Source: Planctomycetota bacterium (GTDB taxonomy: Bacteria; Planctomycetota; Planctomycetia; Pirellulales; UBA1268). From it: DNA of 64,000 nucleotides. Shown here piece by piece: positions 1 through 64,000 of this stretch (positions are counted from its first letter, which is position 1; every line of letters begins with the position of its first letter). Made by a program: the position numbers and the translations under genes. The notes under the pieces were generated by a model that worked only from the letters and a program-made list of their open reading frames with translations, did not search any database and was not told where the DNA came from. The stretch lies in assembly GCA_016872555.1 (NCBI GenBank), contig VGZO01000022.1, positions 1-64,000 on the forward strand. The letters run 5' to 3'.

Positions 1-127
1 GCGAGCAACCGGCCCGTCCTGAACCCGCCATCCTTGGAGCAACCAGCTACCCCGGAGTAGATTCAACCCATCCCCAGCGCTGCACTTTTCGACCGCCCCG
101 CGCTGCACTTTTCAACCGGCGTTCACA
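1..127. mobile_element. End of an IS21-family-like insertion sequence (rest lies left of the window)
   Basis: The last ~50 bases hold two near-identical 19-bp repeats (77-95 and 100-118), spaced 23 bp apart. Multiple short terminal repeats of this kind are typical of IS21-family ends. Read inward from 127, the element begins TGTGAACGCCGGTTG, so it has the TG terminus expected of this family. A reading frame open from the window edge stops with TAG at 58-60 and could be the C-terminal tail of the IstB-type helper ATPase, but only 19 residues are visible. The element boundary at 127/128 falls inside a beta-strand repeat protein gene and supplies its stop codon. The other end and the target duplication are outside the window, so the family call rests on the terminus only. 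Confidence 0.55.
77..118. repeat. Paired 19-bp terminal repeats of the IS21-like element
   Basis: GCGCTGCACTTTTCGACCG at 77-95 and GCGCTGCACTTTTCAACCG at 100-118 differ at one base (91 versus 114) and lie on the same strand. In IS21 elements such internal-to-end repeats are IstA transposase binding sites; that role is inferred from the family. Confidence 0.7.
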
Positions 128-1694
128 TCAGCTTGCCGCTGCCGACCTTTTCGAGCGCCAGGTTCGCAGAGATCACTCCCCGAAACGTGGAATCGTTGCT
201 GTCGCCGACAATCAGCTTTCCATTGGCGGCCGTCGACCTGATAGCCCCGGCAAGAACCGAATCATTGAGGCCAGCGACGGTCTGCGTCGTGCCGTTGACA
301 TCGAAGATGGCCGAACCAGATCCTTGGAAGACAAGATTCCCGCCTGATGGCACGACACCAGTTCCCGTTATCCTCAGCGTCGAGGAGTCGATCCGCGTGT
401 CACCGGCGTAGGTCGAAGAACCGTTCAAAGTGACGGTGCCGGTCAACGCGCTACTGCCGAAAGTCACCCCCCTCGAGCCGGTGCCCGAGATCGACCCGAC
501 CGTGAGCGTGCGGGTCGAGGTGCCCCCGATCACCAACCCGCCCGTCGAGTCGTTGTTGGTGATCGTGCCGTTGATGGTGCTGTTGGCATTGGTAGCGATC
601 GTCTTGAATCCCGCGGAGTCGGCGATCGTGAAGGCGTTGGCAAAGGTCCGGCCATCATTGAAGCTGAGCGTCGTGGCGTTGGCCCCCTGAAGGGTCACGG
701 TGCCGCTCCCGAGAGCGAAGTTGTGGCTGGTCACATTGAGCCTGACGCTGTCGAGGGTCAATGCACTGAACGAGTTCGATCCCGAGAGCGCGAACGCCCC
801 CGCCGAGCCAGTCGCAGTCCGGTTGAGCGTCAGGGAGCCGTTGGAGACCGCTTGGCCGAAGCTCACCACACCGCTCGTATTGAGCGTGATCGCCCGGGTG
901 CCGCCGGTGAGGTTCACGGTGTTGCCGGCGTTATTGAACGAGACGTTGAAGCCTTCGACGCTCGAGCCGCCGATCGTGCCAGTCGCCCCGATCGTGAAGT
1001 CACCACCGACGGTGATGCCGGCGCTCCTAGCCGGTGAAGTGAAGTTTTGGATTCCACCGATCGTGCCACTGTTGATCGTGATCGCACCGTTGCTGAGGGC
1101 ATTGTTCGACCTGGCGATGAAGGTGCCGCCGACGCTGCCGCTGGTGCCGAGTGTGAAGCCTCCGGTGTAGCTACTTCCCTGAAACATCATGGTGCCAGCC
1201 CCGGTCTTGATGATACCGTTCGAACCAGATGATGTGATTCCTCCGAAGTTGACCACGCTCCCGGCGCCGAAGTCGAACGTCTTCACAGCGCCACCCAAGC
1301 TCATGACATTGCCCGTAGTCGTGTCGTTGAAGCTGATGAACACGCCGGTGCCAGTGGTGATGTTGCCGAGGGTCCCCGACCCCGAGGCAACGAGCCTGCC
1401 GAAGGTGTAGGTGCCGGCGTCGGCGAAGGTGACGTCGGAGCCCGACACCCAGTTGCCGGTGCCGTTGACCGCCGTGCCACTCTGCAACCACCGACCAGTG
1501 CTCCCAGTGGTGACGACCCAGTAATCGGTGCCGCTCGTCGTGGTTGTCAGCTGGGCGCTCGCCGTCGAGGCCATCAGCAGCGCTACGGCATGGGCTGCGG
1601 CTGCTAGCGCGATCGGCCTGCCAAGGCATTGAAAGATGCCGGCCTTCACCACCGCGGGTTGCCCGGCTGATTTGATCGCACCATTGCCCGCCAT
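123..1694 (-). pseudogene. Exported autotransporter-type beta-strand repeat protein, 3'-truncated by an IS
   Basis: The visible 523 residues start with a basic leader and a hydrophobic signal segment ending near ASA-Q (about residues 27-48). A long Gly/Ser/Thr/Asn-rich body follows, with the repeating pattern of autotransporter-associated beta-strand repeats (PF12951-like): INSGTI, TLNRT, LTVGSISGTGSRG, STYAGDT. The start has a GAGGAG ribosome site 8 bases upstream. The frame breaks off inside a typical repeat: VGSGKL is followed by an ATG-TGA formed at the junction with the IS21-like end. Intact relatives continue for hundreds of residues and often end in a PEP-CTERM signal, which is missing here. 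Probably a surface or extracellular structural protein once; now likely non-functional. Confidence 0.75.
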
Positions 1695-2140
1695 TGATTT
1701 CGCTCCTCGGACGCTCGACGGAATCCGCCGTCACGCGGGTCCATCCTGGTTTTTGTGGGTGAGTCCGTGAGGGAGAATGCGATTTCCCCCCGGAGGCCAG
1801 CCCCGTGTTCGACACCGGGCTCTACGAAAATCCCAAAGCACCACCGGCAGACACGCGGAGGAAAATCTCTCCGCGAGAAAGGCCGGTCAGATTGCCGTCA
1901 GCAGCCGGTATGCGGCGCGACGGGTGGGTGCTTGCAGGAGCAGATCCAGAGAAGGACCAATCAATCCGGTGATCGAACGCCCTTCCCCTCTGCTGTCAAC
2001 GACCTGGGAAAAAATCAGCGACTGCTCACAATTGCACTGGCTCTGGAAGAGAAAGCCCATCCGTGATCTTTGCGGGTGGACGACAGGAGACGACATCCCG
2101 GCATTCCCATCACAGGGCCGGCGAAGCCCCCTCCGCCGTC

Positions 2141-2188
2141 GCCCTCGCATCGGCCCGTCACCCCCTGGCTGCGGGTCGATGCGAGGGC
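2141..2188. repeat. 12-bp perfect inverted repeat with 24-base loop
   Basis: GCCCTCGCATCG (2141-2152) pairs perfectly with CGATGCGAGGGC (2177-2188). The flanks add four more pairs after a three-base mismatch. There is no T-run, so it is not a standard terminator. It lies in the gene-poor region between IS remnants and could be a small-RNA stem, a protein site or a mobile-element scar. Confidence 0.6.
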
Positions 2189-2277
2189 AAAGGCGCGGGG
2201 GGCGTCCCCCTCTGCAGAGCCCGAGCGGAGGCTGCGCCCGCCGCGATGACCCACGGAAATGCCGGATGGACCCTTTT

Positions 2278-2330
2278 GGCTCTTCGGGGACTTTCGTGGC
2301 GCGACCCGGGCGTTACGGGGGCGTTGGTGC
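2278..2330 (+). mobile_element. Solo ISL3-type terminal repeat remnant
   Basis: Bases 2278-2303 match the inverted terminal end of the ISL3 element at 26146-26171 (read inward) at 23 of 26 positions. Weaker similarity continues over about 25 further bases (GTT.CGGGGGC.T.GGTG). No transposase frame and no partner end were found nearby, so this looks like the remnant of an older, related element. The eight bases outside it (2270-2277) are T-rich, like the target of the intact copy. Confidence 0.5.
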
Positions 2331-2665
2331 CCCCAATCGCCGGTTTCGATGGCCACGTTGCATTGACGTTTTTGGCCCAAGGAGTTTTCAGAGTCGATAT
2401 TCACTTTCCCGATCTCCGGGTTGGAACCGCTGCTGCAAGCACCCACGCTGTCGCGTCGAGCAATCGGCTGCCGACGGCAATCTGGCCGGCCACGTCGCCC
2501 CCGTCCGACCATTCGGGGCGTTCTGCCGGTGGTGTGCTCCGTGCCAGGCAGGTGTCGCACCGCCTCACGTGCTCCCGATGGTTGCCGATGCCGGGCTGGT
2601 CTCACCGCCTCGACCGTGGGGCTTGTGGCTGGTCAGCCCGACACCGCCGATCCGCGGAGATTCTC

Positions 2666-3016
2666 ATGCCCAGAGCGTGCCTCACGAAGTCGCCGGCGGT
2701 CGTGCTTGCCGGCATCGCGATGGCTGCCCTCGCGATGCCGATGGCCGTCTTCGGCCAGACGCTGACCGTCTACGGCACCGCTGCGGGCCAGGCCGGCCCC
2801 GCCTACCCGGGCGGCACGATCGTGGCCGGCGACACCGTGCGGATTGACAACGGCGGGAGCGTCACGGGGGCCGTCTCCAACAGCGGCACGCTCCAGTTCA
2901 ACCAGACCTCCGGGTCGCTCTCGCTGACCACCTACACCGCGTCGGCGGTGGCGTTGGCAGCGCTCGGTGCGGGCCTGGCCGGCTGGCAGGCGGTCGGGCG
3001 GCGTCGCCGGGATCGC
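2666..3016 (+). pseudogene. Internally deleted exported repeat protein: N-terminus joined to a C-terminal sorting tail
   Basis: The start is well supported: ATG with GGAG 6-7 bases upstream and a signal peptide ending at VFGQ (residues 1-31). About 55 residues of a typical beta-strand repeat protein beginning follow (TIVAGDTVRIDNGGSV, NSGTLQFNQTSGSL). The sequence then passes directly into YTASAVALAALGAGLAG and an arginine run (RRRR, residues 112-115), which resembles the membrane segment and basic end of a PEP-CTERM sorting tail but lacks the PEP triplet. The body of the protein is missing. No stop follows the tail; the frame stays open into the antisense of the next gene. I read this as a gene whose middle was deleted. 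Confidence 0.5.
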
Positions 3017-3094
3017 GAAGGAGCCCCCCACCGACAGGCGAGGAAACGGTGGCTGGCGACGGTGATCGGGGTGCCGTGCCCGGTCGGCCGCCGC

Positions 3095-4207
3095 TCAACC
3101 GAGCATGCCGTGCGACAGCCGCGGCAGCACGTGCCGCGCGAAGAGTTCGCATTCCGCCCGATGCGGATACCCCGACAGGATGAACGCCTCGATTCCCTCG
3201 GCGCGGTAGGCCTCCAGCTTCGCCAGCACCTGATCAGGATCGCCGACGATCGCGGCGCCGCACCCGGACCGGGCGCGCCCGATCCCCGTCCACAGGTGCG
3301 GCTCGACGAACCCCTCCCCGTCCGCTTCCGCGCGCAGTTCGGCCTGCCGCCGCACCCCGAACGTCGCGGCGTCGAGCGATCGGCCGCGGATGGCATCGCC
3401 ACGCGCCGCATCGAGCCGGGACACGAGCCGCCGCGCGAAGGCCCGGGCCTCGGACTCCGTCTCGCGGACGATGACGTGCACGCGGTAGCCGAACCGCAAG
3501 CGCCGCCCCTTCGCCGCCGCGCGGGCACGCAAGTCCGCGACGATGGCGCGGACGTTCGGCAGCGTGTCTGGCCACATCAGGTACACGTCGGTGGCCTCGG
3601 CCGCGGCCTCGCGCGCCAGTGGCGACAGCCCACCGAAGTAGAACGGCGGGCAGCGCCCCGACACGGTCGTGACGCGCGGCGGGTCGAGCCGGAGCCGATA
3701 AAACTCCCCGTCGACGTCGACCGCCCGGCCGTCGAGCAGCGTGCGCAGGATCCGCATCACTTCGACCGTGCGCCGATACCGGGGAGCCCCGTCGAGCGAC
3801 TCACCGGGGAGGTCGGAGGAAATGACGTTCACGGTCAGCCGCCCGCCGAGGATCCGGTCGAGTGTCGCGATGCGCCGCGCGAGTTGGGGAGGCCAGTCCT
3901 CGCCGACGCGCACCGCCACCAGCAGCCGGATCCGCGCCACCAGCGGCGCGACCGCACTGGCAAACACGGTGGTGTCGATCCCCAGCGCGTAGCCGGACGG
4001 CAGGAGGATGTTGTCATACCCCGCGCGGTCGGCAGCGAGGACGATGTCGCGACAGTGCGCCCAGCTCGAGGCGAGCGCGGGGTCGGGGACGCCGAGAAAC
4101 TCGTAGTCGTCGTCGCAGAGGGCCGCGAACCATGCGACCTCGCACGGCGGGAGCGGCGCGGCTGCGGGGAATGGCGGATCGGCGAGCGGCACGGCGGCGT
4201 CGTTCAT
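3095..4207 (-). CDS. SsuD/SmoC-like FMN-dependent sulfonate monooxygenase
   Basis: A 370-residue LLM-class flavin monooxygenase, the usual size for SsuD (alkanesulfonate monooxygenase). Family hallmarks are GYDNILLPSG (64-72), the barrel segment LVAVRVGEDWPPQLA with a following DR-L-GGRL-NV-S stretch (96-130), and FYFGGLSPLA matching the LYFGGSS region of SsuD. These enzymes use FMNH2 and O2 to cleave a C-S bond, releasing sulfite. The start overlaps the stop of the upstream GH31 sulfoquinovosidase (ATGA at 4204-4207), so the two are translationally coupled. In the sulfo-SMO pathway an SsuD-like enzyme oxidises sulfoquinovose directly; this neighbour suggests that substrate. The flavin reductase it would need is not visible in the window. 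Confidence 0.8.
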   Translation of the reverse strand: MNDAAVPLADPPFPAAAPLPPCEVAWFAALCDDDYEFLGVPDPALASSWAHCRDIVLAADRAGYDNILLPSGYALGIDTTVFASAVAPLVARIRLLVAVRVGEDWPPQLARRIATLDRILGGRLTVNVISSDLPGESLDGAPRYRRTVEVMRILRTLLDGRAVDVDGEFYRLRLDPPRVTTVSGRCPPFYFGGLSPLAREAAAEATDVYLMWPDTLPNVRAIVADLRARAAAKGRRLRFGYRVHVIVRETESEARAFARRLVSRLDAARGDAIRGRSLDAATFGVRRQAELRAEADGEGFVEPHLWTGIGRARSGCGAAIVGDPDQVLAKLEAYRAEGIEAFILSGYPHRAECELFARHVLPRLSHGMLG

Positions 4208-6255
4208 CGGGGCGGTCGAGAGCGTGTCATCACGGCATTCCGGGGCTCCGTCGCCGCGTGCGCACGGCCGACGGCGAGCAGCAACTCCCGCAGCGGAGCG
4301 GCCGCCCGGACGAACACCGGCGGCCGCCCGGGCGGCGCCTCGACGGTGTGCCACCCCGGAGCGGCCGCGGCACCATCATAGAAGCCGAGCCAGGCGTCCG
4401 CGGGCAGGTAGACCGCGCGGCCCGACACCCCCTCGGTCACCACCGGCGCCACGAGCAGATCGCGTCCGTAGAGGTATTGGTCCTGGATCGTCCAGCAGGT
4501 GCGGTCTTCGGGATGATGGAGGAACAGCGCGCGCACCAGCGGCAGCCCCCGGTCCTGGGCGTCGGCACCCGCGGCGCGGACGTACGGCACGAGCGCGGCG
4601 TGCAACCGCGTCATCCGTGCGAAGTGGGCGAGGAGCTCGGGAGTGCCGTCCACCTGGAGGTTGTCGTCCGGCCGATTCCCCTCGTGCGACCGCATGACCG
4701 GCGTGAACGCGGTGAAGTCGCACCACCGCTGCAGCAGCTCCGGGGTGCGCACGATCCCGGCCACGCTCGTGTAGCCACCGCAGTCGGCATGGTGCCAGGC
4801 ATTGCCGACGAGCCCCGCGGAGAGCGCGGCGGTGAGCGCCGTGTTGAGGCCGTCGTGCCGCGAGAAGTCGACGAGCTGGTCCCCTGCCCAGAGGAGCGGG
4901 CAATGCCGCCCGATGCCGCTCCAGCCCGCGCGCATGAAAAATGCCACCTCGCCGGTCCGTCCGGCCGCCGCCACCGCGTCGGCGTTCACGCGCGCCCAGC
5001 GCACCGGCCAGCGATTGTGTTCCAACAGCGGATCGGCCCCCGAATGGAGGCGGACGTCGGGGGGAAGATACTCTCCGAAGTCGGCCATCCACCCGGCAAG
5101 TCCGAGGTCGATGAGCTCCCGGCCGAGCACGCGGTCCTGGAACCAGCGCGTCGCGGCCGGATGGGTGAGGTCCACCAGTCCGGCGCGAAACTCACCGAAG
5201 TCCACGTCGTACGGCACGTCGTCGTCGACCCGCATCACGAGAAAGCCCGCCGCCCGTGCCTCGGCGTACAACGTTCCATCCACGGCGAGGTACGGATTGA
5301 CGTAGCCGACGAAGGCGATTCCCTCCTCGCGCAGCGCGGCGATCCGGGCGGGGAGATCGGGATACCGCGTCGGCTGCCAGCGCCAGTCCCAGAACAGTCG
5401 ACGACCGAAGCTCGTCTCGCGGATCCCACACCAATCCTCGCACCACAGCCCGCTCACCGCGACGCCGGCCGCGCGCATCGCGTCGAACCGTGCCAGCCCC
5501 GCGACCCCGCCTTTCAAGCCGATGATCGCGCCGTCGGTCGCCCAGCCGGGGAGCATCGGCTGCCGGCCGAAGCGCCGCGAGAGCTGCTCCACCAGCGCGA
5601 GCGGTTCGCCGAGGAAGACCTCGAGCGCCGCGGGGATCGCCCACGCCTCGAGGCGATGGGCGTCGGGCGCGGTGAAGTCGAAGCACTGATACGCGTCGCA
5701 GTCGACGTGCACCGCGTAGCCGGACGACGAGAGGATCGTCGGCTGCGGGTAGTTGGTCGTGAAATAATCCCCGCCCGCCAGGGCTGCCGCGTCCATCGCG
5801 CGGGTGAGCTCGCGCGACGGATCCCGGCCCACGCCAGGCTCGCTCGCCCACAACGGGAAGCGCCGGCCACGGAGCGCGAGATACGAGAGCTGCGTGCCAC
5901 ATCCCCACACCTGCTCGTCGGGCGCGGCCGGGATCCGGATCGCGCAGCGGTTGAACGCGGCGTCGAGTGGCTCGAACACGACGCGGTGGCCGTCGACCCG
6001 CAGCCGGAGCGCGGCGGGCGCCTCGGCCGCGGGCGCGAGGACCACCTCGTCCGGCCCGGTGCACCGCGCCGCCCGCAGCGGCACTTCCGGCGTCGCCTGG
6101 TCGGTGAGGCGGAAGTTGCCGCGCACCATCACCACCTCGGGCCGGCCCTGCCAGAGCGTGATTCCCGGGTGCGCGGCCGAATACTCCCAGAGCGGCGTGG
6201 GGTGGCCCGAGGCGTGGAGCGCGAGCGTGTCGCCGTTCCGACGGAAGGCCAGCAT
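4204..6255 (-). CDS. yihQ: GH31 sulfoquinovosidase (YihQ/SmoI type)
   Basis: A 683-residue protein collinear with E. coli YihQ (678 aa). It removes sulfoquinovose from its glycosides, the breakdown products of plant sulfolipid. Nucleophile Asp392 sits in WMADFGEYLP and acid/base Asp459 in WAGDQ; their spacing of 67 equals that of YihQ D405/D472. The sulfonate-binding set is complete in the Agrobacterium-type form: Lys248 (GLKGG), Glu273 (WCEDW), Arg286 and Trp289 (SFGRRLFW), Tyr495 (GGYT), with the same spacings as K245/E270/R283/W286/Y491. The ATG at 6255 gives an N-terminus that aligns with YihQ. No signal peptide is seen, so it is probably cytoplasmic. It is first in a two-gene run with the monooxygenase and divergent from an MFS transporter. 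Confidence 0.88.
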   Translation of the reverse strand: MLAFRRNGDTLALHASGHPTPLWEYSAAHPGITLWQGRPEVVMVRGNFRLTDQATPEVPLRAARCTGPDEVVLAPAAEAPAALRLRVDGHRVVFEPLDAAFNRCAIRIPAAPDEQVWGCGTQLSYLALRGRRFPLWASEPGVGRDPSRELTRAMDAAALAGGDYFTTNYPQPTILSSSGYAVHVDCDAYQCFDFTAPDAHRLEAWAIPAALEVFLGEPLALVEQLSRRFGRQPMLPGWATDGAIIGLKGGVAGLARFDAMRAAGVAVSGLWCEDWCGIRETSFGRRLFWDWRWQPTRYPDLPARIAALREEGIAFVGYVNPYLAVDGTLYAEARAAGFLVMRVDDDVPYDVDFGEFRAGLVDLTHPAATRWFQDRVLGRELIDLGLAGWMADFGEYLPPDVRLHSGADPLLEHNRWPVRWARVNADAVAAAGRTGEVAFFMRAGWSGIGRHCPLLWAGDQLVDFSRHDGLNTALTAALSAGLVGNAWHHADCGGYTSVAGIVRTPELLQRWCDFTAFTPVMRSHEGNRPDDNLQVDGTPELLAHFARMTRLHAALVPYVRAAGADAQDRGLPLVRALFLHHPEDRTCWTIQDQYLYGRDLLVAPVVTEGVSGRAVYLPADAWLGFYDGAAAAPGWHTVEAPPGRPPVFVRAAAPLRELLLAVGRAHAATEPRNAVMTRSRPPR

Positions 6256-6447
6256 CGTGTGTTGGGCTCCCGACACGATTGACACCGGGCTTCGCCCCGT
6301 CGAACCTACGGCAGCGTGGCACCGGGCGGCCGTGACGACCACCGGGAATCTACCGCGCCATGGCCGCGCGGTGTCGGCCCGGGCATGGCGACAATTCCCC
6401 GGCGAGGGACCGCCGGCGTGACCGAGCGGCAGGAGCGGAGCGCCCGG

Positions 6448-7680
6448 ATGCGCGTGCCATCGACGCGACGACGCTGGGCCCTGTTCGCCGTGCTCTGCGT
6501 CGCCGGGATCTTCAACGCGATGGATCGGCCGATCATCGCCATCCTGAAACCCGAAATGCTCGCCGACTTCGGCTGGGGAGACCGCGAGTTCGGCGATCTG
6601 GCCGCCGTCACGCAGTTCGCCGCCGCCATCGCCTTTCTCGGGACAGGGTGGCTCGTCGATCGCCTCGGGGTCGATCGCGGCATGCGCCTCGGGGCGGGAG
6701 CGTGGAGCCTCGCCGCGATCGCGCACGGCGGGGCCGTCGCCACCTGGCAGGTCGTGGCGGCGCGTGCGGCCCTCGGCGCTACCGAGGCGATGCAGACGCC
6801 GCTGACGATCAAGGCAGTCGCGACCCTGTTTCCGCCCGACCGGCGGAGTTTCGCCTTCGGCGTCTCGACGCTGCTTGCCGGGGTCGGGACCATCCTCATG
6901 CCAGTCGCGATCCCGCCGCTCGCGGCGGCCGTCGGGTGGCGCGGAGCGCTGGTGACCAGCGGCGTCGGCGGCTTCGGCGCGCTTGCCTGTTGGCTGTGGC
7001 TCGCACGGGGCGTGGTCCTCGATGCCGGCCCGCTGGCCGCACCGCCGGTGGCGATCGAGGCCGCTGTCGGGTCGGTGTTCTCTCGGCGGACGACCTGGGC
7101 CATCGTCATCGCCAAGGCGCTCTCCGACATGACGTGGTGGTTCATGAATTTCTGGCTCGCCGACTTTTATCGGCGCGTGTTCGGCCTCGACACCCTCGAC
7201 CTCGCCGTCCCCCTCGGCATCGCCTTCGCCGGCTCGGGGCTCGGCGCGCTGGCCGCCGGATGGGTGTCGACGCGGCTGCTCGAGCGGGGTTGGTCGGTGA
7301 ACCGTGTGCGGAAGGGGATGCTGCTCGTGTCGGCGCTCGTCGTCGCTCCGCTCCCGCTGGTGCTCCGGCTGGAGTCGTTCTGGCCGGTGGCGGTGATGCT
7401 CGGCGTGGTGATGGCCGGTCACCAGGGGTTCTCGCTCACGCTGTTCTCGACGATCACCGACGTGGTTCCCACCGGCGCGGTGGGCCGGGTGACGGCGGCC
7501 GGCGCGTTCATGGGAAACCTCGGCGGCGTGCTGATGAGCATCGTGACGGGGCGCGTGCTCGAGGCCGGTCTGGGCTTCATGCCCCTGCTCGTGTTCGCCG
7601 CGCTCTCCTACCCGCTCGCCCTTGGCTGGCTGCAGTTGCTGTTGCCGAGAATCGAGCGGGCGGGTACACGGCACGCCTGA
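6448..7680 (+). CDS. MFS transporter, ACS/hexuronate-like
   Basis: About 410 residues with 12 predicted membrane segments. Major-facilitator marks include the loop GWLVDRLGVDRGMR after segment 2 and WWFMNFWLADFYRRVFG, a pattern close to the hexuronate and other organic-anion porters of the ACS family. I chose the ATG at 6448 because GGAG lies 7 bases upstream (6437-6440); in-frame ATG 6385 and GTG 6418 are possible but lack a clear ribosome site. It is divergent from the sulfoquinovosidase across a 190-base gap, which makes it a candidate importer for sulfoquinovose or its glycerol glycoside. The substrate is inferred from context only. Confidence 0.78.
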   Translation: MRVPSTRRRWALFAVLCVAGIFNAMDRPIIAILKPEMLADFGWGDREFGDLAAVTQFAAAIAFLGTGWLVDRLGVDRGMRLGAGAWSLAAIAHGGAVATWQVVAARAALGATEAMQTPLTIKAVATLFPPDRRSFAFGVSTLLAGVGTILMPVAIPPLAAAVGWRGALVTSGVGGFGALACWLWLARGVVLDAGPLAAPPVAIEAAVGSVFSRRTTWAIVIAKALSDMTWWFMNFWLADFYRRVFGLDTLDLAVPLGIAFAGSGLGALAAGWVSTRLLERGWSVNRVRKGMLLVSALVVAPLPLVLRLESFWPVAVMLGVVMAGHQGFSLTLFSTITDVVPTGAVGRVTAAGAFMGNLGGVLMSIVTGRVLEAGLGFMPLLVFAALSYPLALGWLQLLLPRIERAGTRHA

Positions 7681-7712
7681 CGAACCGGAACCAGGCTGGA
7701 GAAAACCACGTG

Positions 7713-8450
7713 ATGCGTGACGCCCGAGAAGACTGGCGGCGCTTCGACGCCGGGAGGATTCCGAGCAAGGCGGCGACGCCGTATCTCGACCGATTCCTGG
7801 CGGAGATCCAGTCGACTGGCCCGGCCGACCGCCCGCTCACGTTGCTCGACGTCGGCTGCGGTTCCGGCGCGATCGCCAGGCGGCTGTACGACCAGGGCTT
7901 CTCGGTGCTGGGCGTCGACGTCAATCCGGAGGCAATCACCGCGGCGCGGCATCTCGCCGTCCCTGCCGCCGCCTCCGGTCGTGGCCTGCGGTTCGAGGAG
8001 GCCGACTTCGCGGCACAGCACTCGCCCCGGATCGAGGGCACCCCGTTCGACGTCGCCGTCTGCCAACTCGTGCTGTCGATCATCGGCGACGCCCGCCACC
8101 GCGCGAACCTCCTGCGCAACGTGTGGCAATGCCTGCGGCCCGGCGGGTGGCTCTCGCTGTCGGCATCGGGCGTGTCAGACACGATCAATGCGGGGTATGC
8201 GAGGCTGTATGCCGACGACATCCACCTGACCGGCGAGCGGCACACCTACGTGTCGCGGGATGATGCCGGCACGGTGCTCTACGTGACCCACCACTTCACG
8301 CCGGACGAGCTCGTGAATCTGCTCGAGGCGGCGGGCTTTCGTGAGATCAGCCTGACGACCGAGAAGGAGTCGAGCAGCCGCCGGCCGGCCGAGGCCGCCT
8401 ACTTCCATTACGTGACGTGCCGGCGGCCCTCGTCCACTCCCTCAACTTGA
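7713..8450 (+). CDS. Class I SAM-dependent methyltransferase
   Basis: A 245-residue protein with the SAM-binding motif LLDVGCGSGAIARRL, the acidic strand-2 residue in GVDVNPEAI, and the post-motif CLRPGGWLSLS. The fold resembles UbiE/UbiG-type methyltransferases; the acceptor cannot be told. It starts 32 bases after the transporter stop, with GGAGA 10 bases upstream (an overlapping GTG at 7710 is an alternative), so it may be cotranscribed with the transporter. Its stop codon is part of a palindrome in front of the toxin-antitoxin pair. Confidence 0.75.
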   Translation: MRDAREDWRRFDAGRIPSKAATPYLDRFLAEIQSTGPADRPLTLLDVGCGSGAIARRLYDQGFSVLGVDVNPEAITAARHLAVPAAASGRGLRFEEADFAAQHSPRIEGTPFDVAVCQLVLSIIGDARHRANLLRNVWQCLRPGGWLSLSASGVSDTINAGYARLYADDIHLTGERHTYVSRDDAGTVLYVTHHFTPDELVNLLEAAGFREISLTTEKESSSRRPAEAAYFHYVTCRRPSSTPST

Positions 8451-8458
8451 CCAGGTCA
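8448..8458. promoter_or_regulatory. Palindrome TGACCAGGTCA, candidate antitoxin operator
   Basis: A perfect 11-bp palindrome centred 28 bases before the antitoxin ATG. Its first three bases are the methyltransferase stop codon. A second imperfect dyad (ACCAG...CTGGT) overlaps it. Antitoxins of this kind normally repress their own promoter through such sites; binding here is inferred. Confidence 0.4.
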
Positions 8459-8480
8459 TTTGGTCTGGTATGGTGACGGT

Positions 8481-8714
8481 ATGAAGACCGTTATTCTCTC
8501 CATCTTCAAGGCCAACTGCATCGCTCTGCTCCGCGAAGCGCAGAAGACGGCCGAACCGATCATCGTGACGCGCCGGGGTCGGCCGCTGGCCCGCATCGAA
8601 CCGCTCAGCGAGCCGGTGCCGATGCGTCGTTTCGGGAGGCAACGTGGGCGAATGAAGATCAAGGGCGACATCGTGCACGCCGACTTTTCTGCCGACTGGG
8701 AAGCAGGGTCGTGA
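8481..8714 (+). CDS. Phd/YefM-type antitoxin
   Basis: A 77-residue protein with the Phd/YefM-like pattern: an N-terminal half that would fold as the DNA-binding dimer (LREAQKTAEPIIVTRRGRPLARIEPL) and a charged C-terminal tail expected to wrap the toxin. The ATG at 8481 is preferred over 8460 because the longer form would add residues overlapping the palindrome. The stop overlaps the GTG start of the PIN-domain toxin by four bases, the standard antitoxin-first arrangement. Confidence 0.75.
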   Translation: MKTVILSIFKANCIALLREAQKTAEPIIVTRRGRPLARIEPLSEPVPMRRFGRQRGRMKIKGDIVHADFSADWEAGS

Positions 8715-9112
8715 GCTTCCTGCTCGACACGCACGTGTGGATTTGGACGCAAGAGCAACCCGACGCCATCGGCGTGAAGACCCGTGGTCTGCTCGAGTCG
8801 ACCAGGGAGGAGTTGTGCGTATCGGCAGTGTCCTCGCTCGAGATCGCTCGCCTCGTCGCGGGTGGGCTCCTCGAGGTCAAAGGCAGCCTCGACCGCTGGG
8901 TACGGGCCGCGATCGATTCGATCGAGGCCCGCAGCGTCGGGATCGATCACCCGGTCGCGATCGAGGCCTACAAACTGCCAGGGCGGTTCCACAAGGACCC
9001 CGCCGATCGGATTCTCGTCGCCACGGCCAGGATCAACGACCTTACGCTCGTGACAGCCGACGAACGGATACTCGCCTATCGGGCAGTTCGCACGCTCGAT
9101 GCTCGCAGGTAG
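8711..9112 (+). CDS. PIN-domain toxin (VapC-like ribonuclease)
   Basis: A 133-residue PIN protein starting with GTG in a GTGA overlap with the antitoxin. The acidic metal-binding residues are in place: Asp6 in LLDTHVW, Glu in SSLEIARL, Asp in KDPADRIL, and Asp in TADERIL. PIN toxins cleave RNA, often tRNA or rRNA loops, when the antitoxin is lost. The gene ends with TAG. Confidence 0.85.
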   Translation: MSFLLDTHVWIWTQEQPDAIGVKTRGLLESTREELCVSAVSSLEIARLVAGGLLEVKGSLDRWVRAAIDSIEARSVGIDHPVAIEAYKLPGRFHKDPADRILVATARINDLTLVTADERILAYRAVRTLDARR

Positions 9113-9222
9113 GCGACCGCCGCTCGTCGTGATCCGCTTCGCTCGGCAAACGCTTGCCGACGGGCCAGCGGCTGACCTATCCTGTCGGTCCTTCATTCAA
9201 GCCCAGGCACGGCCGCCACTTC

Positions 9223-10392
9223 ATGTCCGTCTGCAGCACGACGCTCCCGGCTGGTTCAAGCACGCCGGACCCCGATCTCGCGGCCATGGATGTCGCGGGG
9301 TTCGCCGCGGACATCGAGGCGTTGCGGCGGCGGGCCTACGCGACGATCTCCCAGGCCGACTACCGCCACATGCGGCGGATCGAGCGGTTTGGCCGCCTGG
9401 CGACGCTCGTGGGGTACCTCACGGTCTGGCTGCCCCCCAACCCGTTGACCGCGGTGGCACTGAGCCTCGGCCAGAGCACCCGCTGGCTGCTGGCGCACCA
9501 CATCACGCACCGGGGCTACGACCGCATTCCCGGGATCCCCTCCCGGTACACCAGCCGCGGGTTCGCCCGGGGCTGGCGGCGCTTTGTGGACTGGTTCGAC
9601 TGGATCTTGCCGAGCGGCTGGGACTACGAGCACAACACCCTGCACCATGCCTACACGGGTGAGGACAAGGATCCCGACGTCATCGAGCGGCATGTCGAGT
9701 TCCTCCGGGCGCTGCGGGTGCCGCTGGCGGTCAAATACGCGTTCCTGACGCTGCTGGCGTGCACCTGGAAGTTCACCTACTACGCGCCGCGCACGATGAG
9801 CGTGCTCGACCCGCGCACCATGCGCCGCCGGCCCGGCGACCACATCCTCAACGTTTCGTTCGGCAACGTCCTCGACCTGCGGTCGCCCACGGTCCGCGCC
9901 CTGTGGGCCCGCTGCTACCTCCCCTACGCCGGCTTCCACTTCGTGCTCGTGCCCAGCCTGTTCCTGCCGCTGGGCACGACCGTGGCCTTGTGGGTGCTGC
10001 TCAACAAACTTCTCGCCGAGTGCCTCACCAACGTCCATGCGTTCCTGGTGGTCGCCCCGAACCACACCGCCGACGACCTCTACCAGTTCGACTTCCACTC
10101 CCACGGCCGCCAGGAGTTTTACGCGACGCAGGTGCTGAGCTCCGCGAACTACTCCTGCGGCACCGAGCTGGTGGATTACCTGAGCCTGTGGCTCAACTAC
10201 CAGATCGAGCACCACCTCTTCTCGGACCTGCCGATGAGCAAGTACCGCGAGATCCAGCCGGTGGTGAAATCGCTCTGCGAGCGGCACGGTCTTCCCTACC
10301 GGCAGGAATCGGTCTTCCAGCGGTTTGCCCGGATGACCGACGTGGCCGTGGGGCGGACGAGCGGCCGCCGGCTCGAGCGCCTGCCCGCCTGA
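9223..10392 (+). CDS. Membrane fatty acid desaturase
   Basis: A 389-residue integral membrane di-iron desaturase (FA_desaturase family). The three histidine boxes are complete: HHITH (92-96), HNTLHH (137-142) and QIEHH (327-331), the last with the glutamine typical of acyl-lipid front-end-like enzymes. Hydrophobic segments surround the boxes. It should introduce double bases of unsaturation (C=C bonds) into acyl chains using electrons from a ferredoxin or cytochrome. The ATG at 9223 is chosen; a TTG 69 bases upstream is possible but less likely. The gene stands alone and converges with a PEP-CTERM protein. Confidence 0.85.
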   Translation: MSVCSTTLPAGSSTPDPDLAAMDVAGFAADIEALRRRAYATISQADYRHMRRIERFGRLATLVGYLTVWLPPNPLTAVALSLGQSTRWLLAHHITHRGYDRIPGIPSRYTSRGFARGWRRFVDWFDWILPSGWDYEHNTLHHAYTGEDKDPDVIERHVEFLRALRVPLAVKYAFLTLLACTWKFTYYAPRTMSVLDPRTMRRRPGDHILNVSFGNVLDLRSPTVRALWARCYLPYAGFHFVLVPSLFLPLGTTVALWVLLNKLLAECLTNVHAFLVVAPNHTADDLYQFDFHSHGRQEFYATQVLSSANYSCGTELVDYLSLWLNYQIEHHLFSDLPMSKYREIQPVVKSLCERHGLPYRQESVFQRFARMTDVAVGRTSGRRLERLPA

Positions 10393-10419
10393 CGCCGCGA
10401 CAGGAGACATGATCGGGCT

Positions 10420-10437
10420 GAGGCGGGCACGCGCCTC
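10420..10437. terminator. Hairpin between convergent genes
   Basis: GAGGCG (10420-10425) pairs with CGCCTC (10432-10437) around a six-base loop, in the 71-base gap between the desaturase and the PEP-CTERM gene. No T-run follows on either strand, so terminator function is only a possibility. Confidence 0.3.
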
Positions 10438-10463
10438 GCGAGTGACTGGAGAAGCCGCAAAAG

Positions 10464-11222
10464 TCAGCAGTCCCTCGCCCCGACTCGGGCATGTCTCCGG
10501 CGCTCGACGAGCGAGAGGACGCCGGTCACGAGGGCCAGTACGGAACCCATGCCGGCCGGATCGATTTCGGGCACGACAGGGGATGAAGCGGTCAGCTCGT
10601 CGGAGAGGCCGTACATCCCGTAGCTGTTGGTGGAACTGAACGGGTTGATGAGGATCCACCCGTTGTCGGACCGCGACCTGTCGGCCCACGAGCTCGATCC
10701 GGCAGTCGCACCGAGGGGGAGGCTCGTCGCCACGCCGCTGGGATTACTGCCCGTCCACGTCGTTCCGGTCGACACGGTTCCATTGATGAGTTGGTTCGGG
10801 GCTGAGAACAGCGCTGCGGACCACAACCCACCCGAGTTTGTCGTCAAGCTCGATGCCAACAGCGTCCCGCCCGGAAGGTAGACGCCGACCGTGGTTCCGA
10901 ACCCACCGACATTGTCACGGGCATCCACGGTCGCCGTCGAGCCGATCGCCTTCCACGTGACGATGGAGCCGTTGGACGTTGCCCCGCCGGCCTGGGTCTG
11001 GACGAAGGTGTTGTAATCACCGATTGCTGATGACGTGGCCGTGGTCGTCCCGGCGGTCACGAACAAGAACCGAAACCGGTCGCCGGCATTGAGCCCCGAC
11101 GGCGTCGAGAGGGCGACCGGCTCGGCCCACAGGCTGCCTCCCCATGAGCCGCACAAGCAGCATGCGCAGCACGCCGCGAGAGTCAGAATCCGAACCGCGT
11201 GGCGAATCCCGTTGCAACGCAT
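10464..11222 (-). CDS. PEP-CTERM sorting-signal exported protein
   Basis: A 252-residue protein with a cysteine-rich signal peptide (residues 1-33) and, at the C-terminus, the planctomycete-type sorting tail VPEIDP (217-222), a hydrophobic stretch (MGSVLALVTGVLSLV) and ERRR. Such tails are recognised by exosortase, which anchors the protein at the cell surface. The central part is rich in Gly, Ser and Thr, with no domain I can name. AAGGAA lies six bases before the ATG. No exosortase gene is in the window. Confidence 0.8.
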   Translation of the reverse strand: MRCNGIRHAVRILTLAACCACCLCGSWGGSLWAEPVALSTPSGLNAGDRFRFLFVTAGTTTATSSAIGDYNTFVQTQAGGATSNGSIVTWKAIGSTATVDARDNVGGFGTTVGVYLPGGTLLASSLTTNSGGLWSAALFSAPNQLINGTVSTGTTWTGSNPSGVATSLPLGATAGSSSWADRSRSDNGWILINPFSSTNSYGMYGLSDELTASSPVVPEIDPAGMGSVLALVTGVLSLVERRRHARVGARDC

Positions 11223-11529
11223 CGATGATTCCTTTCGCTGGGTCTATGAGTCGTGCCAGCGTTCACCGCGGCGGCCTGATCGGGCTACGATCCCGCGGTG
11301 TCAACCAGCCCCCTGTTACGGCGAATGAAGCAACCCCCGCGTACGGAAAAGTTCCAGAGCCGCGACGACGGCGTCGGTCGACGGCGCCAGCACGGTGCGG
11401 GCTCCGGGATCGACCGCGAGCGCCCCGCAGACCGCGGCCGCCGCGCCAAGGATGTGCAGTCTTGTCACTCCCACGATCTCCCTCCTGAATGACCCTTCAC
11501 GGAACTCGCTCAGTCGCTTCCCGCGGCAA
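11223..11529. other. 307-base gap with one possible short gene
   Basis: Holds the leader of the PEP-CTERM gene on the right-hand side of that gene (minus strand) and a possible 50-codon frame (11316-11468). Nothing else was recognised. Confidence 0.5.
11316..11468 (-). CDS. Possible small protein of 50 residues
   Basis: A GTG-started frame (start at 11468) reading MTRLHILGAAAAVCGALAV, then a mixed soluble-looking part, ending GLLHSP and TAA at 11316-11318. GGGAG lies about nine bases upstream of the GTG. The N-terminus could be a short signal or membrane segment. I recognise no family, and codon context alone cannot separate it from chance in this GC-rich DNA. It could also be the remnant of a larger gene. 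Confidence 0.25.
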   Translation of the reverse strand: MTRLHILGAAAAVCGALAVDPGARTVLAPSTDAVVAALELFRTRGLLHSP

Positions 11530-12159
11530 TCAACCCGGCACCAGGCAGCGCAGCGGTTCGAGGTGGCCGGTGGCGGTGTCGAGGATCGCGCACCAACCGT
11601 CGCAGACGGCCGCCACGATCACGAACGCGCGCTGGCCGAGAGGAAGCCGGAGGGGCTGCGTACCGGTCCAGTCGATCGGCCCGGCGGGTGTCGCCGCCCA
11701 CCAGCGGTGGTAGTGCCCGACGAATTGCCACCGGCTCCCCTCGGCCGCCCAGCCGCGGGCGGCCCGCTCCATCAGTTCGATCGGCACCTCAAAACGATTC
11801 CACAATTGGGCCACGTCGGTCGGGTCGACGGAGGCTTCCATGTGGCTGAAGTGGCAGCCGTCGACGACGAGCCGTGGCTCCATCCTGGCCATGACATCGA
11901 GGACCACCGCCGGGTAGCGCTCGCGAGCGATGTCCGGCACGTCGCGGCACAGGGCGAAGTCGTGATTCCCCTAGACACCGATCGCTCTGCACTCCGCCAA
12001 CGCCTCGGCGACAGCGCCCGCCCCGTCGACGACGGTAAACGCATCGCAGGTATCGCCGATCGTGACGACCTGGTCGACACCGCGGTCGCGAAACAGCCGC
12101 AGTGCCTCGGCCAGTTCGCTACTCTGATTGTGGATATCGGTCACCAGCCCCAGTCGCAT
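11530..12159 (-). pseudogene. Calcineurin-like metallophosphoesterase with an in-frame amber stop
   Basis: One frame of 210 codons encodes a small metallophosphoesterase: LVTDIHN (Asp8, His10), TIGDTCDAF (Asp36), then GNHD at 64-67, HFSHME and the closing GHYHRWW. All metal ligands of the family are present, but codon 63 is TAG (minus strand, at 11971-11973), directly before GNHD. Relatives usually have Trp or Tyr there (V-W/Y-GNHD), one base from TAG. The part after the stop has no good independent start. Either a recent nonsense mutation, a sequence error, or low-level readthrough. The intact enzyme would cleave phosphoesters; its substrate is unknown. Confidence 0.75.
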
Positions 12160-12259
12160 GGTCGTGAGCTCCGGTTTCCCTCACAGTGCCTCATCACGCG
12201 ACGGATTGTTTTACCCTGACCCGTTCCACCCCATCATGCACCGCCCGCGTTGGCGATGG

Positions 12260-12282
12260 CTTGCTATCCTCCGTCGCGCGAC
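12260..12282 (+). repeat. Partial dispersed repeat (tail part only)
   Basis: TTGCTATCCTCCGTC and following bases match the distal tail of the structured repeat at 35620-35641 at 18 of 22 positions. Only the tail is present, immediately beside the stop of the hydroxylase-like gene. Confidence 0.4.
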
Positions 12283-12286
12283 GGAG
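12269..12286. terminator. 18-bp perfect palindrome just past a stop codon
   Basis: CTCCGTCGCGCGACGGAG lies two bases after the minus-strand stop of the hydroxylase-like gene (12288) and could form a nine-pair cruciform or stem. No T-run follows, so termination is not certain. Confidence 0.35.
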
Positions 12287-12287
12287 A

Positions 12288-12851
12288 TCAGGCGATCCCC
12301 TCCGCCTTCATCGCGCGCCGGTCGGAATCGGTCGCCGTCGCCACGGTGCGAAACAGCCAGTCGCCGACCGGGAACGCGACGTTGAAGTTCTTGTCCGGGT
12401 GCCGGTGGTGGAGGAAGTGATGCCGGGCCACGTAGCGGTAGGCCGGCCAGGTCGAGAAGAAGCGGCCGACCGGCTGGTGCATCTCGAGATGGATCTGATT
12501 CCAGAGCAGATGGTGGATGAGGACGACGAGCGGAAACATCCCCGCCGCGATCGCCGACACACACCACAACCCGGCGCTCACGGGAACGGCCTGGAGCAAG
12601 CCTTCGGCGAGGTTCAGGCGGATGCCGCGATCCTTGCCGGCGGGCAGGGCGTGGTCGTGAAAGTGCTCCCGGTACTGGCGGTGGTGCTCGACGGCGTGGC
12701 TGGTGAAAATTTTCCTCCGCGCCCCGAGCCGACGAAACAACAACGATCGCGGTGCCTTGTGCATCAGCCGCGCATGCGCCTGATGCTCGATGATCGACAT
12801 CAGCACGACCATCGCCACGAACCAACCAAACAATTGGACCGACAGCCACAT
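12288..12851 (-). CDS. Fatty acid hydroxylase/sterol desaturase-like membrane protein
   Basis: A 187-residue membrane protein with three histidine clusters expected of a di-iron oxygenase: H52/H56/H57/H63/H65/H67, H113/H114/H121/H125, and H144/H145/H148/H149/H151 (HHFLHHRHP). Two to four hydrophobic segments (about 5-22 and 88-115) carry them. It is shorter than most family members (~250 aa). The frame extends upstream to 13115 but that part is not membrane-like; the ATG at 12851 has AGGGG six bases upstream. It probably hydroxylates a lipid; the substrate is unknown. Confidence 0.7.
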   Translation of the reverse strand: MWLSVQLFGWFVAMVVLMSIIEHQAHARLMHKAPRSLLFRRLGARRKIFTSHAVEHHRQYREHFHDHALPAGKDRGIRLNLAEGLLQAVPVSAGLWCVSAIAAGMFPLVVLIHHLLWNQIHLEMHQPVGRFFSTWPAYRYVARHHFLHHRHPDKNFNVAFPVGDWLFRTVATATDSDRRAMKAEGIA

Positions 12852-13819
12852 GGTGGGCCCCTGGAAAAGGTGCCGAACCGTCGAACGGCGCAACTCCGGA
12901 GGGAGCAGGCGCCGGCACGACGAGAAGTGAAACGCAGCGCCGCCAGACCACGCCGCACCAGCAGGACGTCGGGCGAACACAAGCCCGGCGAACAGACGTG
13001 GCGTGGAACCAGATCGCGGACTCGGCGACCGACGGGCCTCGCGTCGAGACAGAAGAAGAAGGCGCCGGGGAGTTATGCCATCGCCCGCGGCGCGGATAGG
13101 GCAACCATGCAGCAACCTCCAAGCCCCCTCTCACATGCTGTGGACAGCGTGGTCGGCCGCTGGCTGCGGCCGACGGCAACCCGGGAATCCCTCGGCGTCA
13201 CCCACGGTCGCCTGAGTGGACTGAATGAGCCGGCCGCCCCGCGGCCGGGCGCGGCCACGGAGGGCTCTGTCCACGGGCAGCTAGACTACCGGGCTACACA
13301 AAGGTCGCAGGCGGCTTCGACAACCGGCCCGTCGCGACGGCTGCATCGGGACCGTCATCAGCCCGCCGCACGAACCACGACAAGGATTTTTCCCGCCATG
13401 ACGCGCCCGCCTGCCCGCGCCGTCGGGCGGCAAGGCCGTCGCCTCGGCGACGGTCCGCCGGACGATCGGCACGCTGGCCCGCACGCTCGCGGAGCGCGGC
13501 GACCCGAGGTCGATGTTCAGCGGGAAACGGCTGTCAGCCTGCCGAAGGACTCTCCGTAGATCCGGCCCCGCATGACCCGCTCACCCGACAGCAAATCCGC
13601 GGGAAGGCCAGCCACCGTTCCGCGGTCATTGACGCGACTCATTACGGTTTCGTTATCCTGCCCAAGACTTGGCACCAACGCGGCATGCCTTACACTCGGA
13701 AGCTGAACAGGCACTGCGTAGTCCGAGTGGATCGCGCTCGAAGCCCTCCTCCCCGCCCCCCAGCCCGCCTGCCAAGACGGTCGGCCGGCTCCCCCCCAAT
13801 CAGTTGGCAGGAGCAGTAC
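12852..13819. other. 968-base gene-free divergent region
   Basis: Lies between the divergent hydroxylase-like and di-haem peroxidase genes. It carries a near full-length copy of the dispersed structured repeat (13153-13280). A short open stretch at about 13430-13565 (reading VASATVRRTIGTLARTLAERG on the plus strand) looks protein-like but has no start and matches nothing I recognise; it may be a gene scrap. The last ~30 bases are the peroxidase leader with AGGAG at 13809-13813. Confidence 0.6.
13153..13280 (-). repeat. Dispersed structured repeat, copy A (near full length)
   Basis: Read on the minus strand this copy runs CTGCCCGTGGACAGAGCCCT, a ~30-base GC insert, TCCACTCAGGCGACCG, the CGCCGAGGG block, and an 8-bp stem TCGGCCGC/GCGGCCGA around AGCCA (13153-13173). 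It aligns block by block with the copy at 35505-35604, with about 85-90% identity outside the insert. The stems are kept while loops vary, as expected for selection on structure. Confidence 0.75.
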
Positions 13820-16045
13820 ATGAAATCGCTCGTCCGGCTCCAGCGTCGCTGCCATGTCCGGTGTACGCGACTCGCATCAGCGGTTTCCGGCCGAGTGGTC
13901 GCCGTCGTCATCGGTGCCCTTCTTGGCGCGGTGACCGGTGGGGTGGCGTGCTCGTCGGACGACGACCCCGACGAGTTGCGGGAGAAAGCCCGGGAGGCGG
14001 GCCTCGACTCGCTTACCACGGTCTCGGTTCCAATCCCCAGCACCATCGGGGAATATGTCCGGGATCAGCGTGCCGCCATCGCGCTCGGGAAAGCCTTGTT
14101 TTGGGACCAACAAGCCGGATCGGACGGCATGGCGTGCGCGAGCTGCCATTTCCACGCCGGCGCGGACTCGAGGGTGAAGAACCAGATCTCGCCGGGATTG
14201 CTCGGCGGCAACGGCAGGTTTGACCGGCTCCCCTCCGGAACTGCATCCGGGGGTCCGAACTACACCCTCACCAGGGCTGATTTCCCGCTCCACCGCAAGA
14301 AAGACCCGCGGAGCAATCGGCTCGGGTCCAACGTCGCCTTCGACTCCGACGACGCCGTGACGTCAGCGGGGGTCGCAAACCTGTCGCTGCTCTCCCTCGG
14401 ACCACGGTCGAAGGTGCCGCCGGTCACCATGGATCTCGTCACTCAGCGGGCCAACCGGTTCCACGGAGTGACCCCGAGCTCGGCGGCAAGGGCCACGGTC
14501 GAACCGTTGATGGGAAGGGTGCTGGCGACCGAGGTCGCAGAGGCGTTCGACGCGGTTCAGCCCGACCCGCTCGGATTCTCGATTCCCTCGGGCAGCGGTC
14601 GACTGAACACGCGTCGGGTCGAACCGCGGAACTCGCCGACGGTCATCAACTCCGCTTTCAATCACAGGAACTTTTGGGACGGCCGTGCGAACTTCCACTT
14701 CAACGGCCGTAATCCGTTCGGGCCCCGCGACCCCGACGCGCGGGTCTGGAGGTTCAGGGGTTCGGCCCTCGAGCCCGTCGCCGTCCTTCTCGACAACGCC
14801 AGCCTCGCCTCCCAGGCGGTCGGACCCGTCGAAAGCGTCTTCGAGATGTCAGCCCACGGTCGGAGTTTCCTCGATGTCGGGCGGAAGCTGCTTGGCTCCA
14901 CCCCGCTGGTCCACCAGTCGGTCGCCGCGACCGACAGCGTCCTCGGACGCTACACCGCGTCTTCGCCGAGTCCGACGAGGACCGGCCTGAAGCCCGGCTA
15001 CGGCGACTTGATCCGCGAGGCGTTCGTGGAGTCGTGGTGGGGCGCCCCCGGCGAGCCGATCGTCATCGACGGTCAGCACTATTCGCAGATGGAAGCGAAC
15101 TTCTCGCTATTTTGGGGGATCGCGATCATGCTCTACGAGCGGACGCTGGTGTCTGACCGGTCTCCGTTCGACCGGTTCATGGAGGGCGATGATTCCGCGC
15201 TCACCCCTCTCCAGCGCACCGGACTGGAGCTGTTCATCGACGAGGGCAAGTGCGTCAGATGTCACTCCGGCCCCGAGCTCACGTCGGCATCCACCCGCGC
15301 ACGGCTCAACAGCTCCGGGTCGATCCGCCTGCAGCTGATCGATCGGATGGCCGCGCCGTCGGCACCGGCGATCTACGACGAGGGCTACTACAACATCGGT
15401 CTCCGCCCGGCCTTCGAGGACCTCGGCGTCGGCGACCGTGATCCGTTCGGCACGCCGCTGTCGTTCGCCGCCCAGGCGACGGGACGGTCCCGAACCGTCG
15501 ACGTCGCGCCCCCGTTCGGCGATCCCGACCGCTTCGAAGTCGACAAGGGCGTGCCCCCGGCGTCCGGTGAGACGATCGCGGTCGCGGGGGCCTTCAAGAC
15601 ACCGACGCTTCGCAACGTCGATCTGACGGGGCCATACTTCCACAACGGTGGTGCGCTCACGCTCGAGCAGGTCGTGAAGTTCTACGCGCGGGGATCCGAC
15701 TTCAAGCGGTGGAACAGCGCCAACGGGGTCGCGATGGCGTCGGATATCAAGGTCCTCCCGAAGCTCAACGGTGATCGCGCGAAGATCCGCGCGGTGGCGG
15801 CGTTCATGCGCGCCCTCACCGATCCGCGCGTCGCCTACGAACGGGCGCCGTTCGACCATCCGTCGCTGGCACTGCCCGATGGCCATGTCGCCGCCGACGA
15901 CGCCGCCATCCCCGGCGTGGCGCGCTCGATGATCGTCGTCAAGCCGGCGGTGGGGGCCGAAGGACTCGCGCGGCCGATCGAACCATTCCTCGGGGGGTCG
16001 CTCGTCGGGCCCGACGGAGCGCCGAGAGATGACGGGCTGCGCTGA
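13820..16045 (+). CDS. Di-haem cytochrome c peroxidase/MauG-family protein
   Basis: A 741-residue exported protein with two haem-binding motifs, CASCH (106-110) and CVRCH (478-482). It also has the family segment KTPTLRNVDLTGPYFHNGG with FYARGSDF near the C-terminus. The N-terminus has a signal or anchor segment (about 24-44). At 741 residues it is about twice a standard CcpA, as in the larger MauG-like peroxidases of planctomycetes. It probably acts in the periplasm, reducing H2O2 or oxidising a protein partner. AGGAG lies six bases before the ATG. It overlaps the first pseudopilin gene by 17 bases, so it heads that operon. Confidence 0.85.
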   Translation: MKSLVRLQRRCHVRCTRLASAVSGRVVAVVIGALLGAVTGGVACSSDDDPDELREKAREAGLDSLTTVSVPIPSTIGEYVRDQRAAIALGKALFWDQQAGSDGMACASCHFHAGADSRVKNQISPGLLGGNGRFDRLPSGTASGGPNYTLTRADFPLHRKKDPRSNRLGSNVAFDSDDAVTSAGVANLSLLSLGPRSKVPPVTMDLVTQRANRFHGVTPSSAARATVEPLMGRVLATEVAEAFDAVQPDPLGFSIPSGSGRLNTRRVEPRNSPTVINSAFNHRNFWDGRANFHFNGRNPFGPRDPDARVWRFRGSALEPVAVLLDNASLASQAVGPVESVFEMSAHGRSFLDVGRKLLGSTPLVHQSVAATDSVLGRYTASSPSPTRTGLKPGYGDLIREAFVESWWGAPGEPIVIDGQHYSQMEANFSLFWGIAIMLYERTLVSDRSPFDRFMEGDDSALTPLQRTGLELFIDEGKCVRCHSGPELTSASTRARLNSSGSIRLQLIDRMAAPSAPAIYDEGYYNIGLRPAFEDLGVGDRDPFGTPLSFAAQATGRSRTVDVAPPFGDPDRFEVDKGVPPASGETIAVAGAFKTPTLRNVDLTGPYFHNGGALTLEQVVKFYARGSDFKRWNSANGVAMASDIKVLPKLNGDRAKIRAVAAFMRALTDPRVAYERAPFDHPSLALPDGHVAADDAAIPGVARSMIVVKPAVGAEGLARPIEPFLGGSLVGPDGAPRDDGLR

Positions 16046-17111
16046 CCCTGCCGGCTGCGTCCCGGCGGCTTGCCGACCGAGTCGCCGGGCCGCGTCCCAC
16101 CGTCGGCAACGGGTGACGTCGGCCGCTTCGCGGCGAGGGTTCACGCTCGTCGAGTTGGCCGTCACGATGGCGATCGTGGCTATCTTGGGGGCACTGGCGA
16201 CCGTCTCGCTCGCGGGCATCAGGACGCGGGCCAAGGTGGCGAAGACCCGCAGCACCATCCGCAAGCTTCACGAGGCGATCGTGCCGCGCTACGACGCTTA
16301 CCTCGATCGCCGCCTCGACGATTCGATGTGGACCGGCCACGAGTTTGAGATCGATCGCTCGCAGCTCGGCATCGCTGCCGGCACCTCGCGGCGGGCGGCA
16401 TGGAAGAGGCTCGTGCAGATCCGCGGGATGATGGTGTGCGAGATGCCCGATCAGTGGCTCGACGTTCGCTATCCGGTCTACCCAAACGATCCGAAAGACC
16501 CGCTGCGCACGGGCGGTGCACCTCCCGGCACGCCCGTGCTCGAGCGGTTCCTCCGGCAGATCGATTCCTGGGTGGACCGTGCCGACCCGGAGCGGCAGTC
16601 CCGCGACGCGGTCCTCGCCGGACTCGGACGCTCGGCCGCATCGGCGGAGACCCTGTTTCTCGTCGTGGCGTTGGGGTCGTTCGAGCCGGACGCCCTCGAG
16701 CCGTTTCGGGCCGACGAGCTCGGTGATGCCGATGGTGACGGGGCGCGCGAATTCTCCGACGGCTTCGGCCGGCCGATCCACTTTCTCCGCTGGGCACCCG
16801 GGGCGATGCCGCCCGCCGGGTCACGGCCGGGGACCGATCCGTTCGACCCGTATCGCCTGGGAGGGGAGAGCTCGTTCCCACTGACGCCGTTGATCGTTTC
16901 GGCGGGGCCAGACGAGCGCATCGGGGTGCGCAGGGACGCTACCCACCCGATCGTCGACCAGGGCTCGCCGTGGACCGCGGCACGGCCGAACGGCGTGAGC
17001 TTCGTGCCGCTGCCGTTCGATCCCTTCTCGCGACTGGAGGCGGGCAGCCCCGAACCGATGCAACGCTCCCACCTCGACAACGTCACCAACCTCGGGATGG
17101 GCGTGCCATGA
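16029..17111 (+). CDS. Prepilin-type protein 1 (GspG/PilE-like N-terminus)
   Basis: A 360-residue protein with the prepilin peptidase motif RRG-FTLVELAVTMAIVAILG: cleavage after Gly36 gives an N-terminal Phe, with Glu at +5. The hydrophobic helix would anchor it before assembly. The ATG at 16029 has GGAG nine bases upstream and overlaps the peroxidase stop; a GTG at 16113 would give a more usual short leader (MTSAASRRG). The large globular part has no named domain. First of five pseudopilin-like genes. Confidence 0.8.
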   Translation: MTGCADPAGCVPAACRPSRRAASHRRQRVTSAASRRGFTLVELAVTMAIVAILGALATVSLAGIRTRAKVAKTRSTIRKLHEAIVPRYDAYLDRRLDDSMWTGHEFEIDRSQLGIAAGTSRRAAWKRLVQIRGMMVCEMPDQWLDVRYPVYPNDPKDPLRTGGAPPGTPVLERFLRQIDSWVDRADPERQSRDAVLAGLGRSAASAETLFLVVALGSFEPDALEPFRADELGDADGDGAREFSDGFGRPIHFLRWAPGAMPPAGSRPGTDPFDPYRLGGESSFPLTPLIVSAGPDERIGVRRDATHPIVDQGSPWTAARPNGVSFVPLPFDPFSRLEAGSPEPMQRSHLDNVTNLGMGVP

Positions 17112-18229
17112 GCTTCACCGTGCCGAGCGGGCGCGACGGCATGACGCTCGTCGAACTGCTGGCCGTGATCGTGATCCTCGGTCTCCTGTCGGTGGCGGTC
17201 ATCCCGATCCTCGACGGCGGGGAGCTGCGGGCCGCGCGGAACGCCGCCGCCTCGATGACCAGCCTTGTCGCGACGGCCCAGGGGCGATCCCTCGGTCATG
17301 ACAGCCCTGCGGGGTTGTGGATCGAGCCGCTGTCGGTCGACGCGGCGATCGACGTGGTGCTCGCGCGACAGCCGGCGCCCTACCGCGGCGACACGTTCGA
17401 CGCGACCGTCGCGCTGTCCGGTCCCGTCGCCGGCGGGACGATGGAGCTGACGTTTTCCGAAAAGGGCACGTCGGTGACCACGCTCACGGCTCCGGCGGAG
17501 ACCCCGTTCGCGACGACCGGCGATTTCATCGAGTTCGCCGGTTCAGCGAGCCGGTTCACGTTGATCTGCCCCGATCCGCCGGCGAGCACCGGCTTCCGTG
17601 CGGCGCTCCGGGCGGAGGCCGGGCAGACGGCGGCCAACACCCTCTGGCCGACTCCGGCGCTCGAGGGATCGGGCACGGTGTGGCACGGATTCTCGATCCT
17701 CCGGCGCCCGGCGCCGGCAGCCGCGGGGCTGACGCTCGGTTCGGGCCTCGCGATCGACCTCGCCTGGTCGGGTGTCGGCACGGGGCGCTTCGGTCGAACG
17801 GCCTTGGCGGGAGATGGCTCGGCTACCGCCGACGTGTCCGACGACGTGCTGCCGCTGGGCACCTACACGGCCGGCCAGGCGATCGCGATCCTGTTCGACC
17901 GCACCGGGGCCGTCGGCGAGATCGGTTTTTTCAACACCGCGACGACGGTCGCCGCCGGTGAGGCGCCCGACCATACGGCCGAGCTGCGGGCGCCGCTGCA
18001 GGCACCCCTGTTGCTGCTCGTCGGCCGAATCGACCGGTGTGGCCTGGGATTCCGGGAGCCGGTGTCGGAGGAGGCCCCGGGGGCGAACTGGCAGTATCCG
18101 GAGTCGTTCTGGGTGTCGATCGATCCCAAGACGGGGCTCGCCCGTTCCGCGCGGGTCACCCTTCGCGACGCGGATGGCCCGGTCACCACGGCCCGGCGGT
18201 CGCAGGCCGCGATCCGTTCGGCACCCTGA
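17108..18229 (+). CDS. Prepilin-type protein 2 (GspH-like)
   Basis: A 373-residue protein with a short leader (MSFTVPSGRDG) and the cleavage motif G-MTLVELLAVIVILGLL, Glu at +5, then a beta-rich globular part. It overlaps gene 1 by ATGA (17108-17111), so it is translationally coupled. The first processed residue is Met rather than Phe, as in some minor pseudopilins. Probably a minor pseudopilin of a type II secretion-like or type IV pilus-like machine whose motor and secretin genes are not in the window. Confidence 0.78.
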   Translation: MSFTVPSGRDGMTLVELLAVIVILGLLSVAVIPILDGGELRAARNAAASMTSLVATAQGRSLGHDSPAGLWIEPLSVDAAIDVVLARQPAPYRGDTFDATVALSGPVAGGTMELTFSEKGTSVTTLTAPAETPFATTGDFIEFAGSASRFTLICPDPPASTGFRAALRAEAGQTAANTLWPTPALEGSGTVWHGFSILRRPAPAAAGLTLGSGLAIDLAWSGVGTGRFGRTALAGDGSATADVSDDVLPLGTYTAGQAIAILFDRTGAVGEIGFFNTATTVAAGEAPDHTAELRAPLQAPLLLLVGRIDRCGLGFREPVSEEAPGANWQYPESFWVSIDPKTGLARSARVTLRDADGPVTTARRSQAAIRSAP

Positions 18230-18240
18230 GGGGCGAAGGC

Positions 18241-19287
18241 ATGACGCGTCCACCTTCCCCGGCGCGGCGTCGCGCGGGGATCACGATCCTCGAAGTCTTG
18301 ATCGCGATCGGCATCCTCGCCATCGGGCTGTCGAGCATCCTCGCCCTGATTCCGCTCGGCCGGTCCCTGCTCACCAAGGCGATCGTCGCCGATCACAGCG
18401 GTGTCCTGCTCGACAATGCCCGGGCGACGGTCGTCACGTCGGGGCTCACCCATGTCGACGCGCTGGCGGCGGCAGACGGCGGGCCGTGTCCCGCCGCGCC
18501 GCTGGTGATCGATCCGCTGGGGCAGTCGCGCGGCACGTGGCCCGCCCGCTTCGGGCTGAACACGGCCGTTCTCCGTGCGGGAGGCACGCTTGCCGACAGG
18601 ACCCCGGACAGCGCCCGGCCGCGGTCATGGCAGGTTTCGGCGCTGACGGGTTCCTCGTCGGACGACGTGCTCATGACGACGCCCGACGGCGACACCCCGG
18701 TCACCAATCGCTTCGTCAACGGGGTCCGCGCGGCGGCCGGCCGGTTCAGCTGGCTGGCGGTGCTGGCCAAGGACACGGCGACGCCGTTGGTCCCCGGCGA
18801 GCTGGCGACGTTGTGGATCGTCGTCTCTCGCAACCGGGTCCTCGGCCTGATGCCTCCCGAAGATGGCAACGCGACGGCGCTCGAGTTGCGGCTGACGCCG
18901 CGCGGACCCGATGGCGCGCGGACCTCCCTCCCGCCGTATCGGCTCGCGTGGCAGCGCGGACGCGACGTCGTTCCCGACCGCCTCGATCGCGAGGTCGTGA
19001 AGAAGGGAGCGATCCTGCTCGTCCTCCCCTCCGGTCCCGAGGAGGACCCGTACCGTCCCCCGCGCTTCCTGTCGTTGGCGACGGTCACCTTCCCGGATGC
19101 CGCTGCGGGTGCGCCCAGCGAGGCGGAGGTGACGTTCGAAGGTGATCCGTCGCCGGTGGGGGAGTCATCGGCCGGTGATCCCGCCGAGCCTCGGCCGGTC
19201 TCGCTGCCCGTCGCGATCCTGCCCGATGCGACCGCCGTGCGGGCCTACACGGTTACCATCGAGGGGAGGAACGAGTACACCCGATGA
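18241..19287 (+). CDS. Prepilin-type protein 3 (PilV/GspI-like)
   Basis: A 348-residue protein; leader MTRPPSPARRRAG then ITILEVLIAIGILAIGL, with Glu at +5 of the predicted cleavage site. AGGGG lies seven bases before the ATG at 18241. The N-terminal sequence resembles PilV/GspI; the body has no recognised domain. It follows gene 2 by 11 bases and overlaps gene 4 by four. Confidence 0.75.
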   Translation: MTRPPSPARRRAGITILEVLIAIGILAIGLSSILALIPLGRSLLTKAIVADHSGVLLDNARATVVTSGLTHVDALAAADGGPCPAAPLVIDPLGQSRGTWPARFGLNTAVLRAGGTLADRTPDSARPRSWQVSALTGSSSDDVLMTTPDGDTPVTNRFVNGVRAAAGRFSWLAVLAKDTATPLVPGELATLWIVVSRNRVLGLMPPEDGNATALELRLTPRGPDGARTSLPPYRLAWQRGRDVVPDRLDREVVKKGAILLVLPSGPEEDPYRPPRFLSLATVTFPDAAAGAPSEAEVTFEGDPSPVGESSAGDPAEPRPVSLPVAILPDATAVRAYTVTIEGRNEYTR

Positions 19288-22200
19288 CGGTCCGCCGCAT
19301 AATGAACAGCCTGCCGGCACTTCCCGAGCCGCCCCGTGGCGCCGCAGCCCGACGGCCGCCGACCAGCCAGCATCGCGGGGTGATCCTGCTGATCGTGCTG
19401 AGCATGCTGTCGCTGTTCATGGTGCTGGGTGTCACGTTCGTGGTGCTGTCGGCCCGGACCCACGCGACGGCGCGGGCGGTGGCGACCACGCCCCAGGCCA
19501 CCGCCGACGCGATCCTGCCCACAGAGCGACTCCTCAAGCAGGCCGCGATGCTCCTGCTCCGCGGATCGCCGGAGACCACGTCCGAGCGGCAGCCGGCGGC
19601 GCTCGGCGGTTCCACGGACGAAACCGACGCCGATCCGGCCCGGGCGCTGGTCTTCGAGGCACTGCTCGTCGACCAGTACGGCACCGAACAACCACTCCGC
19701 GGGACGCTCGTCGACATCGTCGACTGCGGCCCGCTGTACCGGCTCACGGTCGAGCTTCCCCCGTCGGCGACGGTCACGCCCGCCGAGTTGAGTGGACGCG
19801 TCGTGTCGCTGCTGCCGGTCGGAGCGTCCGCGACGAGCCACCGCATCGTCCGCGCCGAGGTGGAAGAACGCCGTACGATCCGCCTCTGCGTCACGCACGA
19901 CGGGCTCCGGCTGTCCCGGTCGTCCGCCGGCGCGGAGCGCGACCTCGCGCGGGCCGGGACCGAAGTGATCATCAACAATCGTGCCCACAGTTCCCGCGGC
20001 ACGACGAAGAATGAGGCCTGGGACGGCTTCGACGCGGCGAATCCCTACTTGGCCCACGTCGAGCCCGACCCTGCCAGACCGTCGCGGCAGCTGGTGATCC
20101 GGCCGTCGCTGTTCAAACCCGAGGCCGTCGAGGCCCTCGACGACCCTGACGCGTCCAACGACGACCTCGACGGCGATGGCGTCGACGACCGGGCCGACAA
20201 CGACAACGACGGCGTGTTCGACGGCTGGTTCTTCGACCCGCGGCTGCCGCGGATCGTCTCGCCGCGCACCGGCCTTCCGGTACAGGTCCATGTCTCCTTC
20301 CTGGTCCTCGACATGGATGGACGGCTCAACGTCAATGCCCACGGGTCGGTCAACGATCTCCTCCGCCGCGCCGACACGGTGCCGTACGGCAGTGGCTACG
20401 GCCCGGCGGAGATCGACGGGGGCGCCGTGTTTCGGTCGCTGGCCGAGGAGAGCGGCAACCACCGCGGCGACGACCCGTGGATGAACGTGCTGCTCGGTGC
20501 CCGTGCCGGGAGCACGCTTCATCAAACCTCCCTGCCGCGATCCGGAGACCGCCTGATGCCGCTGGAGTCGCCTGCCGGTGCGGCGGTCGAGGGGCGCTAC
20601 GGCTGGCGAGCAAACGGGGCATCGGCGCCGCTGCGCGACCTTGCCGATTGGACCGTGCTCGCCGAGGCGCTGCCGTTGCCCGGTCACAACGGCGTCGCCG
20701 ACCCCGCGGCGGCCGACGGCATCCGCAACCTCATGATGGTGCCGCCGGGGCGTCGGGACTGGGCGGTCGATCTCCAGGCGCGGCTCCAACGGCGCGCGGT
20801 CCTCGAGCCGGGGCCGGTCCCGACGATGTCGTACGCGAAAGCCGACAGCAGAGACGAATTCGTCGACCACCCCTACGAGATCACGCTCACCGGCCTCGGG
20901 CGCCGGACCGGGCTCCACGACCCGGCGACGAGCGGGACAGCGCCGAGCGGCGTCGCCGACAATCCGTTCTCGCCGGCGGAACTGGAGCGGATCCTGCGCC
21001 CCTACGATCCGGATTCCCCCACGCTCCCGGAGCGGCTCGCCGGGCTCCTCGGATCGCAGGCCGAGGCGTCGCGGTTGGTCGTCACGACCGACAGCTGGGA
21101 CACCGCGGCGATCGTCGGAGATGCGGCCCTGCGGGTCTACGAGTGGTTTTCGGCCGTGCCGGCGGGGGTGCTCCACGAGCACGCCGCAGCGGACGCCGAG
21201 CGCGCGGAGATGGCAGCGGGCGAGCGGATCCCGAACAACGTCATACCTGCCGAGCTCGCGGCCGGCCTGCGGATCGACGTGGCCCGGCCCGTGGGCGGCG
21301 CCCTCCAGCGCCGGTTGTTTTTCAAGGACCTCTACATGGCCGCCGTCGCCCTGTCGGCACCGGCCGGCGCGGATCCCTCGGCCGATGTCGCCCGGCGCTG
21401 TGCCCAGTGGGCAGCGAACGTCATCGAATACCAAGACACCGACTCGACGATGGGCCGGTTCGAGTACGACATCCGCCCGCTCGACGGCTGGGATGTCGAT
21501 GGCGATCCGACGACCGTCGAACCGCAGCGTGCCACGGTGTGGGGTGCGGAACGGCCCGAGGTCGTGATCACCCAGACACTCGCCTGGGAGGACGAGACGA
21601 CCGGCGAACTGTTCGTGGTGCTCAATCACCCCTGGGACGGGCGTGTGGGCGACGGGCAGCCGGGTTCCGCCGAGCCCGTCGATCCCGATCTTGCCGGGCC
21701 GCTCGGCCCCGGCTCGGTCGATCTGGGGCGACGGGCTCCGGCCGGCGACCCGATCTGGCGGATTCGCTGTGGGGACGCGTTCACGTTTCCGGCGCGCGGC
21801 ACGTGCCTCGAGGCCAATCAGTGGCTCGTCCTCGCGCCGGGCACGGTATCGACGAAAGGGATCCGTGTGCCGACACCGACCCCGACGCGGCGCGTGGTGC
21901 CGATCGAGGGGCTCCGGGCCACCGTCCTGCCGCCGGGCGGAGCGCCAGCGCCGCGGCCCCGCGCGACGTTCGTGTATCTCGAGAGGCTTGCCGATCCCCG
22001 CGCCGACCACGACACGACGACCAACCCCTACCTGATCGTCGACGCCCTGTCGGTGATCGTCGCCGATCGCTCGGGCGCGGCCGACGAGGAGGGTGACCCG
22101 GACGCTCGCTTCACGTCGTGCCGGCGCAACGCCGGGTGGGCCCAGCAACATGACGAACGGCAGTGGCCGAAGGGGGAGGCGCCGGAGATCACCACCGAGT

Positions 22201-23117
22201 GGGAAGGCGACCCGCGCTGGTTCTGTTGGCCGAATCGTCCGCTGACGAGCCTCGCCGAGCTGGTGTTCGTGCCGGGATTCATCTCCGGAGCGGTCAACGA
22301 CGAGACTCACCGCGACGGCGTGGGGATGCTCGACGACCACGTCACCGATCCCGACGACGGCGTCTATCTCCCCGATCGCATTCCCGGCGACGAACTGATC
22401 GCCCTCGACGCCTTCATGGTGCCGTCGCGATTCGCCGGCACCCGGCAGAGCATCGACCGCACCGCCCCCTACTGGGATGCCCTCGCGCGCCACGCCGTCG
22501 GCTTCGCCGGCGACGCGGCGGCGTCCTATCGAGCGCCCTTCGACGGCAACGAACTGCACGTCGGACGGGAGCCGGGACGGGTCAATCTCAACACCATCTC
22601 CTCCGATGCCGTCTGGGAGGCTGTCGTCCAGGGGACCGTGCCGCGGATCGACGAGCGTCGGGACCGATCTCCGTACGCACACGGCCTCGTCCGGGCGCGC
22701 ACCAGCGGCACGGTGCCGACGACAGGCCGGTTCGCGGAGCTCGCTTCGACGGGCACCGCGGGAACCATCTCCCCGGCGAAGACGACCGGCCAGGTGCTCG
22801 GCCTGTCCGGCGTCGAGGTCAGGCCGACCCTCGTCCTCAACGGCACCAATGCGATCGCCGACGCCAGCCTCAATCCCGCGCACGCCTACCATACGGCGAT
22901 CCGGCTGAGCAGCCTGGCGACCCACCGCTCGCACGTCTTCGGCATCTGGATCACGCTGCGGACGATCGACACGGTGCCCGGCGGCGGCGTCGACCGTGAG
23001 ACGGTGAGCCTGCACCGGATGTTCCTCGTCTACGACCGGTCGCGGCCCGTGGCCTTCGAGCCGGGGCGCGATCACAACGTCCGCGACGGAATCATCCTCG
23101 AGCGGGTGCTCCGATGA
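19284..23117 (+). CDS. Giant GspK/PilX-like protein with Asp-rich calcium-loop motif
   Basis: A 1277-residue protein whose N-terminus (RGVILLIVLSMLSLFMVLGVTF, membrane helix about 32-56) is like GspK/PilX, the pseudopilin that caps the tip, but without the Glu+5. GspK proteins are normally ~300-400 residues, so this is three to four times as long. Residues 286-314 hold an Asp-rich stretch (DLDGDGVDD, DNDNDGVFDG) like calcium-binding thrombospondin type-3 or dockerin loops. It overlaps both neighbours by ATGA. A tip adhesin or scaffold role is inferred. Confidence 0.75.
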   Translation: MTVRRIMNSLPALPEPPRGAAARRPPTSQHRGVILLIVLSMLSLFMVLGVTFVVLSARTHATARAVATTPQATADAILPTERLLKQAAMLLLRGSPETTSERQPAALGGSTDETDADPARALVFEALLVDQYGTEQPLRGTLVDIVDCGPLYRLTVELPPSATVTPAELSGRVVSLLPVGASATSHRIVRAEVEERRTIRLCVTHDGLRLSRSSAGAERDLARAGTEVIINNRAHSSRGTTKNEAWDGFDAANPYLAHVEPDPARPSRQLVIRPSLFKPEAVEALDDPDASNDDLDGDGVDDRADNDNDGVFDGWFFDPRLPRIVSPRTGLPVQVHVSFLVLDMDGRLNVNAHGSVNDLLRRADTVPYGSGYGPAEIDGGAVFRSLAEESGNHRGDDPWMNVLLGARAGSTLHQTSLPRSGDRLMPLESPAGAAVEGRYGWRANGASAPLRDLADWTVLAEALPLPGHNGVADPAAADGIRNLMMVPPGRRDWAVDLQARLQRRAVLEPGPVPTMSYAKADSRDEFVDHPYEITLTGLGRRTGLHDPATSGTAPSGVADNPFSPAELERILRPYDPDSPTLPERLAGLLGSQAEASRLVVTTDSWDTAAIVGDAALRVYEWFSAVPAGVLHEHAAADAERAEMAAGERIPNNVIPAELAAGLRIDVARPVGGALQRRLFFKDLYMAAVALSAPAGADPSADVARRCAQWAANVIEYQDTDSTMGRFEYDIRPLDGWDVDGDPTTVEPQRATVWGAERPEVVITQTLAWEDETTGELFVVLNHPWDGRVGDGQPGSAEPVDPDLAGPLGPGSVDLGRRAPAGDPIWRIRCGDAFTFPARGTCLEANQWLVLAPGTVSTKGIRVPTPTPTRRVVPIEGLRATVLPPGGAPAPRPRATFVYLERLADPRADHDTTTNPYLIVDALSVIVADRSGAADEEGDPDARFTSCRRNAGWAQQHDERQWPKGEAPEITTEWEGDPRWFCWPNRPLTSLAELVFVPGFISGAVNDETHRDGVGMLDDHVTDPDDGVYLPDRIPGDELIALDAFMVPSRFAGTRQSIDRTAPYWDALARHAVGFAGDAAASYRAPFDGNELHVGREPGRVNLNTISSDAVWEAVVQGTVPRIDERRDRSPYAHGLVRARTSGTVPTTGRFAELASTGTAGTISPAKTTGQVLGLSGVEVRPTLVLNGTNAIADASLNPAHAYHTAIRLSSLATHRSHVFGIWITLRTIDTVPGGGVDRETVSLHRMFLVYDRSRPVAFEPGRDHNVRDGIILERVLR

Positions 23118-24505
23118 CGCCGTCGCGGCCAGCGCACAACGGCGTCGGCGGGCGGCACGGCATGACGCTCGTGGAGATGCTGGTGGCAACCGCGGCCACG
23201 ATGATCGTCATGGGTGCGGTCGCCGTGATGTTTGCCGAATTCGCCCGCGGCGTCGGCAACGGCCGCGCCGTGATGGATCTGAACGCGCGGCTGCGGACGA
23301 CGGCTCTCCTCCTGCGGCGCGATCTGGATGGCGTCACAGCCCCTCTCCTGCCGCCGCTCAGCCCGGCAGCCGGGGCCGGTTACTTCGAATACATCGAGGG
23401 TCCCCGGCAAGACCGGGATGCAGCCGACGGTTCGGCCGAGCTCCGGGCCGACACCGACGACGTGTTGCTGTTCACCACGGCCGGCGTCGAGCGACGGCTC
23501 GTCGGCACGTTCGACGACGGCATCCTGAACGCCGGCACGGCGGAGGTGGCGTGGTTTCTCCGGCCGACGGTGCCGGCGACGGTTCCGCCCACCTGCACGC
23601 TGTACCGACGGCAGTTGCTCGTGGTCGGCCGGCTCGGGACGGCGGAGCTCGGGCGGATCCTCGCGCGATTCCGTACGGGAGGCCTGGCGGCGGTCTACGA
23701 CCGGTTCGACGTCTCGCTGGCACCCGTCGGCTCGGGCTCCGCGGCGCGCCTGGTGCCGAACACGCTCGCCGATCTGACGTGCCGCGAGCGACGGTTTTTC
23801 CATGGTCCGCTGGATCCTGCGGTGGCGGGGGGATTCCCGTTCCCGTTCATCGCCGATCACCAGATTCCGTCGCTCTCGACGTCCACGGAAACGCTTCCAC
23901 CCTCGGCCCGCGGCCTGGTGTTCGATTCCACCAGCCACCGCCAGGGCGAAGACGTGCTGCTCACCGGCGTGATCGCGTTCGATGTCCGGGTCTTCGATCC
24001 GGCGGCACCCGTCGCGCTCGGAGGGGGCGACGGTCTCACGGCGGTGACGCCCGGCGATGCCGTCGAGATCGGCGGCGGCATCGCCAACGGGTGCTACGTC
24101 GATCTTGGCAATGGCGTCCACGGTCGAGCCGCGTCACTTCCCGAGACGCAGGGCCCCCGATTCGCTGGTTACGGGCACCCGCTCAGTGGAGGGCTCGTCG
24201 GATCGGCGACGACCCGGCGCACCTACGACACGTGGACCACCCACTACGAGTCCAACGGCATCGACGAGGACTCCGCCGCCGGACCCGATCAGGCGACGAA
24301 CGGACTCGACGACGACGTTCCGCCCCGGTCCGGAGCCCTCACCGGGCATCCGGCCGACGGCGTGGCCGACGACAGCGGCGAATTGGAGACTTCACCGCCA
24401 TATCCGTTCCCCGTACGGGGGATCGAGATTCGAATCCGCTGCTACGAACCCGAAGCCAGGCAGGTCAGGCAAGTCACGGTTCGACACTGTTTCGTGCCCC
24501 ACTGA
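23114..24505 (+). CDS. Prepilin-type protein 5 (PilW/GspJ-like)
   Basis: A 463-residue protein; leader ending GRHG then MTLVEMLVATAATMIVMG, Glu at +5, as in PilW/GspJ minor pseudopilins. Near the C-terminus an acidic Gly/Asp segment (NGIDEDSAAGPD, NGLDDDVP) recalls the Asp-rich motif in its neighbour. Last gene of the run; a hairpin follows three bases after the stop. Confidence 0.78.
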   Translation: MTPSRPAHNGVGGRHGMTLVEMLVATAATMIVMGAVAVMFAEFARGVGNGRAVMDLNARLRTTALLLRRDLDGVTAPLLPPLSPAAGAGYFEYIEGPRQDRDAADGSAELRADTDDVLLFTTAGVERRLVGTFDDGILNAGTAEVAWFLRPTVPATVPPTCTLYRRQLLVVGRLGTAELGRILARFRTGGLAAVYDRFDVSLAPVGSGSAARLVPNTLADLTCRERRFFHGPLDPAVAGGFPFPFIADHQIPSLSTSTETLPPSARGLVFDSTSHRQGEDVLLTGVIAFDVRVFDPAAPVALGGGDGLTAVTPGDAVEIGGGIANGCYVDLGNGVHGRAASLPETQGPRFAGYGHPLSGGLVGSATTRRTYDTWTTHYESNGIDEDSAAGPDQATNGLDDDVPPRSGALTGHPADGVADDSGELETSPPYPFPVRGIEIRIRCYEPEARQVRQVTVRHCFVPH

Positions 24506-24507
24506 GC

Positions 24508-24524
24508 CGTCTCGCAATGAGACG
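24508..24524 (+). terminator. Hairpin after the pseudopilin operon
   Basis: CGTCTC (24508-24513) pairs with GAGACG (24519-24524) around GCAAT, three bases after the last pilin stop. A TTTTT run follows about ten bases later (24535-24539). The distance is long for an intrinsic terminator, so the call is tentative. Confidence 0.35.
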
Positions 24525-24728
24525 ACAGTGATTGTTTTTCCTATGGGTAATCAAAGTTTTTCCTATGAAACCTACATTCGCGCGGTTCGTTCAGGTGCTG
24601 GTCGTCAGGATCTGTGGCTTCGATCCGTAGAAGAATTGCCACTGTGTGAATTGCCTTCCAGTCACTCCGCCAGATAGCGCCTGCCCCGCAACTCCCGCCT
24701 CAAAAGACCAGCCGCAATCGCGGTTGCT

Positions 24729-24773
24729 CGCCTGAATCACAGTCAGGCGTGCTCTCGAAACCGCAAGGTTTCG
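24729..24773. repeat. Two adjacent perfect 7-bp hairpins
   Basis: CGCCTGA/TCAGGCG (24729-24749, loop ATCACAG) is followed six bases later by CGAAACC/GGTTTCG (24756-24773, loop GCAA, a stable GNRA tetraloop). A CGC-AATC-GCG stem lies just before. This could be part of a small structured RNA; it does not match tRNA, tmRNA or a riboswitch I know. Confidence 0.4.
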
Positions 24774-24845
24774 TCACCGATCTCGCTGCGTTTGCCAGCG
24801 CATGCCGAGAGGTGAGGTCGCGTTCAACCCGAACCAAGTGTTTGC

Positions 24846-24853
24846 TGTTTTTC
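24846..24853. repeat. ISL3 target-site duplication, left copy
   Basis: TGTTTTTC, identical to 26172-26179. Eight bases is the duplication length usual for the ISL3 family. Confidence 0.9.
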
Positions 24854-26171
24854 GGTTCTTCCGGTATTTCAGTGGCAGGGTAGCCGCGGGCTGAGGTCGA
24901 GTTTCCCGCAGAAGAACAGGATTCGCGTCCTGTAGTTCTGGAAGGACCGGAAGCCACGAGCTGCGTACTTCAAGGCCTGGATGACGCTGTTGAAGCCCTC
25001 GCTCGTGGCGTTGGTGATGCGGTGCCGGAAGTAGCTCAGAGGATTTGGCAGATGGCGATTGAGCATTCTCGCCACCTTGATGATCGGCCGCAGGCGGCAC
25101 CGCACACCCCAGGCGTACCACTGGTTGAAGAAGTCCTCGGCACTCGTCGGCTACACATGCCGCCAGAACCAGCGGAACTCCTCCTTGATCGCCCAGGCTC
25201 GGGCCGTCTTCAGGCCGTTCCGCCGGATGGCCGCGAACCTGCGCCGCTGCTTTGGCGAGAGATTGGCTTTGTTGAAGAGCCAGAGCTGCCGTGTCCCCGT
25301 GAGCCGGTCATCGTCTTCGGCCTGAAGAGCCTTGTTCTCGGCACGCCGCACCTGATCGACCGCCTCTCCCAAGTGCTTTGCGACACGGAACTTGTCGTGC
25401 ACGAGTTCCGCGTTCGGGGTCTGGTTCGCCACCGCGCTTGCGTAGGCTGGGAGCATGTCGGCAGCCGCGGCCACAACCTCCTGCCGCTGCTCGACCGTCA
25501 GCGTCTCAAGGACGGCCTCCGCCGCGGCCTGGGTTCGCCCTGGGGCGACGTCCAGGACGCGGGAGCCGTCAATGTCGGTGACAACGGTGACATAGTCGTG
25601 CCCTTTTCCGAAGCTCTTCTCGTCGATGCCGACGTGGGGAATGGGCGTCGCCTCGCGCCGCTCGAGGCCCCGTTCGACGGCCCGATCCATGATTGTCTGG
25701 GCCGCATCCCAGGAGAGCCCGAGGAGGGAGGCCGCGGCCTTGACGGTGCGGCATGCCTGCAGGACTTCTATGGCGAAGGCTTCGAAGAACAGCGTGAAAC
25801 GGCTGTGCTTTCCTGCCCACAGCGGCACGATCGTCTTCACCCGGTGATCCGGGCAGCGGCACCGTGGCAGTCGGGCGACCAGCTCCGTCGTGAACTGCAT
25901 CGTGTCGAGGTGCCGCCAGCGCCGCTCCTCCGCGTGATCGGCAATACCGCAGGATTGGCTGCATTCCGGGCAGTAAACGCCCGAACCGACATGCGCCAGG
26001 CGGATTTCGACTCGCCGCTCATCGAGCCGAAGGTCAACAGCATCGACTCGCCAGGAGTTGTCGAGGCCCAGAAGCCGGGTATAATGCGTGAAAAGTGCGT
26101 CCATCCCCGCACTTTATGTCACCGAAGCCCCCGGAACGACCTGCCCGTGCCACGAAATTCCCCGAAGAACC
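24854..26171 (-). mobile_element. ISL3-family insertion sequence, 1318 bp
   Basis: Both ends are visible. The left end begins GGTTCTTCCGGTATTTC and the right end, read inward from 26171, begins GGTTCTTCGGGGAATTTC: imperfect inverted repeats of about 27 bp. Perfect 8-bp direct repeats TGTTTTTC flank the element. One ISL3 transposase gene fills it, so length and layout are standard. It inserted between the pilin operon and the multicopper oxidase gene. The transposase carries one nonsense codon, so the copy is probably no longer autonomous. Confidence 0.92.
24869..26104 (-). pseudogene. ISL3-family transposase with an in-frame TAG
   Basis: The frame spans 412 codons, the usual ISL3 transposase size. 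It starts MDALFTHYTRLLGLDNSW, has the N-terminal zinc-finger cysteines (CPECSQSC, CRCPDH), the first catalytic Asp in GIDEKSFGKGHDY, the DMLPAY region and a conserved C-terminal part with NATSEGFNS and ILFFCGKL. Codon 318 is TAG (25151-25153) after FRWFWRHV; the same frame continues intact for 94 codons with PTSAEDFFNQWY. A Tyr codon is likely at that place in the ancestor. The missing part holds the last catalytic Glu (SEGFN), so the truncated protein should be inactive. Confidence 0.88.
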
Positions 26172-26179
26172 TGTTTTTC
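26172..26179. repeat. ISL3 target-site duplication, right copy
   Basis: TGTTTTTC, identical to 24846-24853. Confidence 0.9.
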
Positions 26180-26287
26180 GGAAATTGACTGAAAGAACAC
26201 AGAGTGTCGGTTGAAGAAGTTTGTTCTCCGCCCGAGTGACGACCCTCGTCCGACTCGTCGCGGAACCTTGTTGTAAACGGAGTTCTC

Positions 26288-28198
26288 ATGCCCAAGCGTC
26301 GCGTTTCCAGTTTCGTCGACCGTCGTCCGAGCTCATCCCGTGTTTCTGCTGCCGCGACATCCCGTCGCAAACTCCTCGGAACCTCCGTTGCCCTGTCTGC
26401 CGCTCTCGGCACATCGCGGCTCCACGCTCAAAGCAGGCTCCCGGATCAGCAGTTTCCGGTGCTCAAGCAGCCCGACGCCCCGTTGACGGTCGACCTTTCG
26501 ACGTTCGCCGATCCGCTGATCAACGAACAGATCCCGCGGTGGGTCGATCGGATCATCTTCCCGCGGTGGCTGCCGCCGGTTTCGACGGGAGCCGTTCCGT
26601 CAGCCTTCGGTGGCCCGGTCGGAAGTGTCCACCACGGCGTCGCCCCGGAGTGGTTTTCGCACCCAGCCGATTGGGATCGCTTCCCCACGCAGTATTACCA
26701 GTTGTACTACACAACGGGCAGCTACAGGTTCCTCCCCAGTTCGATGCGGATTCCCGCGACGAACTTCTGGGGGTATGCGGGCGGAGGGGCGAACGGAACG
26801 ATGTTTCCCGTGGGGTTGCCCCCGCTTTTTCGATCCCGGATCGGCCAACCGGCACTCGTGCGCGTCATCAACGCATTGCCGGAGGAAATGTCGCTGCACA
26901 TGCACGGTGGCCACTGGCCGGCACACCCCGACGGCCATCCCGACTTCCTGATTCTGCCAGGAAAGGGACGCGATTATTACTATCCCAATGTCCTGCCGCG
27001 GAAGAACGGCGGCAACGAGTCCGGTTCAGCTTTTGACACAACCGAGTCGCCCAGCACGATGTGGTATCACGACCACGCGATCCACCTCACCGCGGCCCAC
27101 GTCGCGCGCGGATTAGGCGGAGGTGTCAACCTCTGCCTCGATGACCTCGAAACCGACCTGATTCGCTCAGGGGTCCTGCCCGGCATCCGGGGCACGTCGG
27201 ACGTCGGCCCCGAGTACCGCAACCCCTACGATTTGCCGCTGGTCATCCGCGACGACATCTTCGACACGAAGGGGCAACTCAACTACACGAGCAACGGCCA
27301 CAACGGCTATCTCGGCAACGTGGCGCGCGTCAATGGCCTGGCCTACCCGTACATGCAGGTCGAGGCCCGAAAGTACCGGTTTCGCGTGCTCAACGCGAGC
27401 AACGCCCGGGTCTGGCGACTGCGGCTGAGCAACAACGCCCCGTATCTCCGAATCGGAAAGGACGCTTGGCTGTTCCCCAAGCCGCAGCAAACCCAGTCGA
27501 TCCTTCTCGCGATAGCGACGCGGGCCGACATCGTCGTCGACTTCAGCAAGTACCGCCCGGGCACCGAGATCTATCTGGAGAATATTCTCCATCAGGAGGA
27601 TCCGCGCGGGCCGGACGGCAAACTGGAGGACGAAAACGTCACGACCGCGCCGACGGCACCCGACTGGCGGCATCGGATCCTGAAATTCGTGGTCGTCCCG
27701 AGGGATAACCGTTTTCCCGACGCTTCGATCAACCTCACGTCGTCGTTGCGGCCGCACGAGACACCTCCGGCCAATTTGGTCACGGCGCGGCGGAGGTTCC
27801 GTTTCGAGCGGAAGAACGGGATGTGGGCGATCAACGGTGCGTTCTACGAGCCCAACATCGCCAACGCGTTCATGCCGGAGAACGCCGTCGAGGAGTGGAC
27901 CCTTCACAACGGGGGTGGTGGATGGTGGCATCCGATCCACATCCACCTCGAATCACATACCCAAGTCGCCGATCTCCGTACCAGGAAGCCGATCCCGTAT
28001 CACGACAGCTTCAAGACCGACACTACGACCCTGGGGCCTAACTCCGAGATCGTGGTGCGGATGAGGTTTCGAACATTCCGGGGACCGTTCGTGTTTCACT
28101 GCCACAACGTGGAGCACGAAGACATGGACATGATGTTTCAGTTCGACCCACGGATTCCGATGTCCAACTCCCCGGCCCCGCAGCGGTGGTTTCCATGA
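26288..28198 (+). CDS. Tat-exported multicopper oxidase (CotA/bilirubin-oxidase type)
   Basis: A 636-residue protein with a twin-arginine signal (SRRKLLGTSVALSAALG, about 25-42). Copper ligands are complete: H204-x-H206 in LHMHGGH, H261/H263 in WYHDH, H548/H551/H553 in HPIHIH, and H604-C605-H606 with H610 and Met615 in HCHNVEHEDMDM. Met615 as axial ligand points to a type-1 copper of moderate potential, as in CotA. The oxidase would oxidise phenols, bilirubin-like compounds or metal ions with O2 in the periplasm. GGAG lies five bases before the ATG. It overlaps the SCO1/SenC gene by ATGA, which fits copper delivery to this enzyme. Confidence 0.9.
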   Translation: MPKRRVSSFVDRRPSSSRVSAAATSRRKLLGTSVALSAALGTSRLHAQSRLPDQQFPVLKQPDAPLTVDLSTFADPLINEQIPRWVDRIIFPRWLPPVSTGAVPSAFGGPVGSVHHGVAPEWFSHPADWDRFPTQYYQLYYTTGSYRFLPSSMRIPATNFWGYAGGGANGTMFPVGLPPLFRSRIGQPALVRVINALPEEMSLHMHGGHWPAHPDGHPDFLILPGKGRDYYYPNVLPRKNGGNESGSAFDTTESPSTMWYHDHAIHLTAAHVARGLGGGVNLCLDDLETDLIRSGVLPGIRGTSDVGPEYRNPYDLPLVIRDDIFDTKGQLNYTSNGHNGYLGNVARVNGLAYPYMQVEARKYRFRVLNASNARVWRLRLSNNAPYLRIGKDAWLFPKPQQTQSILLAIATRADIVVDFSKYRPGTEIYLENILHQEDPRGPDGKLEDENVTTAPTAPDWRHRILKFVVVPRDNRFPDASINLTSSLRPHETPPANLVTARRRFRFERKNGMWAINGAFYEPNIANAFMPENAVEEWTLHNGGGGWWHPIHIHLESHTQVADLRTRKPIPYHDSFKTDTTTLGPNSEIVVRMRFRTFRGPFVFHCHNVEHEDMDMMFQFDPRIPMSNSPAPQRWFP

Positions 28199-28947
28199 CC
28201 GGGTTCGGCCGCACGATGTCCATCGCCGCGATTGCGGCCTCGCTCGCGTTGTCCGCGGCCTGCCATGGCGAGGAATCCGCGTTGCCTGCGGTGGCCACGG
28301 CGGCCATCGGGAGCCCGCCCGTCGGGCCGCTTCACCTGATGCGCCACCCGATGGGGGATCGCCTCCCGGACGCGGCCCTCGTCGACGACACCGGCCGCGA
28401 CGTGCGGTTCATGTCGGACCTCGTCAGGAATCACGCGGTGGTGATCAGTTTTTTCTATACGACCTGCCGGGGCACCTGCCCGGGGACGAATCTGGTGCTC
28501 GCGGACCTCCGCGATCGGCTTGCCACCGACTTCGGCCGGTCCGTGCGCATGATTTCGATCAGCATCGAACCGGAGAAGGACGACGTTGACGCGATCGCCG
28601 AGTATGCCGCGCGGTATCGCCTTCCGACGACCGATCCGGATACCCCGGAGTGGGTGTTCCTGACCGGTTCGGCCGACGAGATTCGTGGCCTCAGACGGGC
28701 CCTCGAACTGTACGACAGGGACCCCGCGGTGGACCTCGATCCGACACAGCACGCGGCCGCGGTCGTTATCGGCAATCATGCAACCGGTCGTTGGTCCACC
28801 GTACCCGTCGGGGTCGGTGCGGAGCGGCTGTCATCCCAGGTGAGCAGAGTCGCGGGCTGGACGGCTGCCCAGCGGTATTCCACCCACCGCTCCCCGCCGC
28901 GGGGACCCGACGGCGGGGCGGCGACGATCCTGGCGGAACAGCGCTAG
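28195..28947 (+). CDS. SCO1/SenC/PrrC-family copper chaperone
   Basis: A 250-residue thioredoxin-fold protein with a signal or anchor segment (8-24), the copper-binding pair C91-x3-C95 in TTCRGTCPG, and the distal His186 (PTQHAAAVVIGN). All three SCO metal ligands are therefore present. SCO proteins load or reduce copper centres, classically CuA of cytochrome oxidase; here overlap with the multicopper oxidase suggests that enzyme as client. It ends with TAG at 28945-28947. Confidence 0.85.
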   Translation: MTGFGRTMSIAAIAASLALSAACHGEESALPAVATAAIGSPPVGPLHLMRHPMGDRLPDAALVDDTGRDVRFMSDLVRNHAVVISFFYTTCRGTCPGTNLVLADLRDRLATDFGRSVRMISISIEPEKDDVDAIAEYAARYRLPTTDPDTPEWVFLTGSADEIRGLRRALELYDRDPAVDLDPTQHAAAVVIGNHATGRWSTVPVGVGAERLSSQVSRVAGWTAAQRYSTHRSPPRGPDGGAATILAEQR

Positions 28948-28974
28948 CTGTCCGTGGACGAAGCCATCCCTGGC
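28948..28974 (+). repeat. Dispersed structured repeat, partial copy E
   Basis: CTGTCCGTGGACGAAGCCAT and the following CCCTGGC match the first 27 bases of the copy at 35505-35531 with three differences. The partner arm of the first stem is missing; a different GC-rich hairpin follows. It starts directly after the SCO stop codon. Confidence 0.55.
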
Positions 28975-29141
28975 GGACCCGCCGGCCTGCTGGGCGCCAG
29001 GCGTCGGCCGACCGGTGCGGGCTTGCCTGCCCCTCCACGATTCGGGTGATAGCGAAGGCGAACGAGTCGCACACCCCGGGGGGTCCGAGGTGCCCACGGC
29101 CATCGATGGCCCGCATCCTCGGCTGTTCCGTGAGGTGGATG

Positions 29142-29399
29142 ATGACGACCGCCCTTCGTGAAGCGGCGAAATTCCTCGCCGGTCTGGCGGCCTGCGAGAC
29201 CCTCGGCCACCTGTGGCTGGGCATCTGGGGCAGGCACCTGCTCCCGATGGAGCTGGGATGGTTCACGTTTACCGAGACGATGAACGACGTGGTGATGGTC
29301 GCGTGGCCGGTCGCACTCTGCGGCCTGGTGTGGTTCGCCTGGCTGCGGCCGGCAGCCGCCGAGCGCGGCCTGCACCGCGGGGCGCGGTCGGTGTCGTAG
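29142..29399 (+). CDS. Small two-helix membrane protein
   Basis: An 85-residue protein with two hydrophobic segments (about 8-27 and 47-65) separated by GRHLLPMELGWFTFTETMND. GAGG lies six bases before the ATG at 29142; upstream in-frame ATGs (29139, 29106) are possible. No family recognised. It sits between the copper oxidase pair and a broken FAD oxidase. Confidence 0.55.
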   Translation: MTTALREAAKFLAGLAACETLGHLWLGIWGRHLLPMELGWFTFTETMNDVVMVAWPVALCGLVWFAWLRPAAAERGLHRGARSVS

Positions 29400-29492
29400 G
29401 GAACGTGGGGATGGCCGGTGGTGATTCACGCGCGAGTCGTGTCACAATGCCACCGCCCCGGAGCCCCCACCCGATCACGGAGCGCTCGGCCC

Positions 29493-31046
29493 ATGGAAGG
29501 CGATCGCGATGACCTGACCAGGCGGTCGGTGCTCCAGCGCACGGCCGCCAGTGGCGCGGGGGCCGTGGCCGGGGTGCTCGTCGCCGGCCCGGGGAGCGGG
29601 GAGGCGCGGGGCGCCGTCGAGACGGTCGCTGCCAAGGAGGCCTGGGCGGCGAGCCGCGCCTGGTGCCTGAGCGGCAACCGGCTCGTGAAGGCGACCGGCC
29701 CCGGTCCTTTCGCCACCACCACCACCGCGCGGCAGGTCTAACGCCCCGGGTCGATCGCCGAGGTCGTCGAGGTGGTGAAGTCGCTGCCGCCTACCACGCC
29801 GATCGCCTGTGTCTGCGGCGGTCACGAGTCGTCGAATGCCGCCATCGTCGCCGCCAGCGACGCGGTCGTCCTCGACCTGGCGCGGCTCCAGGCGATCGAG
29901 TTTGCCACCGACTCCGGCGGCACGCTCGTCACGGTCGGGGCGGGCGTCGTCTTTCGCCAGCTCGTCGAGGCGGTCAAGGCGAAGGGAGGCGCCCTACCGG
30001 TGGGGACGGGGCCCGATGTCGGTGTCGTCGGGTACGTCGTCAACGGCGGCCTGAGCGGCTACTTCTCGCGCCGCCTCGGCCTGCTCGGCCAGCGCGTCGA
30101 AAGCCTCACGGTGGTGACGGCGGCCGGGGAGGTGCGTGTGGTCAAGGCCGGCAGCGAGCTGTGCACGGCACTGCTCGGGGCGGGAAGCGCCCTGGGGATC
30201 GTGTGCGACGTGACGATCCGCGTGGCCGATGGCAGCATCCTCCGCTCGGCCGAGCAGCGCGTGGTGGGATTCCAATCGCGCGCCCAGGCGGTGGCATTCG
30301 CCCGGGATGCCCTGCGGATCCTCCGCGACCGCGTCCTGCCGAATGATTCGGTGTCGATGGAGCTGGTGGTCTCGGGAGCCAAGGCCGTGGTCGTGACGGT
30401 CGTGTTCTACGACTCGTTCCGGGGCGATCCGGCCGATTTCGTCAGGCCGCTGGAGGAGCTCGCGGCACGGCTCGAGCTTCCGATCGTCGCCCGGGCGACA
30501 TCGACCACGTGGTACGAGGCGGCCGCGGCGCTGTGGCCGGTCCTCGCCGAGATCAAGGGAAGTCCGCTGGGGATGCTGCAGCACTGCATCGGGACCGAGG
30601 GCGCGCCCGACGACGTGATCCTCGACTTCATCGCCGACACGGTCGTCGCCGAGGCGCCGCTCGACGAGGCGCCGTTTTCGATCATCGAGATCCGCACGCT
30701 CGGGGGGGCGGTGATCGAGAAGACGCCGCTGCCGACCGGCAACTGTCGCCACCGGTTTTTCGTCGACGTGATCACGCTCTACGACGCCAAGGGCAAGACC
30801 GTGGAAGAGCGGGAGAAGATCGCCGACCTGACGGCGCGCGTCGCCACCAAGGCGCGGGGCGTGCCCGGGCTGGCGGTCGACTTCAGCGGCACGCACTCGC
30901 AGCCCGACGACCCCCGCCATGCCGTGGAAGACAACGTGATCTTCGGAACGGAGACGCTGGCCGACGTCGTCCCGCGCCAGAAAACCGCGCTCGATCCGGC
31001 TGATCGGTTCCGGTTCCACCCGTTCGCCAGGCTCCGGCTCGGCTGA
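29493..31046 (+). pseudogene. Tat-exported FAD-linked oxidase with an in-frame TAA
   Basis: The frame begins MEGDRDDLTRRSVLQRT, a twin-arginine signal, and encodes a p-cresol methylhydroxylase/vanillyl-alcohol-oxidase-type FAD enzyme of about 517 codons. The FAD-binding half has RPGSIAEVVEVV, CVCGGHESSNAAI, GAGVVFRQLVEAV and GTGPDVGVVGYVVNGGLSG. The frame is broken by TAA at 29739-29741, between ARQV and RPGSIAEVV. Family members usually have an aromatic residue there (Y/F-RPGS), and TAC to TAA is one change. Everything after the stop is intact to 31046. The intact enzyme would oxidise a small alcohol or phenol in the periplasm. Confidence 0.78.
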
Positions 31047-31140
31047 CCGACTGCCCTCGGGGCGTCGGCGTGAATTGCCCGCCGTCCTCGGATTCGCCGC
31101 CGAAACGGCCAGCGAGCTCCGGCCGGCCGTGACAGCCGGC

Positions 31141-32790
31141 TCATTCGGCCGCCTGCCGGGTCACGATCGGCACGTAGCCGATCTCGAGGCCGGGCGGCGG
31201 CACGACGAGCAGCGCCGGGTCGAGGTCGGCCAGACTGCCGACGGTCGGCGGCGGCAGGTAGTCGCGCTCGATCGTCCAGTCGCGATGGAGGAGCTCCACC
31301 CGCTGCTGGAGCGCCTCGCGCTCGGCCGCGTCGAGATCGGCATTGAGCAGCGCCGGCTGGTCGGCGAACCGATACCACCAGTAGGTGACCACGCTCCCGT
31401 CGCCCAGGGCGACCTGAAACGGCCCCGCCGCCGGACCCGGCATCTTCCAGCAACTGCCGGGCCCGTCGGGGGTGACGTACGGTCCCCGTTCGGCGCCGCG
31501 GCGGCGCGGAAACTCCACGGTGTCCAGGCCGCACTCGGCCGGAACGTCGCGGCGATCGACGACGGCCCAGCGCCGGCGCTCGTTGCCGTCGCGCTCGAGC
31601 TTGAAATACTCGGGGAGGGTGACGACCGGGCGCCCCTGGGCATCGGTCGAGTCCCGCGCAGCTTCACCCCACCGGTAGGCGTAGGTCGTCTCGTCGAGCG
31701 CGACCGGCGTGGCGAACGACGGCCAGGCGATCGGCACCTTGCGGTCGCGCGGCGTGTTCGGCGGATAGATCTGCCAGGTCGCGCCTCCCTTGCCGTCAAA
31801 CGGATGGACGCGCCCCGCCGCCGGGTCGATCCGCCCTGACACCGCCGGCCCTCCCTTGAACCAGGCGTCGACGCCGTCCCACAGCGCGGCGCGCCCGTAG
31901 GCCGTGATCCGGTGGATCAGAGGCGCCGGGGAGTCGCGCCGACCTGGGAAGCGCGTCGGCGCGACCCGGGCAAACGTCTCGCCATGTGTGTCGTCGGCGA
32001 TGAACGCGGGGACGTGCTGCGTCTCCATCTGCACCGCCTTGTTCGGTTCGGACGGGCGGGTGTCGAGAAACGCCCCGGCCAGGTCGCGTGCCTCCAGCGA
32101 CGGCTTCGACCAGAAGAACGGCAGGAAAAACGTCACCGGTCCCTTGAAGTTGCCGGTGCTCAAAAACAGCGTCCAGCACTGGTTACCGGTCGGCACGTCC
32201 GCGCCGGCGGTCGACGCCTTGGGGGTGGTGAGCGGCAGCGGCAGGTAGCCGTAGCCGACCAACTCGCCGCAGGTGCCCTGCTTCAGATTGAGTCCGTCGG
32301 GCGGCCACAGGACCCACGGGCTGAGCTGGGCGATCGCGTAGTGACCGGCTGGCTTGCTCCAGTCGCGCCCCTTGCCGGCGCCGGGCCCGTTGGCCCACTC
32401 GACGAACTCCCGCGCCACGCCCCCCATGATGAACTTCGGCGTCTCCGTGGCGAAGCGCGTGTCGCGCCACCACCCCAAGCCCCCTTCGATGTCGGAATAG
32501 GCCTTCTCCGGTTTCGGCCCGTCGTACCGCGCGAACATCCACGTGCCGAACAGCCCGCTTTGAAACGCCTGCCCAGGGTAGTGCTCGAGCAACGGCCAGG
32601 CCGCCACGTACATCGAGAACCCAGCGTCGTAGGTCGCCTCCACCTTTCCGTGCGGCACGAGCAGATAGCCCGCCATCTCCGCGGACCGTGGCCCCGGGTC
32701 GTCGGCCGGGGCGACGACCGACGGACCGAGGGCGAGGAGGATCGCGACCAAGGCACACGGCACGCGGGCGGGACGGCATGCGCTCGTCAT
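31141..32790 (-). CDS. Exported protein of unknown function
   Basis: A 549-residue protein with a signal peptide (hydrophobic segment about 12-26, cut near VAPA-D). The rest is soluble, rich in Trp, Pro and Gly, with no domain I can name. It contains TCGEL, QCWTLFLSTGNFKGPVTFF and HVPAFIADDTHGETF. ATG 32790 is chosen; a GTG at 32802 in frame is possible. It lies downstream of the NMT1-type ABC genes on the same strand with a 121-base gap that holds repeat copy B. Confidence 0.6.
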   Translation of the reverse strand: MTSACRPARVPCALVAILLALGPSVVAPADDPGPRSAEMAGYLLVPHGKVEATYDAGFSMYVAAWPLLEHYPGQAFQSGLFGTWMFARYDGPKPEKAYSDIEGGLGWWRDTRFATETPKFIMGGVAREFVEWANGPGAGKGRDWSKPAGHYAIAQLSPWVLWPPDGLNLKQGTCGELVGYGYLPLPLTTPKASTAGADVPTGNQCWTLFLSTGNFKGPVTFFLPFFWSKPSLEARDLAGAFLDTRPSEPNKAVQMETQHVPAFIADDTHGETFARVAPTRFPGRRDSPAPLIHRITAYGRAALWDGVDAWFKGGPAVSGRIDPAAGRVHPFDGKGGATWQIYPPNTPRDRKVPIAWPSFATPVALDETTYAYRWGEAARDSTDAQGRPVVTLPEYFKLERDGNERRRWAVVDRRDVPAECGLDTVEFPRRRGAERGPYVTPDGPGSCWKMPGPAAGPFQVALGDGSVVTYWWYRFADQPALLNADLDAAEREALQQRVELLHRDWTIERDYLPPPTVGSLADLDPALLVVPPPGLEIGYVPIVTRQAAE

Positions 32791-32802
32791 GGGGCAGGGC
32801 AC

Positions 32803-32877
32803 CTGTCGGTGGGAATCGGGTCGAGCGGGGTACGCCGAGGTTTCTTCGGGTCGCGGTCGGCCGCATCCGGCGGCCGA
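32803..32877 (+). repeat. Dispersed structured repeat, copy B
   Basis: Carries the CGCCGAGG block followed by TTTCTTCGGGTCGC and the 8-bp stem TCGGCCGC (32857-32864)/GCGGCCGA (32870-32877) with the same ATCCG loop as copy C. Its 5' part is shortened. It lies between the exported unknown gene and the substrate-binding protein gene. Confidence 0.7.
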
Positions 32878-32911
32878 TCATGTGGCTCACAGTCGGCTGG
32901 CGACCGCGCGG

Positions 32912-33910
32912 TCACCGGCCCGGCGCGGCCTCGGGCAGGAACGCGAGCGTGTAGCAGTCGGTCGCCTTCACCTTCGCCCCGAGCGAGGGATCGAGCGCGG
33001 TCATCTGTTCGAGGAGCCGGTCCCAGCGCTCGGCAGTCATCGTGCCCAGCTCGTCCACCGGCATGTCGCCGGGGAGGCAGAGGCCGCGGAGGATCGCCAC
33101 CCCCTCCTCGAGCATCGGCCGCGTGACTCCTTCGGGATTGACCTCGAGGAGCCGGGCATTGGTCGCCGTCGGATCGGCGAGGTATCCGCGCCAGCCGGCG
33201 ATCGCCGCGGTGACCATCCGCCGCACGAGGTCGGGGCGCTCGCGGACGAGCTTTCCGGTCGTCACCAACACGCTCGAATAGGGATCGAAGCCGAGGTCGG
33301 AGACCATCAGCGTCGTGATCGCGACCCCCTTCTGCCGGGCGAGGAGCGGCTCGGAATAGACGTAGCCCTGCTGGGCGAACGACGAATCGCCGACGGTCAG
33401 CGCGACGCCGCCGGTGAACGGCACCTCCTTCACGCCGGTGAGCACTCCCTTCGACCGCATGAACTCGACGAACGCATGGCCCTGCTGCACCTGGAGCGTC
33501 ATCCCCTTCCTGCCGAGATCGGCAAACGACGTCACGCCGCTGTCGGCTCGGGTGAGGATGCAGCGCGGGTGATGCTGGCAGGCGGTCATCACCGTGACGA
33601 CATCGGCCCCCTGGCTGCGGAAAATGACGACGTCCTCGGCATTGGCGACGGCGAACTGCACCCGTCCGCTCGCCAGTTCGCCGGCGACGCGGATCGCCCG
33701 ACCACCGGGGCGGACCTCGACGGCGAGCCCTTGGGCGGCGTAGTGCCCGCCGATCGCGGCGGTGTAGAACCCGCCGTGCTCGGCCTCCGGGAACCAATTG
33801 AGCTGGAGGACCACCGGCTCGGCGCGCGGCGCCGCGGCCGGCGGTGCGGGGCGACTGCACCCGGCGAGGACGAGGATCGAGCCGACGAGAAATGCGAGCT
33901 TGGACGGCAT
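32912..33910 (-). CDS. NMT1/THI5-type ABC transporter substrate-binding lipoprotein
   Basis: A 332-residue lipoprotein with lipobox LAGC (Cys18). The ligand-binding fold is of the NMT1/THI5/SsuA class: LNWFPEAEHGGFYTAAIGG near the start is typical of the branch binding thiamin-pyrimidine-like or aromatic sulfonate-like ligands. AGGAG lies eight bases before the ATG. It is third in an ATPase-permease-binding protein run, 24 bases after the permease. The ligand is unknown. Confidence 0.82.
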   Translation of the reverse strand: MPSKLAFLVGSILVLAGCSRPAPPAAAPRAEPVVLQLNWFPEAEHGGFYTAAIGGHYAAQGLAVEVRPGGRAIRVAGELASGRVQFAVANAEDVVIFRSQGADVVTVMTACQHHPRCILTRADSGVTSFADLGRKGMTLQVQQGHAFVEFMRSKGVLTGVKEVPFTGGVALTVGDSSFAQQGYVYSEPLLARQKGVAITTLMVSDLGFDPYSSVLVTTGKLVRERPDLVRRMVTAAIAGWRGYLADPTATNARLLEVNPEGVTRPMLEEGVAILRGLCLPGDMPVDELGTMTAERWDRLLEQMTALDPSLGAKVKATDCYTLAFLPEAAPGR

Positions 33911-33934
33911 CGGTAGCGCTCCTGGAAGCGGGCG

Positions 33935-34732
33935 TCAGTCGCCCGTGCCGGGAAGATACCGGCGCAGGAGCCGATCGGTCAGCAGGCTGACCGCGGCGAA
34001 CATCGCCAGGCCGAGGAGCGACGACAGCAGGACCGCGGCGATCAGGGCGTCGGTCTTCCCCATCGCCAGCCACCGGTCCATCACGGCCCCGAGGCCCGGG
34101 GAATCGCCGCCGCGGCCGACGAAAAACTCGCCGACGATCGTCCCGATCACTGCCAGGCCGCAGCTGATCCGCAGCCCCTGGGCGAGGTGGCCTGTCGCCG
34201 TCGGCAGACGGAGCCGGAGGAGCGTGGGCACGCGCCCCGCACGGTACAGGCGAAACAGGTCGCGGTGGTTGGCGTCGAGCGCGAGGAGCCCGGCAGTGAC
34301 GTTGGAGAGGATCGGAAACAGCGCGATGATCGCCGACACGAGGATCACGGTCCGCTCGCCGTAGCCGCTCCAGGTCACGAGCAACGGCGCGATGGCGACG
34401 ATCGGCACGGTCTGGAGAAACAGCACGTAGGGATAGACCGCCATCCGCAGCATCCGCGACTGGCTGAACAGGATCGCCAGCGCCGTGCCCACGACCGCCG
34501 CCGTCGCCAGCCCGGCCACCGCGCCCCGCGCGGTCACCGCGAACGCCTGTACCAGGGCGGCGCGCTTCTCCCACGCCGCCGTCGCCACCTGCCCGGGCGA
34601 CGGCAGCAGGTAGGGGGGAATCCGCCAGTGGCCGATGGCCCATTGCCAGACGGCGACCACGGCCACGGCGGTGGCAAGCGCTGGCAGCGTCTCGAGCAGT
34701 GCCCGACCGGGGCTCGTCCGCGTGCGGCTCAC
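33935..34732 (-). CDS. ABC transporter permease (SsuC/TauC/ThiX class)
   Basis: A 265-residue protein with six predicted membrane segments and the EAA-like loop in the middle (LRLPTATGHLAQGLRISCGLAVIG). It begins with GTG at 34732 in a GTGA overlap with the ATPase stop. Belongs to the BPD_transp_1 family in the nitrate/sulfonate/taurine/thiamin-precursor group. Confidence 0.82.
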   Translation of the reverse strand: MSRTRTSPGRALLETLPALATAVAVVAVWQWAIGHWRIPPYLLPSPGQVATAAWEKRAALVQAFAVTARGAVAGLATAAVVGTALAILFSQSRMLRMAVYPYVLFLQTVPIVAIAPLLVTWSGYGERTVILVSAIIALFPILSNVTAGLLALDANHRDLFRLYRAGRVPTLLRLRLPTATGHLAQGLRISCGLAVIGTIVGEFFVGRGGDSPGLGAVMDRWLAMGKTDALIAAVLLSSLLGLAMFAAVSLLTDRLLRRYLPGTGD

Positions 34733-35490
34733 CGTACGGCCTCCGCGAGCAGGTCGGTGACGGCGTCGTACAGCCGGCCGAACGCCGGGGTTCCGCGCGT
34801 GCGGGCGAGGCGCGGGCGCGGGAGATCGACGGCCACGGTTCCGCCGATCCGGCCGCGGTCGATCGAGGCGACGCTGTCGCCGACGAGGATCGCCTCGCCG
34901 ATGTTGTGGGTGACGAGGACCATCGTCCGCGGATGCCGGGCGTGGAGATCGAGGAGCAGATCGGTCAGTCGCGTGCGGAGCAGGTCGTCGAGCGCGGCGA
35001 ACGGCTCGTCGAGGAGGAGGATCGCCGGCTCCGTGACCAGTGCCCGGGCGAGCGAGACGCGCATCCGCATTCCCCCGGAGAGCTCGGCGGGGCGCTTGGC
35101 CAGATCGGCCGCGGCGAACCCGACTTCGCCGAGCCACCGGGTGGCGGCCGCCCGGCGCTCCGCGCGGGTGCCGCGGCCGACGAGATCGAGCGGCAGCATC
35201 ACGTTGGCGACCGCGTCGAGCCAGGGGAGCAGCGCTGGCTCCTGGAAGACGTAGGCCATGGCGCCGGCCGCGACGGTTCCCGTCCCGGGCTCGATCGAGC
35301 CCGCGGTGGGCTGCTGAAGCCCGGCGATGCAGCGCAGCAGCGTCGTCTTGCCACAGCCGCTCGGGCCGACGAGCGACACCGCCGCGCCCGCCGGCACGTC
35401 GAGGTCGACGCCGCACAGCACGTCGCGGCCCCCCTCGAACCGCACGCTGACCTGGCGACAGGCGATCGGGACGGGGGCTGCAAACTGCAT
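34729..35490 (-). CDS. ABC transporter ATP-binding protein
   Basis: A 253-residue ATPase with Walker A GPSGCGKTT (42-50), signature LSGGM (137-141), Walker B ILLLDEP (157-163) and the switch His in VTHN. It belongs to the SsuB/TauB/ThiZ-like group. The ATG at 35490 is chosen because conserved sequence starts soon after it; the frame runs far upstream but that part is antisense of the SDR region. First gene of the transporter run. Confidence 0.85.
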   Translation of the reverse strand: MQFAAPVPIACRQVSVRFEGGRDVLCGVDLDVPAGAAVSLVGPSGCGKTTLLRCIAGLQQPTAGSIEPGTGTVAAGAMAYVFQEPALLPWLDAVANVMLPLDLVGRGTRAERRAAATRWLGEVGFAAADLAKRPAELSGGMRMRVSLARALVTEPAILLLDEPFAALDDLLRTRLTDLLLDLHARHPRTMVLVTHNIGEAILVGDSVASIDRGRIGGTVAVDLPRPRLARTRGTPAFGRLYDAVTDLLAEAVR

Positions 35491-35504
35491 CTGTATAAGT
35501 CTAT

Positions 35505-35640
35505 CTGTCCGTGGACAAAGCCCTCCATGGCCTTTGTCCACTCGAGCGACCGCGGGAAACGCCGAGGGTTTCCCGGGTCGCCGTCGGCCGCATCCGGCGG
35601 CCGATCCCTTTTTCCTCGGGCTGCTATCCTTCGGCGTGCG
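35505..35640 (+). repeat. Dispersed structured repeat, copy C (reference copy)
   Basis: Three hairpins in a row: GTGGACAAAG/CTTTGTCCAC (35511-35541, ten pairs), GGGAAAC/GTTTCCC (35554-35574, seven pairs) and TCGGCCGC/GCGGCCGA (35584-35604, eight pairs, loop ATCCG), then a tail with CTGCTATCCTTCGGCGTG. It fills the gap between the ABC ATPase start and the SDR stop. Each block recurs in other intergenic gaps of this window. Confidence 0.8.
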
Positions 35641-35654
35641 ACACGCGGAACCGA

Positions 35655-36389
35655 TCAGATCAGGTAGCCCCCGGAGACCTTGATGTTGGTGCCGGTGACG
35701 TAACCGCTGGCCGGGTCGGCGAGAAACAGCACGGCCCGCGCCACGTCGTCGACCGTGCCGTACCGCCCCGCGGGAATCCGGTCGAGCGGCGGCTTGCGCT
35801 CGGAGTTGTCGAGCGTGCCCGGGGAGACGCCGTTGACGGTGATCCCGTGGGGTGCCTCGGTGACCGCCAGCGTGCGCGTCAGCAGGAGCACGCCCGCCTT
35901 GCCGATCTTGTAGGGGGTGACCATCGGCACGGCGAGCGGCGAGTCGGCATCGACGTCGATGATGTTGACGATCCGGCCGAAGCCTCGGCGCCGCATGAAG
36001 GGCAGTGCCGCACGGCAGGCGTGGTGGGTGATGTGGAGCGTGTGGTCGATGCCGTGGTGCCACTCGGCGACGTCCATCTCGCCGAGCGTCTTCCAGACGA
36101 TCGCCGAGGCGTTGTTGACGAGGATGTCGAGGCCGCCGAGGCGCTCGGCCGCGGTGGCGAAGGCGGCGGCCGTCGCCTCGGCGTCGTCGAGGTGGGCCGC
36201 CAGGGGCAGGGCACGCCGCCCCAGGGCCTCGATCGCCGCCACCACCTCGAGCGCCTCGGCATGGCTGTGGCGATAGTGGACGACGACGTCGGCACCCGCC
36301 TCGGCCAGCGCCAGACACAGTGCCCGGCCCGTGCGCTTGGCACCGCCGGTGACCAGCGCCACCCTTCCGAGGAGCGGTCGGGCGCTCAT
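35655..36389 (-). CDS. SDR oxidoreductase, pteridine reductase (PTR1/FolM)-like
   Basis: A 244-residue short-chain dehydrogenase with TGGAKRTGR (14-22), the TG-x3-R-x-G form that marks NADPH-dependent pteridine reductases, NNAS (92-95) and catalytic Tyr160/Lys164 (YKIGK). NIIDVDA replaces the usual serine-bearing NISS, as in FolM/PTR1 relatives. It overlaps the DHPS-like gene by ATGA, so a pterin or folate role is supported by context. The exact substrate is not known. Confidence 0.75.
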   Translation of the reverse strand: MSARPLLGRVALVTGGAKRTGRALCLALAEAGADVVVHYRHSHAEALEVVAAIEALGRRALPLAAHLDDAEATAAAFATAAERLGGLDILVNNASAIVWKTLGEMDVAEWHHGIDHTLHITHHACRAALPFMRRRGFGRIVNIIDVDADSPLAVPMVTPYKIGKAGVLLLTRTLAVTEAPHGITVNGVSPGTLDNSERKPPLDRIPAGRYGTVDDVARAVLFLADPASGYVTGTNIKVSGGYLI

Positions 36390-37189
36390 GGCGCGTCGGC
36401 CGTGGCCGCTCCGAGCAGGGCCTGGATCAGATCGGGGTGGTGGGTGCGGATCCAGTCGGCACCGGCAAACAGGACGTTCGACGCGAACAACAGCCGCGCG
36501 AGCGGCTCGGGCTTGCGCGCCGCGTAGAGAAGGATCGGGCAACCGAGCGTGCGGAGCCGGGGGAGGTTCCACAGGACGCTGTTTTGGAGCTGCGTCTTGC
36601 CGGCATCGTCGGTCGCAGGATGGATGATGCCGAGGTTCGGATCGACGATCACCTCCTGCACGCCGGCGGCCCGCGCCTCCTCCACGCGCGGCCCGAGATG
36701 GTCGAGGATCCCCTGGAGCCGGTAGGGCACCGGGGCGGCCGCGCGCATCCGGTAGGCATCGCCATACGGCATGTATGTGAGGATCAACGGCGCACCGGCG
36801 GCCGCCACCGCGGCCAGCGCCTCCTGCCCGATCACGGCGCCGGTGAAATTCACGACCGTCGCTCCCTCGGCGAGCGCCACGCGGACCGTCACCGGGCTCC
36901 AGGTATCGACCGACACGCTGAACCCCGCGTTGACGAGGCAGCGCAGCGCCGGCACGAGCCGCCGCTGCTCTTCGGCGTCGTCGATCATCGGTGCCGTGGC
37001 CGTGATCGACCGGGCACCGAGATCGATCACGGCACAGCCTTGGTCGCGGAGGAAACTCGCGCGCTCGAGGAGCTGGCCGGTGCCGTCGACAACCGAATCG
37101 GTGACCATCGACTCGGGCGACAGATTGACGACGCCGAGAAGCGTGCGCGACGGAGGAGAGTGCATCGGAATCCGGTCGAGGAGTCTCAT
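36386..37189 (-). CDS. Dihydropteroate synthase-like (pterin-binding TIM barrel) protein
   Basis: A 267-residue protein with the DHPS frame: LGVVNLSPES near the start, VIDLGARS, SVDTWSPVTVRVALAEGA-VVNFTG and YAARK near the end. It departs from real FolP at key places: the ESTRPG loop that binds p-aminobenzoate is replaced by ARSITATAP, and the pterin-binding Asn-Asp is Asn-Phe. So it is probably a paralogue with changed substrate. The ATG at 37189 is chosen; 37165 is possible. Coupled to the SDR by a four-base overlap. Confidence 0.65.
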   Translation of the reverse strand: MRLLDRIPMHSPPSRTLLGVVNLSPESMVTDSVVDGTGQLLERASFLRDQGCAVIDLGARSITATAPMIDDAEEQRRLVPALRCLVNAGFSVSVDTWSPVTVRVALAEGATVVNFTGAVIGQEALAAVAAAGAPLILTYMPYGDAYRMRAAAPVPYRLQGILDHLGPRVEEARAAGVQEVIVDPNLGIIHPATDDAGKTQLQNSVLWNLPRLRTLGCPILLYAARKPEPLARLLFASNVLFAGADWIRTHHPDLIQALLGAATADAP

Positions 37190-37322
37190 GTCGGCTGTTG
37201 CAGTCTTCGACGGCCACTTCCCTGGCCGCGCGCGTGCCGCGATCCCGAATGGCAGAACTGACGACTGTGACGCGGAAGGATACGCCGGCGGGCTCCACGT
37301 CGCCACGGACGGTGTGCTTTCG

Positions 37323-37328
37323 TATACT
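37323..37328 (+). promoter_or_regulatory. -10-like TATACT before the Uma2 gene
   Basis: TATACT about 47 bases before the ATG, in a locally AT-richer patch. No good -35 element is seen at the right spacing, so the call is weak. Confidence 0.25.
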
Positions 37329-37374
37329 GAGTACCACGGAATCATGAGTCGATCCCGCCGACAGTGCCGCCACC

Positions 37375-37998
37375 ATGGCCACGCTCCCTTCTGCCGCCCC
37401 GTCCCGCCATCTGATTTCGGTGGACGCGTTCCACCGCATGGCCGAGACGGGCATCCTCGGTCCCGAAGACCGCGTGGAGCTCATCGACGGGGAGATCATC
37501 GACATGTCGCCGATCGGAGTCCTCCATGCGGCGATCGTCGCGCGACTGGCTTCGTATTTCAGCCTGCGTCTCGGGGCGGCGGGGGGCGTGTGGTGCCAAA
37601 ACCCGCTCCATCTCGACGATTTCAGCGAGCCTGAACCCGATATCGCGATTCTCCGGCCTCGGGTCGACTTCTACACGGCATCGCATCCGGGTGCGGCCGA
37701 CGTGCTGCTCGTGATCGAGGTTGCCGACACGAGCCTCGCCTACGACCTCGGTACGAAGGTGCCCCTCTACGCCCGCCACGGCATTCCGGAGGTGTGGGTG
37801 ATCGACGCGGCCACGCGGCAGATCCGCGTGTTTCGCCGGCCGGTCGGCGGTGGCGAGGTCGGTCGCCCGGAGAGCAGCGGCTACGCCGAACAAGCGAGCG
37901 CCGATCCGCACGAAGCGGTCGCGTGTGCCACCGTGGTCGACGACGCCGGCAACGGGATTCCTGTCGAGCTGGCTCGACTCCTCCCGCGATTGGCATGA
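37375..37998 (+). CDS. Uma2-family (DUF820) PD-(D/E)xK nuclease-like protein
   Basis: A 207-residue Uma2 protein: VELIDGEIIDMSPIG (34-48), EPDIAILRP with Asp89, LLVIEVADTSLAYD with Glu115 and Lys128 completing the PD-(D/E)xK-type site, then the typical YARHGIPEVWVID. These proteins are abundant in cyanobacteria and planctomycetes; their biological role is unclear and a mobile or toxin-like function has been suggested. Stands alone between divergent and convergent neighbours. Confidence 0.82.
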   Translation: MATLPSAAPSRHLISVDAFHRMAETGILGPEDRVELIDGEIIDMSPIGVLHAAIVARLASYFSLRLGAAGGVWCQNPLHLDDFSEPEPDIAILRPRVDFYTASHPGAADVLLVIEVADTSLAYDLGTKVPLYARHGIPEVWVIDAATRQIRVFRRPVGGGEVGRPESSGYAEQASADPHEAVACATVVDDAGNGIPVELARLLPRLA

Positions 37999-38040
37999 CG
38001 GCCGTTCGCGACGGTCTGACCGGGCACCCTGCCGCCCACC

Positions 38041-38110
38041 CTCTTCCATGGCCCTCGGCCGCAGTCCGGCGGCCGCTCGGTCTGTCCGCAGCCTGCTACG
38101 GCTCGGCGTG
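38041..38110 (+). repeat. Dispersed structured repeat, copy D (shortened)
   Basis: CTTCCATGGCCC is followed directly by TCGGCCGC (38055-38062), loop AGTCCG and GCGGCCG (38069-38075), then a tail CCTGCTACGGCTCGGCGTG like that of copy C. The middle block is missing. It reaches into the end of the GT81 gene. Confidence 0.6.
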
Positions 38111-39316
38111 GTCCGCCGCGACGGCGGCAGCCAGCCGGGAGAGCGCGTCGGGGACGCGCGACATCACTTCGTCCCAGGTCGGGGCGAGCGGCGCGAGCCG
38201 ATCGTCGTCGACGAAGGCCTGCCCCGCCTCGAGTAGGCAGCCGGCGAAGAACGTCACGGCGCGCGCCTCGGCCGCACGGTCGAGCGCGAGGCCGTTGAGC
38301 GCCGCGTCAGCGGCATGCGAGTCGATCAGGTCGAGCACGATCCGCTGGTAGGCGTTGACCAGCGCCCGGACCAGCGCCCCGTCGACGACCTGCCCCTGGG
38401 CGGCGAGCCCCCGAAACAGGCCGAGGGCGATGTCGCGGCTCATCCGCCCGAGGCCGTCGCCGCTCCCGGTGGCGTCGGGGAAGGGCTGGTGCTTGTGGTC
38501 GTAGATGGCGGCGATGTCGACCTGGCAGATCTCGCGCGTCGAATGATCGCGGAACATCTCGGTGAGGACGCCGATCTCGAGCCCCCAGTCGCACGGCAGG
38601 TGCAGCCGCCGCGCGGCGCCGAACCGCAGCGCACACTCGCCGGCAAGCGGATAGCGGAAGCTGTCGAGGTACTCGAGGTACCGGCTCGGGGGCAGGCAGC
38701 GGCGCAGGGCGCGGAGCAGCGGCGTGACGAACAGCCGGCTGATGCGGCCATACATCACGCCATCGGTGACGCGCGGATAAAACGCCTTGGCAAACACGAA
38801 GCCGGCGTCGGGAAGGAGCAGGGGGTAGACGAGGCGGGCGAGCATCCGCGGCGTGAACGTGACGACATCGCAGTCGTGGAGCGCCACCACGTCGGCGTCC
38901 CCGAGCGCCTGGACGAGGCCGAGGCACAGCCAGATGTTGCGTCCCTTGCCGGCGGCCGCCGGCGCGAGCTGCTCGGCAGCCAACTCGGCGACGAGCCCGG
39001 CGACACGTGGGCCGTCGTTCCAGATCACGTGATGCGGCTGGGGGAGGCGCCCAAACAGGGCCCGCGCCGCGCGGAAGCCGGCGGCATCGGCGCGGTCGAG
39101 GCCGATGACGATCCTCCGCAGCCAGGGGATCGTCGCCAGTTGCCCCACGAACGGCTCCAGGGCGGGGCCATCGAGCTCGGCGTGGAGGCAGGGGAGCACG
39201 AGCGTGACCGCCGCCCGCTCCGCTGCGCGGGCGACCGCCGCCTCGGGCGCGCCCGCGCCGCGTTGGTCGAGGTCGTGGAGCGTGGTGACGATGCCGTTCT
39301 GGAAGAAGTCGCTCAT
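38096..39316 (-). CDS. GT81-type glucosyl/mannosyl-3-phosphoglycerate synthase-like glycosyltransferase
   Basis: A 406-residue GT-A glycosyltransferase with GKGRN (123-127) and the metal-binding HDCD (147-150). The long conserved stretch FRYPLAGE, WGLEIGVLTEM, ICQVDIA and YDHKHQ is what I know from glucosyl-3-phosphoglycerate synthases and their close relatives. It would join NDP-glucose (or mannose) to 3-phosphoglycerate. The ATG overlaps the stop of the phosphatase gene, so the two form the two-step path to the compatible solute glucosyl- or mannosylglycerate. Last gene of a long minus-strand run. Confidence 0.72.
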   Translation of the reverse strand: MSDFFQNGIVTTLHDLDQRGAGAPEAAVARAAERAAVTLVLPCLHAELDGPALEPFVGQLATIPWLRRIVIGLDRADAAGFRAARALFGRLPQPHHVIWNDGPRVAGLVAELAAEQLAPAAAGKGRNIWLCLGLVQALGDADVVALHDCDVVTFTPRMLARLVYPLLLPDAGFVFAKAFYPRVTDGVMYGRISRLFVTPLLRALRRCLPPSRYLEYLDSFRYPLAGECALRFGAARRLHLPCDWGLEIGVLTEMFRDHSTREICQVDIAAIYDHKHQPFPDATGSGDGLGRMSRDIALGLFRGLAAQGQVVDGALVRALVNAYQRIVLDLIDSHAADAALNGLALDRAAEARAVTFFAGCLLEAGQAFVDDDRLAPLAPTWDEVMSRVPDALSRLAAAVAADHAEP

Positions 39317-40167
39317 CGGGGCGTGCTCTCGGCCTCCGCGAGCGCTGCCTCGACCGCCTTGAGCCAGCGGAGTGGGCCGCCGGCGACGACCGCCCTGCCG
39401 ACGCGTTCGATCCCCGGCGCCGGATCGGCGAGCGTGAGCGGGGGCCGGTCCGGCGGGTGGAACACCAGCGCGATCGCGGCACCCTCGAGCAGCTTGCGGT
39501 CGTTCTCGGCATCGCCGCAGGCCAGCACGCGGTGATCGGGGGCGAGCCCGCCGTCCACCAACCAGGGCCGGACCCGCCCGAGCGCCTCCGCCTTCCCTCC
39601 GGCGGGAGCGACGTGCACGAGGCGCCCACCCGACACGGCCGAAAGACCGCGGGCGCCGAGGTGGTCCTGGAGCTTCGCCAGGGCGTGGGTGTCGTCCTCC
39701 CAGATGAGCGGGACGGTCGCGAGCCGCAGAAGCGCCAGCCGGGCCTGGGCGACGGAGATCCCGAGCCAGCGCCCGATCTCGGCCGGGGAGCGCTCGCCCA
39801 GCAGCGTGAAACGCAGGCCGTGGCGGTCACGGATGTCGCGGAGCAGCGGGGCGATCGCCTCGGGACCGTCGCCGGTGACGATCGCCCCGTAGCCACTCCT
39901 GCGCACCTCCGGCAGGGAACCGATCCGGGCGGGCCAGCGGTCGAGCGGCCAGCCGATGCCGGCGCCGTTCTCGAACACGAACGGCTGGGGGTCGAGGCCG
40001 GCGTCGTCGTGCAACGTCACCATTTCGCCGAACGTTTTGCTCGAGGCGAGCAGGGTCGCGACACCCCTTCGCTGCAGCTGCCGCAGGCAGTCCCCGACGG
40101 CGGGAACGTCGGCTGGGCCGCGGAGAAGGGTAGCGTCGACGTCGCTCGCGACCAGCCAGGTGCTCAT
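39313..40167 (-). CDS. Mannosyl-3-phosphoglycerate phosphatase-family HAD phosphatase
   Basis: A 284-residue Cof-type HAD phosphatase: Asp9-x-Asp11-x-Thr13 (ASDVDATLL), VFENGAGIGWP and motif IV CGDAENDRKLLE. It should remove phosphate from glucosyl- or mannosyl-3-phosphoglycerate made by the GT81 partner. The start overlaps the RND pump stop and its own stop overlaps the GT81 start (both ATGA), so it is coupled on both sides. Confidence 0.78.
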   Translation of the reverse strand: MSTWLVASDVDATLLRGPADVPAVGDCLRQLQRRGVATLLASSKTFGEMVTLHDDAGLDPQPFVFENGAGIGWPLDRWPARIGSLPEVRRSGYGAIVTGDGPEAIAPLLRDIRDRHGLRFTLLGERSPAEIGRWLGISVAQARLALLRLATVPLIWEDDTHALAKLQDHLGARGLSAVSGGRLVHVAPAGGKAEALGRVRPWLVDGGLAPDHRVLACGDAENDRKLLEGAAIALVFHPPDRPPLTLADPAPGIERVGRAVVAGGPLRWLKAVEAALAEAESTPR

Positions 40168-43100
40168 GAATCGCTCTCTCCGGCCACCGGACCACCGTCG
40201 GCCGCTTGGCGATCGCTCCCGTCGAGAAACGGCGTAGCGCCTGCCGTCGTCAGCGCGCCCGCCTCGCCGACGGCGAGGCCCCGCCCACCGCACGCGAAAA
40301 ACAGCGCCGGCGTCACGATCTGATCGAGGATCGTCGACCCGACCATCCCGCCGAACACGACGACCGCCAACGGCTCGAGGATCTCCTTGCCGGGCTGGCC
40401 GGCACCGAACAACAGGGGCAGCAGTCCGAAAAACGATGTGAACGCCGTCATCAGCACCGGTGCGAGCCGCTCGACGCTGCCGCGGATCACCATCCGCTCG
40501 CCGAACGGCTCTCCCTCGTAACGCATCAGGTGGAGGTAGTGCGAGATCATCATGATGCCGTTGCGACTGACGATCCCGATCAGGGTGATGAATCCGACCG
40601 AATGGGCGACGGACAGCGTCGTCGCCCCCGCCCAGACCCGAGGCCACTGCCACCACGGCACCGCCGCGAGGGCCTCCGCCGAGGGCTGGTTGACGATCAA
40701 CAGCGCCACCACCGAGCCGAGCGCCGCCAGCGGCACGTTGACGAGCACCTGCAGCGCCGCCGGCCACGACCCGAGCGCCTTGCACAGCAGCATGAAGACG
40801 CCGACCACCGCCGCCGTGCCGAGGATCAGCAGCCGGCGGGTGGCGTCGCGGCGCGCCTCGAACTGCCCACCGAGGACCACGCCGGCATCGCCCGGAAGGC
40901 CACGGAGCCGCTCCTCGACCGGCGCGATCGCGGCGCGGATGTCGGCCACGACTCCGGCGAGGTCGCGGCCGGCGACGTTGCAGGAGACGACGATCCGCCG
41001 CTGCACGTGTTCGCGATTGATCGTGTTGGGCCCGGTGGTGTCGAGCACCTCGGCGACCTGGCCGAGGGCCACGCGGCGCCCCGAGGGCGTCTCGAGGATC
41101 GTCTCGTTGATGATCGCCGGGCTGGCACGCGACTCCTCGTCGTACCACACGACCAATCCGAACGAGCGGTCGCCCTCCACGACCTGCGAGACCAGCCGCC
41201 CCTTGTAGGCCGTTTCGAGCAGCTCGGCGACGTCGCCGGGGGCGAGGCCGTGGCGTGCCGCCTCGCGGTGATCGACGCGGAGCCTGACCTGGGGGATCTC
41301 GACCTGCGGCTCGACCTGGAGGTCGACGACGCCGGGGATCGGGGCCATCCGGGCTTCGATGTCGGCGGCCGCGGCGCGGAGCTCGCGGAGATCGCTGCCG
41401 AACACCTTGACGACGACCTGGGCACGCACGCCGGAGAGGATGTGGTCGAGCCGGTGGGAGATCGGCTGGCCGATGGCGAGGCGCACCGCGGGGATCGTGG
41501 TGATCCGGTCGCGAATGTCCGCGACGACCTCGTCCCGGGGGCGGCCGACCCGCTCCGTCCCCCACAGGTGGAGCACCGGCACCAACCGGAGCACCGCGGC
41601 ACCGAGACCGGCGATCGGCCGCTCGTGCGGTGCGAGACGGACGTCGATCTCCGAGGAGTGGACTCCCTCGGCGTGTTCGTCGAGCTCGGCGCGACCGGTG
41701 CGGCGCGACAGCGCGATCACCTCGGGCACCTCGAGCACCTGGGCCTCGACGAGCCGGGCGATGCGACTGCTCTCGGCGAGGCTCGTCCCCGGCTCGGTCT
41801 GGACGCCGATCGTCAGCGTGCCCTCGTTGAACGGGGGGAGGAACTCGCCCCCCATCCAGCCGATCGACGCGACACTGGCGACCACCAGGATCGCGACGAC
41901 CACCAGCACGCCCCGGGCGTGTCGGAGCGTGAAGCGGAGGACGGCGGCGTCGAGCCGCTTGAGGAGGCGGAGGAACCACGGGTCGTCGGCCTCGTCGAGG
42001 AGGCGCGACCGCCCGAGCAGGAGGTACCCGAGCACGGGGGTCACCGTCAGCGACACCGCCAGCGAGCAGAGGAGGGCGATCACGTAGGCGAGGCCGAGGG
42101 GGGCGAACATCCTCCCCTCGAGGCCGGTCAACGAGAGCAGGGGCACGACGACGAGCGTGACGATCAGCGTTGCATAGACGATCGAATTGCGGACCTCGGC
42201 CGACGCCCGGAACACGACGCGCAACGGGTGCTCGGGGCGCGCGGCGTGGCGGTTTTCCCGGAGGCGCCGGTAGATGTTCTCGATGTCGACGATCGAGTCG
42301 TCGACGAGGTCGCCGATCGCGACGGCGATGCCGCCGAGCGTCATCGTGTTGAGCGTGATGCCGCAGCCGCGGAACACGAGGACCGTCGCCAGGATCGACA
42401 GCGGCATCGCCGTCAGCGCGGCGACGCTGACGCGGAGGTTCCACATGAACAAGAACAGCACCACGACGACCCACAGCGCACCGTCGCGGACCGCCTCGAC
42501 GACGTTGTCGATCGCGGCCCGGATGAAGTCGGCCTGCCGGAAGATCCGGCGCTCGATCGTCACGCCGGGGGGAAGATCGGCTTGGATCCCGTCGAGGACC
42601 GCATCGACGCGCCGGTCGAGGGCGAGCGTCGCGGCGGCGGGCTGCTTCTGGATCGCGATGATCACCGCCGGCCCCCCCGTCGTGCCCCCGTCCTCCTTGA
42701 GCTGCACGGCGCCGTCGCCGCGCTTGACCGGCCCGCCGAAGACGACGTCGGCGACGTCCCTGACGAGCACCGGCCGCGGGGCGCGCCACGCCACCGGCGT
42801 GTCGCCGACCTCGTCGAGCGTGAACGACTGGCCGCTGATCCGGATCAACGACTCGCGCGTGCCGTCCTCCATCACTCCGCCACCGGCGATCGCATTGGCC
42901 TTCGCCGCGGCGTCGACGAGCTGGCGCAGCGTCACGTCCTGCGCCGCCAGCCGGGTCGGCGAGGTGATGATCTGGTACTGCTTGAGGATGCCCCCCATGA
43001 CCGTCACCTGGGCGACCCCGTCGATCGCCAGCAACCGGTTGCGGATCGTGAACTCGGCGAGCGTCCGCATCGCCAGGGCGCTGTCGCGCGCGGCGTCGGG

Positions 43101-43556
43101 GCCGTCGATCGGGCGCGTGTCGCGAAGGCCGAGGAGCATGATCTCCCCCATGATCGACGACACCGGGGCCATGACCGGGGTGGCGTCGGCCGGGAGCCGG
43201 CCGCGGGCGAGCTGGAGCTTCTCGGCGACGATCTGCCGGTCGCGGAAGATGTCGGTCCCCCATTCGAACTCGACCCACACGATCGACAGGCCGATCCCCG
43301 ATGACGAGCGGACGCGGCGGACACCGGTGGCGCCGTTGAGGAGGTATTCGAGGTGCCGGGTGACGAGTGTCTCGACCTCCTCGGGGGCGAGCCCCGGGGC
43401 CTCGGTCATCACCGTGACCGTCGGCCGGTCGAGATCGGGGAAGACGTCGACCGGCATCCGCTCGAGCGCCACGGCCCCGGCGACCGCCACCGCCAGTGCC
43501 GCGGCGAGGACGGCAAGCCGGTTGCGGAGCGAGAAGGCGATGATCGCGTCGAGCAT
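40164..43556 (-). CDS. Heavy-metal RND efflux pump (CusA/CzcA family)
   Basis: A 1130-residue inner-membrane transporter of the usual CusA/CzcA length. N-terminal helix (about 8-28), the first periplasmic loop with VDVFPDLDRPTVTV and APEEVE, the TM4 motif GDLVDDSIVDIENI (about 410-423) with paired Asp for proton flow, and the family's LARMTD-like ending region in altered form. It sits 15 bases after the adaptor stop with its own GAGGGG site. The metal (Cu, Ag, Zn, Co or Cd) cannot be fixed from sequence; Cys- and His-rich partners favour copper. No outer-membrane TolC-type gene is seen. Confidence 0.88.
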   Translation of the reverse strand: MLDAIIAFSLRNRLAVLAAALAVAVAGAVALERMPVDVFPDLDRPTVTVMTEAPGLAPEEVETLVTRHLEYLLNGATGVRRVRSSSGIGLSIVWVEFEWGTDIFRDRQIVAEKLQLARGRLPADATPVMAPVSSIMGEIMLLGLRDTRPIDGPDAARDSALAMRTLAEFTIRNRLLAIDGVAQVTVMGGILKQYQIITSPTRLAAQDVTLRQLVDAAAKANAIAGGGVMEDGTRESLIRISGQSFTLDEVGDTPVAWRAPRPVLVRDVADVVFGGPVKRGDGAVQLKEDGGTTGGPAVIIAIQKQPAAATLALDRRVDAVLDGIQADLPPGVTIERRIFRQADFIRAAIDNVVEAVRDGALWVVVVLFLFMWNLRVSVAALTAMPLSILATVLVFRGCGITLNTMTLGGIAVAIGDLVDDSIVDIENIYRRLRENRHAARPEHPLRVVFRASAEVRNSIVYATLIVTLVVVPLLSLTGLEGRMFAPLGLAYVIALLCSLAVSLTVTPVLGYLLLGRSRLLDEADDPWFLRLLKRLDAAVLRFTLRHARGVLVVVAILVVASVASIGWMGGEFLPPFNEGTLTIGVQTEPGTSLAESSRIARLVEAQVLEVPEVIALSRRTGRAELDEHAEGVHSSEIDVRLAPHERPIAGLGAAVLRLVPVLHLWGTERVGRPRDEVVADIRDRITTIPAVRLAIGQPISHRLDHILSGVRAQVVVKVFGSDLRELRAAAADIEARMAPIPGVVDLQVEPQVEIPQVRLRVDHREAARHGLAPGDVAELLETAYKGRLVSQVVEGDRSFGLVVWYDEESRASPAIINETILETPSGRRVALGQVAEVLDTTGPNTINREHVQRRIVVSCNVAGRDLAGVVADIRAAIAPVEERLRGLPGDAGVVLGGQFEARRDATRRLLILGTAAVVGVFMLLCKALGSWPAALQVLVNVPLAALGSVVALLIVNQPSAEALAAVPWWQWPRVWAGATTLSVAHSVGFITLIGIVSRNGIMMISHYLHLMRYEGEPFGERMVIRGSVERLAPVLMTAFTSFFGLLPLLFGAGQPGKEILEPLAVVVFGGMVGSTILDQIVTPALFFACGGRGLAVGEAGALTTAGATPFLDGSDRQAADGGPVAGESDS

Positions 43557-43571
43557 CCGATCACCCCCTCG

Positions 43572-45830
43572 TCAGCGGATCGCCGCGAACGCGGTCTGGA
43601 GGTCGGCGACCCCCGACACGGCGACGATCGCGCCGGCAGCGAGCCCCTCGACGACCGTCACCAGCCGGTCGTCGCCACGGCCGAGCACGACCGGCTGGCG
43701 GCGGAACGAGCCGTCCCCCTCGCGCACGAACAGGTAGGCCTGGGTGCCCTCCCGCGCCACCGCCGACCGCTGCACGGCAAGCGCGGGGGGGAAGCTCGCC
43801 AGCGGCACGGAGACCCGGGCGAGCATGTCGTGCTGGAGGATCTCGGCTGGCGACGTCTCCAGCTCGACCCACACCGGCAGCGTCCGGTCGCGGGAATCGA
43901 TGACGGTGCCGCGGCGGACGATCGCACCGGTGAACGCCCTGCCGGGGAGAGCGACGAAGCGGACGCGGACGGCTCCGCCCGCGGCACCGGCCACGAACCG
44001 GCCGACCTCGCGCTCGGTGAGGTGGCCGCGGACCCAGGCATGGTGCGGGTCGTGGATCTCCGCCAGCGGCACGTCGGGCTCGATCACCTGGCCGAGGATC
44101 GCCGACAGCGCCACGATCCGCCCCGCGGCCGGAGCCCGGACGGCGATCACCGGGACCACGGCACCGTGCGCTGCCACCTGCTCCACCTCGGCGGCCGAGA
44201 GCCCGACGCCACGGAGCGACCGACCGAGCGCCTCGGCCTGCTCGGCCAGCGACAGCGCCGCGGTCTGCGCTTCCCAGACCCGCTTGCGCGGCACGCTCTC
44301 GGCTGCGTCGAGCTCGGCGAGCCGCGCGAGCGTCTCGTTCGCGAGCCGGCGCTGCGCGGATGCCTGGATGAGCCGCAGCTGGAGATCGAGCGCCGCGAGG
44401 CTCGCGACCTCGGCGACGACGTCTCCGGCGGCGACCTCCTGCCCGAGGCGGCCCACGAGGCGCGTGATCCGTCCCTCGATCGGTGCGGCCGCGACCGTCC
44501 GCGCTCCGGGGAGCACGTCGACGAGGCCGTCGAACTCGAGGACGTCGTCGACCGACCGCAGCTCGGCAGCCTCGGTCTGCAACCCGATCGATGCTTCCGC
44601 CTCCGGGCTGAGCCGCAGCGCGCCGGCGACGAAGAAGCTGCCGAGCTGGTGGCTTCCCCTGGTGACGACCCGATCGCCGGGAAACACGGCCCCGTCGGCG
44701 AGCGTCGCCAGGCCGTCGGCGCTGCCTTCGACGACGACGGGCTGGCGGCGGTATTCGTAGCCGCGCTCGGTCGCCGCCTCCTCGACGAACACGGAGCGCT
44801 CCGCGCCCGAGGTGACGATCGCCCCGACGGGGACGGCGGTCCGGGCGCGGCCCGCCGCGGTCGCGATCGCGACGCGGCCGGTCATCCCCGGCAGGAAGCG
44901 CGGCGGACGCCCGGCCGGGTTGGCGACCGTCGCCCACGCGGTGCCGAGCTTGGTCGTCGGGTCGAGCCTCATGCCGAGGGCATCGATCGCGGTCGTGACC
45001 TGCTTGTCGGGCCAGGCGGGAACGGCGAGTTCGACCGGCTGCCCGACCGCGACGGTGGCGACGTCCCGTTCGAGCACCTGGATCTCGGCCTGGACCTCGG
45101 CCAGGTCGATGACCTCGAACAGGTGCTCCGTGCCCTGGACGACGTCGCCGACGGTGGTGTCGACGTGGACCACCGTGCCGGCGATCGGGCTGGCGATCGC
45201 CACCGTCGCGGTCAGTGGCCGATCGGCGTCAGCCAGCAGCCGGGCGATCACCCCCTCGGCGATCCCCAGGCTGCGGAGTTTGGCCACGGCGACGTCGACG
45301 GCTCCCTGGGTCTGCTCGAGCCTCGCGCGGGCCTCGGAGCGGTCGCGCAGTGCCGCCGCCTGGGCCGCGGCGAGGGTCTCCATCCGCGCGAAGGTCCGCG
45401 CCGCGAGCTCGTGCTCGGCACGGGCGGTGAGCAATTCCACCTGGATCGTCTCTAGCGCCAGGCTGTCGACGGTGGCCAGCGGCTGCCCGGCGGCGACGAC
45501 GTCCCCGGGGCGGACGTGGATCGCCGCCACCCGCCCGGCGATCCCCGGCGCGGCGTAGGCATGACGATTCCAGGCCGCGACGAGACGCGCCGTCGCCGTC
45601 AGCCGCGTCGCGGGCGCGTGGGTCGTGACGTCGGCCGTCTCGACCGCCAGCGCCCGGTGGGCGGCCGCGCTCAAAGCCAGCGTGCCGTGACGCGCGTCGA
45701 CGACGACCCCTTTGGTGGGCAGTGCCTCGTGGCCCTCGTGGGCCGACGTGCCCGCGGCAGCCGTGGCGATCAACGCCGCGGCCAGCCCGAGCGCGGGATG
45801 GATCCGCCCCGCCCGCTCAGCGCTTGACAT
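43572..45830 (-). CDS. RND periplasmic adaptor with two fused adaptor modules
   Basis: A 752-residue exported protein, about twice a normal CusB/CzcB. A His-containing start after the signal peptide (SAHEGHEALPTKG, 29-41) suggests metal contact. Two complete adaptor modules follow. Module one has lipoyl halves GRVAAIHVRPGDVVAAGQ and ASPIAGTVVHVDTTVGDVV around a coiled hairpin; module two has APIEGRITRLVGRLGQEV and APAAGRIVALSAILGQVI. Each ends with a beta-barrel-type domain. Overlaps the YHS protein gene by 14 bases and precedes the pump. Confidence 0.82.
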   Translation of the reverse strand: MSSAERAGRIHPALGLAAALIATAAAGTSAHEGHEALPTKGVVVDARHGTLALSAAAHRALAVETADVTTHAPATRLTATARLVAAWNRHAYAAPGIAGRVAAIHVRPGDVVAAGQPLATVDSLALETIQVELLTARAEHELAARTFARMETLAAAQAAALRDRSEARARLEQTQGAVDVAVAKLRSLGIAEGVIARLLADADRPLTATVAIASPIAGTVVHVDTTVGDVVQGTEHLFEVIDLAEVQAEIQVLERDVATVAVGQPVELAVPAWPDKQVTTAIDALGMRLDPTTKLGTAWATVANPAGRPPRFLPGMTGRVAIATAAGRARTAVPVGAIVTSGAERSVFVEEAATERGYEYRRQPVVVEGSADGLATLADGAVFPGDRVVTRGSHQLGSFFVAGALRLSPEAEASIGLQTEAAELRSVDDVLEFDGLVDVLPGARTVAAAPIEGRITRLVGRLGQEVAAGDVVAEVASLAALDLQLRLIQASAQRRLANETLARLAELDAAESVPRKRVWEAQTAALSLAEQAEALGRSLRGVGLSAAEVEQVAAHGAVVPVIAVRAPAAGRIVALSAILGQVIEPDVPLAEIHDPHHAWVRGHLTEREVGRFVAGAAGGAVRVRFVALPGRAFTGAIVRRGTVIDSRDRTLPVWVELETSPAEILQHDMLARVSVPLASFPPALAVQRSAVAREGTQAYLFVREGDGSFRRQPVVLGRGDDRLVTVVEGLAAGAIVAVSGVADLQTAFAAIR

Positions 45831-46620
45831 ACTCGCCCGGCTCCTTGATCGCGTCGGGCGTCTCCTTGGCCATCCGCACGAACTCCTCGACGCACGGTGG
45901 GCAACAGAACTGGTACGTCTGGCCGCCGATGATCCAGGTGCAGGCGGGGCTGGCCTTGGTCTCGGAGATCGGGCAGAGCGTGTCGCCGGCGACCGGGTTG
46001 ACGTCGTGCTTGGCGCGGAATCCCTTGAACTTCTGCTGTGCCGTGACCCGACCGTTGGCGGTGATGTCGGCCGCCGTGTACCGGCCGCCCGGCGTGAGAA
46101 ACAGCTTCGCGGCATCGTCGTCGGCGAGTGCTGCCGGCATCGCGACCGGCGGCGGCGGTGCCGACGTGAATCCGACCCGGAATCGTGCCCCCTCGATCCG
46201 CAGGTTCGGGATCGTGACCTCGACGGGCCCGGCGCGGAGCGCTTCGGGAAGCGTCCCCTTGAAGCGCGACGTCTGACCTTCGGCATCCCCCTCCTGCGGT
46301 TCGGAGACGATCGGCAGCGCCACCGCCTCGCGGCCGCCCACGGGCTTGGCATAGGCGGTGAGCGTCTGTCGCTGCGTCTCCTGGACGCGCGTCTCGTCGG
46401 AGCCGAGCAGGTAGATGCGGAGGATGCCCCCGGCTTCGAAGACCGGCTCGACGTGGTAACTGTCGCGTCCCAGCGCGACGATCAAGCCGCCATGCGCGCC
46501 GACGCCGTGCTCGTGGTCGTCGGGTTCGGCGGCGAGGGCGGCGATCGCCACGACCGCGGCCAGCGGGCGGAGGCAGCAGGCGCGGGTCACGCGCGACCGA
46601 CCGGGACTGAACCATTCCAT
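45817..46620 (-). CDS. Exported YHS-like metal-binding protein
   Basis: A 267-residue protein with a signal peptide (about 10-32) and an early His-rich stretch (DDHEHGVGAHGG). Near the C-terminus it has a YHS-like metal site: CPISETKASPACTW then FCCPPCVEEF. YHS domains bind copper or other heavy metals in transporters and chaperones. GAGGAG lies six bases before the ATG. Its place ahead of the adaptor and pump suggests it delivers metal to the efflux system. Confidence 0.75.
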   Translation of the reverse strand: MEWFSPGRSRVTRACCLRPLAAVVAIAALAAEPDDHEHGVGAHGGLIVALGRDSYHVEPVFEAGGILRIYLLGSDETRVQETQRQTLTAYAKPVGGREAVALPIVSEPQEGDAEGQTSRFKGTLPEALRAGPVEVTIPNLRIEGARFRVGFTSAPPPPVAMPAALADDDAAKLFLTPGGRYTAADITANGRVTAQQKFKGFRAKHDVNPVAGDTLCPISETKASPACTWIIGGQTYQFCCPPCVEEFVRMAKETPDAIKEPGEYVKR

Positions 46621-46753
46621 GGCACTCTCCTCGTGTACGGGACGGGATCGGACAGACGCGCGGACACCCCGCGCGGGAAAAGCGGCCGCACCGAGGCAGA
46701 CCGCCGGAATGCCGGATCGGGGAAGCCGCACCGAGGGTGCGGTCACGCTCCGC

Positions 46754-47182
46754 TCAACAGCGCAGCACGCACAGCGCGCGCAGCAGCGCCCGGCCGGCGA
46801 GCGCTGCATCTCCGCCACGGGCCCGGCAACGGCCGACGGCCGGAACAGGCTGCCGGGCCCACGGCATCGGCACGTCGGCAAAGAAAAGGAGGTGATCCCC
46901 CGACGGAATCGCCGGGCAGACCGGATCGGCGATCGACCACCCGAAGTCGGCGGCGGCGATCCGAGGCTTGCTGCGGCAGGGACACGAGCCGCGGCCGCCT
47001 GCTCCGTCGGGGCACGACGGCTGCTCGGTCGGCGCTGCCGGACAGCAGCAGCAGGACTCTGCCGGCGCGGTCTGCCGCGCGATCGACGGCGTGAGCGCCT
47101 CGAGTGAACAGCAGCACCACTGCGGACCGGCGATCACGGCGACGGCCGTCACAAGCGCGATGATCGTCCGGCCGGTATGCAC
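46754..47182 (-). CDS. Small cysteine-rich exported protein
   Basis: A 142-residue protein with clusters CCC, CCCC, CPDG and CPC in the first half, after a signal-like segment (TIIALVTAVAVIAGPQW). I chose the GTG at 47182 because GAGGAG lies five bases upstream; an in-frame ATG at 47212 lacks such a site. First gene of the metal efflux run, 133 bases before the YHS gene. Metal binding or sensing is inferred from cysteine content; no family recognised. Confidence 0.6.
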   Translation of the reverse strand: MHTGRTIIALVTAVAVIAGPQWCCCSLEALTPSIARQTAPAESCCCCPAAPTEQPSCPDGAGGRGSCPCRSKPRIAAADFGWSIADPVCPAIPSGDHLLFFADVPMPWARQPVPAVGRCRARGGDAALAGRALLRALCVLRC

Positions 47183-47441
47183 GCCAACTCCTCGATGACC
47201 AACGGTATCCATCGCTCCGCCGGCCGGCAAGGCGAGCCGGCGGTCTGCACCGCCCATCGACCGCAGCCGGCAGGAAATCGCCGATTCCGGTCACCGCTGG
47301 CTGGTGTCCCCCGCCCGCGGGTGACCGTTCCGATCGCAGCTCGGACCCGTCTCCCGGAATTAGGATGGATCCGCCACTGCCCGTCGCCGAGGGCCCACGA
47401 CGGCCTCCGGCGGCACGGTCGCACCCTTTCGCGAGGACCCC

Positions 47442-50400
47442 ATGTCGCCATCGTCGTTTCCACGTTCCTCGACACCTCCCTCGCGCCCGGGGATCGCCGC
47501 ACTGGCCGCGGCCCTCGTCCTCCCCGGCACGCTCGGCGCGGCCGCCGAGATCGGCTTCGTCGAGACGTTCGCCCTCGCCGACGACCGCGCCGCCGCCCTC
47601 GAGCAACTCGTTCCCGGCACCGAGGAGTTTTATTTCTTCCGCTGTCTCCATCTCCTCGCCACCGAGCGGTTCGCCGAGGTCGAGCCGCTCCTTGCCGAGT
47701 GGATCAAGACGCATGGCGAGACGCCCGGAGTCGACGAGATCCGCGCCCGGAAGGCGCTGCTTTCGTTCGCAGCCGACCCGCCGGCGACGGCCGACTTTCT
47801 CGTCGCCTCGCTCGGGCTGTCGTTCGACCATGAGCGCGTCGTGCCCGGTGCCGAGCCGCAACTGCCCACGGCACTCGCCCCCGAGCAGGTGTCGGCCGAC
47901 GCCTGGGCCCGCCGGGCCAGCGACAGCGCCCCCGGCACGCTCGACGGCTGGAAGGACCCCGCCCTGCGCCGGATCGCCGCCGGGATGGAACCGGCGGCGC
48001 CGCTCGACCGGATCCGGCGCCGGCAGCTCCTGTCGCGCCTCGCGCGCCCCGACATCCCCGACCTCGTGCGGCTCGTTGCCGACGATCTCCGCGAGCCCGA
48101 CTCGGGCGGCTTCGGATCGCTGCCGATCCACCGCGCCCTGACGCGGCCCCAGCTCGAGGAGGTGGTCCGGTCGCTGCCCGGCCTCCGCGACGACGCCACG
48201 GTCGTCACGGCGATGCTCCTCTGCCTCCAGCCCTCGCCCGACGAAGACCATCCCGGCGACGATGCCACCCGCCGCGCCGCCCTCGAGCGCCTCGAGCCGT
48301 TCGTCCGGTCGCTCGGCGCGGCACACAACAGCCTCAAGGCGATCGTCCTCCACGAGCGCCTCGTCCTCGACCGCAAGCAAGGCCGGCTCGACGCGCAGGT
48401 GTTCCGCGACTACCTCGCGCTGCCGCGGCATCTGCCCTACGTGTCGCCCGAGCTGCTCGCGACCGACGCGGCGCGGGGCTTCCCCTGCAATCTCGGCCAG
48501 CCCTGTGCCGGTTGCCCGTTTCCGCCGGTCGGCGACGACGAGGCACTGGTCCGCGACCTGCTCGGCCGATTCCTCGTCGACGCCCCCGACACGCGCGCCT
48601 GGGAGCCGTTTTTCGAGAAGGGCTGGCTCGACCGGGTGTTTGCCGAGACGAAGCTCCTCGCCGGCCTGGGCAATGCCGAGCAGCATGCCGCCGTCCTCGG
48701 TCCGGCGGCGTTCCGGGCGCTCCGTGATCGGGTCGACATCGACCTGCTGCCGTCCAATCCGACGCGCGTCGCGGTCGACGATCCGGTGGCCCTCGACGTG
48801 GCGCTCAAGAACGTCCCCGAGCTGGCCGTGCGGATCTTCGCGATCGACACGCTCGGCCACTACCGCGGCACCCTCACAGAGGTCGATACCGACATCCCCC
48901 TCGACGGCCTGACGCCGACGGCCGAATTCACCGTTCGCGTCGACGAGCCGGCGCTGCGCCGCACGGTGAAGCGCGTGCCCCTGCCGCAGCTCGCCGGCCC
49001 CGGCGTGTGGGTCGTCGACTTCGTCGGCAACGGCCGGTCGAGCCGGGCGCTCGTCCGCAAGGGGTGGCTCCGCGCCCTGGTCGAGGATACCGCGGCCGGG
49101 CAGCGGTTCACCGTCCTCGACGACGCGGGGCGGAAGGTGACCGGCGCCCGGCTGTGGTTCGAGGGGCGCGAGCAGCAGGCCGACGGCGACGGCACGATCC
49201 TCGTACCGCCGAGCACGGCGCCGGCGCGGAAGCCGATCGTGGTCACCGGCCCGATCACGCTCGCCGACGGCACGACCGCGACGGTGTCCACGCTCGATGC
49301 CTTCGTCCATCGCGCCGAGTCGCTCGAGCTGACAGCCGCGATCCACGTCGATCGCGAGAGCCTGCGCACGCGCCGCAGCGCCGAGGTGATCGTGCGGCCG
49401 GCACTGCTCCTCGAGCGGCGGCCGGTGTCGCTGGCGGCGATCGAGGAACCGCGGCTGACGATCCGCTCGGTCGACTCCGACGGCGTCCCGGCCGTGCGCG
49501 AGGTGGCGCCGTTCCCGCTGTTCGAGGACCGCGACAGTGTCCACGAGTTTCTCGTCCCGCCGCGGCTGGCCGAGGTGACGTTCACGCTCTCGGGGAAGGT
49601 GCGGCGGATCACGGCCGGCGACGCGCCGCTCGACGTGTCGGCGAGCCGGTCGCTGGCAGTCAACCAGATCGACCGCACCGACAAGGTCGAGAACCTGTTT
49701 CTCGTCCGTTCCGGCGAGCGGTTTTTGGTCGAAGTCCGCGGGCGTGGCGGCGAGCCCCGCGGCTCGCAACCGGTGGTCGTCACGCTCGAACACCGCGATG
49801 TCCGGCAAACGGCGACGTTCTCCTTGAAGACCGACGCCGCGGGGGCGATCGACCTGGGGCCGCTCGACGGGATCGAGGTGGTGACCGTCACCGGCCCCGA
49901 GGGGGTGTCGCACGCCTGGCCGCTGCGCCCCGACCGGGTGACCCGGCCACAGGTGGTCCATGGGCGCGTCGGGGCGCCGGTCCGCGTGTCCTGGCTCCCG
50001 GCGGCGGTCCACCGCACCGGCCGCGCGGCAGGGGCCCCCACGCCGGCCGACGTGGCGCTGTTCGAGCTCCGCGGCGGGGCCTATGCCGTCGACCGGTTCG
50101 CGCATCTGGCCGTCGAGCAGGGGAATCTCGTCCTCCGCGATCTGCCCGCCGGCGACTACGAGCTGTTTTTTCCCGGCGAGGGAGCAAGGGTCGAGGTCCG
50201 GATCACCGACGGCGCGCCGGTCGACGGGTTCTTCGTCGGCCGCGTCCGCCAGCTCGAGGCACCGCGGCTGTCGCCGACGGCGATCGAGTCGGTGACCGTC
50301 GAGGGGGACGGGGAGGGGCAGGAGGTGGTCATCCGCCTGGGCGATCCCAACCCGTTCACGCGCGTGCACCTGTTGGCCACGCGGATGGCTCCCGACTTCG

Positions 50401-53400
50401 ACCCGTTCGCGGCGCTCGCGACCGTTCGCGCGGCCGAGCCATGGGCGTTTGCCCGGCGCGGGTTCTCGAACGCGTATGTCAGCGGCCGCAACCTCGGCGA
50501 CGAGATCGCCTACGTTCTCCGCCGCCGCGCCGAACCGCCGTTTGCCGGCACGATGCTCGACCGGCCCAGCGTGCTCCTCCATCCGTGGGCGGTGGAAGAC
50601 ACCACCACCGTCCGTCAGGAGGCCGCCGCCGGCGACGACTTCGCCGCCGTGGCCGACGCCCCGATGAGCATGGCCAAGGTCGCCGCGCCGGGGCCCGTCG
50701 CGGGGGGCGGCATCCCGACGAGCTTCGCCGATCTCGACTTCCTCGCCGACGATCCACCGGTGGTCCCCAATCTCGTCCCCGCCGCCGACGGCACGATTCG
50801 CGTCCGCCGCGCCGATCTCGCCGGCCACCAGGACGTGACGGTGGTCGTCGTCGATCCGGCTCTCACGCTCGCCCGCTCCGTCGCCCTGCCGGCCCGCGCC
50901 CCGCGGATCGTCGAGACGCGCTTCCGCGGTGGGCTCGACCCGGCGCGGCATTTCGTCCAGCGGCAGACGATCACGCTCGTCGGACCGGCCGACGGTCCGA
51001 TCGTGATCGAAGACGCCACGTCGGGGCGGTTCGAGGCCTACGACAGCCTCGGCCGGGTGTTCGGCCTCGCCACCGCCGTGTCGGGCGATCGTGGCCTGGC
51101 GGCGTTCGCGTTCCTGCTCCGTTGGCCGTCGCTCGACGACGCCGAGAAGCGCCGCCTCGCCTCGGAGCATGCCTGCCACGAGTTGCACTTCTTCCTCTGG
51201 CACAAGGACCGGCCGTTCTTCGATGCGGTCGTCGCGCCGGGGCTGCGGACGAAGAAGGACCGCACGTTCCTCGACCGGTGGCTCCTCGGCGACGACCTGT
51301 CTCCCTGGCTCGAGCCGTGGCGCTACGCCCGGCTCAACGTGGCCGAGCGCGCCCTCCTCGCCCGGCGCGTCGCCGCCGAGCAGCCGCGGACGCGCCGGCA
51401 CCTCGCCGATCTCCTCGCCGTCCTCCCCCCGGACACGGAGCGGCGGCAGATGCTGTTCGACGCGGCGGTGTCGGCAGACGCGCTCGGGACAGAGGACCGG
51501 TTCGGCCGCGCCGACGCCGACAACGCCCTGCCGGCCGATGCCGAATTCGGATTTCGCGCGGGAGGAGGCGGCATGGGGGGAATGGGCGGCGGGCTTGGCG
51601 GAAGTGCCGCTGGCACGCGCGGCGGCGCACTGGGGAGCCCGCCGCCGGCCGCAGCGGCCCCCGAATCGCTGTCTGTCGAGGGACGAACCGCCACCGATAA
51701 AAACCCGATGCTCGGCCGCGACATGGCGCGGCGCGACGAAGCCCGCGGCAGCCTCCGCGGGCGATCGAAGCGGAAGCTCCAGGAAGGGGAATCGATCGAT
51801 CGATTCGGCGCCGATCCCGCCGCTCTCGACGACGCGGCCGGCAAGCCTGTCGAGTTCTTCGCCCGGCAGGAACGGTTGGCCGAGGCGCTGTATCGCCTCC
51901 TCGACCCGACGCGCGAGCATGCCGAAAACAACTACCACCACCTGCGGATCGCGGCCCAGGATGCCTCCCTCATCGGCCCGAGCCGGTTCTGGCTCGACTA
52001 CGCCGCGCACGATCCCGCCACGCCGTTTCGATCGGTCCACCTTGGCGAGGCGTCGCGGAGCTTCGCCGAAACCCTCCTGGCGCTGGCGGTCCTCGACCTG
52101 CCGTACGAGTCGCCCGAGCACCGGACGAGCTTCGCCGACGGGAAGATGACGATCGAGCCGGCCGGGCCGATCGTCGCCTTTCACGAACGGACGACCGCGG
52201 TCGATCCCCCGGCGGCGCCGTCGAGCATCCTCGTCGGCCAAAACGTGCTGCGCCAGTCGGAGCGCGAGGAGATCGTCGATGGCGAGCCGCGCGAGCGGTT
52301 CGTGACCGGCGAGTTCCTCACTCACGTCGTCTACACCAGCCGCGTCGTCGTCACCAACACCGGCTCGGCGCGGCGCAAGGTGGCGGTGCTCCTCCAGATC
52401 CCGCAGGGTTCGATCCCGGTCCTCGGCAGCCGCCCGACCCGGACGGCGCAGGTGGTGCTCGAGCCGTATGCGGTCGAGGCGCTCGAGTATTCGTTCGTGT
52501 TTCCCGCCGCCGGTGAATTCGCCCACTACCCGGCCCACGTCTCGGAGGGCGACGCTCTGGTCGCGTTCGTGCCGCCGACGGCGTTCACCGTCGTCGACCG
52601 GCCGGCGCGCCCCGACGACCGCTCGTGGGCCGCCGTGTCGCAGGAGGGGAGCGACGAGCAGGTCCTCGCCTGGCTCGACGCCCACGTCCTCGACGGCGTC
52701 GACCTCGGGATGATCGCCTGGCGGATGAAGGACCGGGGGATGTTCGACCGGGTGACGGCGAAACTCGCTTCCCGGCACGTCTGGGACAGGACGCTGTGGT
52801 CCTACGCCTTCCTCCACCGCGACCCGGCGGCGATGCGCACGTGGCTCGAGCACGAGGACGAATTCGTGGCGCTGCTCGGCGGCCGGATCGAGGGGGGCCT
52901 GATGCCGCTCGATCCGGTCGAACGGCGCACCTACGAGCACCTCGAATACTGGCCCCTGGTCAACGCGCGCCAATTCATGCTCGGCAGCCGGCGGCAGATC
53001 GTCAACGACGCCTTCCACGGGCAGTACCACCGATTCCTCGGCGAGCTGGCCCGGGCCCGGTCGGTGTCGGACGACGATCGGCTGGCGGCGGTCGTCTACC
53101 TGCTCCTGCAAGACCGGGTCGCCGAAGCCACGCGCCACTTCGCGCGGGTGCGCCGCGAGGCGACCGAGACGCCGCTGCACTACGACTACGCCGACGCGAT
53201 CCTCGCCCTCCACGCCGGCGACACCGACCGGGCCCGGGCGATCGCCCTCCGCAACGCCGGCTTCCCGGTGGAGCGCTGGCGGCGGCGCTTCGAGCTCGTC
53301 CTGGCCCACGTCGACGAGGCGGCCGGGCGCGGCGACGCCGCCGTGCTCGACCCGCTCGACCGCGAGCAGCGGCAGGGGCGGCTGGCCGCGGCATCGCCGG

Positions 53401-53966
53401 CGCTGGCGCTGCGCGTCGAGGGGCGCGACCTCGTCCTCGACCACGAGAACCTCGCCACGGCGACGGTCGCGCTGCACGAGATGGATCTCGAGGTGCTGTT
53501 CAGCCGCAACCCGTTCGCCGGCACGTTCGCCGGCCAATTCGGCTCGGTGCGCCCCAACCGCACGTTCGACGTCGCGCTCGACGCCGGCGGGACGACGCGC
53601 GTGGCGCTGCCGGCCGAGGCCGCGGCGCGCGACCAGCTCGTCACCGTGACCGCCGGCGGCATCACCCGCTCGGCCCCGGCCTACTCGACCGGCCTGACCG
53701 TGCGCGTGATGGAGAACTACGCCCAGGTCATCGTGACCATGGCAGCCGACGGCAAGCCGGTGGTGAAGGCGTATTGCAAGGTCTACGCGCGGATGGACGA
53801 CGGCCGGGTAGCGTTTTACAAGGACGGGTTCACCGACATCCGCGGCCGGTTTGACTACGCCTCGCTCTCGACCCCCGACGCCGCATCGGCCCGGCGGTTC
53901 TCGATCCTCGTCACGAGCCCCGGCGCCGGCTCCGCGGTGCGCGAAGCCGACCCGCCGCCGCGCTGA
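47442..53966 (+). CDS. Giant exported protein of unknown function (2174 residues)
   Basis: An unbroken 2174-codon frame with a signal peptide (about 17-35), GAGG five bases before the ATG, and a codon pattern that keeps the frame open throughout. The N-terminal ~350 residues look alpha-helical and TPR-like (FYFFRCLHLLATERFAEVEPLL). Long beta-rich parts follow, resembling the macroglobulin/carboxypeptidase-regulatory style of domain (PVVVTLEHRD, LPAGDYELFFPGEG). A Gly-rich linker (about 1373-1405, GGGGMGGMGGGLGG) splits it. The C-terminus ends VYARMDDGRVAFYKDGFTD-type sequence common to large planctomycete proteins. No catalytic motif was found. Probably a periplasmic or surface protein. Confidence 0.72.
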   Translation: MSPSSFPRSSTPPSRPGIAALAAALVLPGTLGAAAEIGFVETFALADDRAAALEQLVPGTEEFYFFRCLHLLATERFAEVEPLLAEWIKTHGETPGVDEIRARKALLSFAADPPATADFLVASLGLSFDHERVVPGAEPQLPTALAPEQVSADAWARRASDSAPGTLDGWKDPALRRIAAGMEPAAPLDRIRRRQLLSRLARPDIPDLVRLVADDLREPDSGGFGSLPIHRALTRPQLEEVVRSLPGLRDDATVVTAMLLCLQPSPDEDHPGDDATRRAALERLEPFVRSLGAAHNSLKAIVLHERLVLDRKQGRLDAQVFRDYLALPRHLPYVSPELLATDAARGFPCNLGQPCAGCPFPPVGDDEALVRDLLGRFLVDAPDTRAWEPFFEKGWLDRVFAETKLLAGLGNAEQHAAVLGPAAFRALRDRVDIDLLPSNPTRVAVDDPVALDVALKNVPELAVRIFAIDTLGHYRGTLTEVDTDIPLDGLTPTAEFTVRVDEPALRRTVKRVPLPQLAGPGVWVVDFVGNGRSSRALVRKGWLRALVEDTAAGQRFTVLDDAGRKVTGARLWFEGREQQADGDGTILVPPSTAPARKPIVVTGPITLADGTTATVSTLDAFVHRAESLELTAAIHVDRESLRTRRSAEVIVRPALLLERRPVSLAAIEEPRLTIRSVDSDGVPAVREVAPFPLFEDRDSVHEFLVPPRLAEVTFTLSGKVRRITAGDAPLDVSASRSLAVNQIDRTDKVENLFLVRSGERFLVEVRGRGGEPRGSQPVVVTLEHRDVRQTATFSLKTDAAGAIDLGPLDGIEVVTVTGPEGVSHAWPLRPDRVTRPQVVHGRVGAPVRVSWLPAAVHRTGRAAGAPTPADVALFELRGGAYAVDRFAHLAVEQGNLVLRDLPAGDYELFFPGEGARVEVRITDGAPVDGFFVGRVRQLEAPRLSPTAIESVTVEGDGEGQEVVIRLGDPNPFTRVHLLATRMAPDFDPFAALATVRAAEPWAFARRGFSNAYVSGRNLGDEIAYVLRRRAEPPFAGTMLDRPSVLLHPWAVEDTTTVRQEAAAGDDFAAVADAPMSMAKVAAPGPVAGGGIPTSFADLDFLADDPPVVPNLVPAADGTIRVRRADLAGHQDVTVVVVDPALTLARSVALPARAPRIVETRFRGGLDPARHFVQRQTITLVGPADGPIVIEDATSGRFEAYDSLGRVFGLATAVSGDRGLAAFAFLLRWPSLDDAEKRRLASEHACHELHFFLWHKDRPFFDAVVAPGLRTKKDRTFLDRWLLGDDLSPWLEPWRYARLNVAERALLARRVAAEQPRTRRHLADLLAVLPPDTERRQMLFDAAVSADALGTEDRFGRADADNALPADAEFGFRAGGGGMGGMGGGLGGSAAGTRGGALGSPPPAAAAPESLSVEGRTATDKNPMLGRDMARRDEARGSLRGRSKRKLQEGESIDRFGADPAALDDAAGKPVEFFARQERLAEALYRLLDPTREHAENNYHHLRIAAQDASLIGPSRFWLDYAAHDPATPFRSVHLGEASRSFAETLLALAVLDLPYESPEHRTSFADGKMTIEPAGPIVAFHERTTAVDPPAAPSSILVGQNVLRQSEREEIVDGEPRERFVTGEFLTHVVYTSRVVVTNTGSARRKVAVLLQIPQGSIPVLGSRPTRTAQVVLEPYAVEALEYSFVFPAAGEFAHYPAHVSEGDALVAFVPPTAFTVVDRPARPDDRSWAAVSQEGSDEQVLAWLDAHVLDGVDLGMIAWRMKDRGMFDRVTAKLASRHVWDRTLWSYAFLHRDPAAMRTWLEHEDEFVALLGGRIEGGLMPLDPVERRTYEHLEYWPLVNARQFMLGSRRQIVNDAFHGQYHRFLGELARARSVSDDDRLAAVVYLLLQDRVAEATRHFARVRREATETPLHYDYADAILALHAGDTDRARAIALRNAGFPVERWRRRFELVLAHVDEAAGRGDAAVLDPLDREQRQGRLAAASPALALRVEGRDLVLDHENLATATVALHEMDLEVLFSRNPFAGTFAGQFGSVRPNRTFDVALDAGGTTRVALPAEAAARDQLVTVTAGGITRSAPAYSTGLTVRVMENYAQVIVTMAADGKPVVKAYCKVYARMDDGRVAFYKDGFTDIRGRFDYASLSTPDAASARRFSILVTSPGAGSAVREADPPPR

Positions 53967-53970
53967 ACGC

Positions 53971-54743
53971 TCACACCGCCGACAGGCCGCCGTCGAGGTG
54001 GAGGATCTGGCCGCAGATGAAGTCCGACGCGCCCGGGGCGAGAAACAGCGCCAGGTCGGCGACCTCGACCGGCTCGCCGAACCGGCGGACGGGGATCCGG
54101 GCCTTCATCGGGTCGCCCTTGCGCGGGTCGCCCCACACCTGCTGCCCCATCTCGGTGAGGATCACCGTCGGCGCCACCGCGTTGGCCTGGATGTTGAACC
54201 GGCCCCACTCCGCGGCCATCGCCCGGGTCAGCAGGTTGAGCCCACCCTTCGACGCGGCGTAGGCGCCGTGCCCCTCGGGCACGAGCACTCCGGCCATCGA
54301 CGAGATGTTGATCACCTTCCCGCGGCGCTGGGCGATCATTCCCGGCGCCACGGTCTGGGCGAGGAGGAGCGGGGCGCGGAGATTGACCGCGAGCGTCTCC
54401 TCCCAGTGGTCGACCGTGATCGCGAGCAATTCGTCGACGTACACGATCCCGGCGTTGTTGACGAGGATGTCGACCGTGCCGAGGAGGTCGAGCGCCTGCC
54501 GGCCGACGGCACGCGGCCCGTCGACCGTGGCGAGGTCGGCTGCGATCGCGGTGCAGCGCCGCCCCATCGCCGCGACGGCTGCGCGGTCCGCTCGAGCCCG
54601 GCAGCGTCGCGGCCGGTGATCACCAGATCGGCACCGGCGTCGGCAAACACCGTGGCGATCTCGGCACCGAGCCCCTGCGAGGCCCCGGTGACGAGCGCCC
54701 GGCGGCCTGCCAGCGTGATCCGGTCGGTGTACTCGGGGCTCAT
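53971..54743 (-). pseudogene. SDR oxidoreductase split by a single-base frameshift
   Basis: The first part (54743 down to about 54585) reads MSPEYTDRITLAGRRALVTG with cofactor motif TGASQGLG and ends ITGRDAAGLERTA. The second part (54567 to 53971) reads MGRRCTAIAADLATVDG, NNAG, SS with Tyr-x3-Lys in YAASK, and the closing HLDGGLSAV. Adding one base near 54582 joins them as ERTAAAVAAMGRR, a normal FabG-like dehydrogenase of about 257 residues. So one base is missing, or the sequence has an error. Last gene of the glycosyltransferase run. Confidence 0.78.
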
Positions 54744-54785
54744 GGCGGCTCCGGGGGCTGAGGGGAATTCATGACGGGCCAGCGG

Positions 54786-55370
54786 TCACGCCCCCCGGCC
54801 GGACCGGCTGCGGTCGAATCGGCGCAGCGCGTCGGCCCAGGCGGCGGCGGCACACGCCGCGACACTCCGGCCGAGGATGATCCGCTCGATCGCCACGCCG
54901 AGGCACCGGGAGTCGGTCAGGCCGGCGTCGGCCGGGACGAACGTGGGGCTCGTCAGCTCGAGCCGGATCTCGGTGGAGCGCACGCGCTGTCCCAGGTTGA
55001 TCCGCACGGTCCGCCGCCCCCGGACGCGCGCCAGGTGGCGTGGCGGTCCGCCGTCGACCTTGACCTCGACAGATGCACCGTGCGGCGCGGTCGCGTGGAC
55101 GACGATCCACACGTGGCGGAGCGTCACCGTCCGCGCGGCGCGGCAGACGACCGTGCCATGGCCGTCGGTCCAAGCAAACGGCACGCCGCCGTCGAGCTCG
55201 AGCGGATGAAAGCCGGCGAAGTCCCCCTCCACGGCCACACCCGCACCGCGGCCGAGCCCCTGGACGCAGGTGATCGGGATCGCCGGCTCGGCCGCACGCG
55301 CCGAGGGCGGCACCGGCAGGAGCATCCGGATCCGTTCGCTGGGCCGAAATGGCAGCACGCCGGTGGTCAC
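54786..55370 (-). CDS. Hypothetical beta-rich protein in the glycosyltransferase run
   Basis: A 194-residue protein starting with GTG in a GTGA overlap with the upstream glycosyltransferase. No signal peptide or membrane segment is seen. The middle (GVAVEGDFAGFHPLELDGG, VTLRHVWIVVHATAP) looks like a beta-sandwich, possibly carbohydrate-related, as in small proteins found beside GT4 enzymes. No family recognised. Confidence 0.6.
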   Translation of the reverse strand: MTTGVLPFRPSERIRMLLPVPPSARAAEPAIPITCVQGLGRGAGVAVEGDFAGFHPLELDGGVPFAWTDGHGTVVCRAARTVTLRHVWIVVHATAPHGASVEVKVDGGPPRHLARVRGRRTVRINLGQRVRSTEIRLELTSPTFVPADAGLTDSRCLGVAIERIILGRSVAACAAAAWADALRRFDRSRSGRGA

Positions 55371-56677
55371 GCTGCCCTCCTGGCGCCAAACAAGCCCGCG
55401 AGCACGCTGTCGATGCGCTCGGCGAAGGCGCCATCGGGCGCCACGCCCCAGCCCGCGAGCCGTTCGGTGATCCTGTCGACCGTGTGGAGCAGCCCGGCGG
55501 CATCGCGCACGGTGGTGCAGAAGTCGAGGAACCTCCGCGCGTAGGCCGCCGGCGCGTGATGCTCGAGGGCCCACGCCCTGGCCGCCGCACCGCGGGCCCG
55601 GGCGCCGTCGGGAGCCGCGAGAATCGCGTGCAACGCCCGCCGCAGATCGGTCACCTCGCGCCCCGGGGCGACCTTGGCGACCAGCGCCCCTGGAATCTCG
55701 GCGAAGCACCCGGTGTCGCTCACGATCACCGGCCGCCCCGACAGCATCCCTTCGATCACGCTCGCTGACGCCCCCTCGAGCGACGGCCGGCGCAGGCAGA
55801 TGACGACGTCGGCGGCGGCCAGTTCGGCCGCGAGCGCCGCCGCATCGACAGGCCCCGTGACCGTGACGACGAGGCCCGCAGCGGCGCTGTGCGCCACGAT
55901 CTCGGCGCGGACGGCATCCTCGATCGCACCGACGACGCGGTAGTCGCACCGCGCCGCCAGCACGGCGTCGCCGGCAAGCGCCGCCACCACGTCGCCGACC
56001 CGCTTGTTGGGATTGACGTTGCCGATCGTGAGCAGGCGCAGCGGCGTGGCGAGCCGCGGCGGCGGGAGGGTGAGCTGCGGGCCATCGTAGGCCAGCGGGA
56101 TCGTCGTCAGCGGTGCGGCCACGCGCGGGGCCACGATCCCGGCCGCGTAGCGCGAGTGGGTGACGATTCCCAGTGCGTCGCGCAGAGCGAATCGGAGGAC
56201 GGGATGGTCGGCCACCGCGTCGTACCACCAGGCCCGCGGAAGGGCCTCGCGGAGTGCCCGATACCGGCGCAGGGCACCGTCGCCACACTCGGCGCGGAGC
56301 ACCGTCTCGTAGTCGGGCGCCGCCGCGCCCCCCGCGCTTGCCAGCCCGAGCAGCGCCCCGTGCAGCGAGACGTCGTGAAGGACCACGATCCCGGGGCGAC
56401 GGCGGAGGCCGTCGAACGAATGGAAGTGGTTGCCATGGTGGTCGCCGATGTTGTGGACCACCAGATCGGCGGCCTCGGCACACGCCCCGCCATCGGCCGC
56501 CCAGCAGACCGGCCCCGGGGCCGGGTGCGCGCCGGCGCGGAGCAGGTCGGCCGTCGGGACTTCGCTGCGCACGACGACGACGTCAATCCCCTGACGGGCC
56601 AACTCGGCGACGACAAGCGCGCTATACCGCCCGACCGCGGACGGCAGTGCATAGGGGGTGTACCACGCGAGCTTCAT
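55367..56677 (-). CDS. GT4-family glycosyltransferase
   Basis: A 436-residue GT-B enzyme: MKLAWYTPYALPSAVGRYS at the start, TIGNVNPNKRVGDVVAAL at the start of the second domain and the nucleotide-sugar region LEGASASVIEGMLSGRPVI. It overlaps both neighbours by four bases. Donor and acceptor sugars are unknown; the cluster probably builds a surface glycan. Confidence 0.8.
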   Translation of the reverse strand: MKLAWYTPYALPSAVGRYSALVVAELARQGIDVVVVRSEVPTADLLRAGAHPAPGPVCWAADGGACAEAADLVVHNIGDHHGNHFHSFDGLRRRPGIVVLHDVSLHGALLGLASAGGAAAPDYETVLRAECGDGALRRYRALREALPRAWWYDAVADHPVLRFALRDALGIVTHSRYAAGIVAPRVAAPLTTIPLAYDGPQLTLPPPRLATPLRLLTIGNVNPNKRVGDVVAALAGDAVLAARCDYRVVGAIEDAVRAEIVAHSAAAGLVVTVTGPVDAAALAAELAAADVVICLRRPSLEGASASVIEGMLSGRPVIVSDTGCFAEIPGALVAKVAPGREVTDLRRALHAILAAPDGARARGAAARAWALEHHAPAAYARRFLDFCTTVRDAAGLLHTVDRITERLAGWGVAPDGAFAERIDSVLAGLFGARRAA

Positions 56678-57702
56678 GCCAGCAGCGTCTCGATCGTGTG
56701 GTGCCAGTCGATTCCCTGGGCGCGCCACAGCGCCCGCGACGCGCGCCCCTGGGCGATCGTCGTCGCCCGGTCGGTCCACAGGCGATCGAGCACGTCGGCG
56801 AGCGCCTCGGGATCGGCCGAGACGACATGCCCCGTCTCGCCGTCGCGCACCAGCCCGAGCACGCCGCCGGCGTCGGGGGCGCTGAGCAGCGCCTTGGCCG
56901 CCTCGCAGGCCTCCATCGCCACGTAGCCGAAGCTGTCTTCGTCGATCGGCAAGTAGGCGCACGCCAGGGCGCCCCTGACCAGCTCGGCGATCCGCGCGCG
57001 CGGCACGAACCCCAGCTCGAGCCGCACCCGATCGCCGAGGCGATGACGGGCGACGAGGTCCACGAGGCGTTCTCCGTCGGCCGGCGTGTCGGGCGGCCCG
57101 GCGACCACCAGCCGCAGGCCGCCGCGCACGTGCCGCATCGCCTCGACGAGGAGGTGCTGGCGCTTGGCGGCGTTGATCCGCCCCCCGGCGAAGAGGTAGT
57201 CGCCGTGCGGCCCTGGCTGGAACAGCTCCGGGTCGTTGAGCGGCGGGGGGAGGACGTCGGCGCGGCGGCCGTTGTGGCACGCGAGGCGGTCGCGCGTCAC
57301 CGGGGAATTGCACAGCATCCGCCGGGCGCCGTCGAAGCAGGCTTCGTCGGCAGCCTTGATCGCCGCGCGCAGCCCCGTCGCCGCCGGATCGGCCGCGATT
57401 TCCGGCCCCCACAGGTCGTACACCTGGCGAAACTGGTGCAGCAGCCAGATCGTCTTGTCGGGGCAGGGGACGAGGTAGGCGGGAAACTTGAGCGCGATCA
57501 CCCGGTCGGCCCGGGGCAGCGCGAGCAACCCGGAGGCGAGCATGGCGTCGTACACGCGCTCGAGCGGATGCCAGGCGAACGGCACGCGCAGGAGCGCCGC
57601 CTCGTGCCCCGCCGCCGTGAGCCGCTCGACGAGCGACTCCGCGAGCAGCTCGGCCCCGCCGCGGACGAACGGCGCGACCGTGTTGAGGACGACGACCCTC
57701 AT
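56674..57702 (-). CDS. GT4-family glycosyltransferase
   Basis: A 342-residue GT-B enzyme with GGAELLAESL near the N-terminus (acceptor-side Gly loop), AGGRINAAKRQHLLVEAM, and the E-x7-E motif in EDSFGYVAMEACEAAK. Overlaps the glycosyltransferases on both sides. Acts probably at the cytoplasmic face on a lipid-linked glycan; substrates unknown. Confidence 0.82.
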   Translation of the reverse strand: MRVVVLNTVAPFVRGGAELLAESLVERLTAAGHEAALLRVPFAWHPLERVYDAMLASGLLALPRADRVIALKFPAYLVPCPDKTIWLLHQFRQVYDLWGPEIAADPAATGLRAAIKAADEACFDGARRMLCNSPVTRDRLACHNGRRADVLPPPLNDPELFQPGPHGDYLFAGGRINAAKRQHLLVEAMRHVRGGLRLVVAGPPDTPADGERLVDLVARHRLGDRVRLELGFVPRARIAELVRGALACAYLPIDEDSFGYVAMEACEAAKALLSAPDAGGVLGLVRDGETGHVVSADPEALADVLDRLWTDRATTIAQGRASRALWRAQGIDWHHTIETLLA

Positions 57703-58709
57703 GCCGCGAGGCGCCCCACGACGCCCTCCCAGCCGATCCCCAGTGCCCGGATCCGCGCCGGCCCGCGGGCCCCCAGGTCGGCAGCGAGCCGGCGATCACC
57801 GAGGAGGCGCTCGAGCGCTGCTGCCAGGGCCTTGGCCGTCGGTTCACAGACCAGTCCGTTGACGCCGTCGGCGACCAGCTCGGCGACGGCGCCGGAGTCG
57901 CGTGTCGTCAGCACGGCCTTGCCGGCATGGCCGGCGGCCAGGGCCGCGGCCGCGCACCCCGACGCCGTGAACGGCAGCGACACCACCGCCCGGCAGGAGC
58001 CCACCAGCGCGGCCTGCTCGTCGACGCCGATCGGCCGGTCGACGATCTCGACCCGGTCGCCGAGGCCGCGCTCGGCGGCAAGCCGGCGGAGCTGGCCGGG
58101 ATACCCGCGCGACCGGCTTTTGCCGGCGATCACCAGCCGCGCGACAGTGCGGACATGGCCGAGCGCCTCGAGGAGCAGCGCATGGCGCTGGTCGGGCTCG
58201 AGCGGCGCGATGCACACCAGCTCGTCGCCGCACGGTCCGGCGCGGTAAGGGCTCGCGTCGGCGAGCGGCGGATGGAGGACCGTGCAAGCCACGCCATGCC
58301 GCCGCGCGAGCCGGGCGGCGATTTCCGCCGACGGGGCGTAGATCGCCCGCGCCTCGCGCAGCGACTCGCCATCGAGGCGGAGCTGCTCGTCGCGCCGCGC
58401 GAGCGCGTCGGGCGCGAGCCGGCCGTCGTCCTCGTCGTCGGCCGGCGGGTCGACGAGCCACACGATCTTGTGGCGGTGGCGGACGACATGCGCCGGCGGC
58501 CGCAGGGCGATGACGCGGTCGATCGAGTCGCCGAAGTCGAAAAACCGGTAGGCGACCATCTGGTCGAGCAGCCCCTCCGGCCCCGGGCAGGCCGGGAGGA
58601 GGATCGTCTCGACGTCGTGGCCATGGGCCACGAGCGTGCGGGCCAGCGCCCCGACGGTGTCGCTCGAGCCGGCAAACGGCTCGTGGCTCGAGACCAGTGC
58701 GAAGCGCAT
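57699..58709 (-). CDS. GT4-family glycosyltransferase
   Basis: A 336-residue GT-B enzyme starting MRFALVSSHEPFAGSSD, with IAPLEPDQRHALLLEAL at the domain-two start and FTASGCAAAALAAGHAGKAV where the sugar-nucleotide site lies. First gene of the minus-strand run and divergent from another glycosyltransferase across a 275-base gap that should hold both promoters. Confidence 0.8.
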   Translation of the reverse strand: MRFALVSSHEPFAGSSDTVGALARTLVAHGHDVETILLPACPGPEGLLDQMVAYRFFDFGDSIDRVIALRPPAHVVRHRHKIVWLVDPPADDEDDGRLAPDALARRDEQLRLDGESLREARAIYAPSAEIAARLARRHGVACTVLHPPLADASPYRAGPCGDELVCIAPLEPDQRHALLLEALGHVRTVARLVIAGKSRSRGYPGQLRRLAAERGLGDRVEIVDRPIGVDEQAALVGSCRAVVSLPFTASGCAAAALAAGHAGKAVLTTRDSGAVAELVADGVNGLVCEPTAKALAAALERLLGDRRLAADLGARGPARIRALGIGWEGVVGRLAA

Positions 58710-58984
58710 CCGTGCACGCTCTCCGGCGAGCCTTCCCTGGCCATGTTCCGCCGCCCCGACACCTATCGACGGCAGCGACGAAGCCCCGCGAGGAGACGGC
58801 CGGTCGAGCGGGTCGATCCGGTGCGGCAAGCTGGAGCGGCTGCCGGCCAGACTGTCGCGGCGACGGCAGCGCGGGGTGTCGATCGCGCCGGTCGTGGGGC
58901 CCGCGCCGGCGGCAGGGGTGCGCTGGCGCCACGACGGCGCCGAGGTCGATGTTTTTTCTGCGCGCGGGAGGTGTGGGGGATCGC

Positions 58985-60214
58985 ATGGACATCGGGATCG
59001 TCTGCCAAAACGCCTCGACCGGAGGATGGCGCTACGCGGTCACGCTCGCCACCGCTCTGGCGCGCCTGTCAGACCGGCCGCGGGTCACCCTGTGGAGCCA
59101 CGTCGAGCGCCTCCCCCCGGGCGCCGCCGACCGGCTGCGCGGTGCGGATGTCCGCCTCGCCGACCTCCCCGGGCGCCTGCCGCGCCCGCTGCGCCAGTCG
59201 CGCCGCCGTCGGCTGACGGGCTGGAGGCGGTTCGACGAGGCGCTGGTGGCCATGTGGCAGCGCTCGAAGCTCCGCCGCCGCGAGCGTTACGGCCGGCGGC
59301 TGGCGCGGGTCCTGGCCGGCCACGACGTCGTCCACTTCGCCTGGCCCTACGATCTCGATCCGCCGCCGGTCGCGGTGCCGATGTCGTTCATCCCCCACGA
59401 CTTCATCTACGCCCACGAATTCGGTGTCACCACCTACGACCACGTGGACTGGACAACCACGCGCGCGAGCCACCGCCGCTGGCTGGACCGTGCCGCGCCG
59501 GTCGTGTCGTCCGACTTCGTCGCCGCCGAGCTGCGCGCCGTGTTCTCCGACCACCGTGGCGCGGTCGACGTGATCCCGCTGTCGAGCCTGCTGCCGGCCT
59601 CGGTCGTGGCGACACCTCCGGCGGCGCTGGCGGCCCGGTGGGGGCTGCCGGCCGACTACGTGCTCTGCCCCAACAACCTCATGCCCCACAAGAACCTCGG
59701 GGCGCTGGTGTCGGCGCTCTGGCACCTGCGTCGCGCCGGGACCCCGCTCAAGCTCGTCGTCTGCGGCCCCGACACCGCCGGGGTCCGCGCCGTGGTGCGC
59801 TCGCCACTGTATGCCGACCGCGTCGACGCGCCGGGTGAGTGGGACGTGCTCGGCCTGGGCATGGTCGGCGACGACGACCTGGCGGGGCTGCTCGCCGGGG
59901 CCCTCGTCGTCGTCAACCCGTCGCTGTGCGAGGCGGGGAGCGGCTCGGCGCTCGATGCCTGGAGCTGCGGCAGCGCCGTGGCGCTGGCCGACATTCCCGC
60001 GTTTCGCGATCAGGTACGCGCGCTCGGCACGCGCGCGGAGTGGTTCGACCCGCGCGATCCCCGCGACATCGCCCGGATGATCACCGGCGCCGCGGAGGAG
60101 CGCGACCGGCTCGCCGCCGACGGCGCCGCCTCGCGCGCAACGCTCGCCCGCTACGGCTGGGACGAAGTTGCCCGGCGCTACATGGCCGTCTTCACGAGGC
60201 TCGTCGCGGCGTGA
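58985..60214 (+). CDS. GT4-family glycosyltransferase
   Basis: A 409-residue GT-B enzyme: MDIGIVCQNASTGGWRYAV with a Gly loop, LCPNNLMPHKNLGALVSAL at the start of the second domain and SLCEAGSGSALDAWSCG in the donor site (first Glu of E-x7-E kept, second replaced). A G-rich ribosome-site-like run lies upstream of the ATG. Divergent from the three-enzyme run; probably same glycan pathway. Confidence 0.8.
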   Translation: MDIGIVCQNASTGGWRYAVTLATALARLSDRPRVTLWSHVERLPPGAADRLRGADVRLADLPGRLPRPLRQSRRRRLTGWRRFDEALVAMWQRSKLRRRERYGRRLARVLAGHDVVHFAWPYDLDPPPVAVPMSFIPHDFIYAHEFGVTTYDHVDWTTTRASHRRWLDRAAPVVSSDFVAAELRAVFSDHRGAVDVIPLSSLLPASVVATPPAALAARWGLPADYVLCPNNLMPHKNLGALVSALWHLRRAGTPLKLVVCGPDTAGVRAVVRSPLYADRVDAPGEWDVLGLGMVGDDDLAGLLAGALVVVNPSLCEAGSGSALDAWSCGSAVALADIPAFRDQVRALGTRAEWFDPRDPRDIARMITGAAEERDRLAADGAASRATLARYGWDEVARRYMAVFTRLVAA

Positions 60215-60361
60215 ACGGTCACCGCGGCCTCCCCCCCGCGATGGGCGGCTTGCCCGCCGCCGCCGGAGCTGTCCACGCCTTCGCTCTCGCGGCGGCGGTT
60301 CGGGCGCGGTAGCGTCGCGGTATCCGTCCTGCACCAGCCGTGTCATCCGAGGAGGTTCGTC

Positions 60362-60820
60362 ATGCTCCGTCGCTCCTGGCTTGCCGTCGTGATCGTCGTA
60401 CCGGCAGTGGTCTCCCTCGCTGCCGACAAGGACGAGGCGATCGCCCGCGACCATGCCCTGATCGCGGGGCGCTGGCGCGTGGTGTCGATGGTCGTCAACG
60501 GCAGCGCCGTGGCCGACGAAGACGCGCGGCGGATCGTCGTCGTCAACGGCCGGCAGGGGGAGTGGGAGGTGCTCGTCGACGGCAACCGCGCGGTCCGCGG
60601 CACGAGCGAGATCGATCCCACCACGTCACCCCGCGAGATCGACGCCGAGGTCACCGAAGGGGACGGCGCGGGACGGAAGATGCTCGGGATCTACGAAACC
60701 TCCGAGAAGACGCGCCGCGTCTGCTACGCCGGTGCCGACCGCTCGCGCCCCGGCGAATTCACGTCCGAGCCGGGAAGCGAGCGGACGCTCGTCGTCTTCG
60801 AGCGCCTCCCGGAAGACTGA
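60362..60820 (+). CDS. TIGR03067-type exported protein
   Basis: A 152-residue protein with a signal peptide (about 5-21) and the planctomycete TIGR03067 pattern: LIAGRWRVVSMVVNGSAV, a central IDPTTSPREID and the closing RTLVVFERLP. GAGGAGG lies six bases before the ATG. The domain looks like a lipocalin-type beta-barrel; its function is unknown. Confidence 0.8.
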   Translation: MLRRSWLAVVIVVPAVVSLAADKDEAIARDHALIAGRWRVVSMVVNGSAVADEDARRIVVVNGRQGEWEVLVDGNRAVRGTSEIDPTTSPREIDAEVTEGDGAGRKMLGIYETSEKTRRVCYAGADRSRPGEFTSEPGSERTLVVFERLPED

Positions 60821-60832
60821 CCGGCGCCGCCG

Positions 60833-62005
60833 TCAGGCCGTCGCGCCGAGCAGCGTTCGGGTCGTGACCAGCTCACGGCTGATCCCGGCGACGATCCCGT
60901 CGGCACCGGAGCCGGGGAGCACCGGCCAGGTGTAGGTTTCGACCTCGAGATCCGGCCGGTCGGGCAGCCGGCCGATGGCGTCGAGCGCCCGGACCAGCTC
61001 GCCGCGCGTCGTGCCCAGGCTGCCGATCCGCTCGGCGTCGACGGGGACGTGGAAATGCACCCGCCAGGCCGCCGCGGTCAGCCATTCGTCCGGCGGCGCG
61101 AGGGCATGGTCGGCGGTGAGGTCGCGGAGGGCGAGGAGCCGGCCGTCGGGCAAGCGCGCGAACGTCTGGTGGAGGTAACGCGGCTCGGCGTAGCGGGCGA
61201 GGGCCGCACGCGCGTCGGCGTCGAACGGGCAATCGAGCTCGAGCGCCGAGCTGATCTGGACCTTGGCGATCGTGACGCCGGCCGCCGTCAGCCGGCCGAT
61301 CGCGTCGGCGGCATCCTCGAACTCCACCGCCTGGTGGCAGACGTCGTAGCACAGCCCGACATGCCGCCGCACCTCCTCCTCGGCGCCGGCCGCCGCCGCC
61401 GCGCGCCACAGCCGCGCGAAGAAGCCGAGGGCCTCGGCCGTCGTCTCGAGCAGGCACAACGGCTCCGGTTCGAGCGCCAGCCGGAGCGTGCGGCCGCTGT
61501 CGGCCCGGATGCGGGCAAACGCCCGGGCGACGTCGATCAACTGGCCGATCGCGGCCGCCTCGAAGCCAAGGGCGTGGGCGTGGCCTTTGAATCCGAGCGG
61601 CAACGAGGAGATGCTGCCGCTGGCCCCCTCGGGAAGCAGCGCCGTCAGCAGCCGGCCGCAGCCGAGCGTGTAGTCGCGCCGCGCCGGAACAGACCAATCG
61701 GGGAGATAGACGCCGTCCTTGACGCGGGCGCCATGGAAATCGCCGTAGGGGAAGGCATTGAGCGTGTGGCAGACCAGGCCGCGGTCGGCCAGCGCCGCGG
61801 CGAGCCCGGCCGCGGCGGCGGGGCGCGCGAGCTGCTCGGCCAGGGCCTGGGCCGGAAGCCAGAGCCCGACGCCGATCGCGAAGCCGCACCGCTCGTGGAT
61901 CGGCACCGCGAACGTGTCGAGCATCGCCGGCACGTCGTCGGCCGACAGGCAGGGGTGGACGTTGGTGCAATAGTGGAGCGGGGCGGGCGGCATCCGGCCG
62001 ATCAT
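60833..62005 (-). CDS. EboE-like TIM-barrel protein (sugar phosphate isomerase/epimerase fold)
   Basis: A 390-residue protein with the EboE signature: LHYCTNVHPC near the start, GLWLPAQALAEQL, then TLNAFPYGDFHG and VKDGVYLPDWS. Barrel strands bring LALEPEPLCLLE and LCYDVCHQAVEFED, likely metal or sugar ligands. In other bacteria EboE lies in the ebo cluster (with EboA-D and EboF), linked to moving polyprenyl-linked or indole-type metabolites to the periplasm. No other ebo genes are seen here. ATG 62005 is chosen; 61993 is possible. Confidence 0.72.
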   Translation of the reverse strand: MIGRMPPAPLHYCTNVHPCLSADDVPAMLDTFAVPIHERCGFAIGVGLWLPAQALAEQLARPAAAAGLAAALADRGLVCHTLNAFPYGDFHGARVKDGVYLPDWSVPARRDYTLGCGRLLTALLPEGASGSISSLPLGFKGHAHALGFEAAAIGQLIDVARAFARIRADSGRTLRLALEPEPLCLLETTAEALGFFARLWRAAAAAGAEEEVRRHVGLCYDVCHQAVEFEDAADAIGRLTAAGVTIAKVQISSALELDCPFDADARAALARYAEPRYLHQTFARLPDGRLLALRDLTADHALAPPDEWLTAAAWRVHFHVPVDAERIGSLGTTRGELVRALDAIGRLPDRPDLEVETYTWPVLPGSGADGIVAGISRELVTTRTLLGATA

Positions 62006-62052
62006 ACGGCCCCCGCGCACGCGCCGCGGACCGGCCGCCGGCGGCGCGGCCG

Positions 62053-62240
62053 TCAGGCCGGCCGGTGGAGGCGATAGGTCGTGTAGCCGCCGCCGAGGTT
62101 GGCGGCAGCGAATCCCGCCTGGAGGAGGATCCGCGTCGCCAGGTAGCCGCGCTGGCCGACCTGGCAGTAGGCGAGGATCCGCCGGCCGGCGCCGCCGCCG
62201 ATGCCCCACCAGCCACTCCACCGACGATCACGATCCGCAT
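62053..62240 (-). pseudogene. Fusion remnant of a CoA-disulfide reductase/rhodanese gene (both ends, no middle)
   Basis: The first codons read MRIVIVGGVAGGASAAA, the hallmark FAD-binding start of CoA-disulfide reductase/NADH oxidase. About 20 codons later, in another frame, the DNA encodes RRILAYCQVGQRGYLATR through GGYTTYRLHRPA and TGA: the active-site Cys loop and end of a rhodanese domain, the normal C-terminus of one class of these enzymes. The ~1.6 kb in between is gone. The junction falls in a GGCGGC-rich run that could have served as microhomology. Not functional. Confidence 0.7.
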
Positions 62241-62306
62241 CGGCCCAGCCTCCACGATGAGAACTCGATCCGAAGAAGGCACGGCGAACAGCGACAGCAA
62301 CCGCGC

Positions 62307-62813
62307 TCAGCGGGTCGGCGCCGAGAGCACCTCGGGAGCCGCCCGCCACAGCCGCCAGCGCACCTCGCACCCCGTGGGCACCATCACCACCAGCGGCAGG
62401 CGGCTGTTGTAGGGCACGAGGCGCGTCGGCCCGGGCACGAACCGCGGCTTGGTCTCGCCCGTGCCGGCGATCCGGGTCGACGCCGGCTGCGCCAGGTCGC
62501 CGTCGACCTTGTAGTAGGAAAAACCCCAGCCGGGGATGTCGACCTCGTCGAGCTCGCCGCCGAAGCGGTGGATGTTGACCCCGTCGGTCGGCACCGTCCG
62601 GCCGACGACCAGCTCGACGCGGAAGTCGTCGTCGATGCCGCGCTCCTTGTGGGGGAGGAGGATCACCTTCCGCTCCATCCCCTCGGGCGCCGCCGGGTAG
62701 GCCTTCTCGAGGTTGTCGAGCGCCCCGGGGTCGATGGCGGCGTCATCGGCGAGGCTGCCGACGGCCGCCAGGGCGGTCACGAGGGCGAGCAGCGAAACGC
62801 GAACCGGTCGCAT
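62307..62813 (-). CDS. eco: Ecotin-family serine protease inhibitor
   Basis: A 168-residue exported protein with signal peptide (1-22) and clear ecotin sequence: LEKAYPAAPEGMERKVILLP, FRVELVVGRT, NIHRFGGEL, GWGFSYYKV and a C-terminal RYNS-type PYNSRLPLVV. The reactive loop is ASTRIAG, so the P1 residue is Arg114 where E. coli ecotin has Met. Both cysteines of the E. coli loop disulfide (mature C50, C87) are replaced here by Gly. Ecotins are periplasmic dimers that block trypsin-like and elastase-like enzymes; P1 Arg favours trypsin-like targets. Confidence 0.88.
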   Translation of the reverse strand: MRPVRVSLLALVTALAAVGSLADDAAIDPGALDNLEKAYPAAPEGMERKVILLPHKERGIDDDFRVELVVGRTVPTDGVNIHRFGGELDEVDIPGWGFSYYKVDGDLAQPASTRIAGTGETKPRFVPGPTRLVPYNSRLPLVVMVPTGCEVRWRLWRAAPEVLSAPTR

Positions 62814-62849
62814 GGAGAAGCTCCGCGGGGGAACGGTTCCCCGGGGAGC

Positions 62850-63302
62850 TCAGGCGAGAAACCGCTCCCGCTGGCTGGCGTCGGGGATCCGGCAGGCATC
62901 GAGCCGGCCGAACCAACGATACCGGTTCCGGGCGACGAACCGGTAGACCGCATCGCGCAGAAACACCGGCACCAACCGGAACGCCGACAGCAGCGGCCAG
63001 GCACCGTCGAGCCGGCGGGCGATCGCCAGAGCCGCACTCGACCTGGTCAGCGCCCGCCCCCCCTCGATGTAGACCATCGAGCCGGGGGTGGCTTCGACGG
63101 GCAGGCCGTGCGCGGCGAGCAGGTGCCGGCCGACGGGCGACTCGAGCGGTGCAAACCGGAGAAACCGGCGCGAGTCGCGGGCGATGAGAAACTGGACGGT
63201 CGCGTCACACAACCCGCAGGTGCCGTCAAACAGCACCACGCCGCCACGATCCGTCGCGGCGACGGGAAGCACGGGCGCGACGTCGGGAGCGGTGACCGTC
63301 AT
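62850..63302 (-). CDS. DCC-family (DUF393) thiol-disulfide oxidoreductase-like protein
   Basis: A 150-residue protein with the DCC motif FDGTCGLCDATVQFLI (Cys29, Cys32), FAPLESPVG and the closing RNRYRWFGR. Members are thioredoxin-like and of uncertain function. It lies 36 bases upstream of the ecotin gene on the same strand, so the two are probably cotranscribed. Confidence 0.82.
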   Translation of the reverse strand: MTVTAPDVAPVLPVAATDRGGVVLFDGTCGLCDATVQFLIARDSRRFLRFAPLESPVGRHLLAAHGLPVEATPGSMVYIEGGRALTRSSAALAIARRLDGAWPLLSAFRLVPVFLRDAVYRFVARNRYRWFGRLDACRIPDASQRERFLA

Positions 63303-63424
63303 CGTCCGGGCCTCCGCAGACAGGATCGATCGCGATCCGTCGCTATTGTAGTCGGCGTTGGAAAACGTCCGATCGTGCGCGTTGTGCTGCGGGTGCGGGG
63401 GAGGGGGGCGGCACCGGGACCGGC

Positions 63425-64000
63425 TCAGGGCGGCTCGAGAAACCAGCCGCGAATGCCGGTCGTGATCGTGGGAATCTCGGGGTAGGGCTTGCCGGTGAGC
63501 CGCTCGACCGCCCAGGCCGACGCCCGCCCGCTCGGGACGCCGATCCCGTCGGCGTCGACGAACTGCTCGAGCGTCCGCAGCTGGGATCGGGCCCCCATCC
63601 GCCCGAGGGCAACGGCACTCTGGGTGCGGACGGCGGGCATCTCCGGCGGCAGCGACGTGGTGTCTGCCAGCCGTTCGGCGAGCTGCTCGGCCAGTTCCTC
63701 GTCGGGGTTGTCGGCATGGATCCAGCCCAGCGCCCAGATCGCCGCCGCGCGGGCGCGCGTGTCGAGCTGGGACTTCGGCACGAAACGGCGGAGCAGCGTG
63801 TCGGCCGGCGCGTAGCGGGTCATGCCGAACAGCTCGAAGAGCTGCGTTGCCTGGGCGCCGGTGACCTCGGTCGGCTGCTTGGCCGGATCGACGCGCGGCG
63901 CCAGCGCCTCGGCATAGGTGAGGATCCGCGGCAGCATCTCGGGGATCGCCAGCGCCTTGAGCCCCCAGGCCGCGGCGATCGCGACCTCGGGGCGGGAATG
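63425..64000 (-). CDS. C-terminal part of a HEAT-repeat protein (runs off the window)
   Basis: The frame is open to the window edge (HSRPEVAIAAAWGLKALAIP at the start of the visible part). It contains HEAT-like helices: RARAAAIWALGWIHADNPDE and TQSAVALGRMGARSQLRTLEQF. The end reads GWFLEPP. Such planctomycete proteins are usually exported scaffolds; the start and any signal peptide are outside the window. Confidence 0.7.
   Translation of the reverse strand, partial: HSRPEVAIAAAWGLKALAIPEMLPRILTYAEALAPRVDPAKQPTEVTGAQATQLFELFGMTRYAPADTLLRRFVPKSQLDTRARAAAIWALGWIHADNPDEELAEQLAERLADTTSLPPEMPAVRTQSAVALGRMGARSQLRTLEQFVDADGIGVPSGRASAWAVERLTGKPYPEIPTITTGIRGWFLEPP

Follow-up and report, generated by a model that had tools for sequence, protein, structure and literature searches.

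The question raised by this locus is what a large di-haem peroxidase (P1) has to do with the five prepilin-like proteins (P2–P6, the cassette) whose genes follow its own. In the window, by which we mean the whole 64,000-nucleotide stretch of DNA analysed, the six genes lie on the + strand, and the layout described in the initial annotation, with a 17-base overlap between P1 and P2, three ATGA overlaps at the starts of P3, P5 and P6, and an 11-base gap between P3 and P4 as the sole gap, is confirmed (Table 1). The P1 reading frame opens at 13685, and the ATG at 13820 was taken as its start because it is supported by relatives. Scans with patterns that may not fit the host gave one weak promoter-like site at 13669–13696 (shuffle mean 0.4) and no terminator-like site at any gene junction. 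The locus runs on beyond 24505: past an ISL3-family transposase gene lie genes for a multicopper oxidase and SCO1, both conserved, the SCO1 start overlapping the oxidase end by 4 bases. The DDE domain match of the transposase spans only positions 1–160 of 240, and the element is missing from the corresponding place in two relatives, G007 and G206.

Table 1. Features of the locus, with positions in the window
Feature	Position	Strand	Basis or remark
P1, large di-haem cytochrome c peroxidase (CCP_MauG family)	13820..16045	+	PF03150, two CxxCH; likely exported
P2, prepilin-like; equivalent to the core-cluster pilin in second place after GspG	16029..17111	+	PF07963, 29.4 bits
P3, prepilin-like, GspH-like by place	17108..18229	+	PF07963, 22.0 bits; weak GspH/GspG model matches
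P4, prepilin-like, GspI/PilV-like	18241..19287	+	PF07963, 21.7 bits; weak PilV/GspI model matches
P5, 1277 residues, GspK-like by place and N terminus	19284..23117	+	Calcium-type Asp-rich loop
P6, prepilin-like, GspJ-like	23114..24505	+	Weak GspJ model matches in P6 family; place after P5 conserved
ISL3-family transposase	25151..26104	-	PF01610, 157.9 bits; between cassette and oxidase
Multicopper oxidase	26288..28198	+	PF07731, 65.9 bits; Tat-like N terminus SRRKLLG, by eye
SCO1/SenC copper chaperone	28195..28947	+	PF02630, 50.6 bits

P1 matches PF03150 (CCP_MauG) with 82.8 bits against a cut-off of 25.6, and two CxxCH motifs are present in 29 of the 30 peroxidase rows of the tree, the remaining row being cut by a contig end. 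An N-terminal export signal, judged by eye, makes P1 a likely exported protein. Among its neighbours, the prepilin N-terminal methylation motif (PF07963) is above cut-off in P2, P3 and P4; P6 scores 20.8 bits as a protein against a cut-off of 21.2 and lies above it in the genome scan. P5 matches neither PF07963 nor any other curated family and is prepilin-like solely by its hydrophobic N terminus and its place among homologous clusters; of the 196 genomes in the order, 164 have a P5-type protein. P2–P6 greatly exceed the curated Gsp models in size and stay below the GspG, GspH, GspI and GspJ cut-offs (best 20–22 bits against 80–89 for GspG and GspH, and less for the others). No useful match to a solved structure came from profile searches with P5 and P6, and the structure models have a mean pLDDT of 29.3 (P6, 3 rows) and 26.8 (P5 from residue 301, 4 rows). 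Place and weak matches suggest that P5 and P6 correspond to GspK and GspJ. Verru_Chthon cassettes resemble P2–P6 in that several prepilin-like genes follow one another and one of them encodes a very large protein. Membership in this group was rejected: the four models (TIGR02596, 02598, 02599 and 02600) give at most 15 bits, in the N terminus only, against cut-offs of 51–257, and TIGR02600, which represents the large member, has no match among 18 P5-type proteins at E 0.1.

P2–P6 correspond, gene by gene and in order, to the five genes that end the pseudopilin block of the family's type II secretion-like E-F-G cluster. The matching block lies downstream of E-F-G at three loci (L082, L084 and L085); the host version is split over two unjoined contigs, C63 and C13, whose cut ends, considered together with relatives, make a single E-F-G-P2-P3-P4-P5-P6 cluster probable. 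Family matches for GspE, GspF, GspG, secretin and prepilin peptidase in the host are all on other contigs, and none for GspE, GspF, secretin or peptidase is on that of the window, in agreement with the earlier remark that no ATPase, secretin or prepilin peptidase is nearby. With ATPase, platform protein, secretin and peptidase outside it, the locus falls short of a full type II secretion system or type IV pilus, and the five-gene cassette has no major pseudopilin (GspG) of its own. In the P5 tree the seven peroxidase-type copies form a single clade (100/100), sister to an E-F-G-linked copy. These sequence comparisons show that P2–P6 are paralogues of the E-F-G pseudopilin block, not a self-contained pilus, and that the cassette has a single origin, in one duplication without the motor genes. 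As compared with type II GspG-H-I-J-K sets, P2–P6 share the prepilin N termini, the E-F-G block order and one very large GspK-like member, whereas E, F, G, secretin and peptidase are missing here and peroxidase and oxidase genes are attached.

Comparison of gene order in other planctomycetes, as the initial annotation proposed, indicates that the peroxidase and the cassette have stayed together: linkage and order are kept in all five readable relatives, which with the host represent three genera, and because this holds at protein identities of roughly 38–70% the linkage is beyond chance. The 17-base P1/P2 overlap recurs in G206 with the same ATGACGGG start; in G007 the overlap is replaced by a gap of ~58 bases, and P2 is absent from the three readable g10 genomes (G151, G211 and G208). 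Reading frames are intact across the 4-kb genes, except that P5 of G206 is split between two frames. Other genomes hold parts of the set: G155 has oxidase and SCO1 at a contig end, with peroxidase and cassette undetected, and G167 and G147 have cassette fragments, with peroxidase and oxidase undetected. In G238 (locus L101), a close relative, a peroxidase 71% identical and sister to that of the window stands without cassette or oxidase, and the peroxidase can therefore do without both. The separation of peroxidase and pilin genes envisaged earlier is thus found in G238 and in Verrucomicrobia but not within the cassette-carrying clade. RTX and Ig/FG-GAP surface-type proteins adjoin the locus in relatives. 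Two betaproteobacterial loci have a separate run of peroxidase, secretin and prepilin genes.

Oxidase orthologues (at least 67% identity) occur in 6 of the 8 cassette genomes as against 1 of 22 others. The oxidase lies downstream of the cassette on the same strand in the window, G007 and G206, and SCO1 adjoins it in G007, G206, G155, G151, G211 and G208. The oxidase-SCO1-peroxidase group is also present without pilins in Verrucomicrobia (L104, L105 and L107) and elsewhere, and at three loci (L115, L125 and L144) the oxidase and peroxidase are fused. The redox theme first proposed for the operon is supported; the chance membership offered beside it is unlikely, since the linkage is conserved and a multicopper oxidase and SCO1 flank the cassette. 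In the mnxG/mcoA manganese-oxidase operons of Pseudomonas, SCO1/SenC follows the multicopper oxidase as in the window (PMC11409713), but the window oxidase scores best with the CueO model, far below its cut-off; manganese oxidation by the locus could be guessed at from this pairing. Among the open-licence PMC papers listed in searches on planctomycete pseudopilins and on oxidase-peroxidase-SCO1 clusters, none describes such a locus in its title or abstract.

We propose, with about even confidence, that an exported oxidase-peroxidase set is encoded here beside a private, duplicated tip block that adapts a shared machine for its export. The exported set would comprise the di-haem peroxidase and the Tat-type multicopper oxidase, with SCO1 for copper supply. 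The shared prepilin peptidase would process the private P2–P6, which would cap the shared apparatus (GspG, E, F and secretin) with an alternative, GspK/J/I/H-like pseudopilus tip. This tip would move the folded peroxidase, and perhaps also the oxidase, across the outer membrane, and the two enzymes may act jointly at the cell surface. The following points count in favor of a dedicated tip: (i) the block order matches that of the E-F-G clusters; (ii) the peroxidase-type P5 proteins are one clade, sister to an E-F-G-linked copy; (iii) the machine components are matched only on other host contigs; (iv) the cassette is linked to the peroxidase in 5 of 5 relatives and associated with the oxidase in the proportions given above, the oxidase following it on the same strand in the window, G007 and G206; and (v) fusions and the betaproteobacterial runs exist. 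Against it count the solitary peroxidase of G238 and the pilin-free state of most of the 77 related loci, the partial sets of G155, G167 and G147, the identification of GspK and GspJ by place and weak matches with models of low pLDDT, and the mainly periplasmic location reported for CorB, a methanotroph di-haem peroxidase (PMC3912023). The Methylococcus di-haem protein MCA2590 has been placed at the cell surface (PMC4831470) and included among possible type II substrates (PMC4257694).

Substrate choice by type II systems is an old open question in which the pseudopilus tip is one suspect, and one shared machine with a second tip set beside the likely cargo would make the role of the tip directly testable. 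A wider proposal, which we hold somewhat more tentatively, is that an interchangeable, cargo-dedicated tip redirects a shared type II-like machine and that the oxidase-SCO1-peroxidase group, a candidate extracellular enzyme set that is sometimes fused, is an undescribed redox system of several phyla.

Alternatively, a spare pseudopilin block may have been copied beside a mobile oxidase-peroxidase group, with which it would share a transcript and not a task. The pilin-free groups of Verrucomicrobia, the lone G238 peroxidase, the absence of P2 from three cassette genomes and the ISL3 element inside the locus all count in favor of such hitch-hiking, but we consider it unlikely in view of the linkage and order retained in all readable relatives despite their divergence, the overlap start common to the window and G206, and the frames kept intact, G206 P5 excepted, across 4-kb genes.

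That P2–P6 form an extended pilus-like structure displaying or wiring the peroxidase outside the cell appears improbable. The big C-terminal domains, the Asp-rich loops and the surface-type neighbours in relatives would suit a fibre of this kind, and size and loop were the features that first suggested a structure extending outside the cell and not a standard secretion pseudopilus. The P5 loop does exist, but with a core (D305, D307, D309 and G310) invariant in 18 of 18 aligned P5-type homologues it is a family trait, already found in the ordinary E-F-G cluster, the large domains of which are of the same kind. The suggestion itself is not supported, given the paralogy of the cassette to the E-F-G block, in the same order and without a major pilin (GspG) of its own; moreover, there are just two haem motifs and no multihaem cytochrome in the cassette of the window.

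A role in maturation can be considered from the relationships of P1. SACCP is presumably close to it. The best NCBIfam scores of P1 are with the MauG and MbnH models, both so far under cut-off (88.7 against 443.85 and 103.4 against 362.85 bits) that it is not MauG or MbnH proper by these curated models. The methanotroph pairs SACCP/MopE and CorB/CorA resemble the P1 locus, in the reading proposed above, in having a surface or near-surface di-haem peroxidase in a copper-linked neighbourhood (PMC4831470, PMC3912023), and tryptophan oxidation by the peroxidases of MopE and CorA is proposed (PMC3621798, PMC3912023); the neighbours that were scanned with Pfam include no recognisable MopE- or CorA-like partner. 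In the four cassette P5 proteins 20 Trp are invariant, 6 of them group-specific, as compared with 8 of 21 Phe and 19 of 61 Asp by the same count and 0 of 2 Trp in P6; the Trp/Tyr count in P5 and P6 is uninformative because the control rows are more diverse than the cassette rows. Oxidation of Trp or Tyr in the pseudopilins or oxidase by a MauG-like P1, to which its family, its top scores, the proposed MopE and CorA chemistry and the invariant Trp might point, is the least probable reading, given the shortfall from the MauG and MbnH cut-offs, the failure of the count to single out Trp and the pilin-free related peroxidases of many phyla. At most of the 77 loci that hold a related peroxidase, no pilin is nearby; a 97-residue motif match at L140 was discarded as spurious. 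P1 shares with the BCCP/MauG family, including MbnH, the CCP_MauG domain, two CxxCH motifs and the FWDGRA and FKxPTLRN stretches, which align with those of solved BCCP structures matched by sequence; these structures have 308–477 residues as compared with ~740 in P1.

The window, on contig C22 of a host genome of 4.47 Mb in 162 contigs, carries one di-haem peroxidase gene (P1) and five prepilin-like genes (P2–P6, the cassette), all on the + strand. On re-reading, the coordinates, overlaps, and lengths assigned to these genes in the initial annotation proved correct. The prepilin motif is present in P2, P3, P4, and P6, the match in P6 being borderline; in P5 (1277 residues) the motif does not score and the N terminus is hydrophobic and prepilin-like. 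Curated models and fold prediction do not place the cassette proteins, which reached no Gsp or Verru_Chthon (NCBIfam prepilin cassette) cut-off and were given no placement by fold prediction either, so that the labels "GspK-like" and "GspJ-like" rest on place, N terminus, and weak model matches. The host genome has 47 prepilin-motif matches at E ≤0.001, 4 of which lie in this cassette. Four peroxidase-type copies of P5 share four invariant cysteines (C202, C706, C829, and C946) that other P5 proteins rarely have; disulfides or a metal site are possible roles.

Coordinates of the peroxidase, the cassette, and the genes that follow in the window
Feature	Position	Remark
Di-haem peroxidase (P1)	13820-16045	start backed by comparison with relatives
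Cassette (P2–P6)	16029-24505	
P5, GspK-like	19284-23117	
P6, GspJ-like	23114-24505	
ISL3-type transposase	25151-26104	after cassette
Multicopper oxidase	26288-28198	after transposase
SCO1	28195-28947	four-base overlap with oxidase gene

Matches to P1 at E 1e-20 or better were found in 9 of 60 family genomes, the host included, and strong orthologues (59–71% identity) occur outside the host in five of these 60 (G206, G007, G151, G211, and G208). G007 carries the full set of six in a row. G206 has the peroxidase, P2, P3, and P4 together on one contig, whereas its P5, split over two frames, and its P6 share a second contig. P3 directly follows the peroxidase in G151 and G211, where P2 is absent, and the same order is seen in G208, whose peroxidase is split over two contigs. 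From gene order, the peroxidase and the cassette can be read as linked in 5/5 relatives having both. Genome G238, which speaks against the link, was added from a sample of 396 genomes from the order, 10 of which match P1 at 1e-60. Its peroxidase is 71% identical to P1 and its sister in the tree (99/99), yet its 16-kb contig lacks pilins and its genome has no such cassette, a state that would reflect either loss or a transfer that took in only the peroxidase. In G167 and G147, fragments of the cassette lie at contig edges, and no peroxidase was detected.

As initially annotated, no ATPase, secretin, or prepilin peptidase is nearby: the window's contig has no match to these or to GspF. Elsewhere in the host, ATPase matches are on contigs C63, C11, and C5, GspF matches on C63 and C3 (weaker on C11 and C37), the single secretin match on C36, and the single peptidase match on C47. 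C63 carries GspE-, GspF-, and GspG-like genes (E, F, and G) with P2-, P3-, and P4-like genes running off the contig end, and C13 starts with a P5-like gene followed by a P6-like gene. In relatives of the same family (L082, L084, and L085), GspE- and GspF-like genes, named from likeness to those of C63, precede a GspG-like gene, after which come P2- to P6-like genes in order; L076 has the same order up to a contig end inside P5. Because this order is common to the relatives and to C63/C13, the window block corresponds to the pilin block of the E-F-G cluster without E, F, and G. Among 196 genomes from the order, 164 have P5-type proteins (E 1e-5). In a tree of 22 such proteins, the seven peroxidase-type copies form one clade (100/100), whose sister is one E-F-G-linked copy, from G092 (100/100); such a tree would result if the block was duplicated once and then became separated from the motor genes. 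Two loci (L079, G025:C5; L087, G007:C69) have two tandem pseudopilin blocks, complete or near-complete, at the secretion cluster, which belong to different lineages in the P5 tree.

The oxidase-SCO1 pair likewise follows the cassette on the same strand in G007 and G206, with RTX-repeat genes around the pair; none was found in the window. Among 30 genomes searched, oxidase orthologues (≥67% identity) occur in 6/8 with this cassette type versus 1/22 others (G155), with weaker matches in G124 and at one further G208 locus; in G151, G211, and G208, the oxidase-SCO1 pair and a second oxidase are on other contigs. G007 and G206 also have an Ig/FG-GAP protein gene upstream of the peroxidase on the same strand, and G151 and G208 an RTX gene upstream on the opposite strand. 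RTX-repeat proteins adjoin the peroxidase or oxidase in relatives (L069:467-1951, L071:5790-7283, L073:134-1552, and L101:3741-4898), and one of the four has a weak match to a planctomycete extracellular signal. Histidine kinase and probable response-regulator genes (L071:2097-5736) adjoin the G151 peroxidase locus.

P1 relatives were found at 77 loci in many phyla in the genome-collection scan, and 62 of these loci include 3 kb or more on at least one side. By BLAST at 1e-12, oxidase and SCO1 are both near in six (L104, L105, L107, L125, L138, and L144), oxidase without SCO1 in two (L153 and L168), and neither in most; these counts are lower bounds, as L115 was picked up by Pfam only. Oxidase and di-haem peroxidase share one reading frame in L125:7427-11902 and L144:483-5210, and a 4529-residue frame in L115:4367-17956 has Cu-oxidase and CCP_MauG domains. 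These single frames come from Gammaproteobacteria and Chloroflexota records. A second, more distant planctomycete peroxidase (32–38% identity; L094, L095, L097, and L098) follows an oxidase-like and then an SCO1-like frame; in this group (L096 is cut) the peroxidase has ~1000 residues and pilins are absent. The fusions and recurring neighborhoods argue that oxidase and peroxidase work jointly. P1 may be nearer SACCP, a methanotroph di-haem peroxidase, than other superfamily members, which we take as a lead.

In the most economical account, for which we put the chances at about even, private pseudopilins would form a dedicated tip on a shared secretion machine, which would thereby export the peroxidase and oxidase encoded at the same locus. 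Hitch-hiking of the pilin block with the oxidase-peroxidase group is the less likely explanation. A surface fiber built from P2–P6 is improbable. That the peroxidase is a maturation enzyme seems slightly more doubtful still; SACCP is described as a possible modifier of its partner MopE (PMC3621798, PMC3912023). MCA2590 is reported in the Methylococcus surface fraction, raised at low copper (PMC4831470), and is listed as a possible type II substrate (PMC4257694). For the dedicated-tip reading, this literature is context only.

Pilin genes are near P1 relatives in 6/77 loci, namely four planctomycete cassettes already counted (L100, L102, L103, and L112) and two betaproteobacterial bins (L110 and L119). 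The latter two count as one event because the loci are related to each other, and one peroxidase-secretin link among 77 could be chance. Both (L110:217-12010 and L119:1136-11115) have, on one strand, a secretin, three prepilin-like genes, a 776–778-residue protein, and the peroxidase, with 54–76% identity between the loci; in L110, one or two small genes intervene, along with a histidine kinase.
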